Shown here piece after piece: positions 1 through 33,938 of a stretch of 33,938 nt of DNA. The notes under the pieces were generated by a model. It saw nothing but the letters and a program-made list of their open reading frames with translations, was not told the origin of the DNA and searched no databases. The DNA lies in the NCBI GenBank assembly GCA_039680175.1, contig JBDKTO010000109.1, forward strand, positions 1-33,938. The letters are read 5' to 3'. Position numbers and translations under genes: made by a program. The stretch is from Veillonellales bacterium (lineage in GTDB: Bacteria > Bacillota > Negativicutes > JAAYSF01). The stretch's first letter is position 1. Every line of letters starts with the position of its first letter.

Positions 1-2
1 CC

Positions 3-71
3 GCCTTGAATATGCTAGCTAGCAAACGTGAAGCTCGGCCAGCTAAAAAGCACGGCAATATCCCGCTATAA
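3..71 (+). CDS. mmdA: methylmalonyl-CoA decarboxylase/carboxyltransferase alpha subunit, C-terminal fragment
   Basis: Only the last 22 codons are inside the window; the reading frame enters from the left edge and ends at TAA 69-71. The visible tail, ending KKHGNIPL, resembles the C-terminus of the carboxyltransferase (alpha, 12S-like) subunit of methylmalonyl-CoA decarboxylases and propionyl-CoA carboxylases. That subunit moves the carboxyl group between methylmalonyl-CoA and biotin. The epsilon-like subunit and biotin carrier genes directly downstream support the call. No catalytic residues can be checked because the rest of the gene lies outside. Confidence 0.75.
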   Translation, partial: ALNMLASKREARPAKKHGNIPL

Positions 72-86
72 GGAAAGGTGAAATAA

Positions 87-245
87 ATGAAAATCGAAGC
101 TAACGGTGTGAAGCCGGAAGTGGTAGCGGCTATTGCTGCTGCTGTATATGCAATGGTGGGTACTCGCAAACTTGCGTTACGCATCAAACAAACTAGTAAT
201 ATCTGGGCCCTTACCGGACGCCAGAAAAACATGAATTGTCATTAA
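87..245 (+). CDS. mmdE: small methylmalonyl-CoA decarboxylase subunit, epsilon/delta C-terminal type
   Basis: This 52-residue ORF starts at ATG 87 behind AGGAAAGG, 15 bases after the mmdA stop. It has an alanine-rich, mildly hydrophobic helix (about residues 12-24) and the ending IWALTGRQKNMN, which resembles the tail of the small delta/epsilon (OadG-like) subunits of sodium-pumping decarboxylases. In Veillonella these small subunits stabilise the complex between the carboxyltransferase and the membrane subunit. There is no separate N-terminal membrane anchor, so it looks like the epsilon form. The family call rests on the tail motif and the position between mmdA and mmdC. Confidence 0.65.
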   Translation: MKIEANGVKPEVVAAIAAAVYAMVGTRKLALRIKQTSNIWALTGRQKNMNCH

Positions 246-262
246 TGGGTACCAATAGAGCA

Positions 263-290
263 GGCTGTTATCCGGTATGGGGTAACTGCC
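263..290 (+). other. intercistronic RNA hairpin between the epsilon-like and biotin-carrier genes
   Basis: Bases 263-273 pair with 280-290, with one T-T mismatch, one G-T pair and a 6-base loop. No T-run follows, so it is not a terminator. It lies 35 bases before mmdC and might protect the mRNA or adjust the amount of biotin carrier made; that role is inference. Confidence 0.4.
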
Positions 291-324
291 ATGAGCATTC
301 TATATATAATGGAGGAATAATAGG

Positions 325-714
325 ATGAAAAAATTTAATATTTCTGTTAACGGTGCTTCTTATCAAGTTGAAGTAGAAGAAGTAGCTGCCGCCGCAGCCG
401 TTGCTCCTGCTGCCAAGGTTGCAGCTCCTGCAGCGAAACCCGCAGCTGCCCCTGCTGCTCCTGCAGCAAAACCGGCTGCCGCTGCTGTAGTAGGTGCTGG
501 AGATACGGCTATCAAAGCGCCGATGCCTGGCAAAATTGTAAGAATCGTAGCGGAAGCTGGCAAGGCAATTAAAAAGGGTGAAGTAATCCTGATTCTGGAA
601 GCTATGAAGATGCAGAATGAAATCACCGCTCCTGTTGCCGGTACCTTGAAATCGGTTAACGTAAATCCGAACCAGGGAGTAAAACCTGGCGAGATTATGG
701 CAGTAATTGGCTAA
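325..714 (+). CDS. mmdC: biotin carboxyl carrier subunit (gamma) of methylmalonyl-CoA decarboxylase
   Basis: This 129-residue protein carries carboxybiotin between the carboxyltransferase and the decarboxylase or acceptor subunit. The C-terminal biotinyl domain (about residues 60-129) contains the EAMKM motif at 92-96, with Lys95 as the expected biotinylation site. Residues 20-58 form a flexible alanine/proline linker, typical of swinging-arm carriers. The length fits MmdC/GcdC-type carriers. ATG 325 follows the ribosome site GGAGGA. Unlike in Veillonella, the membrane beta subunit gene (mmdB) does not follow; a terminator comes immediately after, so mmdB must lie elsewhere or be absent. Confidence 0.92.
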   Translation: MKKFNISVNGASYQVEVEEVAAAAAVAPAAKVAAPAAKPAAAPAAPAAKPAAAAVVGAGDTAIKAPMPGKIVRIVAEAGKAIKKGEVILILEAMKMQNEITAPVAGTLKSVNVNPNQGVKPGEIMAVIG

Positions 715-720
715 TTAAAG

Positions 721-759
721 ATACGTGCGGTTGTAACCACAGCCGCACGTATTTTTTTT
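721..759 (+). terminator. Rho-independent terminator after mmdC
   Basis: The 10-base arms 721-730 and 743-752 pair perfectly and are followed by a run of eight T. This closes the mmd operon and separates it from the cobO-mutase operon. Confidence 0.92.
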
Positions 760-891
760 ATGAAAAAAATAAAATATGAAAATTCGGCGATTACTGATAA
801 ACAAAGGTTTTTCCCAAAAAGCAGCAGGATATGAAAAAGAAATGGTGAAAATAACAAAAACAAATAACGATATTGTCAGAAAAGGAGCTGA

Positions 892-1446
892 TTGCTGCTA
901 ATGGAATCAATGCAGAAAGCTCTGCCGGGATGCGGCCTAGTGATGGTGATTACCGGCAACGGCAAAGGCAAGACAACTTCGGCTTTTGGCCAGGCACTGC
1001 GTGCTATTGGGCAGGGTTATAAAGTTTGTATGATTCAGTTCATGAAGGGCAGAAAATACGGCGAAGTTTTGGCGGCGGAGAAGTGGCTGCCGCAGTTTAC
1101 CATTATTCAATCCGGTCTTGATACGTTCGTAATGCGGGACGATCCGTCTCCGGTGGATGTCGATCTTGCCAAACAGGGATTTGAAAAGGCTAAAGAAGCG
1201 ATTTACAGCAAAGAATATAATATGGTGATATTAGATGAACTTAATATTGCCGTTGATTTTAAATTGATTCCCGAGGAAGAAGTTTTAGCGTTAATAAAAA
1301 ATAAGCCGCCGGAAATCGATTTGGTATTAACCGGGCGCTATGCTTCCGCTAAAATCAGAGACATCGCCGATACGGTCAGCGAAGTGACAGAAGTCAAGCA
1401 TCATTATTATGCCGGGAAGCAAGAAAGGGCAGGCATCGAATATTAA
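892..1446 (+). CDS. cobO: cob(I)alamin adenosyltransferase, CobO/BtuR type
   Basis: The enzyme transfers the adenosyl group of ATP to cob(I)alamin-type corrinoids, making adenosylcobalamin. The P-loop GNGKGKTT lies at residues 22-29, and the CobO-type segment VILDELNIA follows further on. The protein is 184 residues, a normal length. TTG 892 is chosen because GGAG ends at 887; the ATG at 901 would leave a long 13-base gap. The gene directly precedes an adenosylcobalamin-dependent mutase, so it probably supplies the cofactor for that enzyme. No cobalamin riboswitch is visible upstream. Confidence 0.9.
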   Translation: MLLMESMQKALPGCGLVMVITGNGKGKTTSAFGQALRAIGQGYKVCMIQFMKGRKYGEVLAAEKWLPQFTIIQSGLDTFVMRDDPSPVDVDLAKQGFEKAKEAIYSKEYNMVILDELNIAVDFKLIPEEEVLALIKNKPPEIDLVLTGRYASAKIRDIADTVSEVTEVKHHYYAGKQERAGIEY

Positions 1447-1504
1447 CAACTGGGAGAACCGGGGAATCCGGTATCGCGATATCATATCTGGGGGGGAATT
1501 CCGA

Positions 1505-3184
1505 TTGTATACAAAAGAATCATTGGCTAAAGCGAGCCAGGCAAGGACAAACTGGGAAGCGGCAGTGGAGAAAACCGTTGCAAAACATAGCGATCAAAAA
1601 GAACAGTGGACGACGGTGTCTGATTTGCCGATAAAGCGCATTTATGGTCCGGAGGACATTCAAAATACCCAGTTTGAAGATATTTCCTACCCCGGGCAGT
1701 TCCCTTTTTTGCGGGGAAATCAGCCAACCGGGTATCGGGGAAAGTATTGGACATTTCGCATGTTTTCCGGCATGGGAACGGCGGTGGAAACGAATAAACG
1801 CTGGCATTATCTCTTAGCTACCGGCCAAACCGGGTTGAGCACGGCCTTCGATTTTCCCACGTTGATGGGGTATGATTCCGATTCGTCCAAAGCCAGAGGT
1901 GAAGTGGGAAAATGCGGCGTGGCGATTGATACTATCGAGGATTTCCAGGATTTGATCCAGGGCATTCCTTTGGATAAAATCAGCACATCCATGACGATTA
2001 ATCCGCCGGCCACCATATTATGGGCAATGTACTGCGCTGCTGCCCAGCAGCAGGGCGTGCCTCTGACGAAAATCAGCGGCACGATTCAAAATGATATCCT
2101 GAAGGAATTTATTGCTCAGAAGACGCTGATGTGTCCGCCGGAGCCTTCGGTCAAGCTCATTAGCGACACAATTGAATTCGGCACGAAGTACGTTCCGAAA
2201 TGGAATACCATCAGTATCAGCGGCTATCACATCCGGGAAGCGGGGGCCACTGCCGTTCAGGAACTGGCGTTTACACTTCGGGACGGCATTGAATATGTGG
2301 AAGATGCCATTCAGCGGAAAGGGCTGCAGGTGGATGAGTTTGCTTCCCGCTTATCCTTCTTCTTTAATTCCCATATTGATTTCTTTGAAGAAATTGCTAA
2401 AATGCGGGCTGCCCGCCGGATGTGGGCCAAGATTATGAAAGAGCGCTTTGGGGCGAAGGATCCCCGATCCTGCTGGATGCGGTTTCATACTCAGACTGCC
2501 GGCTGTTCATTGACGGCGCAGCAGCCTTACAATAATGTGATTCGGACCGTTACCGAAGCATTGGCTGCTGTTTTGGGAGGAACCCAGTCTCTCCACACTA
2601 ATTCACTGGACGAGGTCTTGTGTCTGCCTTCCGAACATGCCGTACAGATTGCTCTCAGGACACAGCAGATTTTGGCGGAAGAAACCGGCGTTGCCAATAC
2701 GATTGATCCTTTGGCCGGTTCCTATTTTGTGGAGTCGCTGACTAATCAAATGGAAGAAAAGGCCTGGGAATATATTCATAAAATTGATGAAATGGGCGGC
2801 ATGATCAAGGCTATCGAAAAGGGCTATCCTCAGCTGGAAATTTCCGACGCAGCTTATCGCTTTCAGCAGCAAATTGATGCTAAGGAGAAAGTCATGGTTG
2901 GCGTGAATAAATATGTGGAAGAGGATGAAAAAGTCGACATTCCCCTTGTGACTATTGATGAATCGGTGGAGGCAGAGCAGTTGAAGCGGCTGGCGGCTGT
3001 GAAGAGAAAACGTGACGGCCGTACAGTTGCTGCCTGTTTGAAGGATATTGCCAATGCCTGCAAGAACGGCGATAATGTCATGCCATATTGCATTGAAGCG
3101 GTTAAAAATTATGCCACCGTTCAGGAAATCTGTGATGTATACCGGGAAGTCTATGGGGAATACCGCGATCCGGGAATATTCTAA
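1505..3184 (+). CDS. B12-dependent acyl-CoA mutase large subunit (methylmalonyl-CoA mutase family, isobutyryl-CoA mutase-like pocket)
   Basis: This is the substrate-binding TIM-barrel subunit of an adenosylcobalamin-dependent acyl-CoA mutase, 559 residues with the start used here. TTG 1505 is preferred: a G-rich ribosome site (1490-1496) lies 8 bases before it and families start near MYTKESL, whereas the open frame from 1409 overlaps cobO. Family motifs are clear: GQTGLS (108-112), GTIQNDILKEF (192-202) and SISGYH with His242. Aligned without gaps to Propionibacterium methylmalonyl-CoA mutase (offset 2), Tyr89 becomes Phe87 and Arg207 becomes Gln205, as in isobutyryl-CoA mutase. The carboxylate-binding arginine is therefore missing, and methylmalonyl-CoA is an unlikely main substrate. 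Butyryl/isobutyryl-CoA is the best guess; another branched acyl-CoA is possible. Confidence 0.88.
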   Translation: MYTKESLAKASQARTNWEAAVEKTVAKHSDQKEQWTTVSDLPIKRIYGPEDIQNTQFEDISYPGQFPFLRGNQPTGYRGKYWTFRMFSGMGTAVETNKRWHYLLATGQTGLSTAFDFPTLMGYDSDSSKARGEVGKCGVAIDTIEDFQDLIQGIPLDKISTSMTINPPATILWAMYCAAAQQQGVPLTKISGTIQNDILKEFIAQKTLMCPPEPSVKLISDTIEFGTKYVPKWNTISISGYHIREAGATAVQELAFTLRDGIEYVEDAIQRKGLQVDEFASRLSFFFNSHIDFFEEIAKMRAARRMWAKIMKERFGAKDPRSCWMRFHTQTAGCSLTAQQPYNNVIRTVTEALAAVLGGTQSLHTNSLDEVLCLPSEHAVQIALRTQQILAEETGVANTIDPLAGSYFVESLTNQMEEKAWEYIHKIDEMGGMIKAIEKGYPQLEISDAAYRFQQQIDAKEKVMVGVNKYVEEDEKVDIPLVTIDESVEAEQLKRLAAVKRKRDGRTVAACLKDIANACKNGDNVMPYCIEAVKNYATVQEICDVYREVYGEYRDPGIF

Positions 3185-3218
3185 TTTATTTTTTAGCTGA
3201 CTTGAGGAGGTAAGTTTG

Positions 3219-3623
3219 ATGCCAAATAGAACGATTCGTATACTCATCGCCAAACCCGGCCTTGACGGCCATGACCGCGGCGCCAAAGTATTGGCCAGAT
3301 GTTTTCGTGATGCCGGCTTTGAAGTCATTTATACGGGCTGTCATCAAAGCCCGGAGCAGGTAGCTGCCGTTGCGATTCAGGAGGATGTTGATGTAGTGGG
3401 GCTAAGCTGTCTGTCGGGTGCCCATAAATTTCTTTTTCCCGAGGTAGCCAAGCTGCTCAAAGAGCAGGGAGCGGAAGATATCATTGTGATCGGCGGCGGC
3501 ATTATTCCCGAACAGGATATGCCGGCGTTGTATGAAGCCGGTCTGAAAGCGATTTTTACGCCGGGAACCACATTGGAATCCATTGTTGAGTGGATTAATA
3601 CCCATGTGACGCCGCAGGTGTGA
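3219..3623 (+). CDS. cobalamin-binding small subunit of the acyl-CoA mutase
   Basis: This 134-residue protein is a stand-alone B12-binding domain that pairs with the large subunit just upstream. It shows the base-off/His-on cobalamin motif: Asp16-Gly-His18 and Gly21 (DxHxxG), a downstream SxL (LSCLSG), and the glycine pair of IVIGGGI. His18 should be the lower cobalt ligand. ATG 3219 is chosen because AGGAGG ends 8 bases before it; a TTG immediately upstream is too close. Split large and small subunits are typical of isobutyryl-CoA mutases and of archaeal or clostridial methylmalonyl-CoA mutases. Confidence 0.92.
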
Positions 3624-3627
3624 CAGT

Positions 3628-4629
3628 ATGAAGGAATTAAGCAGGAAAGTATTAGCAGGAGACATTCGTGCGGCCTCCCGGCTGATTCGCAATCTGGAAG
3701 ATCAAATACCGGATACTCAGTTGGCAATGCGGGAGCTATTTACCGCAGCCGGCAGTTCTCATGTGATTGGTATTACCGGGGCGCCGGGCGCGGGGAAAAG
3801 CACCTTGACGGATGAACTGATTGCCGCCTATCGTAAAAGGAATAAGACGATTGGGGTGCTGGCGGTGGATCCAACCAGCCCTTTTTCCGGCGGGGCCATT
3901 TTGGGCGACAGAATTCGTATGCTGCGCCATTCCGAAGACAAAGGTGTATTTGTCAGAAGTTTGGCAACTAAAGGCTCCCTGGGCGGTTTGTCCAAAGCGG
4001 TTGGCGAAGGAATTCATGTGATGGAAGCCTTAAAAAAAGATAAAATCGTGGTGGAAACCTGCGGCGTAGGCCAGCAGGAGGTGGATATTATTAATCACGC
4101 CCATACGGTCGTCGTGGTTCTTGTCCCGGGCATGGGCGATGAGATTCAGGCGATCAAGGCCGGGCTAATGGAAATTGCCGATATTTTTGTGATCAACAAA
4201 GCGGACCGGGACGGCGCCGGCAAATTGTATCAGGAAGTATTGAATATTGTGGCAATGGCGAAGAAAAGCGGCGAAAGTTCGCCGACTGGCTGGACGATAC
4301 CGATTGTGAAGGTGGAAAGCGTACTTCAGCCTCATGCGTTTGCCGAGAGTGTTGAAGTTTTAGGCAATAAAATTGAAGAGCATTATCAATACCTGATTAA
4401 AAGCAAGGCACTGGTCGCTCGTAAGCGCCGGAAAGCAAAAGCGGAGCTGAATGAAGCATTGTGGGCTGCTCTGTTCCAACCGATAGTAAACAAATTGAAC
4501 GGAGATGGAGAAATGGAGCAGATGGTAGATCAATTGCTGAACCGGGAAACGGATCCCTACACTTTGGCGGAAGAAGTGGCCCGGCGGTATATTAAAACAG
4601 TGAACAACGGAAAGGACGGCGGCAAATGA
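3628..4629 (+). CDS. meaB: MeaB/ArgK-family G-protein chaperone of the B12-dependent mutase
   Basis: MeaB proteins are GTPases that gate loading of adenosylcobalamin into acyl-CoA mutases and protect or rescue the enzyme from inactivation. Here the Walker A motif GAPGAGKS is at residues 51-58. The family segments AVDPTSPFSGGAILGDRIRM and ETCGVGQQEVD and the guanine-recognition motif NKAD follow. The length of 333 residues is normal. The gene starts four bases after the small-subunit stop and overlaps the next gene by ATGA, so it is translated as part of the mutase operon. Homologues serve both methylmalonyl- and isobutyryl-CoA mutases, so it does not settle the substrate. Confidence 0.93.
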   Translation: MKELSRKVLAGDIRAASRLIRNLEDQIPDTQLAMRELFTAAGSSHVIGITGAPGAGKSTLTDELIAAYRKRNKTIGVLAVDPTSPFSGGAILGDRIRMLRHSEDKGVFVRSLATKGSLGGLSKAVGEGIHVMEALKKDKIVVETCGVGQQEVDIINHAHTVVVVLVPGMGDEIQAIKAGLMEIADIFVINKADRDGAGKLYQEVLNIVAMAKKSGESSPTGWTIPIVKVESVLQPHAFAESVEVLGNKIEEHYQYLIKSKALVARKRRKAKAELNEALWAALFQPIVNKLNGDGEMEQMVDQLLNRETDPYTLAEEVARRYIKTVNNGKDGGK

Positions 4630-5816
4630 ATTTTACCCCGAAAACAGAAATTGCGATGAGGACCGGGAAACTGCAGCAAAAAATAATTGAGCAGGGACTT
4701 GACGGAGCACTCATTTTTTTAAATAGTGATTTATTTTACTTTACCGGCACGGTACAGACTTCATTTTTGTACATACCGGCTGCCGGGGAGCCGGTATTGA
4801 TGGTGAAAAAAGGGCTGCGCCGCGGCAGTGAAGAGTCGCGGTTGAAGAATATCGTTTCCATCCACAGTCCCAAGAAAATACCTGAAGCCCTGGCTGGATT
4901 TGGCTTCACCGATCTAAGCAAAATCGGACTGGAGCTGGACGTATTGCCGGTTAATCTTTATAAACTGTACCGTAAGATTTTTCCTCAGGCCGAGTTGAGC
5001 GATATTTCTCCGGCAATTAAAGCGATTCGCGCTATAAAATCTCCTTATGAAATCGAGCTACTGAAGCAGGCTCTGGTTGTATCCGACCAGGCTTTTTCCA
5101 CCGTGCCTTCTTTACTGCGGGAAGGCATGACGGAGATCGAGCTGGCAGCATTGTTTGAAGCGGAGCTGAGGAAACGCGGCTTTGCCGGCTGCTGCAAAAT
5201 GCGGGCTTTCAACCAGGAGTTTTTGTTTGGCGATATTTGTACCGGCAGCAGCGGCTTTTACCCCAGTTACTTTGACGGTCCTGTCGGCGGAACCGGTGTT
5301 TCCGTCTCACATCCCAAAGGCGCGGGCTGGAAAAGAATCAACCGGAATGAAGTCGTTTATATTGACTATACCTCCATTATTGAAGGCTATACCGGAGATC
5401 AGACACGGATTTTCTGTATCGGTGAGCTTTCCCCCCGGATGGTGAAGGCCTTTGAGGCTGCCTTACAGATTGAAGCCGCAGTGCTTAAAGCCATGAAACC
5501 GGGGACCTTGGCGGAGGAGCCTTATTTACTGGCGCTTAATCTGGCGGAGGAACTGGGATATAAAGATTATTTTATGGGCTATAAGGACGATCAGGTTAAA
5601 TTCCTGGGGCACGGGCTGGGACTGGAACTGGATGAATGGCCTATATTCGCCAAAGGTTTCAAGCTTCCGATAGTTCCGGGAATGACCTTTGCCCTTGAAC
5701 CTAAATTTGTCTTTCCCGAAGGGGCCATCGGCACGGAAAATAGCTTTGTCATGACGGAAACAGGTCCTGAATATTTAAGCATCACTCCGGAAGTTATTAC
5801 TTATCTGAAAGTGTAA
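4626..5816 (+). CDS. M24-family metallopeptidase/hydrolase (Xaa-Pro peptidase-like)
   Basis: This 396-residue protein has the two-domain build of prolidases and creatinases: an N-terminal creatinase/prolidase domain (about 1-150) and a C-terminal pita-bread domain. All five metal ligands are present: Asp247, Asp258, His329 (in GHG), Glu358 and Glu371, so it should be an active dinuclear metal enzyme. The start ATG overlaps the meaB stop (ATGA), indicating translational coupling. A peptidase has no obvious role in an acyl-CoA mutase operon. The M24 fold also includes non-peptidases such as creatinase and ectoine hydrolase, so a small-molecule amide hydrolase is possible. The substrate is unknown. 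Confidence 0.85.
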   Translation: MNFTPKTEIAMRTGKLQQKIIEQGLDGALIFLNSDLFYFTGTVQTSFLYIPAAGEPVLMVKKGLRRGSEESRLKNIVSIHSPKKIPEALAGFGFTDLSKIGLELDVLPVNLYKLYRKIFPQAELSDISPAIKAIRAIKSPYEIELLKQALVVSDQAFSTVPSLLREGMTEIELAALFEAELRKRGFAGCCKMRAFNQEFLFGDICTGSSGFYPSYFDGPVGGTGVSVSHPKGAGWKRINRNEVVYIDYTSIIEGYTGDQTRIFCIGELSPRMVKAFEAALQIEAAVLKAMKPGTLAEEPYLLALNLAEELGYKDYFMGYKDDQVKFLGHGLGLELDEWPIFAKGFKLPIVPGMTFALEPKFVFPEGAIGTENSFVMTETGPEYLSITPEVITYLKV

Positions 5817-5841
5817 AAATAACAAGAAGGAGAACTTATCA

Positions 5842-6822
5842 TTGAGCAAACCAAAAAGGATTACTTTAAAAGAAGCCGGAGCTTTGGTGCATGACGGGGA
5901 TCAGATCACTTTTAGCGGTTTTACCATCTGGCGGCGTCCGGTGGCTCTTTGTTATGAACTGATTCGTCAGGGGAAAAAGGATCTCCACTTATTCGAGGTA
6001 CAAGGCGGCTATCACAGTGATCTATTAGTGGGTGCCGGTTGCGTAAAAATATGGGAAGGCGCCTGGATGGGTCAGGAGATGCTGGGGAAGATAGGCGAAA
6101 ACTTAGCCAGGAAGCAAATCGATGGTGATATCCTGGTGGATGATTACAGTCATGGGCATACAGTAGGGCGTTTAATGGCCGGGGCGCTGGGGCTGCCGTT
6201 TTTTCCCTGCGCACTGGCCATGGGAACCGATATTTTAAATCCGGAATATGATCAACTGGCCAATGCCGGGTTAAGAGACGGCAAGCATCGGAATATTCCG
6301 GCCAAAAAATATGTAATAGCTCAGGATCCGTTTTTCGGCCGGAGCGATTGTCTGCTGCTGCCGGCGGTCAATCCGGATGTGGCTTTAGTCTATGCGCCGA
6401 TTGTCGGCGATGAGGGAACGGTCCGGGTCCTGTCTCAAAGTTACAATGACGCCGAAGTCATTAAAGCTGCCAAAACGGTGATTGTTATTTGTGAAGAAAC
6501 TGTTCCCGACAGCTATCTGCGCAACGATCCGGCAGCTAATTTGGCTTCCGGTTATGAAATTGACTATGTGGTGGAATGCCCCTGGGCTGCCCATCCTACC
6601 GGGTCGCAGTTTTACTATGATTCGGATGCCGATTTTTTAAAATCCTATAACCGGAATGTGCGGGATCAGAAGGCCTTTGATGAATTTGCCGATCAATGGA
6701 TCTTTGGTGTGAGCTGCCATGAAGAATATTTGGAAAGATTGGGGACGAAGCGGCTGGAAGGATTGCGGGCCAGCTCGATTATGGGTTATTCCAGCAGGAT
6801 TAAAAGGGGGACAAGAGCATGA
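5842..6822 (+). CDS. CoA-transferase subunit A (glutaconate CoA-transferase-like, family I)
   Basis: This 326-residue protein resembles the A subunit of glutaconate-type CoA-transferases, with an early glycine-containing segment (DGDQITFSGF) and later segments such as ALAMGTDIL and LLLPAVNPDVALVYAP. Together with the next gene it should move CoA between acyl-CoA and free acids. TTG 5842 is used because AAGGAG lies 9 bases before it; no better in-frame ATG is near. It follows the M24 gene by 25 bases and overlaps subunit B by ATGA. The partner acids cannot be read from the sequence; location suggests the acyl-CoA handled by the mutase. Confidence 0.85.
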   Translation: MSKPKRITLKEAGALVHDGDQITFSGFTIWRRPVALCYELIRQGKKDLHLFEVQGGYHSDLLVGAGCVKIWEGAWMGQEMLGKIGENLARKQIDGDILVDDYSHGHTVGRLMAGALGLPFFPCALAMGTDILNPEYDQLANAGLRDGKHRNIPAKKYVIAQDPFFGRSDCLLLPAVNPDVALVYAPIVGDEGTVRVLSQSYNDAEVIKAAKTVIVICEETVPDSYLRNDPAANLASGYEIDYVVECPWAAHPTGSQFYYDSDADFLKSYNRNVRDQKAFDEFADQWIFGVSCHEEYLERLGTKRLEGLRASSIMGYSSRIKRGTRA

Positions 6823-7631
6823 AATACTCCGCTGAATACTGCAAGCCCGGTGAGTTTCAACCCATTGATCTGCTGGCGGCTGCGGCCGCCCGGGAAGTTT
6901 GCGACGGCGATGTCGTTTTTGCCGGTACAGGACTTCCCATGCTGGCTATTACCTTGGCACAGCATGAACAGGCTCCCAATGCCGTATGCATCTACGAAGG
7001 CGGGAGCATTGACGGGAGGCCGCTGAGTTTACCGACGTCTGTCGGCGATGCCCGCTGCACGTACCAGGCATCCAGGGCTTCCGGCTTGTTTGAAGCTTTT
7101 TACGGTCAACTGCATTCCGGTTATGTGGATCTTGGTTTTTTAGGCGGCGCTGAAATTGACAAATACGGCAATGTAAATTGTACGGTAATCGGCGATTACA
7201 ATCAGCCGAAAAAGAGATTTACCGGCAGCGGCGGTAATGCCGATATTTGTTCTTATGCGAGACGAACCGTATTTATTATGGTACAGGAGAAGCGCCGCTT
7301 TAGGGAAGAAGTTGATTATGTCACGTCGCCCGGATGGCGGGTTAAAAAATGGCCGTCAGGGGAATGGGCTTCCAAGCAGGAGGTGTACGGGTCGTATTTT
7401 AAGGGTGGAGTTTCCACTGTGATTACGGATATGGCCGTTTTTCGTTTTGATGAAACCGGCGAAATGTACCTGGATACCGTCCATCCCGGCTTTTCAGTGC
7501 AGGATGTGCTGGATCATGTTGATTTTAAGCTGAATGTAGACCGGGTATCAGGCGAGACGCTGCCACCAACGAAGAAACAAGTGGAATTACTTTACCACGT
7601 TATTGATCCGGAAGGGATTTTCCTGCCATAA
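6819..7631 (+). CDS. CoA-transferase subunit B (glutaconate CoA-transferase-like)
   Basis: This is the 270-residue catalytic partner of the preceding subunit. In family I CoA-transferases a glutamate of the B subunit forms the CoA thioester intermediate. Here Glu60 in IYEGG aligns with the common YESG segment and is the likely catalytic residue, which speaks against the related IpdAB-type hydrolases that lack it. Another family segment is LGFLGGAEIDKYGNVN. ATG 6819 overlaps the stop of subunit A. A hairpin over its stop codon, without a T-run, ends the cluster. The substrate is not determined. Confidence 0.85.
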   Translation: MKYSAEYCKPGEFQPIDLLAAAAAREVCDGDVVFAGTGLPMLAITLAQHEQAPNAVCIYEGGSIDGRPLSLPTSVGDARCTYQASRASGLFEAFYGQLHSGYVDLGFLGGAEIDKYGNVNCTVIGDYNQPKKRFTGSGGNADICSYARRTVFIMVQEKRRFREEVDYVTSPGWRVKKWPSGEWASKQEVYGSYFKGGVSTVITDMAVFRFDETGEMYLDTVHPGFSVQDVLDHVDFKLNVDRVSGETLPPTKKQVELLYHVIDPEGIFLP

Positions 7632-7650
7632 GCGGATTATGCCGCTTATG
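7627..7650 (+). other. hairpin spanning the stop codon of CoA-transferase subunit B
   Basis: Nine-base arms 7627-7635 and 7642-7650 pair perfectly around a 6-base loop. No T-tract follows, so this is not a canonical Rho-independent terminator. It could stabilise the 3' end of the operon mRNA or act as a weak or Rho-assisted stop. Confidence 0.5.
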
Positions 7651-7675
7651 GTGATAATTTGCATAGTTCTCCCTA

Positions 7676-7705
7676 TTTACATCTCATGGGTAAATAAGGT
7701 AAAAT
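7676..7705 (+). promoter_or_regulatory. sigma-A-type promoter upstream of a leader/small RNA and the DUF4321-maf genes
   Basis: A -35 box TTTACA (7676-7681) and a -10 box TAAAAT (7700-7705) are separated by 18 bases. Transcription would start near 7712. The nearest downstream signal is a terminator at 7797-7829, before the first gene at 7887. Confidence 0.6.
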
Positions 7706-7711
7706 AATAAT

Positions 7712-7829
7712 GGCTGTGAGTCAAGTGTCGGGGAAATGGTTCACCTGCTTTAGGTTTTGATTTTGCAAAATAGTATGGCGGGGGAATTTTTATACCAAAA
7801 GTCCTTGCTTTATGCAAGGATTTCTTTTG
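7712..7829 (+). ncRNA. putative short leader or small RNA ending at an intrinsic terminator
   Basis: The stretch between the promoter at 7676-7705 and the terminator at 7797-7829 would give an RNA of about 118 bases. Small internal hairpins are visible: ACCT/AGGT near 7743-7755 and the palindrome ATTTTGCAAAAT near 7760-7771. No convincing ORF is seen and I recognise no known riboswitch class. It may be an attenuated leader of the DUF4321-maf-radC-mreB cluster or an independent small RNA. Confidence 0.3.
7797..7829 (+). terminator. intrinsic terminator/attenuator before the DUF4321 gene
   Basis: TCCTTGC (7802-7808) pairs with GCAAGGA (7814-7820) around TTTAT, followed by TTTCTTTT. An A-run before the left arm can extend the pairing. 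It stands between a good promoter and the first gene at 7887, so it may act as an attenuator. Confidence 0.75.
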
Positions 7830-7886
7830 TTTGTTGTAGAAGCATTACTGCATCGGTAGGGCAGAGTAAAACTGGGAGGTAATAGA

Positions 7887-8159
7887 TTGAGAAGCAGCAG
7901 AAGCACAAATTATGGTATAATGGCTCTATTTTTAATTACCGGTGCGGTTTTAGGCGGTATTCTGGGAGAATTTATCGCGGGCTCAGCGACTTTGTCAGGA
8001 CTGGCACCTTATTTTGTAAAAACGTTTCCCGTTTTTGATATGCCGCCGGTTACCATAAATTTGTATGTGATTAAGCTGGTCGTGGGGTTTGCCTTATATC
8101 CGAATTTAATCAGTATTTTGGGAATGCTAGTAGCAATTCTGTTGTTTCGGCGGTTCTAG
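7887..8159 (+). CDS. DUF4321 small membrane protein
   Basis: This 90-residue protein has two hydrophobic segments, about residues 9-27 and 58-87, and a short loop between them. It matches the pattern of the DUF4321 family, which is often found next to maf in Firmicutes. Function is unknown; it should sit in the cytoplasmic membrane. TTG 7887 is chosen because the strong site GGGAGGT (7874-7880) lies 6 bases upstream. It precedes maf by 32 bases and is probably cotranscribed with it. Confidence 0.75.
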   Translation: MRSSRSTNYGIMALFLITGAVLGGILGEFIAGSATLSGLAPYFVKTFPVFDMPPVTINLYVIKLVVGFALYPNLISILGMLVAILLFRRF

Positions 8160-8191
8160 CATTTCAGCTGTAGATAAACCGGGAGGTTACT

Positions 8192-8761
8192 ATGACAATC
8201 ATTCTGGCGTCCGCTTCACCAAGACGGCGGGAGTTATTAGAGCAGGTGGGCTGTGAATTCAGCATTATTACCAGTGATGTGGAAGAAGACAATACCCGTC
8301 AGATGATGCCGGCGAAGCTGGCAGTAAGTCACGCTCAGGCGAAAGCTTTGGCGGTGGCGTCAACCCTGTCCCGGCAATCTGTCGTGATTGGCGCGGATAC
8401 GATAGTGGTCTTTGGCGGAAAAGTGTACGGTAAGCCCGCGGATGGGGCGGATGCGCGTCGCATGCTGCTGAATTTAGCCGGAAAAGATCATCAGGTGATT
8501 ACCGGAATTGCTGTAGTGAAGGGTGAAAATCTTTGGACGGACGTTGCCGTTACTGCTGTACGGCTCGCCGACCTGACTGCGAAACAAATTGAAGCATATG
8601 TTAATACCGGTGAGCCTATGGACAAGGCCGGTGCTTATGCCATTCAGGGAAAGGGAGCTCTTTTTGTGGAATCCATCCAGGGTTCGTATTCCAATGTTGT
8701 GGGGCTGCCTTTAAAGACATTAGCGGATTTGCTGAAAAAGGCGGGTGTCAGTTTATTGTGA
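8192..8761 (+). CDS. maf: Maf nucleoside triphosphate pyrophosphatase
   Basis: Maf proteins hydrolyse nucleoside triphosphates such as dTTP and UTP, or modified nucleotides, to monophosphates, and overexpression affects septum formation in Bacillus. The N-terminal signature ASASPRRRELL and the segments GADTIVV and GKP, with later AYAIQGKGALFVE, are clear. The length of 189 residues is normal. ATG 8192 follows GGGAGGT. Its last codons overlap the radC start (GTGA), so the two are coupled. The neighbourhood with mreB and min genes is typical. Confidence 0.95.
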   Translation: MTIILASASPRRRELLEQVGCEFSIITSDVEEDNTRQMMPAKLAVSHAQAKALAVASTLSRQSVVIGADTIVVFGGKVYGKPADGADARRMLLNLAGKDHQVITGIAVVKGENLWTDVAVTAVRLADLTAKQIEAYVNTGEPMDKAGAYAIQGKGALFVESIQGSYSNVVGLPLKTLADLLKKAGVSLL

Positions 8762-9462
8762 ACGATACTGTTAAGCCACTTATGATGAAGGAACTACCGG
8801 AGGATGAGCGCCCGCGGGAGAAAATGCTTATCCACGGGGCACAGGCTCTGAGTAATGCGGAGTTATTAGCGATACTGCTTCGTACCGGGACAAGACAGGA
8901 GCCGGTGGTCAGTCTGGCTCAGCGGATTTTAAAAAAATTTGAGGGGGACGGACTGTCGGCCCTGGCTGCAGTCAAGCCTCAGGAATTAAGCCAAGTCAGA
9001 GGCGTGGGACCGGCAAAGGCAGTCACCGTTATGGCTGCAATTGAATTGGGAACGCGGCTTCAATCCCAGGCAGCTGCCCGCCGTCCGGTGATTCGCTCGC
9101 CGCAGGATGCGGCGGATCTCATGATGGCCCGGCTGCGTTATGAATCCCGGGAGCACTTTATGGTGTTGCTGTTGTCAACGAAAAATCATGTGATTGCAAC
9201 ATCGGTAATATCAGTAGGCAGTTTAAACGCTTCGATTGTTCATCCCCGGGAATTATTTCGGGAAGCGATTTGTTATTCGGCGGCAGCGGTTATTTTGATC
9301 CATAATCATCCCAGCGGCGATCCTGCGCCAAGCCAGGAAGATATTGTTTTGACGAAAAAATTGGTGGAAGCCGGGCAATTGTTAGACATTACTGTTTTGG
9401 ATCACGTAATTATTGGGGATAATAGGTATGTCAGCCTAAAAGAAAAGGGAATAATAGGATAG
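8758..9462 (+). CDS. radC: RadC/YsnA-family JAMM domain protein
   Basis: This 234-residue protein has an N-terminal helix-hairpin-helix region (VRGVGPAKAV) and a C-terminal JAB/MPN metalloprotease-like domain. The metal motif HxHx7SxxD is intact: His182, His184, Ser192 and Asp195. The family was once linked to DNA repair, but its actual activity is uncertain. GTG 8758 overlaps the maf stop by four bases. The maf-radC-mreB order is conserved in Firmicutes. Confidence 0.94.
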   Translation: MNDTVKPLMMKELPEDERPREKMLIHGAQALSNAELLAILLRTGTRQEPVVSLAQRILKKFEGDGLSALAAVKPQELSQVRGVGPAKAVTVMAAIELGTRLQSQAAARRPVIRSPQDAADLMMARLRYESREHFMVLLLSTKNHVIATSVISVGSLNASIVHPRELFREAICYSAAAVILIHNHPSGDPAPSQEDIVLTKKLVEAGQLLDITVLDHVIIGDNRYVSLKEKGIIG

Positions 9463-9483
9463 CATTTGAGTTGCCGGCTTTAG

Positions 9484-10554
<1,071 letters not shown>

Positions 10555-10577
10555 GATAGGAGAGAGGAGCCGAAATT

Positions 10578-11495
10578 GTGGGAGCTTTTAACAAAAAGAC
10601 GGTCGTCTTGGCGGTGACTATAGTAACCGTCTTTTTGCTGGCCATTTCTGCGGTCCATGGTAAATATCAGTTTTCCTATATGGAGAAAGTGATTACAACG
10701 ATTTTGGCACCGGGTGAATATGTTTTTTCTCGGATAGGGTTTGGATTCCGGCGAGTCGGATTATTTACCGGTGAAATGATGACGGTATATCGTGACAATC
10801 AGACGTTACGGTCGGAAAATGAACAACTCCGTCAAAATAATCTAAATATTAGCGAGATCGTGGCAGAAAATACGAGGCTGCAGGCGATGCTTGCTTATAA
10901 GACGGGGACGCCGCAATTTGATTTAGTGCTGGCGAAAGTGATTGCCCGGGATCCGGGAACCTGGACCAGCATTATTGTAATCAATCGTGGCTCTGCCGAT
11001 GGCATTACCAAGGATATGCCGGTGGTTACACCTCAGGGGCTGGCGGGGAATGTAATCCGTGTTTACAGCAATACGGCTAAAGTGCAGTTGCTTCTGGATC
11101 CTCGCAGCGCGGTGGGAGCCTTGGTTCAGCGGCCGGAATCGAGAGTGGCGGCTATTGTGGAAGGCAATGGGGCGAGTCCTTTTGTCCCAAGAATGGTGAA
11201 TGTGGCCCGGGATGCCGATATTATTAACGGCGATCAGATTATTACCTCCGGTTTTGGCGGGATTTATCCGAAAGGGCTGCTAATAGGGGAAGTCGTTGAT
11301 GTAGTTAATGAGGAAGGCGGTTTATTAAAATATGCTATTCTGAAGCCGGCAGTGGATTTTGATCGACTGGAAGAAGTCTTTGTGATTATACGTTCACGGG
11401 AACCGGTACCTGTTTTACCGGCAGCTCCCTCTGCGCCCCAGGGAAGTCAAAATGGACAAAAGACACTTTTGCCGCAAGGGGCGAAAGGCCAATGA
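10578..11495 (+). CDS. mreC: rod-shape determining protein MreC
   Basis: MreC links cytoplasmic MreB to the peptidoglycan synthases outside the membrane. The 305-residue protein has a single N-terminal membrane helix (about residues 7-24). A coiled-coil stretch (about 65-105, rich in Glu, Asn and Leu) comes next, then the beta-rich domain with VINRGSADGI and DPRSAVGALVQ. The tail is rich in proline, alanine and glutamine. GTG 10578 follows AGGAG by 8 bases. Its stop overlaps the mreD start. Confidence 0.95.
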   Translation: MGAFNKKTVVLAVTIVTVFLLAISAVHGKYQFSYMEKVITTILAPGEYVFSRIGFGFRRVGLFTGEMMTVYRDNQTLRSENEQLRQNNLNISEIVAENTRLQAMLAYKTGTPQFDLVLAKVIARDPGTWTSIIVINRGSADGITKDMPVVTPQGLAGNVIRVYSNTAKVQLLLDPRSAVGALVQRPESRVAAIVEGNGASPFVPRMVNVARDADIINGDQIITSGFGGIYPKGLLIGEVVDVVNEEGGLLKYAILKPAVDFDRLEEVFVIIRSREPVPVLPAAPSAPQGSQNGQKTLLPQGAKGQ

Positions 11496-11977
11496 TCGTG
11501 CTGATGTGGACAGGAGTACTCTTAGTGGCTGTTATTTTGCAGTCAACCATTTTGCCGCTGCTTGCAGTTCACGGCGTGTGGCCTGATTTATTGCTGCTGG
11601 TAGTAGTGTCCTCCAGCTTGTTGCTGGGCAAAGAACATGGTGTGGGAATTGGCTTTTTTGCCGGTTTGATCCAGGATTTGGCCTCGGGAAATATTTTTGG
11701 CCTGAATATCCTTTCTAAGCTGGCTACCGGTTATTGTTTCGGACTGGCGGAACGCAAGGTATTTAAGGATCATATTTTGCTGCCGGTAATAATGGTCGCA
11801 ATGGCCACGTTGTTTAATGGCGCCATTATGCTGGCGGTGCTGTTTGTATTGGGTTATCAGGTGGACATTTTACCGGCGGTGCGGCATAAGATACTGCCGC
11901 TTCTGTTCTATAATATGGTTTTTTCCATTCCAATTCATCAGATTGTCTATCGTTTAAGCCGAATACAAAAAAACTGA
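11492..11977 (+). CDS. mreD: rod-shape determining protein MreD
   Basis: This 161-residue, strongly hydrophobic protein has about five membrane-spanning segments and the family-like pattern WPDLLLLVVV...FFAGLIQDL. MreD is the integral membrane partner of MreC in the elongasome. The ATG at 11492 overlaps the mreC stop (ATGA), and the PBP2 gene follows 31 bases later. The call relies on topology, length and position as well as these motifs. Confidence 0.93.
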   Translation: MIVLMWTGVLLVAVILQSTILPLLAVHGVWPDLLLLVVVSSSLLLGKEHGVGIGFFAGLIQDLASGNIFGLNILSKLATGYCFGLAERKVFKDHILLPVIMVAMATLFNGAIMLAVLFVLGYQVDILPAVRHKILPLLFYNMVFSIPIHQIVYRLSRIQKN

Positions 11978-12008
11978 TTCATGTATGCAGGAGAGGAGGG
12001 CGATTGCC

Positions 12009-13841
12009 GTGCAGGGTAAGCCTTCAAGCCATCGGTTAGATATATTGGCCTTCATTGTGATTTTCGTATTTTTAGCGCTTATCGGTCGATTGAGTTATCT
12101 GCAGGTTGCACAGGGCAGCTATTATGGGCGGCTGGCAGATGGCAATCGCATCCGTCTTATTCCGGCTATGGCGCCGCGAGGTATTTTTTATGATCGCAAC
12201 GGGATACCTTTAGTGTCCAATCGTCCTGGCTTCACCGTATCTATTTTACCGATAACCGGTCCGGTGGCGGAAGACGTTATTACAAATTTAGCGGAGATAC
12301 TGGGAATCGGCAGTGATGAGATTCACGCAAAACTGGCACAGCGTTCAGGTTCTTTTGAGCCGATTCGCATTAAGAATGATCTTGGACCGGAAATTGTCAC
12401 TAAAATTGAGGAGCGGCGCAATGAGCTGCCGGGTGTAGTCATTGAAATTCAGCCCATCCGCAATTATGTCAATAATGAACTGGGTGCCCATATTTTTGGC
12501 TATGTTAGTGAAATCAACGATGTTGAGCTGAAGCAAGGAAAAGCCCAGGGATATAAATCCGGCGACATTATTGGCAAATTCGGCCTGGAGAAGGTATATG
12601 ATCATGAATTGAGGGGAGTCGACGGCGGCGGCCAGGTGGAAGTCGATGTTACCGGCCGGCCGGTGCATGTGCTGGGGAAGAAGGAACCGGTTCCCGGCGA
12701 TAATCTGGTTCTAACCATTGACAGCAGGATACAAAAAGCCGCTGAAAAAGCAATCGACGAGCAGCTCAGCTATCTGCAGACGAAAACCGAGAATGTGAAC
12801 GCTAAGGCTGCGGCTGCGGTAGTCATTAATCCGAAAACCGGTGAGATACTGGCTATGGTAAGCCGGCCGACATTCAATCCCAATTTGTTTTCCGGCGGAA
12901 TTTCTTCCAAGGATTGGAATGCCTTAAACAGCAATCCTTATCATCCCATGGATAATAAGGTTATTTCCGGGGAATATCCCCCTGGATCTACATTTAAGAT
13001 TGTTACCGGAGCTGCCGCGTTGGAACTGGGGAAAGTGACGCCGGAAGAAAAAATTTTAGATACCGGTCATCACTGGCTGATTCCTAAGGGGAATTCTGAG
13101 GGAGAAGCTCTGGGATGGATTGATTTTAAAGTAGCTCTGGCAAAATCGGATAACGTTTATTTTTACGAAATGGGCAATCGTCTGGGGATTGACAACCTGG
13201 AAAAATATGCCCGGATGTTTGGCCTGGGAGCGGTAACCGGCATCAATCTGCCGGAAGAAACGGACGGATTGGTGGCCAATCGGCGTTACAAAGAGAAGGT
13301 ATATAAAGAAGACTGGTATTTATCGGAAACTTTTGATGCTGCTATTGGTCAGGGGTTTCAACTGGTAACACCGCTTCAAATGGCAGTATTAATGGGCGAA
13401 GTGGCCAACGGAGGTCATCGTTACCGTCCGTATTTGGTTAGCAAAATTACCTCTGCCAGCGGGGATCCCTTAAAAATTTTTGCCCCCGAAGAACTGGGGC
13501 AGATCACTCTTTCCGATGAAACACTTACTCTGATTCGCCAGTCACTGCGGGAGGTGGCAGAGGAAGGGGGTACGGCGGGCAGTCTGTTTCATGATTTTCC
13601 TATCACCATAGCCGGTAAAACCGGTACGGCGGAAAACCCTCACGGTCGGGATCATGGCTGGTTTGTGGCCTATGCACCCTTTGATGATCCCCGGGTAGCG
13701 GTTGTGGTTATTGTTGAACAGGGAGGATTTGGTACCTCTTCTGCTGCTCCTATTGCCAAAAAGATATTAGAGGCGGCTTTTAATGTTAATCAGCCGGTTA
13801 CCGAGGCTGTCAAAGTCTATCGACCGAACACTGCAATATAG
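12009..13841 (+). CDS. mrdA: penicillin-binding protein 2, elongation-specific transpeptidase
   Basis: This class B penicillin-binding protein cross-links peptidoglycan during cell elongation with RodA. It has an N-terminal membrane helix (about residues 12-30), a dimerisation domain starting PRGIFYDRNG, and a transpeptidase domain with Ser327-Thr-Phe-Lys, Ser380-Asp-Asn and Lys537-Thr-Gly. GTG 12009 is chosen because GGAGGG ends 8 bases upstream. An in-frame ATG at 11985 has no ribosome site and would add eight residues. The resulting 610 residues fit the family. Confidence 0.95.
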   Translation: MQGKPSSHRLDILAFIVIFVFLALIGRLSYLQVAQGSYYGRLADGNRIRLIPAMAPRGIFYDRNGIPLVSNRPGFTVSILPITGPVAEDVITNLAEILGIGSDEIHAKLAQRSGSFEPIRIKNDLGPEIVTKIEERRNELPGVVIEIQPIRNYVNNELGAHIFGYVSEINDVELKQGKAQGYKSGDIIGKFGLEKVYDHELRGVDGGGQVEVDVTGRPVHVLGKKEPVPGDNLVLTIDSRIQKAAEKAIDEQLSYLQTKTENVNAKAAAAVVINPKTGEILAMVSRPTFNPNLFSGGISSKDWNALNSNPYHPMDNKVISGEYPPGSTFKIVTGAAALELGKVTPEEKILDTGHHWLIPKGNSEGEALGWIDFKVALAKSDNVYFYEMGNRLGIDNLEKYARMFGLGAVTGINLPEETDGLVANRRYKEKVYKEDWYLSETFDAAIGQGFQLVTPLQMAVLMGEVANGGHRYRPYLVSKITSASGDPLKIFAPEELGQITLSDETLTLIRQSLREVAEEGGTAGSLFHDFPITIAGKTGTAENPHGRDHGWFVAYAPFDDPRVAVVVIVEQGGFGTSSAAPIAKKILEAAFNVNQPVTEAVKVYRPNTAI

Positions 13842-13939
13842 CAAGTTTTTCGGTATTGTATTGCAGGAGAATTGGTAAATAAAGCGAATTTTAGAATCAT
13901 GTGAACTATATGGGACATGGCAATTATTAGGAGAACGAT

Positions 13940-14566
13940 ATGGGTGACAGCGTTGTATTTAAAGGCAGAAAAAATGGTTTGCAGCTAATTATTAATGAGT
14001 CGGTGGAGTTTGAAGAGATTGTCGGACAATTAAAGGCTAAGCTGGAGGCTGCTGCGGATTTTTTCAGTACCGGGGCTGCCGTGCAGGTACCGTCGGCAGA
14101 ACGGCTGCTTTCACCGGAGCAACAAAATGAATTGCAGCAGGTGTTTAGCGAGCATGGCCTTATCTGGCAGGAATCGACGCCAGCAGAGCTTCCGGCAGGC
14201 AGCGGACAAGAATCCCAGGCTGATTCAGACGCAACGGAGAAGTCTCAGACACTCATTGTTGCCAGAACGATTCGCGGTGGACAGGAAGTAACCCATAGCG
14301 GTATGATTGTCATTTTAGGTGACGTAAACCCAGGTGCGAAGGTGGTCGCCGGCAGGGATATCGTTATTCATGGGGCTTGTCGCGGTGTTGTTCATGCCGG
14401 GGCATTTGGCGATACGAGTGCAACGATAACCGCCAACCAGCTGCTGGCATCTCAAATTCGAATTGCCGGACTGATTGCCAGAGCGCCGGATCATCTGGAT
14501 AAACCGGCCTATGTAGAAACGGCACGAATTCAGAATGGTATTGTGCTCATTGAACCAGCGAAATAG
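13940..14566 (+). CDS. minC: septum site-determining protein MinC
   Basis: MinC blocks FtsZ ring formation away from midcell when recruited to the membrane by MinD. The C-terminal beta-helix domain (about residues 105-208) is clear, with ILGDVNPGAKVVAGRDIVIHG and AGAFGD. The N-terminal FtsZ-binding domain (about 1-95) is less conserved, with a polar linker between. The length of 208 residues is typical. ATG 13940 follows AGGAGAAC, and minD starts 15 bases after its stop. Confidence 0.95.
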   Translation: MGDSVVFKGRKNGLQLIINESVEFEEIVGQLKAKLEAAADFFSTGAAVQVPSAERLLSPEQQNELQQVFSEHGLIWQESTPAELPAGSGQESQADSDATEKSQTLIVARTIRGGQEVTHSGMIVILGDVNPGAKVVAGRDIVIHGACRGVVHAGAFGDTSATITANQLLASQIRIAGLIARAPDHLDKPAYVETARIQNGIVLIEPAK

Positions 14567-14581
14567 GAGGGCTTCCAGCAT

Positions 14582-15373
14582 ATGGGTGAGGTAATTGTTA
14601 TAACTTCAGGCAAAGGCGGTGTTGGCAAGACAACGACAACTGCCAATCTGGGTACCGGTTTCGCTTTAATGGGGAAAAAAGTTGTATTGGTGGATGCCGA
14701 TATCGGGCTGCGTAATCTAGATGTGGTTATGGGGCTGGAGAATCGCATTGTGTATGATCTTGTGGATGTGACCGAAGGAAACTGCCGTTTGAAGCAGGCT
14801 TTAATTCGGGACAAGCGTTATGAGACACTTTATTTGCTGCCGGCTGCCCAGACCAGGGATAAAACTGCCGTCAATCCCGATCAGATGCGGTTGCTGTGCC
14901 AGGATTTGGCTCAGGAGTTTGATTACGTTCTTATCGATTGTCCTGCCGGGATTGAACAAGGTTTTAAAAATGCTATTGCCGGCGCCGACCGAGCCATTAT
15001 TGTGACTACGCCGGAAGTTTCGGCGGTTCGTGATGCGGATCGAATCATCGGCTTGCTGGAGTCGGAAGGGAAAAGCAATCCTAAATTGATTGTCAATCGC
15101 ATCCGGCCTCAGATGGTAAAAAAAGGGGACATGATGGATATTGACGATATTATCGAAATTTTGGCGGTCGATTTATTAGGAATCATTCCGGAAGATGAGT
15201 ATATTGTCATTTCCACCAACCGGGGAGAACCGGCCATTACCAATCCGGTTTCGACGGCGAGTACTGCCTATAAAAACATTGTCCGCCGGCTGATGGGAGA
15301 GAATGTTCCCTTAATGACTTTTGAGGTTCATGACGGATTCTTCGATAAACTGAAAAGAATATTTGGATTTTAG
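14582..15373 (+). CDS. minD: septum site-determining ATPase MinD
   Basis: MinD is the membrane-cycling ATPase that carries MinC. The deviant Walker A motif KGGVGKT is at residues 11-17, followed by ADIGLRNLDVVMGLE and DCPAGIE. The C-terminal FFDKLKRIFGF can form the amphipathic membrane-targeting helix. The 263-residue length is normal. The ribosome site AGGAGGG lies within 20 bases upstream. The minE start is 13 bases after the stop, consistent with a minCDE operon. Confidence 0.97.
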   Translation: MGEVIVITSGKGGVGKTTTTANLGTGFALMGKKVVLVDADIGLRNLDVVMGLENRIVYDLVDVTEGNCRLKQALIRDKRYETLYLLPAAQTRDKTAVNPDQMRLLCQDLAQEFDYVLIDCPAGIEQGFKNAIAGADRAIIVTTPEVSAVRDADRIIGLLESEGKSNPKLIVNRIRPQMVKKGDMMDIDDIIEILAVDLLGIIPEDEYIVISTNRGEPAITNPVSTASTAYKNIVRRLMGENVPLMTFEVHDGFFDKLKRIFGF

Positions 15374-15386
15374 GGGGGGGATAACT

Positions 15387-15665
15387 GTGCTTGAGCTAAT
15401 ACGAAAATTGTTCGCTAAGGAGTCAGTCGGCTCGAAAGATATTGCGAAGGAACGTCTCCGCCTGGTATTGGTTCATGACCGGGTCAATGTATCGCCGCAG
15501 TTTATGGAAGTCCTCAAAGATGATATGATCAGAGTGATTTCAAACTACATGGAGATCAACGAGAAGGATATGGAAGTGAATCTTACCAATACCAAAACAT
15601 CAGTGGCACTGATTGCCAATATTCCGGTAAACCGGATGAAGCGGGGTGTTATTTCCGATGATTAA
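15387..15665 (+). CDS. minE: cell division topological specificity factor MinE
   Basis: MinE stimulates the MinD ATPase and makes the Min system oscillate. GTG 15387 is chosen because the G-run 15373-15380 acts as ribosome site and the protein then begins MLELIRKLF, like known MinE. A frame-compatible TTG at 15363 lies inside minD and has no site. The resulting 92 residues include the anti-MinCD segment (about 10-35) and the dimerisation strands ending NRMKRGV. Having MinE as well as sporulation genes is typical of clostridial and Negativicutes lineages, unlike Bacillus. Confidence 0.95.
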   Translation: MLELIRKLFAKESVGSKDIAKERLRLVLVHDRVNVSPQFMEVLKDDMIRVISNYMEINEKDMEVNLTNTKTSVALIANIPVNRMKRGVISDD

Positions 15666-15670
15666 TCATC

Positions 15671-15710
15671 TGAGGACACAGAAGCACAGACTTCTGTGTC
15701 TCATTTTTTT
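15671..15710 (+). terminator. Rho-independent terminator after minE
   Basis: Ten-base arms 15675-15684 and 15691-15700 pair perfectly, with an extra TGA/TCA extension, and seven T follow. This ends the mreB-minE transcription unit before rodA. Confidence 0.93.
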
Positions 15711-15781
15711 GCCACTGCAGCAACCTCAATTTGATTACCGCGCCGTGCAACGTAAGGTGAAAGGGAGGACAGGATGCTAAC

Positions 15782-15799
15782 CGCAGAGAGCGCAGAGAG
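15782..15799 (+). repeat. two-copy 9-base tandem repeat
   Basis: CGCAGAGAG occurs twice head to tail, with a further CGCAGAG-like flavour of widespread intergenic repeats. It sits in the 248-base gap between minE and rodA, inside a possible 13-codon ORF (15774-15815) that has a GGGAGG site. I cannot say which of these matters. Confidence 0.45.
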
Positions 15800-15820
15800 A
15801 TATCGGCTGAAATGATGGTA

Positions 15821-15856
15821 TTGCCACTGGACGTGAAGGGGAAATACTATTATAAT
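15821..15856 (+). promoter_or_regulatory. candidate promoter for rodA
   Basis: TTGCCA (15821-15826) and TACTAT (15845-15850) are 18 bases apart. An even better -10 box, TATAAT (15851-15856), overlaps but has a poor -35 partner. A promoter is expected here because a terminator precedes it and rodA starts at 15914. Confidence 0.45.
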
Positions 15857-15913
15857 GAGAAAAGATTTATTCGATTCATTTCATTTTAGAGGAAGCGAAA
15901 GGTATATGCAATC

Positions 15914-17020
15914 ATGCTGAATCGGCGGTTGTTAAGAAATCTGGACTATGTAACAATAGTGATGACCGGCTTACTGATTTTAATCAGTCTGGTTATTATC
16001 GGCAGTGCCACCCACGTGAATGCACCCAGTGAGGATCGGTACTGGTATGTGCAGCGCCAGGGTATCTTTGCAGTCGTTAACATTTTTATTATTTTTGTTA
16101 TGCTGCATTTTGATTACCGATCATTAGGCAGAGTTGCCAATATTTTATATGGCATTAATTTGGTAATGCTGTTGGCCGTTATGCTTGTCGGGCAATCAGC
16201 CCTCGGGGCCCAGCGCTGGATTCAGCTTGGACCGATCAGCATCCAGCCGTCGGAGTTTTCCAAGCTGATTATGATTATTTCTTTGGCGAATCTTTTGGAT
16301 AAACGTGCCGGGAAATTAAATTCTTTTCGCGAGATTATTCCGGTATTCCTTTATGTTGGCGTTCCTTTCCTGCTGGTATTAAAGCAGCCGGATCTGGGAA
16401 CATCGCTGGTATTTCTGGCAATTTTATTTGGCATGATTTTTATTGCAGGGATCAGTACTCGGCATTTGATGATAATATTTGGTGCCGGAATTGCTGTTAT
16501 GCCGATCTTTTGGCACTTTCTCAAAGATTATCAGAAAAAACGGTTGACAGTGTTTATTGATCCCAATGTGGATCCTTTAGGCTCCGGTTACCATATTATT
16601 CAATCCAAAATTGCTATCGGCTCCGGCATGCTGTTCGGCAAGGGATTGTTCGGCGGTACGCAAAGTCAGTTGAACTTTCTGCCGGAAAATCATACCGACT
16701 TTATTTTTGCCGTTATTGGCGAGGAACTGGGATTTGTCGGCGCGGTTTTGATATTACTGATTTATTTTGTCCTTTTATATCGGGGTATTAAGATTGCCGG
16801 CTTGGCCAGAGATAACTTCGGCACTTTGCTGGCTACGGGAATTACTTCCATGCTGACTTTTCATGTCTTGGTGAATGTCGGTATGACGGCGGGAATTATG
16901 CCGGTAACGGGAATCCCCCTGCCCCTTATGAGCTATGGAGTCAGCGCTTTGACAACAAATATGATCAGTATCGGCATTTTGTTAAATATATATATGCGGC
17001 GGCAGAAAATTTTGTTTTAA
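15914..17020 (+). CDS. rodA: SEDS peptidoglycan glycosyltransferase RodA
   Basis: RodA polymerises glycan strands during elongation, in complex with PBP2 (mrdA, about 2 kb upstream). The 368-residue protein has about ten membrane segments. SEDS signatures are visible: GAQRWIQLGPISIQPSEFSK, KQPDLGTSLVF and the C-terminal TGIPLPLMSYG. The aspartate in QPDLG corresponds to the residue needed for activity in characterised RodA. ATG 15914 is preceded by AAAGG. A terminator follows directly. Confidence 0.96.
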   Translation: MLNRRLLRNLDYVTIVMTGLLILISLVIIGSATHVNAPSEDRYWYVQRQGIFAVVNIFIIFVMLHFDYRSLGRVANILYGINLVMLLAVMLVGQSALGAQRWIQLGPISIQPSEFSKLIMIISLANLLDKRAGKLNSFREIIPVFLYVGVPFLLVLKQPDLGTSLVFLAILFGMIFIAGISTRHLMIIFGAGIAVMPIFWHFLKDYQKKRLTVFIDPNVDPLGSGYHIIQSKIAIGSGMLFGKGLFGGTQSQLNFLPENHTDFIFAVIGEELGFVGAVLILLIYFVLLYRGIKIAGLARDNFGTLLATGITSMLTFHVLVNVGMTAGIMPVTGIPLPLMSYGVSALTTNMISIGILLNIYMRRQKILF

Positions 17021-17022
17021 AT

Positions 17023-17054
17023 AAAAATGCACGACCGAGGGGTTGTGCATTTTT
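17023..17054 (+). terminator. terminator after rodA, probably bidirectional
   Basis: Fourteen-base arms 17023-17036 and 17041-17054 pair with one G-T pair around a GAGG loop. The A-rich left end and T-rich right end allow termination from either side. Confidence 0.92.
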
Positions 17055-17057
17055 ACG

Positions 17058-17085
17058 TTATAAAAATAAGGATTTGTCATATACA
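17058..17085 (+). promoter_or_regulatory. candidate sigma-E-like sporulation promoter for spoIVFA-spoIVFB
   Basis: TTATAAA (17058-17064) and CATATACA (17078-17085) are 13 bases apart and resemble the Bacillus mother-cell sigma-E boxes (ATA-type -35, CATACAnT-type -10; 6 of 8 in the -10). The rodA terminator ends at 17054, so the pair needs its own promoter in 17055-17119. In Bacillus spoIVF is under sigma-E. Confidence 0.35.
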
Positions 17086-17119
17086 TTTGAATAGAAGTAT
17101 GGGCTGTGGGGTGGCGTAT

Positions 17120-17845
17120 ATGGCAAAACCGTGGAATCGATGGCAAAATCACTGGGAAACCAGGGAGCCCTGGCAGTACCGGGGAGAAGAAGATGACTAC
17201 GGCTGGCTGAAACGGTCGGTAACGGCGATCTTGCTTTTTACTGTAATTTATGGGGCGCATGTGTCGGATACCCGCCTGGGCCGCGCCATTGACGACGGAG
17301 TTCACTATGTATTGACGGTGGACACCGATTGGGGCTATTTAATGAGTCAGGCAGCGAATTATGCCCCCAAGGATATGGATTTATCGGCGTTAAAGCGAGT
17401 TCAAACCACAGTTTCCCAGCCGGCCGATCCTTTGCAGTATATGAGTAAGCCGGTCACCGGTAAAATTACGGCGAAGTATGGCTGGCAGCAGCATCCGGTT
17501 TTAAAACAAGAGATGATGCACGAGGGAATTGATTTTGCAGTACCATTAGGCACCAGTGTACGGGCCAGTGCGCCGGGACAGGTTAAAATGATTACCGACA
17601 GCGCTCAGTTCGGCAAAGTGCTGATTCTTCAACACAGCCAGGCAGTAGAAACTTTGTATGGGCATTTGGGGGAGGTATTGGTGCAGCCTGATGATATGGT
17701 GAGTCAGGGACAGGTAGTGGCCAAAGTCGGCAAGACGGGAATGACTTCCGGTCCCCTGCTCTATTTTGAGGTTCGGGAAAATGGAAAAGCCGTGGATCCA
17801 TTAACCCGGCTGAAAGGCGATTTTCCGGTCGAAGAGAGGAAGTGA
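17120..17845 (+). CDS. spoIVFA: SpoIVFA-like degenerate M23 (LytM) protein
   Basis: This protein probably holds and regulates the intramembrane protease SpoIVFB encoded next. With ATG 17120 (GGGGTGG 5 bases upstream) it is 241 residues; GTG 17111 is an alternative. A charged N-terminus is followed by one membrane helix (about 32-47) and a C-terminal LytM domain (about 108-235). His134 and Asp138 of the HxxxD motif remain, but the usual HxH before FE is Leu213-Leu-Tyr215. It is therefore probably not an active peptidase, as expected for a SpoIVFA-type regulator. Identity rests mainly on this architecture and on the adjacent spoIVFB. Confidence 0.8.
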   Translation: MAKPWNRWQNHWETREPWQYRGEEDDYGWLKRSVTAILLFTVIYGAHVSDTRLGRAIDDGVHYVLTVDTDWGYLMSQAANYAPKDMDLSALKRVQTTVSQPADPLQYMSKPVTGKITAKYGWQQHPVLKQEMMHEGIDFAVPLGTSVRASAPGQVKMITDSAQFGKVLILQHSQAVETLYGHLGEVLVQPDDMVSQGQVVAKVGKTGMTSGPLLYFEVRENGKAVDPLTRLKGDFPVEERK

Positions 17846-17849
17846 AGTT

Positions 17850-18722
17850 TTGCGGACCGGCAGGATACATGGGATCCAATTGGTTTTAAATCATTGGTTT
17901 TTAGGTTTGATTTTATTGTTTACTTTAATGGGGCTGGGTGGAAAGGTGCTGGTGGTGTTTAGTGCGGTATTGTTTCACGAATTGGCTCACGCATTAACTG
18001 CGATGGCACTTGACTTTACTGTAAGGGAAATTGAACTGTTGCCTTTTGGCGGTGTTGCCCGTATTGATGGTCTGGGGCAGGCCGGCTCAGGGGATGAAAT
18101 CAAAATAGCGGCCGCCGGGCCAGCTGCCAGTCTGGTTTTGGCGGCCGTTGTATATTTAAGCATGCAAAAACTGATCGGGTGGGGAGAGTTACTGGGATTT
18201 TATTATGAAGTCAATGTTATGTTGGCATTGTTTAACCTTATTCCGGCGCTGCCTTTAGATGGCGGCCGCATTTTGCGTGCTTATCTGGCGCGGCAGGGAA
18301 ATTATAATCGGGCTACGCATATAGTGGTTAGAATTAGTTATTTTCTCTGTTTGATACTGGTGGGCTTGGCTGGCTATAGCTATTTAAGCAGCGGTACTAT
18401 TAATCTGACCTTATTTATTGCCGCTGTTTTTCTTTATGTGGCAGGGAAAAAGGAACAGGCTGTGGCCGGGTTTCGAACCCTGCGGCTATTTGCCCATAAA
18501 AAAGCAAAATTGCAGCGGCAAGGGTTGATGATGACAAGACAGATTACGGCGCTGGAGACGGCCAGAGTGAAGGATGTTGTCCAATGCTTTCAAGCCGAAT
18601 ACTACTATATGGTGGTGGTGGTGGATGGCAAGCTTCGCTTCTGCGGCATGATAACGGAAACGAAAATTTGGGAAGAGCTGCCGGAGCGGGGGTTATATAG
18701 CCGGATTGGCGATTTAATCTAG
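17850..18722 (+). CDS. spoIVFB: SpoIVFB-type intramembrane metalloprotease (M50)
   Basis: SpoIVFB-type proteases sit in the forespore outer membrane and cleave pro-sigma-K during sporulation. The zinc motif HELAH is at 43-47 (Glu44 catalytic) and the third ligand Asp137 lies in LPLDGG; these positions equal those of the Bacillus enzyme as I recall it. There are about six membrane segments, and residues 225-290 resemble a CBS-like domain. TTG 17850 is used because AGAGGAAG lies 7 bases upstream. It follows spoIVFA by four bases. Some M50 relatives have other substrates, but the context supports the sporulation role. Confidence 0.88.
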   Translation: MRTGRIHGIQLVLNHWFLGLILLFTLMGLGGKVLVVFSAVLFHELAHALTAMALDFTVREIELLPFGGVARIDGLGQAGSGDEIKIAAAGPAASLVLAAVVYLSMQKLIGWGELLGFYYEVNVMLALFNLIPALPLDGGRILRAYLARQGNYNRATHIVVRISYFLCLILVGLAGYSYLSSGTINLTLFIAAVFLYVAGKKEQAVAGFRTLRLFAHKKAKLQRQGLMMTRQITALETARVKDVVQCFQAEYYYMVVVVDGKLRFCGMITETKIWEELPERGLYSRIGDLI

Positions 18723-18842
18723 GGAGGACCGGCAGGATTTTTTTTTATTATGTAGAACCTAAGGTAGGATATTCGGACTAAAGTTTGGATATTTTTGGGT
18801 AAGATATAGGTAGAATGGCAATCAATAGTTTGGAGGTAACAC

Positions 18843-20702
18843 ATGATTACGCTTGATCCCGCTATTTTAAGCCGGGTAGCCAAACCGGGACGTTATACCG
18901 GTAATGAATGGAACAGCATCATCAAGGATCCGTCCCAGGTGGGGATTACTGTGGCACTGGCATTGCCGGATGTATATGAAGTCGGTATGTCAAATCTGGG
19001 TCTGAAAATTTTATATCAAATTATCAATAACCGGCCGGATGCCGCGGCAGAAAGGGTTTATGCGCCATGGGTGGATATGGAGGCGGAAATGCGACGGTAT
19101 CATATTCCGCTGTTTACCCTGGAAAGTAAGCGGCCGGTGCAGCATTGCGATATCATCGGATTTTCGCTTCAGTACGAGCTAAGTTATTCCAACGTACTCA
19201 ATATGCTGGATTTATCCGGCATTCCCCTGCTGGCAGCCGACAGGGAAGACAAGTTTCCTTTGGTGATTGGCGGCGGTCCCTGCGCGTTTAATCCTGAACC
19301 GGTGGCGGCTTTTTTTGACTGTTTCGTGATCGGCGAGGGCGAAGAAGTGATGGAGGAAGTGATTGAAACAGCAGCGGATTGGAAAAAAGCAGGCAAAGCA
19401 GGCGGCCGCACGGCTTTATTAAAACAATTGGCCGGTTTGAAAGGAATTTATGTACCATCATTATACAGCGTCAGTTATGCTGCTGATGGTACGGCAGCGA
19501 AGGCTGCGGTCAACTGCCCGGAAGCAAAGCCGGTGATTGCCAAACGGGTGATCCGGGACTTGAATCAGGTGGAATTCGCCACCCGGCCGGTAGTTCCTTA
19601 CCTGGACATTGTGCATGACCGGATTATGCTGGAATTATTTCGTGGCTGCACTCGAGGCTGCCGTTTTTGTCAGGCGGGGGTTATTTATCGCCCGGTCAGG
19701 GAAAGACGGCCGGAAATTCTGCTGCAGCTGGCTCAGGAACTGGTTGATAGCACCGGATATAATGAAATGTCCCTGACCTCGCTGAGCTCGGCCGATTATT
19801 CTTGCTTGCATCAGCTTGTTCAAGCCTTAATTGAAAGATTTAAAGAGCAGGGGGTCAGCGTGTCGCTGCCGTCACTGCGAATTGACAGTTTTTCCGTGCA
19901 GTTGGCCCAGGAAGTGCAGCAGGTTCGTAAAAGCGGGCTGACGTTTGCGCCGGAAGCGGGTACACAGCGTCTGCGGGACGTAATCAACAAAGGGGTAACG
20001 GAAGAAAATTTGATGACTGCGGTGGGAGCTGCTTTTGGCGCCGGCTGGTCGGCCGTAAAGCTTTATTTTATGATTGGCCTGCCGACAGAGACCGATGAGG
20101 ATATTGAGGGGATTGCTGCATTGGCTTACCGGGTGCTTGATTTGTACAAGACGGTCAAAGGGCGCCGGGGTGCTAAAGTAACGGTCAGTGTGTCTTCTTT
20201 TGTTCCTAAGCCCCATACCCCGTTTCAGTGGTTTGGACAAAACTCTCCTGCCGAGCTGGAAAGAAAGCAGCAGTTATTAAAATCACGGCTGAGAGACCGG
20301 AATATTTCCTTCAACTGGCATGATACCCGGACCAGTTTATTGGAAGGGGTATTTGCCAGAGGCGACCGGAGCCTTTCCCAGGTGATTCTGGCTGCCTGGC
20401 AGCATGGCGCTAAATTTGACGGCTGGTCGGAGCACTTTAAAAGTGATGTTTGGCTGGAAGCTTTTCGGTCTGCCGGACTGGATCCTTATTTTTATGCCGG
20501 GAGAGAGCGGAAACCTGATGAAATTTTCCCGTGGGAGCATATTACCTGCGGTGTGGACAAGACCTATTTGCAGGAAGAATATCAGCGGGCACTGGCCGGA
20601 GCGGCAACGGGTGACTGCCGGCGGGATGATTGCCGGGGTTGCGGTGTTTGCCCGGGTCTGGGAGTAGAGGTATTGGATTGGGGGGAGCAGGCCAATGGCT
20701 AA
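18843..20702 (+). CDS. B12-binding-like radical SAM protein, TIGR03960 family
   Basis: This 619-residue protein has an N-terminal B12-binding-like region (about 30-220, VYEVGMSNLGLKILYQ). A radical SAM domain follows, with Cys269, Cys273 and Cys276 binding an iron-sulfur cluster (CxxxCxxC). The C-terminus carries further cysteines (CRRDDCRGCGVC). The family usually pairs with a DUF2344 protein, either fused or adjacent, and is common upstream of rng/rplU; its reaction is not established as far as I know. The next gene overlaps by eight bases. ATG 18843 follows GGAGGTAAC. Confidence 0.88.
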   Translation: MITLDPAILSRVAKPGRYTGNEWNSIIKDPSQVGITVALALPDVYEVGMSNLGLKILYQIINNRPDAAAERVYAPWVDMEAEMRRYHIPLFTLESKRPVQHCDIIGFSLQYELSYSNVLNMLDLSGIPLLAADREDKFPLVIGGGPCAFNPEPVAAFFDCFVIGEGEEVMEEVIETAADWKKAGKAGGRTALLKQLAGLKGIYVPSLYSVSYAADGTAAKAAVNCPEAKPVIAKRVIRDLNQVEFATRPVVPYLDIVHDRIMLELFRGCTRGCRFCQAGVIYRPVRERRPEILLQLAQELVDSTGYNEMSLTSLSSADYSCLHQLVQALIERFKEQGVSVSLPSLRIDSFSVQLAQEVQQVRKSGLTFAPEAGTQRLRDVINKGVTEENLMTAVGAAFGAGWSAVKLYFMIGLPTETDEDIEGIAALAYRVLDLYKTVKGRRGAKVTVSVSSFVPKPHTPFQWFGQNSPAELERKQQLLKSRLRDRNISFNWHDTRTSLLEGVFARGDRSLSQVILAAWQHGAKFDGWSEHFKSDVWLEAFRSAGLDPYFYAGRERKPDEIFPWEHITCGVDKTYLQEEYQRALAGAATGDCRRDDCRGCGVCPGLGVEVLDWGEQANG

Positions 20703-21390
20703 GCTGCGGGTCAAAATCACGAAGGGGGAAGAAGTACGCTATATCTCCCATTTGGATTATGCGGGGGCTATTGAACGGGCCATACGCCGGGCCAACCTTC
20801 CCGCCGCCTATTCGGCAGGCTTTAATCCTCATATGAAATTATCGTTTGCCTCGGCTTTAGGACTGGGGGTAACCAGTGAAGGCGAATATATGGATGTGGA
20901 GTTCACCGCTGCAGTCGATCCGGTTATGGCGCGAAATAAACTAAATGACAGTCTGCCGCCGGGAATTTTTGTCAAACAATCCGGCTATGTGGATGACCGC
21001 AGTCCGGCGTTAATGGCGGTGGTCAATTTAGCTGAATACCGCATCCTGGCGCCGTTGGCGGCTGGAACTGAATTTTGTGATGTTCAGGCAAGTCTGAGAC
21101 GGTTTCATTCTGCCGACGAAGTGAACTATATCCGGGAATCACCGAAGAAAAAACGGGAAATTGATCTGAAACAGTTTCTGGTTCAGGATATAGCTGCGGC
21201 AGCTGCGGGCGAGGCCGTCCGGCTGTCCATGGCCATTAAGATTACGCCGACAGGCAGTGTAAAGGCCGGGGAAGTACTGGCTGCGTTGGTTGCACAGTTT
21301 GATTTGCCGGTGGTGCAGGACAGTGCTTTGATTCACCGGGTCGGATTGTACATTGCGAATGAGACTGTACGCAGTTTACCATTGCCATAA
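20695..21390 (+). CDS. DUF2344 protein (TIGR03936), radical SAM partner
   Basis: This 231-residue protein shows the family start KITKGEEVRYISHLD followed by RANLPAAYSAGFNPHMKLSFA and ALGLGVTSEGEYMD. In many bacteria this domain is fused to the C-terminus of the radical SAM protein encoded upstream; here the two overlap by eight bases, so they are probably coupled and act together. Function is unknown; a role in RNA or ribosome maturation is suggested only by the constant position before rng and rplU. Confidence 0.88.
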   Translation: MAKLRVKITKGEEVRYISHLDYAGAIERAIRRANLPAAYSAGFNPHMKLSFASALGLGVTSEGEYMDVEFTAAVDPVMARNKLNDSLPPGIFVKQSGYVDDRSPALMAVVNLAEYRILAPLAAGTEFCDVQASLRRFHSADEVNYIRESPKKKREIDLKQFLVQDIAAAAAGEAVRLSMAIKITPTGSVKAGEVLAALVAQFDLPVVQDSALIHRVGLYIANETVRSLPLP

Positions 21391-21409
21391 TCGGTAAGGG
21401 AGGATCAGT

Positions 21410-22879
21410 ATGACAAAAAAGATTGTGGTCAACGTTGTACCGGAAGAAACCAGAATGGCCTTGCTGGAAGACGGTGAATTACTGGAAGTTTCGGTGGAAC
21501 GGACGGAAAGCGGACATATTGTCGGTAATATATACAGAGGGAAGATTAAAAACGTGTTGCCGGGGATGCAGGCTGCCTTTATCGACATTGGCCGGGAAAA
21601 GAATGCGTTTTTGTATATCGGCGATATATTCCCTCATGCTTCCTCCCGGTTGTCGGCCATGGACGAGGTGCTGACTGCCGGACAGGATATTATGATTCAG
21701 ATTGTCAAAGACGCTATTGGCACGAAAGGTCCCAGAGCTACAACCCATCTTACTTTACCGGGCCGTTATGTCGTTTTAATGCCGACAGTCGATTATATCG
21801 GCATTTCCCGCCGCATTGAATCGGAAAAGGAGCGGGAGCGGCTCAAAAAACTGGCCGAAGCCGTTCGGCCGTCCGGTATGGGATTGATTGTCCGAACAGT
21901 GGCCGAAGGAAAAAGCGAAGAGGACTTGCGCAAAGATGTGGAATACCTGTTTAATCTGTGGAATGCGCTGATTTCTCGGAATAAGCGGGTTCATGGGCCG
22001 GTACTGCTTTACCGCGACGTTGATTTAGTCATCCGCATTGTACGGGATTATTTGTCGGCTGATGTCGAGCAATTTATTTTGGACAATCGGGAAGCTTATG
22101 GGCGGGTATGCGATCTGCTGAAGTTTATTTCACCGGAATTACTGTCCAGAGTTACCTTGTATGAAGGCAGTGAGGATATTTTTACTCAATTTGGCCTGGA
22201 AGATGAAATTACCAAATTGGGGCAGCGGCATGTCTGGCTGAAATGCGGCGGTTATATTGTAATCGATAAAACGGAAGCTCTCACGGTGATTGACGTGAAT
22301 ACCGGTAAATTTGTCGGTCGTACCAATTTGGCGGATACAGTGTTTCAGACCAATTTGGAAGCGGCCGGCGAGATCGCACGTCAGATTCGCCTGCGGGATA
22401 TTGGCGGTATTATCATTATTGATTTTATTGATATGGATAAAGCAGAGCATAAACAGGCTGTTCTGGACACTCTAGGGGAAAAGTTGAAAAAAGACCGGAC
22501 AAAGACCAATGTGATTGGACTGACCGGATTAGGATTGGTGGAGATGACCCGAAAGAAATCCCGGCAGAACCTGGAAGGAACGCTGTACAGTGAATGTCCC
22601 TGCTGCGAAGGACGGGGCAGGATTCAGTCGCCGGAAACGGTAGTCATCAATTTGCGGCGTGAACTGCGGCGACTTCAGGCCGGTAACCGCCTGGAGGGGC
22701 AGATAATGATTCAGGTTCACCCTTATGTTGCCGCTGCTTTGGAACGCCGGGGGGAACTTGCCGGCATGGAGCGGGAATTGGCCAGGAAAGTTTCGGTTAA
22801 AGCCGTGCCGGATATGCATCCGGAAGCCTTTTCTTTTTTACTGGAACATGAAGAAGAGTCCGGCATTGACAAACAATGA
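21410..22879 (+). CDS. rng: ribonuclease E/G
   Basis: RNase E/G endonucleases process rRNA and mRNA. The 489-residue protein has an N-terminal S1 domain (about 35-120), the catalytic DNase I-like part with VIDVNTGKFVG and IIIIDFIDMD, and the zinc-link Cys396-Pro-Cys-Cys399. The short length with no long C-terminal tail matches RNase G-type proteins, so no degradosome scaffold is present. The start is ATG 21410, with GGGAGGA upstream. The -35 box of the rplU promoter overlaps its last codons. Confidence 0.96.
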   Translation: MTKKIVVNVVPEETRMALLEDGELLEVSVERTESGHIVGNIYRGKIKNVLPGMQAAFIDIGREKNAFLYIGDIFPHASSRLSAMDEVLTAGQDIMIQIVKDAIGTKGPRATTHLTLPGRYVVLMPTVDYIGISRRIESEKERERLKKLAEAVRPSGMGLIVRTVAEGKSEEDLRKDVEYLFNLWNALISRNKRVHGPVLLYRDVDLVIRIVRDYLSADVEQFILDNREAYGRVCDLLKFISPELLSRVTLYEGSEDIFTQFGLEDEITKLGQRHVWLKCGGYIVIDKTEALTVIDVNTGKFVGRTNLADTVFQTNLEAAGEIARQIRLRDIGGIIIIDFIDMDKAEHKQAVLDTLGEKLKKDRTKTNVIGLTGLGLVEMTRKKSRQNLEGTLYSECPCCEGRGRIQSPETVVINLRRELRRLQAGNRLEGQIMIQVHPYVAAALERRGELAGMERELARKVSVKAVPDMHPEAFSFLLEHEEESGIDKQ

Positions 22880-22894
22880 TCGGTATGTTAACAT
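22866..22894 (+). promoter_or_regulatory. promoter of the rplU-prp-rpmA operon
   Basis: A perfect -35 box TTGACA (22866-22871) lies 17 bases before TAACAT (22889-22894). The -35 box is inside the end of rng. Transcription would begin near 22901, giving a leader of about 110 bases before rplU. Confidence 0.7.
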
Positions 22895-22900
22895 TTACTA

Positions 22901-23011
22901 TTGTAGGCGATTGGGCTTACATTCCCGAACCGCACGGAGAGGTCTTCTAAACCATCTGGATTTTTCGGATGTACCGTATCCGGCGAGTTTAACTGTAAGG
23001 GAGGTGTAACA
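22901..23011 (+). promoter_or_regulatory. putative L21 leader RNA
   Basis: This untranslated leader of about 110 bases lies between the promoter and rplU and contains the segment CCGTATCCGGCGAG near its end, plus a possible small hairpin CATC/GATG around 22952-22970. Firmicutes rplU genes commonly carry a structured L21 leader thought to mediate autoregulation. I recognise the position and part of the sequence, but have not confirmed the consensus fold. Confidence 0.45.
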
Positions 23012-23323
23012 ATGTACGCAATTATCGAAACCGGTGGCAAGCAATACCGGGTGAGTGAAGGCGATGTTCTCATGATTGAGAAAATCGAAGCAAGTGAAGG
23101 CGAAGCTGTGGAATTTGAACGGGTTCTTACTGTTGTCAAAGACGGCGAGGTTGTTCTTGGCAAGCCGGTAGTAGCCGGTGCCAAAGTAACAGGTAAAGTG
23201 TTGGCTCAGGGAAAGAATAAGAAGATTTTGGTATTCAAATATAAGGCAAAATCCAATTATCGTAAACGCCAGGGTCATCGTCAGCCGTTTACGAAAGTGG
23301 TTATTGAGAAGATTGATGCTTAA
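23012..23323 (+). CDS. rplU: 50S ribosomal protein L21
   Basis: This 103-residue protein begins [18 protein letters not shown] and ends with the basic [22 protein letters not shown] region, typical of bacterial L21, which binds 23S rRNA. GGGAGGTG precedes ATG 23012. It is followed after three bases by prp and then rpmA, the standard Firmicutes order. Confidence 0.98.
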
Positions 23324-23326
23324 ATC

Positions 23327-23647
23327 ATGGTTAAAATAGAGATTGTGCGAAATTTGGCCGGAGCCATTACCGGTTTTTCTGTTAAAGGTCATACGAATAC
23401 GGCTCCCCATGGAGAAGACATTGTCTGTGCCGGTGTGTCGGCGTTAACACAAACGGCGGTGCTTGGTCTGCAAGAGCATTTAGGACGCAGCTGCAGGCTG
23501 GATATTGCCAGCGGCAGGCTTTGTCTGGAACTATGTGATGCTCCTGACGGGTTAACCGGTGCGATTTTGGAAACAATGGTTTTGGGTTTAGCGGAAATTG
23601 CCAAAATGAATTCGCAAAGTGTTCATATTTTAGAACACAGGAGGTGA
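23327..23647 (+). CDS. prp: ribosomal processing cysteine protease Prp (YsxB)
   Basis: Prp removes the N-terminal extension of ribosomal protein L27, a step needed for functional ribosomes in Firmicutes. The 106-residue protein has the catalytic pair His22 ([14 protein letters not shown] start) and Cys34, the same positions as described for the Staphylococcus enzyme. Its substrate is encoded next, and that L27 has the expected cleavage sequence. ATG 23327 lies three bases after rplU with little ribosome site, suggesting coupling. Its last codons and stop form the ribosome site of rpmA. Confidence 0.95.
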
Positions 23648-23655
23648 ATTGCGAG

Positions 23656-23946
23656 ATGTTTAATTTTGATTTACAGCTATTTGCTCATAAAAAAGGTATG
23701 GGCAGTACGCGCAATGGTCGTGACAGTGAGTCCAAACGCCTTGGCGTAAAACGTCACGCCGGTGAGGTGGTAACTGCCGGCAGCATTATCGTCCGCCAGC
23801 GAGGCACTCACTTCCATCCCGGACAGAATGTGGGAATCGGTAAAGACGATACCCTGTATGCAAAGATTGCCGGTCGCGTATCCTTTGAACGTAAAGGCCG
23901 CGAAGACAGGCAAGTCAGTGTGTATTCAGTGGAAGAAGCAATCTAA
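23656..23946 (+). CDS. rpmA: 50S ribosomal protein L27 with cleavable N-terminus
   Basis: The protein starts [14 protein letters not shown]. Prp is expected to cut after Phe9, exposing the Ala-His-Lys-Lys end that reaches the peptidyl transferase centre. ATG 23656 is chosen because AGGAGGTGA (23639-23647) ends 8 bases upstream; an in-frame GTG at 23644 lies inside that site. The 96-residue length and motifs [17 protein letters not shown] and GTHFHPG are standard. A strong terminator follows. Confidence 0.97.
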
Positions 23947-23951
23947 CATGC

Positions 23952-23988
23952 ACCTGCGGCTGCAAAGGCCGCAGGTATTTATTTTTTT
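23952..23988 (+). terminator. Rho-independent terminator after rpmA
   Basis: Nine-base GC-rich arms 23952-23960 and 23968-23976 pair perfectly around a 7-base loop, followed by a T-rich tract to 23988. Confidence 0.93.
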
Positions 23989-24072
23989 AGGAAAAGGGAT
24001 TTTTCATTTTCGGGGCGAAACCTATAGTAATTTTATCTTGTGAAATTTTGCTAAGGAAGGAAATGATGGCCT

Positions 24073-24300
24073 ATGGAACAAGAATCAGCAGACCCAAAGG
24101 TATGTGATGAATTAGTAAGACTGCTCAGAGTTCAGCGCCATGATTTTATTAATCACCTGCAAGTTGTTCATGGGATGCTGCAGCTTGGCCGTACGGAAAA
24201 TGCCATGGCCTATATTGAAAACCTGGCGAAAGATCCGAGCTTGATTACCGATCAAATCCGGGTGCATATTGCGCAGACTGACTGCAAGCGCAATGTTTGA
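24073..24300 (+). CDS. short Spo0B-like histidine-containing helical domain protein
   Basis: This 75-residue protein matches only the alpha-helical hairpin of Spo0B, the sporulation phosphotransferase that passes phosphate from Spo0F to Spo0A. The motif RHDFINHLQVVHGMLQLG (22-39) includes His23, the candidate phosphorylation site. The C-terminal ATPase-like half of Bacillus Spo0B is missing, and no continuation is visible in the other frames after TGA 24300. The position between rpmA and obg is the same as spo0B in Bacillus. ATG 24073 is the first start after an in-frame stop; its ribosome site is 12 bases away. It could be an active minimal domain or a remnant. Confidence 0.7.
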   Translation: MEQESADPKVCDELVRLLRVQRHDFINHLQVVHGMLQLGRTENAMAYIENLAKDPSLITDQIRVHIAQTDCKRNV

Positions 24301-24374
24301 CGGGAGTGTATTTTTTTCTTCAACCGCGCATATTACATACATATAGTTTTTCGGGTGATAACCTAAAGGAGTAA

Positions 24375-25649
<1,275 letters not shown>

Positions 25650-25659
25650 GAGGCAATTT

Positions 25660-25968
25660 ATGCCGCTAAAGGATACTCTATTAACAGGAAAGCAGAAACG
25701 CTTTCTGCGAGCTATGGGCAGTGGGTTGGATCCTGTCGTGCAAGTCGGTAAAGGCGGTGTCAATGCTGCTGTGATTCAAAGTACCAGGGAAGTATTGGCA
25801 GTCAGAGAACTGATTAAAGTGCGGGTGCTGCAGAACAGTCCGGATGAACCGAATGCGGTTATTGCCGGACTTGCTGAAGCTGCCGGGGCGGAATTGGTCC
25901 AGGTGATTGGCCGGAATGGTCTGCTGTACAAAAAAAATATTGATAAACCTAAAATCGAATTACCTTAA
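25660..25968 (+). CDS. yhbY: CRS1-YhbY domain RNA-binding protein
   Basis: YhbY proteins bind RNA and associate with pre-50S ribosomal subunits. The 102-residue protein shows LTGKQKRFLRAMG, PVVQVGKGGVN-like (here DPVVQVGKGGVN) and a C-terminal GRNGLLYKK. ATG 25660 is chosen because AGGAGG (25648-25653) lies 6 bases upstream; the open frame continues upstream into obg but without a site. It is followed by proB after 20 bases. Confidence 0.93.
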   Translation: MPLKDTLLTGKQKRFLRAMGSGLDPVVQVGKGGVNAAVIQSTREVLAVRELIKVRVLQNSPDEPNAVIAGLAEAAGAELVQVIGRNGLLYKKNIDKPKIELP

Positions 25969-25988
25969 ATCATAAGTGGGGGAGAAGA

Positions 25989-27116
25989 ATGCTTACCAGA
26001 GAAAACTTAAATACTGCAAAACGATTTGTAGTTAAAGTTGGCACAAGCACACTAACTCACAGCACGGGGAAACTAAACTTTTTTCGGATTGAAAAACTGG
26101 TGCGTGAATTATCGGATTTGGCCAATCAGGGCAAGGAAGTGATTTTAGTGACTTCCGGTGCCGTTGGTGTCGGTATGGATCGTCTGGGACTGAAGGAGAA
26201 GCCGAAAACCATCCCGGAAAAGCAGGCTGCCGCAGCTGTCGGTCAGGGGATCCTCATGCATACGTATGAAAAATTGTTTGGTGAATATGGGCAGGTTGTG
26301 GCGCAGGTTCTGTTGACCCGGGAAGATTCGGTAAAACATAAGCGTTATACCAATTCGCGGAATACCTTACTGACATTGCTGGCGCTGGGTGTGATTCCTG
26401 TAATTAATGAGAATGACGTGGTAGCTGTGGATGAGTTAAAAATTGGCGATAATGATACGCTGTCGGCGATGATCGCCAGTATTGTCGATGCTGATGTATT
26501 GATTATTCTGTCTGATGTGGAAGGCGTGTATACTGATAATCCGCAGAAAAATCCGGAGGCTAAACTACTATCATCGATTACCGATATTACCCCGGAAATT
26601 GAATCGTTATCCGGTGATCCCGGATCGCTGCGGGGGACCGGCGGTATGTTTACCAAGATTCAAGCTGCGAAGATTGCCATAAATTCCGGCGTAACCATGT
26701 TTATCGCCTCCGGTGCGAGGGAGGGAGTAATCCGGGAAATCGTCAGCGGCGGGGAGGTAGGTACTGTCTTTCTGGCAAAAGAGAATCGTCTGCAAACCCG
26801 AAAAAGCTGGCTGGCCTTTGGCACCCGCATCCAGGGAGCCGTTGTGGTGGACGAAGGCTGCGAACGTGCCATACTGGCAGGCGGGTCAAGCTTGCTGGCC
26901 GCCGGCGTAACAGCAGTGGAAGGGAACTTTGACCCGGGCAATACAATCCGCGTTCTTGCTGAAAACCGGCGGGAGATTGCCAGAGGGATAGTTAACTACA
27001 ATGCGGCTGAGATTCGTAAGATTATGGGAATTCATACGGACCAGATCGCCGGGGTACTTGGCTGTAAGCCTTATGATGAAGTCATTCACCGCAATAATAT
27101 GGTTGTATTTATATAG
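25989..27116 (+). CDS. proB: glutamate 5-kinase
   Basis: ProB phosphorylates glutamate in the first step of proline synthesis and is usually inhibited by proline. The 375-residue protein has the amino acid kinase domain (1-255; VVKVGTSTLT, VTSGAVGVG, INENDVVA, GTGGMFTKIQAA) and a C-terminal PUA domain (about 275-365). GGGGGAG precedes ATG 25989. The next gene is proA, giving the usual proBA pair. No leader or T-box lies in front, so expression depends on the upstream genes. Confidence 0.97.
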   Translation: MLTRENLNTAKRFVVKVGTSTLTHSTGKLNFFRIEKLVRELSDLANQGKEVILVTSGAVGVGMDRLGLKEKPKTIPEKQAAAAVGQGILMHTYEKLFGEYGQVVAQVLLTREDSVKHKRYTNSRNTLLTLLALGVIPVINENDVVAVDELKIGDNDTLSAMIASIVDADVLIILSDVEGVYTDNPQKNPEAKLLSSITDITPEIESLSGDPGSLRGTGGMFTKIQAAKIAINSGVTMFIASGAREGVIREIVSGGEVGTVFLAKENRLQTRKSWLAFGTRIQGAVVVDEGCERAILAGGSSLLAAGVTAVEGNFDPGNTIRVLAENRREIARGIVNYNAAEIRKIMGIHTDQIAGVLGCKPYDEVIHRNNMVVFI

Positions 27117-27151
27117 CTTTTATCACACGATATTACCGGAGGGGAGAAAAC

Positions 27152-28405
27152 ATGGATTATTTGCTGGAACTCCAAAAGAAAGGGAAAGCTGCCAAACAAG
27201 CAGCTAGAAGACTGGCTGTTTTATCGACCGATAGCAAAAATCAAGCTTTGTGCCAGATGGCAGAAACGCTGGAGCAGCACAAAGAAGAACTGTTTGCGGC
27301 CAATGAGCGGGATATGGAGCAGGCTAAGATCAGGGGAATGTCCGAAGCCTTGCAGGATCGCTTGCTGCTTACTGATTCCAGAATTCATGCCATGGCGGAG
27401 GGCTTGCGGCAGATCGCGCTGCTGCCGGATCCCGTGGGGGAAATGATTCATTCCATCCGTCGCCCTAACGGTTTGGAAATCGGCAAGGTGCGTGTACCCC
27501 TGGGCGTTATTGGAATTATTTATGAAGCCCGGCCCAATGTGACGGTGGACGCTGCCGGGTTGTGCTTGAAAGCGGGCAACGGGGTGATACTGCGGGGCGG
27601 TTCGGAAGCGATTTGCTCCAATATTGCGATTATGGAGATGATTACCCAGGCGGCATATGCTGCCGGAATCCCGGAAGGCTCATTACAGCTTATTGAAACG
27701 ACGGACCGCCAGGCCGTTAACGCCATGATAAAGCTGAATCAGTATTTGGATGTGATTATTCCCCGGGGCGGGGCCGGACTCATCAAGACAGTGGTAGAGA
27801 ACAGTACGGTACCGGTTATTGAAACCGGAACCGGCGTCTGTCATACTTTTGTTGATGAATCAGCCGACATTGAAATGGCTCGGTCGATTGCCTTTAATGC
27901 TAAAGTATCCCGGCCCGGTGTGTGCAATGCCATGGAAACACTGCTGGTTCACCGGAAAATTGCCGATTCTTTCCTGCCCCTGATGCTGGAACAGTATGTT
28001 CAAGCCGGTGTGGAGATCAGAGGCTGCAAGCAGACCCAAGGTTATGATGCAAGAGTGAAGCCGGCAGCGGATGAGGATTGGGGCACGGAATATCATGATC
28101 TCATTCTGTCAGTTAAAGTTGTGGCCGATTTAGAAGCAGCATTGGATCATATCGCCGCTTACAGCACCCACCATTCTGAGGCGATTGTAACAAAAAATTA
28201 CGACAATGCCCGTCGGTTCCAGCACGAGGTCGATGCAGCGGCTGTTTATGTCAATGCCTCCACCCGGTTTACCGATGGTTTTGAATTTGGTTTTGGAGCG
28301 GAAATCGGCATCAGTACGCAAAAACTCCACGCCCGGGGGCCAATGGGACTACCGGAGCTGACCAGCATAAAATACGTTATCTCCGGCGATGGACAAATCC
28401 GGTAG
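27152..28405 (+). CDS. proA: gamma-glutamyl phosphate reductase
   Basis: ProA reduces glutamyl phosphate to glutamate semialdehyde with NADPH, the second proline step, in complex with ProB. The 417-residue aldehyde dehydrogenase-family protein carries the catalytic Cys258 in RPGVCNAMETLL, plus VIYEARPNVT-like (IIYEARPNVT) and KAGNGVILRGG. GGAGGGGA precedes ATG 27152. It is followed by a small membrane ORF and nadD. Confidence 0.97.
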   Translation: MDYLLELQKKGKAAKQAARRLAVLSTDSKNQALCQMAETLEQHKEELFAANERDMEQAKIRGMSEALQDRLLLTDSRIHAMAEGLRQIALLPDPVGEMIHSIRRPNGLEIGKVRVPLGVIGIIYEARPNVTVDAAGLCLKAGNGVILRGGSEAICSNIAIMEMITQAAYAAGIPEGSLQLIETTDRQAVNAMIKLNQYLDVIIPRGGAGLIKTVVENSTVPVIETGTGVCHTFVDESADIEMARSIAFNAKVSRPGVCNAMETLLVHRKIADSFLPLMLEQYVQAGVEIRGCKQTQGYDARVKPAADEDWGTEYHDLILSVKVVADLEAALDHIAAYSTHHSEAIVTKNYDNARRFQHEVDAAAVYVNASTRFTDGFEFGFGAEIGISTQKLHARGPMGLPELTSIKYVISGDGQIR

Positions 28406-28413
28406 GTTCCTGG

Positions 28414-28566
28414 ATGAATCCGGTCAGAGGATATTTTTGGGCGATAGCGAATTATTTGCGAACTGAGAAAGCAAGACATGATGTCAGGGATTATGTAACA
28501 GCAGCGCTCTTGATGCTGGGAACTATGCTGCTGCTTAGAATCCTGGTTGCATTTCTTTGGCAATAG
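28414..28566 (+). CDS. hypothetical 50-residue single-pass membrane protein
   Basis: This ORF fills the gap between proA and nadD. Residues 1-29 are polar and basic; residues 30-49 form one clear hydrophobic helix (AALLMLGTMLLLRILVAFLW). Its TAG stop is part of the TAGGAG ribosome site of nadD, suggesting translational coupling. The start ATG 28414 has only a weak site (TAGGTT, partly the proA stop). I do not recognise the family. Position and composition favour a real small membrane protein, but conservation would be needed to be sure. Confidence 0.5.
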   Translation: MNPVRGYFWAIANYLRTEKARHDVRDYVTAALLMLGTMLLLRILVAFLWQ

Positions 28567-28576
28567 GAGAAAATAT

Positions 28577-29188
28577 ATGGCAGAGAAGCGAAAAGTCGGT
28601 ATCATGGGCGGTACTTTTGATCCGATTCACATCGGGCATCTTGTTACGGCAGAGGCGGTGCGAATTGAATATGGTTTGGACAGGGTCTTGTTTATACCGG
28701 CCTGTAATCCGCCGCATAAACAGGATTTACAAGTAACACCGGTGCTGCACCGGTACATTATGACAGTTATGGCAACGTATTCGAATCCCTATTTTTATGT
28801 TTCCGCCATAGAACTGGAACGACCGGGTCCTTCTTACAGTATTGATACGGTGTCCCAATTGATTCAGCAATATGGTGAGCATACGGAGTTTTATTTTATT
28901 ACCGGGGCTGATGCCGTACAGGATTTGCCGACATGGGAGAAAATTGACAAGCTGTTAACCATGTGTCATTTTATTGCTGCCACCAGACCGGGCTGCGTAA
29001 GCGGGCTAGATGATGTCATTCGCTATTTTGGGGCGCAGGGCCGCAGCCGGATTCATCGTTTGACTACGCCTGAACTGGAAATATCATCGACAGATATTCG
29101 TGAGCGGGTTCGCAGCGGACGTTCTATTAAGTACATTGTTCCGGAAAGTGTGGAATTTTATATTTCTAAAGAAGGGTTATACCGCTGA
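28577..29188 (+). CDS. nadD: nicotinate-nucleotide adenylyltransferase
   Basis: NadD makes nicotinic acid adenine dinucleotide in NAD synthesis. The nucleotidyltransferase motif GGTFDPIHIGH is at residues 11-21, and the second motif ISSTDIRERVRSG lies near the C-terminus. With ATG 28577 (AGGAG 7 bases upstream) the protein is 203 residues. An in-frame upstream extension overlaps the small membrane ORF and lacks a site. The usual downstream partner yqeK is present but separated by an RRM gene. Confidence 0.96.
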   Translation: MAEKRKVGIMGGTFDPIHIGHLVTAEAVRIEYGLDRVLFIPACNPPHKQDLQVTPVLHRYIMTVMATYSNPYFYVSAIELERPGPSYSIDTVSQLIQQYGEHTEFYFITGADAVQDLPTWEKIDKLLTMCHFIAATRPGCVSGLDDVIRYFGAQGRSRIHRLTTPELEISSTDIRERVRSGRSIKYIVPESVEFYISKEGLYR

Positions 29189-29290
29189 TTTTACCGAGGT
29201 ATGCCAAATAAAGGCAAGCATAAATCCGGCGGATTTGCAAACAATGTTACTGAGATTCAAGAATTCAGGGAAAGAGAGGTGATTTCCTAG

Positions 29291-29542
29291 ATGGCAAAAA
29301 CTCTCTATGTCGGCAATCTGCCATGGTCTACTACCGATACCAGCTTAGCAGATGCATTTCGCCCACATGGCACGGTGATTTCCAGCCGGATTATTACGGA
29401 TAAAGAAACAGGTCGCTCAAGAGGTTTTGGCTTCGTGGAAGTAGAAGATGACGACGCGGAAAACATGGTTACCGCTATGAATGGTAACGATTTCGGCGGG
29501 CGGCAGATTGTAGTCAATGAAGCGAAGCCCCGTCAAGGTTAG
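29291..29542 (+). CDS. RRM-domain RNA-binding protein
   Basis: This 83-residue protein is a single RNA-recognition motif, like the small glycine-poor Rbp proteins of cyanobacteria and some other bacteria. RNP-2 (LYVGNL, residues 5-10) and RNP-1 (RGFGFVEV, 44-51) are both complete, including the aromatic RNA-contacting positions. AGGTGAT lies 8 bases before ATG 29291. It probably binds single-stranded RNA; cold or stress regulation is known for some relatives but not shown here. It interrupts the common nadD-yqeK order and is followed by two hairpins. Confidence 0.93.
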   Translation: MAKTLYVGNLPWSTTDTSLADAFRPHGTVISSRIITDKETGRSRGFGFVEVEDDDAENMVTAMNGNDFGGRQIVVNEAKPRQG

Positions 29543-29553
29543 GATGCACAATG

Positions 29554-29577
29554 CCTCCTATAACAGGGAGGTTTTTA
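29554..29577 (+). terminator. terminator after the RRM gene
   Basis: CCTCC (29554-29558) pairs with GGAGG (29567-29571) around an 8-base loop, followed by TTTTTATTT. The stem is short, so it is probably weaker than the longer hairpin just downstream. Confidence 0.6.
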
Positions 29578-29590
29578 TTTAGCTTCGTTT

Positions 29591-29638
29591 GCTACATAAA
29601 ATAAAACTTGGCTTTTGCCAAGTTTTATTTTATGTAGC
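29591..29638 (+). repeat. perfect 22-base inverted repeat, probable bidirectional terminator
   Basis: Arms 29591-29612 and 29617-29638 are perfect reverse complements around a TTTT loop. The core (ACTTGGC/GCCAAGT with flanking A- and T-runs) looks like a bidirectional terminator. The perfect extension by about a dozen further A/T-rich and GCTAC/GTAGC base pairs is longer than termination needs. It sits between the RRM gene and yqeK. Confidence 0.85.
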
Positions 29639-29686
29639 AGGAAATAGAAGATGTTTGGCGAATTTTAGCGTAACAAGGTGATTTAT

Positions 29687-30259
29687 ATGGAACATAAGGA
29701 TATTATTGTAAAATTATCGCAGCATTTATCGCCGAAGCGGCTGCAGCATTCTATCGGCGTAAGCCGGACGGCGGAGTCTCTGGCAAAACGGTATGATTAT
29801 GATGTAATGCAGGCCAGACTGGCCGGAATTTTACACGATTGTGCCCGGGAAATCCCCCGGAATCAATTATGGCTTAAAGCCAAAAAACTGGGTATTGCCG
29901 CGGACGATGTAGTTGTTCGCGCCGAACCCGTATTGCTCCATGCTCCCTTAGGTGCAGTGGTGGCGCAAAAAGAGTACGGTGTTACGGATCGTGCAGTCTT
30001 GGCGGCTATTGTCAGCCATACCACCGGGGGAAGAGGTATGACGCTGCTGGCAAAAATCATCTATTTGGCGGATGCTATTGAACCGGGGCGTTCCTTTTCC
30101 GGGGTGGACGAGTTAAGAAATGCCGCCGAGCAGGATCTGAATCAGGCTCTTTTACTTGCTTACGACCAAAGTATAAAATATATTCTGGATAAACATAGCC
30201 TGATACATCCTGATACGGTAGACGGTCGTAACGAATTATTGCTTATAGGCAAGACATAA
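29687..30259 (+). CDS. yqeK: YqeK family HD-domain hydrolase (diadenosine tetraphosphatase)
   Basis: YqeK enzymes cleave diadenosine tetraphosphate symmetrically to ADP. The 190-residue protein has the HD signature: His21, then His50-Asp51 in GILHDCARE, and later SHTTGGRGMT and IIYLADAIEPGR. ATG 29687 is used because AAGGTGAT precedes it closely; an in-frame GTG at 29678 lies inside that site. It lies two genes after nadD and before an LCP gene and rsfS, a conserved order. Confidence 0.93.
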   Translation: MEHKDIIVKLSQHLSPKRLQHSIGVSRTAESLAKRYDYDVMQARLAGILHDCAREIPRNQLWLKAKKLGIAADDVVVRAEPVLLHAPLGAVVAQKEYGVTDRAVLAAIVSHTTGGRGMTLLAKIIYLADAIEPGRSFSGVDELRNAAEQDLNQALLLAYDQSIKYILDKHSLIHPDTVDGRNELLLIGKT

Positions 30260-30292
30260 TTTCACTTATATGAGGATCAGGAGGAGAAGGGG

Positions 30293-31270
30293 ATGGCACG
30301 TGCTGTGCGACGCAAGGTCCGGTGGGGAAGAGTAGTGCTGGTCGGCCTTTTATTTTTCTTACTCGTTGTATCTGTGACCGGGGCAGCAAGGTATTTGTAC
30401 AACAGTCTGCTGCAGCCTGCTGTTGCGGCCAAGGGGCAGCCTGCTGCTGACGGCAAGCGGCCGGATGTGATTAATAATCACATGAATATATTGCTCCTGG
30501 GACTGGATGATGGCGATTTGGAGCATCCTGGCGCACCGCAGCGTTCCGACACTATGATTGTTGCCAGCATTAATTATGACGATGGTACGGTAAGTCTGTT
30601 GTCGATTCCCCGTGATACCAAGGTTACCATTCCCGGGCATAAAGGATTTGATAAGATTAACCACGCCCATTATTACGGGGGCCCTCAATTAGCGGCGAAA
30701 ACAGTGGAAGATTTCCTTCAGATGCCAATTAGCTATTATGCCGTGATTGACTGGCAAGCTTTCATCCGGGTGATGGATTTAATCGGCGGCGTTGATTTAT
30801 ATGTGGAACGAAATATGGATTATGAAGATCCATATGCGAATTTAAAAATTCATTTAAAAAATGGCTACCAGCATTTGGATGGGGAGAAGGCGGGGGAATA
30901 TGTCCGGTTTCGCAGCGATGAATTAGGCGATATCGGCCGGGTGCAGCGGCAGCAGCGCTTTTTAAAAGCTGTAGGCGGTGAAATGCTGCAATTGTCTACA
31001 ATGGCAAAGCTTCCACTGATCATAGGCACAGCCAAACAGTACGTTGCTACCGACATTACGGCAGTCGGTCTGCTAAAAGCAGCTTATGGCCTAAAAGGAA
31101 TCAAAAATGGGAGCCTTCAAGCCGAAATGCTTCCCGGAAAATTTGCGACGATTGATGGTCTGAGCTACTGGGTGGCAGATAATGAGCAGACAAGTCAGTT
31201 GGTAGAACGTATGCTGCATTCCGGTACTGACAGGATGAGCGGCATGGTTTATGATGGTGCCAGGAAGTAA
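30293..31270 (+). CDS. LytR-CpsA-Psr (LCP) family protein
   Basis: LCP proteins attach undecaprenyl-linked polymers to peptidoglycan or act in envelope assembly. The 325-residue protein has a basic N-terminus, one membrane helix (about 14-33) and an extracytoplasmic LCP domain with RSDTMIVASI, SIPRDTKV and FDKINHAHYYGG, including the Asp and Arg residues that bind the pyrophosphate group. GGAGGAGAAGGGG precedes ATG 30293. The yqeK-LCP-rsfS order is common in Firmicutes; the polymer moved by this one is unknown, notably so in a probable diderm. Confidence 0.92.
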   Translation: MARAVRRKVRWGRVVLVGLLFFLLVVSVTGAARYLYNSLLQPAVAAKGQPAADGKRPDVINNHMNILLLGLDDGDLEHPGAPQRSDTMIVASINYDDGTVSLLSIPRDTKVTIPGHKGFDKINHAHYYGGPQLAAKTVEDFLQMPISYYAVIDWQAFIRVMDLIGGVDLYVERNMDYEDPYANLKIHLKNGYQHLDGEKAGEYVRFRSDELGDIGRVQRQQRFLKAVGGEMLQLSTMAKLPLIIGTAKQYVATDITAVGLLKAAYGLKGIKNGSLQAEMLPGKFATIDGLSYWVADNEQTSQLVERMLHSGTDRMSGMVYDGARK

Positions 31271-31280
31271 TTAACAAGAA

Positions 31281-31309
31281 CCTGCAGCCGGTGTGCTGCA
31301 GGCTTTTTT
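31281..31309 (+). terminator. Rho-independent terminator after the LCP gene
   Basis: Eight-base arms 31281-31288 and 31295-31302 pair perfectly around a 6-base loop, followed by six T. Confidence 0.92.
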
Positions 31310-31399
31310 ACCGAAATAATTTTCAAAAGAAGCAAGAATAGAATAGGCTGATAAGGCCATAACTAATAAATAGAGGATTTACGATTCAGGAGGGAAAGC

Positions 31400-31762
31400 A
31401 TGAAACAACTTAATCCGTATGAATTAGCAAAGAATATTGGGAATGCAGCTGACGATAAAAAAGCCTATGATATTATTACGTTGGATATGCAGGGAATTTC
31501 CCTGGTGACTGATTATTTTATTATTTGCAGTGCCAACTCCACCACTCAGGTCAAAGCAATCGCCGATCATATTGAGGAAAAGCTGGCCGAGCAAACGGTG
31601 AAATTGCTGCATAAAGAAGGATATCGCGACGGCCGCTGGGTCTTGCTGGATTTTGGCGGCTGTGTAGTTCATATTTTTCTGGAAGAGGAACGGCGCTTTT
31701 ACAATCTGGAGCAGCTTTGGGGCGATGCCCAGACTGTTTCCTATGAAGAGCAGGAGCAGTAG
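31400..31762 (+). CDS. rsfS: ribosome silencing factor RsfS
   Basis: RsfS binds L14 and blocks joining of ribosomal subunits when nutrients are scarce. The 120-residue protein has the family segments DIITLDMQGISLVTDYFIICSA-type start, QVKAIADHIEE and GRWVLLDFGGCVVHIF, as well as RRFYNLEQLW. AGGAGGGAAAGC precedes ATG 31400. A terminator lies upstream at 31281-31309, so it should have its own promoter in 31310-31399, but none is clear. Confidence 0.96.
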   Translation: MKQLNPYELAKNIGNAADDKKAYDIITLDMQGISLVTDYFIICSANSTTQVKAIADHIEEKLAEQTVKLLHKEGYRDGRWVLLDFGGCVVHIFLEEERRFYNLEQLWGDAQTVSYEEQEQ

Positions 31763-31765
31763 GCG

Positions 31766-32632
31766 ATGACGATAATAGACAATCAGCAGCTGAAGCCAGG
31801 GACTGTAATGCCCCTTACCGTTGCCAGAATGAGCGAAATCGGTGCGTTTTTAGATGCCGGGACCGGTAATACCGGAGATGATATTTTGTTGCATAAGGCT
31901 CAGCAGACTTCTCCGGTGGTAGTGGGGGACAAGGTCGATGTCTATTTGTATCTTGATCCGAAAGGCCGGCTGACAGCCAGTATGCGGCTGCCCCGGATGC
32001 GGGAAGGCCAGGTAGCCCGGGTAACTGTCATTAATACCACCAGAGACGGCGCTTTTGTGGATATCGGCGCGGAACGGGGCGTGTTTATGCCCTTTGCCGG
32101 GATGCGGGGAAAAGTCAAACAAGGTGAAAAAGTCTGGGTGAAGCTATATACTGACAAGTCAGGCCGGCCGGCCGTTACGATGGAAGTCGAGGATGAGTTA
32201 AGGCGGGCTGCAAAACCGGCTGTAAATGTTAGTATCGGTGATGGGGTTACAGGTTCCGTTTACAATTTTAATGAACATGGCGCATTTCTGTTTACCCAGG
32301 AACGGTATATCGCTTTTTTACATAATGATGAAATGATCGTTCGACCGAAAGTGGGTGAAGAAATTTCGGGTCGGATTACTTTTATCCGCGAAGACGGACG
32401 GATAAATATTTCTACACGGCCAATTAAAGAGCAGGCGATAGACGTGGATGCCGAAAAAATTCTTAGCCTGCTTCGTTCCCGGGATGGTAAGATGCCTTAT
32501 AGTGATGCAACGGCTCCCGAAGTAATCAAGGGGAAATTCAATATTAGCAAGGCCGCTTTCAAGCGGGCGCTGGGAAGATTGATTAAATCCGGTTTAGTGG
32601 AACAGCGGGAAGGCTGGACATATTTAAAATAG
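31766..32632 (+). CDS. cvfB: CvfB/YitL-like S1 RNA-binding protein
   Basis: This 288-residue protein has several S1-type beta-barrel domains (about 5-65, 68-135 and 145-215) and a C-terminal winged-helix domain (about 225-288, ISKAAFKRALGRLIKSGLVEQREGW). This arrangement matches CvfB, an RNA-binding regulator of virulence genes in Staphylococcus whose relatives are widespread in Firmicutes. The S1 segment TRDGAFVDIGAERGVFMPF is typical. It starts three bases after rsfS and ends at a strong terminator. Confidence 0.9.
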   Translation: MTIIDNQQLKPGTVMPLTVARMSEIGAFLDAGTGNTGDDILLHKAQQTSPVVVGDKVDVYLYLDPKGRLTASMRLPRMREGQVARVTVINTTRDGAFVDIGAERGVFMPFAGMRGKVKQGEKVWVKLYTDKSGRPAVTMEVEDELRRAAKPAVNVSIGDGVTGSVYNFNEHGAFLFTQERYIAFLHNDEMIVRPKVGEEISGRITFIREDGRINISTRPIKEQAIDVDAEKILSLLRSRDGKMPYSDATAPEVIKGKFNISKAAFKRALGRLIKSGLVEQREGWTYLK

Positions 32633-32634
32633 AG

Positions 32635-32672
32635 GACTCACTGTTGCTGTAAGCAACAGTGAGTCTTTCTCT
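32635..32672 (+). terminator. Rho-independent terminator after cvfB
   Basis: Arms 32635-32648 and 32652-32665 pair over 13-14 bases with a very short loop, followed by TTTCTCTT. Confidence 0.9.
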
Positions 32673-32693
32673 TAGTAAAATTTTCTGCGTATC

Positions 32694-32722
32694 TTTACAG
32701 GCATTGCAGGTGGATGTAGTAT
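32694..32722 (+). promoter_or_regulatory. candidate promoter of cheV
   Basis: TTTACA (32694-32699) and TAGTAT (32717-32722) are 17 bases apart, between the cvfB terminator and cheV. The flagellar sigma-D pattern was not seen. Confidence 0.5.
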
Positions 32723-32770
32723 TATGCCGAAATGAATAATAAATAGAGTAAATATGACGGGAGGATTACT

Positions 32771-33679
32771 ATGCAGTCCAAGACGGGTGAAAAGCAAGCG
32801 ATTCTATTGGAAAGCGGTACTAATGAATTTGAAATTGTTGAATTTACCGTTGGGGATACATATTATGGCATTAATGTTGCTAAGGTGAGAGAAGTCATTA
32901 ATCTGCTTCCGGTTACCGCAATGCCTCAGGTTCATCCTTATGTGGACGGAGTGTTTACACTGCGCGACAGAGTTATGCCATTAGTCAATTTGCCGCGTTG
33001 TCTGGGTAAGGAAGGAGCAGAAGCCCGTAATATCATAGTGAGTGAATTAAATAATTTTTATGCCGGCTTCTTAGTCAGTGGGGTAACCCGTATTCACAGA
33101 ATATCCTGGTCGGAAATGGAACCGGCCCCGTTGATTTCGAATACCAGCCTGGTAATTGGCATTGTGAAGATGAAAGATAAAATTGTGATTTTGCTGGATT
33201 TCGAAAAAATAATTTCAGAAATTAACCCGGATATGAATAAGAAGCTTTCGACTATTCCGGAAACGATACCTGAAACAAGTAAAATGCGCAGCCAGAAGAC
33301 GGTTATGATCGCCGAAGATTCAGCTTTGCTGCGGGAATTGGTAATGGATACTCTTGCTGTTGCAGGTTATAAGAAAATTTTGACCTATAACAATGGGCAG
33401 GAAGCGTGGGATGCTCTGCAAGCATTGAAAGCAAAAGGACCGATTGAAGATCAAGTTCAGATTTTGATTACGGATATTGAAATGCCCCAGATGGACGGGC
33501 ATCGTCTGATTAAGCTGGTTAAAACTGACGAGAAATTGAAGAAACTGCCAGCAATTATTTTTTCTTCTTTGATTAATGAAGAGATGCGCCGGAAAGGAGA
33601 ACTGCTTGGTGCCGACGGGCAAATTACCAAACCGGAAATCGGTCAGCTGATTGCCATAATTGATGAAAAAATACTATAA
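32771..33679 (+). CDS. cheV: chemotaxis protein CheV (CheW-receiver fusion)
   Basis: CheV couples chemoreceptors to the CheA kinase and helps adaptation. The 302-residue protein has a CheW-like domain (about 15-155; EFTVGDTYYGINVAKVREVI) and a receiver domain (about 176-302). The receiver has the acidic pair Glu182-Asp183, the phosphorylation site Asp235 in ITDIEMPQMDG and the conserved Lys287. GGGAGGATT precedes ATG 32771. It is alone, away from other chemotaxis genes, with its own promoter and a terminator before it. It implies that the organism is motile. Confidence 0.95.
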   Translation: MQSKTGEKQAILLESGTNEFEIVEFTVGDTYYGINVAKVREVINLLPVTAMPQVHPYVDGVFTLRDRVMPLVNLPRCLGKEGAEARNIIVSELNNFYAGFLVSGVTRIHRISWSEMEPAPLISNTSLVIGIVKMKDKIVILLDFEKIISEINPDMNKKLSTIPETIPETSKMRSQKTVMIAEDSALLRELVMDTLAVAGYKKILTYNNGQEAWDALQALKAKGPIEDQVQILITDIEMPQMDGHRLIKLVKTDEKLKKLPAIIFSSLINEEMRRKGELLGADGQITKPEIGQLIAIIDEKIL

Positions 33680-33731
33680 ATAATTAAATCCGCGGAACTT
33701 ATCGGTCGAACTGCTTAACCCAAAATTTCTG

Positions 33732-33761
33732 TTGACAGTTTGTCTGTATATACGCTATAAT
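33732..33761 (+). promoter_or_regulatory. consensus promoter of tRNA-Ala
   Basis: A perfect TTGACA (33732-33737) and a perfect TATAAT (33756-33761) are 18 bases apart. Transcription should start near 33768, about 50 bases before the tRNA, leaving a short 5' leader to be removed by RNase P. Confidence 0.85.
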
Positions 33762-33818
33762 AATTCTGTAAGCAGAGCAACTGCTATGTGAAGTTAATAC
33801 AGTGAATCAAGAATTTTT

Positions 33819-33894
<76 letters not shown>

Positions 33895-33905
33895 GTGGAT
33901 ACAAC

Positions 33906-33938
33906 AAGGCTTCGCGGACTTCCCGCAAAGCCTTTTTT
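33906..33938 (+). terminator. Rho-independent terminator after tRNA-Ala
   Basis: AAGGCTT (33906-33912) and GCGG (33914-33917) pair with CCGC (33923-33926) and AAGCCTT (33928-33934), with one C-A mismatch, and a T-run reaches the window end. The tRNA is therefore a single-gene transcript. Confidence 0.85.

Follow-up and report, generated by a model that had tools for sequence, protein, structure and literature searches.

Why should a gene of the M24 metallohydrolase family stand in an operon for a B12-dependent acyl-CoA mutase? In the window that we analyzed (the whole stretch of 33,938 nucleotides, from a Veillonellales bacterium) such a gene directly follows that for the mutase chaperone MeaB, and a preliminary description had raised the possibility that its product acts on a small-molecule amide rather than on Xaa-Pro dipeptides. 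We describe it here, with roughly even confidence in the description as a whole, as an uncharacterised M24B metallohydrolase that has a rewired active site, recurs in isobutyryl-CoA mutase operons and may have an accessory, non-peptidase role.

The M24 gene and its operon

The large subunit of the neighboring mutase (Table 1) harbors F119 and Q237, and the same two residues recur in 28 relatives, with one sequence cut off before the first site. MCM has Tyr and Arg at these sites and ICM has Phe and Gln, and we take F119 and Q237 of the window mutase to be the signature of an isobutyryl-CoA mutase. The subunit falls under the cut-off of both family models tried, scoring 336.1 bits with the IcmF model (cut-off 1500), which describes the fused form, and 661.3 bits with the MCM model (cut-off 876); its true start is probably downstream of the called one, relatives aligning only from about residue 22–33. 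We call the mutase isobutyryl-CoA-mutase-like on the strength of these residues and of the cluster published for the isobutyryl-CoA mutase in Syntrophothermus lipocalidus (Slip_0757–0760; PMC5017805), with which the window operon shares a core of mutase large and small subunits, an adenosyltransferase and a MeaB-like protein. In the window, M24 and CoA-transferase genes come after meaB, whereas the description of the S. lipocalidus cluster names no M24 gene, and the word "peptidase" is absent from the main text of that paper (PMC5017805). Among the papers searched, none joins "isobutyryl-CoA mutase" with "Xaa-Pro", and none of the titles listed concerns an M24 gene together with isobutyryl-CoA mutase.

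Table 1 Features of the mutase operon in the window.
Feature	Coordinates	Strand	Basis or remarks
BtuR/CobO-type corrinoid adenosyltransferase	907..1446	+	Pfam
Mutase large subunit, ICM-like	1409..3184	+	Residues F119/Q237 and profile searches
Mutase small (B12-binding) subunit	3216..3623	+	Profile searches
MeaB, B12 mutase G-protein chaperone	3628..4629	+	TIGR00750, 293.9 bits (cut-off 240.75)
M24B-fold protein gene	4626..5816	+	396 aa, ATG start; intact ORF
Subfamily insertion	5187..5333	+	Residues ~188–236 (MRAFNQ...FDGPVGG...PxGAGWK); ahead of first metal ligand
CoA-transferase subunit A (CtA)	5842..6822	+	Pfam
CoA-transferase subunit B (CtB)	6819..7631	+	Pfam

The overlap between the start of the M24 gene and the stop of meaB, noted in the preliminary description, is borne out by the DNA: the ATG (4626–4628) and the meaB TGA (4627–4629) share the sequence ATGA, with an AAGGA-like ribosome site on its 5' side (junction ...GGCGGCAAATGAATTTT...). 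The overlap is not conserved, the called ORFs being separated by 24 bp in L040 (MeaB end 6312, M24 start 6337) and by 51 bp in L044 (MeaB end 6268, M24 start 6320). The M24 gene is probably co-transcribed with the isobutyryl-CoA-mutase operon. Its product matches Peptidase_M24 (PF00557; 133.1 bits, cut-off 23) and Creatinase_N (78.8 bits, cut-off 22), and the ORF is not a chance one: a sample of 350 Negativicutes genomes contains orthologues at 62–76% identity in 20 genomes besides this one.

Active site and relation to Xaa-Pro peptidases

Alignment with E. coli PepP confirmed that five metal ligands are present, D247, D258, H329, E358 and E371 corresponding to D260, D271, H354, E383 and E406 of PepP. 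All five are kept in 47/47 members of the clade to which the protein belongs in our tree and in 41/41 further relatives, for which we read the residues of L107–L146, loci outside the tree. The remaining catalytic shell, however, is altered. In particular, the catalytic His243 and His361 of PepP correspond to Lys231 and Asp336 in the window protein, the former at a position that varies across the subfamily. Residues 336, 360 and 369 are Asp, Lys and Gly in 47/47 clade members versus His, Gly and Arg in 15/15 ordinary Xaa-Pro peptidases (a comparison from which the long-branch, badly aligned L005 and L029 were dropped, and which does not include the four Thr-type rows L067–L070). Inspection of the alignments likewise placed a His at the position of Asp336 in the five best solved relatives. 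Lys360 and Gly369 recur in 41/41 of the further relatives, with Asp at residue 336 in 25 of these, Asn in 16 and His in none. The 41 are members from Desulfotomaculia, and the Asn in 16 of them disfavors Asp336 as an essential acid/base there. The term "active-looking", used in the preliminary description, thus fits the metal site but not the shell around it, from which the equivalents of both histidines have been lost.

We consider it probable that the protein is a catalytic metallohydrolase. Loss of the catalytic histidines would also fit a non-catalytic protein of the Spt16 kind (the N-domains of Spt16 share the fold, Z 24–27), whose role would be to bind either metal or another protein, for example MeaB or the mutase; a scaffold, however, would have no need of the five metal ligands retained in all 47 clade members and all 41 further relatives, and we regard this explanation as very improbable.

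The 47-member clade has support of 100/98 on a branch of 1.24, and the M24 protein does not cluster with the ordinary Xaa-Pro peptidases compared. With the PepQ family model (NF040821) it scores 110.6 bits, below the cut-off of 630. Prolidases and aminopeptidase P have the whole fold in common with it, with Creatinase_N and M24 domains and the five ligands in register (Z of 27.6 to P. furiosus 1pv9, 31.6 to T. maritima 2zsg and ~25 to E. coli PepP), but the window protein differs from them in lacking the two histidines, in Lys360 for Gly and Gly369 for Arg, in its separate clade and in the insertion at residues ~188–236, which is mostly missing from the ordinary Xaa-Pro peptidases compared. 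The predicted structure of the protein is of middling confidence (mean pLDDT 73.1) and is worst over this insertion (residues 188–233). Judged by its sequence, the protein is very probably not an ordinary Xaa-Pro dipeptidase, and a non-peptidase role is supported.

A peptide bond, in an Xaa-Pro or other dipeptide, might still be cut if the mechanism were a variant one, with Asp336 standing in for His361, the protein being either a passenger of the operon or a supplier of amino acids for branched-chain acids. The nearest families by sequence are indeed Xaa-Pro dipeptidases and aminopeptidases, the fold scores are tied with those of prolidases, and an M29 peptidase gene lies close to the M24 gene in L108, L112 and L125 (Pfam was run on L108 only). 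Set against this are the loss of both histidines, with Asp at residue 336 throughout the clade and Asp or Asn in all of the further relatives, together with the low PepQ score and the separate clade, and we consider a divergent peptidase fairly unlikely.

Fold relatives and candidate reactions

Fold matches of the modelled protein to prolidases, to the ectoine hydrolase DoeA and to creatinase were tied at Z 30–32; ranking by fold was accordingly rejected as a means of choosing among the three. The tie does indicate that the fold is compatible with small-molecule enzymes. Ectoine hydrolase EutD/DoeA (6twk), a small-molecule M24 enzyme, has the same fold (Z 30.3 over 347 residues) but is only 18% identical, and the score with its family model TIGR02993 (26.9 bits) is below the cut-off of 613. 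Creatinase (1chm) also has the same fold (Z 30.1 over 354 residues) at 18% identity, a likeness of fold alone.

The DMSP lyase DddP, likewise of M24 fold, has an invariant Asp close to its metals, and in the published description of RdDddP this residue, Asp377, six residues past the metal ligand His371, is favored as the catalytic base (PMC4108388). An Asp over the metals could, by the same chemistry, act here as a base on a beta-substituted acid to give an acrylate-type product. Asp336, however, is seven residues past its ligand His329, one residue off the position described for DddP (PMC4108388), and the score with the DddP family model (NF043017), 24.4 bits, falls short of its cut-off of 600. 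Moreover, the wider subfamily does not have an invariant Asp, and the Asn found in 16/41 further relatives would be incapable of acting as a base; because of these Asn residues we lowered an already slim estimate, and we give a lyase of this kind hardly any credence. DddP was not among the 50 fold matches listed, an absence that does not count against it.

In the metallohydrolase reading that we prefer, the subfamily has kept the pita-bread fold together with the site for two metals, but its catalytic shell has been rebuilt, through replacement of His243 by a variable residue, of His361 by Asp336 (Asn in some relatives), of Gly by Lys360 and of Arg by Gly369, and through the insertion before the first ligand. 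D247, D258, H329, E358 and E371 would hold two divalent metals and so activate a water or hydroxide, with E358 as the presumed general base. The pair Asp336/Lys360 would take the place of the histidines that grip the peptide carbonyl and would permit binding of a different small polar substrate, most likely an amide or other C–N compound. That the substrate is a small molecule is a proposition we slightly favor.

Association with mutase operons

That the M24 gene is tied to acyl-CoA mutase operons is borne out, and the tie recurs. Among Syntrophomonadia, subfamily members occur in 16/21 genomes with an ICM-like mutase versus 0/42 without (Fisher 6e-11; like the values given below, this ignores shared descent and incomplete genomes), and in 8 of the 16 the M24 gene lies inside the mutase operon or ≤10 kb from it; the other 5/21 mutase genomes gave no subfamily member at E 1e-60. 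All five mutase genomes of the Negativicutes sample (5/5) have the M24 gene, which adjoins meaB in each (the window, L040, L044, L084 and L085). A close mutase is present in 3/113 Desulfotomaculia genomes, and in these three alone is there a close M24 orthologue 2–4 kb away; subfamily members as a whole occur in 81/113, and their association with the mutase in this class is not significant (p 0.56). On the tree, the linkage label needs at least six changes on well-supported branches, counting as linked L059, whose M24 gene is ~24 kb from the mutase and adjoins CoA-transferase genes. At L141, moreover, an M24 relative is located with a different mutase and a MeaB. Because the mutase is lacking in 16 of the 21 Negativicutes genomes with a close orthologue (21/350), and subfamily members occur in 78/110 Desulfotomaculia genomes without the close mutase, the protein is not mutase-specific. 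Taken as a whole, we lean toward a functional tie to the mutase, in which the protein may serve as an accessory enzyme of B12-dependent butyrate/isobutyrate metabolism.

These surveys also bear on the suggestion that the M24 enzyme acts on a small, non-peptide substrate and thereby perhaps supplies the CoA-transferase with its acid. Its non-peptidase part is supported by the clade and the lost histidines, but the release of acid is weakened: among the 23 genomes of Negativicutes that encode the M24 protein, CtA is present in the 5 with the mutase and absent from the other 18, and at L128 the M24 gene lies within a mutase operon with no CoA-transferase across the 16 kb examined.

Alternatively, the enzyme might hydrolyze a by-product derived from a cobamide or adenosylcobalamin (for example a corrinoid amide, the kind of compound on which CbiZ acts) and so keep the B12 mutase supplied or repaired. 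Consistent with this, M24-bearing mutase operons contain BtuR and MeaB, to which those of Syntrophomonadia often add an extra B12-binding protein, an MtnA-like isomerase and a redox protein of the C_GCAxxG type, and B12 genes occur near M24 at individual loci (CbiM/CbiQ adjoining it in L129 and L130, CbiK in L065, BtuF/BtuC/CobT downstream in L123 and CobT-BtuF-BtuC-CobU upstream in L106). A member of a 13-gene B12 set, picked after inspection, lay ≤5 kb away in 20/83 M24 loci versus 1/40 random stretches. (This count, in which some flanks are cut, leaves out L053, L054, L058, L060, L084 and L085 as duplicates, whereby two mutase-linked genomes are lost, as well as L105, which has no M24, the window, L066 and L052 (ordinary peptidase, below threshold).) Without the 13 mutase-operon loci, however, the figures become 7/70 versus 1/40, which is not significant (p 0.25), and these seven include L106, a mutase genome with its operon 10 kb away, and L141, which has another mutase. 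A close orthologue is present, moreover, in only 21/350 Negativicutes. We judge corrinoid maintenance improbable.

A broader proposal is that the Asp(Asn)336/Lys360/Gly369 subfamily forms a new enzyme class, recruited into mutase operons several times independently, that carries out a non-peptidase reaction needed by B12-dependent acyl-CoA mutases, clearing or recycling an amide that arises as a by-product from the substrate, from CoA or from the corrinoid; we offer it as an unlikely speculation. Automatic annotation probably labels the subfamily Xaa-Pro peptidases, to judge from distant plasmid-borne relatives so named, and if its members are not such peptidases, the mislabelled subfamily is widespread in anaerobes, as the 81/113 Desulfotomaculia genomes indicate. 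Its recurrence in isobutyryl-CoA mutase operons suggests that the formation and breakdown of isobutyrate involve a step or an accessory so far unnamed, which would matter for anaerobic digestion and for bacteria that carry out chain elongation, Clostridium luticellarii among them.

We found no neighbor gene common to the stand-alone M24 relatives, and a functional link through shared partners outside mutase operons was rejected for that reason. Their neighbors, as assigned by Pfam, include acetolactate synthase, Fe-hydrogenase-like, dicarboxylate symporter, papain-like, response regulator, GDPD and M29 peptidase genes as well as hyp genes; threonine synthase, glycogen synthase, phosphofructokinase and dnaE were recognized from sequence only.

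Active site of the M24 protein and its place in the family

In the window, the genes for the adenosyltransferase (BtuR), the mutase subunits (MutL and MutS), the chaperone MeaB, the M24 protein and the CoA-transferase subunits (CtA and CtB) form a same-strand run, and the meaB stop overlaps the M24 start in the motif ATGA. This overlap, the M24 open reading frame and the retention of five metal ligands hold as the preliminary description gave them. The listed mutase start overlaps btuR and lies ~21-32 codons ahead of where relatives' alignments begin; the actual start probably falls within 1472-1505. Upstream, 325-714 encodes a biotin carrier protein resembling the methylmalonyl-CoA decarboxylase gamma subunit (131.7 bits, below the cut-off of 200), and downstream, 8192-13841 holds an ordinary cell-shape block (Maf, RadC, MreB, MreC, MreD and PBP2, names read from sequence).

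Genes of the mutase operon
Feature	Position	Strand	Basis
BtuR adenosyltransferase	907-1446	+	
Mutase large subunit	1409-3184 as listed	+	
Mutase small subunit	3216-3623	+	
MeaB	3628-4629	+	
M24 protein, Creatinase_N + Peptidase_M24 architecture, 396 aa	4626-5816	+	ORF + family profiles
CoA-transferase A	5842-6822	+	
CoA-transferase B	6819-7631	+	

With E. coli PepP (gene from K-12 MG1655) as the alignment reference, the five metal ligands pair one to one (D247 with D260, D258 with D271, H329 with H354, E358 with E383 and E371 with E406), and the catalytic histidines of PepP are replaced, His243 by Lys231 and His361 by Asp336. His192 and His291 of P. furiosus prolidase align with the same two residues. 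Among six M24 matches in the source genome, normal histidines are present in an Xaa-Pro peptidase (L001) and two methionine-aminopeptidase-like proteins (L002 and L003); L005 gave a poor alignment and L006 no clear reading.

A maximum-likelihood tree of 68 distinct M24 proteins, a check of the type that the preliminary description had proposed, sets the window protein in a clade of 47 (support 100/98, stem 1.24), away from ordinary Xaa-Pro peptidases. Residues 336/360/369 are Asp/Lys/Gly in 47/47 clade members, whereas they are His/Gly/Arg in 15/15 ordinary Xaa-Pro peptidases, a comparison made without the four Thr-type rows and two long-branch rows that aligned poorly. Position 231 is variable (Gln, His, Asn, Ala, Met, Ile, Tyr or Lys), and clade members carry an insertion around residues 188-236. 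These residue switches, together with the separate clade, strengthen the earlier suggestion that a non-peptidase is worth considering. Elsewhere in the tree, a separate M24 group from Vibrio and Rhodobacterales plasmids (L068, L069 and L070) has Thr at the Asp336 site; its genes adjoin one for diaminopropionate ammonia-lyase and, depending on the locus, one for an amidohydrolase, M20 aminoacylase or Asp/Glu racemase, a setting that resembles an ectoine-type utilisation cluster for some other compound.

A further 41 relatives, read from 40 Desulfotomaculia stretches and 33-71% identical, all retain Lys360 and Gly369 together with the five ligands; position 336 is Asp in 25, Asn in 16 and His in none. 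Asp336 is thus the rule within the window's clade and not invariant across the wider subfamily, a pattern more in keeping with hydrogen bonding by residue 336 than with action as a base. The Asn336 members (L108, L112, L119, L123, L141 and others among the M24 ORFs of L107-L146), whose site is otherwise unchanged, provide a natural test of the residue's role.

An AlphaFold2 model built from 14 sequences (mean pLDDT 73.1, pTM 0.74, poor at 188-233) gave best fold matches tied at Z 30-32 to X-Pro aminopeptidase, prolidases, ectoine hydrolase and creatinase; by fold, peptidase and small-molecule enzyme are therefore equally good fits. Alignments read for the five best relatives with known structures place His at the Asp336 site, and a PDB search returned no entry scoring like a clade member.

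The protein is most likely a two-metal hydrolase in which an Asp/Lys pair would take the place of the substrate-holding residues and which would act on a small amide-type compound. The DMSP lyase DddP offers a precedent for other chemistry in an M24 protein with a metal-side Asp (PMC4108388); however, the DddP Asp is off by one from Asp336, Asn stands in its place in 16/41 further relatives, and the window protein scores far below the DddP family model's cut-off. Overall, the putative hydrolase is a member of a known M24 kind with an altered site.

Identity of the mutase

The window mutase has Phe119 and Gln237, sites that are Tyr/Arg in methylmalonyl-CoA mutase and Phe/Gln in isobutyryl-CoA mutase; 28 relatives agree, one of which is truncated ahead of the first site. 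Family models favored methylmalonyl-CoA mutase (661.3 bits) over fused IcmF (336.1 bits), both under cut-off. In Syntrophothermus lipocalidus, which degrades isobutyrate, the cluster published for isobutyryl-CoA mutase comprises mutase subunits, an adenosyltransferase and a MeaB-like protein, the same make-up as the window's, and the main text of that report contains no mention of 'peptidase' (PMC5017805). In the isobutyrate producer C. luticellarii (L061), the gene order BtuR-MutL-MutS-MeaB-M24-CtA-CtB equals that of the window; its mutase and neighbouring CoA-transferase have been noted in print, in a main text that has no mention of 'Xaa-Pro' (PMC7764203).

Linkage to mutase operons and its limits

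Among 63 Syntrophomonadia genomes, the mutase (at least 75% identity) occurs in 21 and the M24 subfamily (E 1e-60 or better) in 16, all within those 21 (Fisher p 6e-11, shared descent ignored). In eight of the 16, the M24 gene belongs to the mutase operon or lies no more than 10 kb from it; for one of these, the call relies on gene order spanning a contig break. A frequent order there (L087, L089, L090, L091 and L092) is BtuR-MutL-MutS-MeaB-(second B12-binding protein)-C_GCAxxG protein-MtnA-like protein-small protein-M24. These operon M24 proteins share 41-46% identity with the window's and group with L094 in a separate clade (support 100/100), so the linkage does not reflect one recent transfer. 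On the tree, the linked label requires seven changes, whether gains or losses, with at least six forced by well-supported branches.

In 350 sampled Negativicutes genomes, five have the mutase at 87% identity or more (those of the window, L040, L044, L084 and L085), each with M24 adjoining meaB. Among 113 Desulfotomaculia, the mutase is present at 81% or more in three, with two further matches at 59-60%; M24 at 70% or more is found in exactly those three, 2-4 kb from the mutase. In L141, an M24 relative (41%, Asn336) stands between a MeaB (40%) and a B12 acyl-CoA mutase of a second, different type (38% identical, with Leu at the Tyr/Phe site); this locus (234-9103) also holds MaoC-like, sigma-54-type regulator and alcohol dehydrogenase-like genes (names partly sequence-read). 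In E. coli K-12 (L187 3516-12001), an ordinary pepP lies ~6 kb from scpA (methylmalonyl-CoA mutase), probably by coincidence because PepP belongs to a different M24 group.

Close M24 orthologues (at least 62% identity) occur in 21 of the 350 Negativicutes, 16 of them lacking such a mutase, and 78 of 110 Desulfotomaculia without a close mutase carry subfamily members (association p 0.56). Neighbours of stand-alone copies vary. The predicted enzyme therefore has a wider use, one often needed by isobutyryl-CoA mutase operons. The idea that M24 releases the CoA-transferase's acid, the specific metabolic part of the preliminary description, is weakened: subunit A was not found at E 1e-60 in 18 of 23 M24-positive Negativicutes, and the CoA-transferase tracks the mutase, not the M24 gene, which argues against such a supply. 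In L120 (6510-13401) and L143 (385-7267), an M24 relative closes a series of hyp (NiFe-hydrogenase maturation) genes and has a hypE-like gene immediately before it (HypD identified by Pfam, others read from sequence).

B12-related neighbours

A gene from a 13-member B12 set, chosen after looking, lies within 5 kb of M24 in 20/83 loci versus 1/40 stretches drawn at random from genomes belonging to the same groups; with the 13 mutase-operon loci removed, the count is 7/70, which is not significant. Individual neighbourhoods are nevertheless suggestive: BtuF-BtuC-CobT (L123), CobT-BtuF-BtuC-CobU (L106), CbiK (L065), B12-dependent methionine synthase (L134) and, directly beside M24 in L129 (3575-7657) and L130 (5502-10820, with two tandem M24 copies), genes for cobalt uptake (CbiM-CbiQ) with an ABC ATPase that is CbiO-like by position. 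Besides an MtnA/IF-2B-like protein, the mutase operons of L087, L089-L092, L106 and L128 encode a C_GCAxxG redox protein or a second B12-binding protein, additions that could be a kit for 5'-deoxyadenosine salvage and B12 repair.
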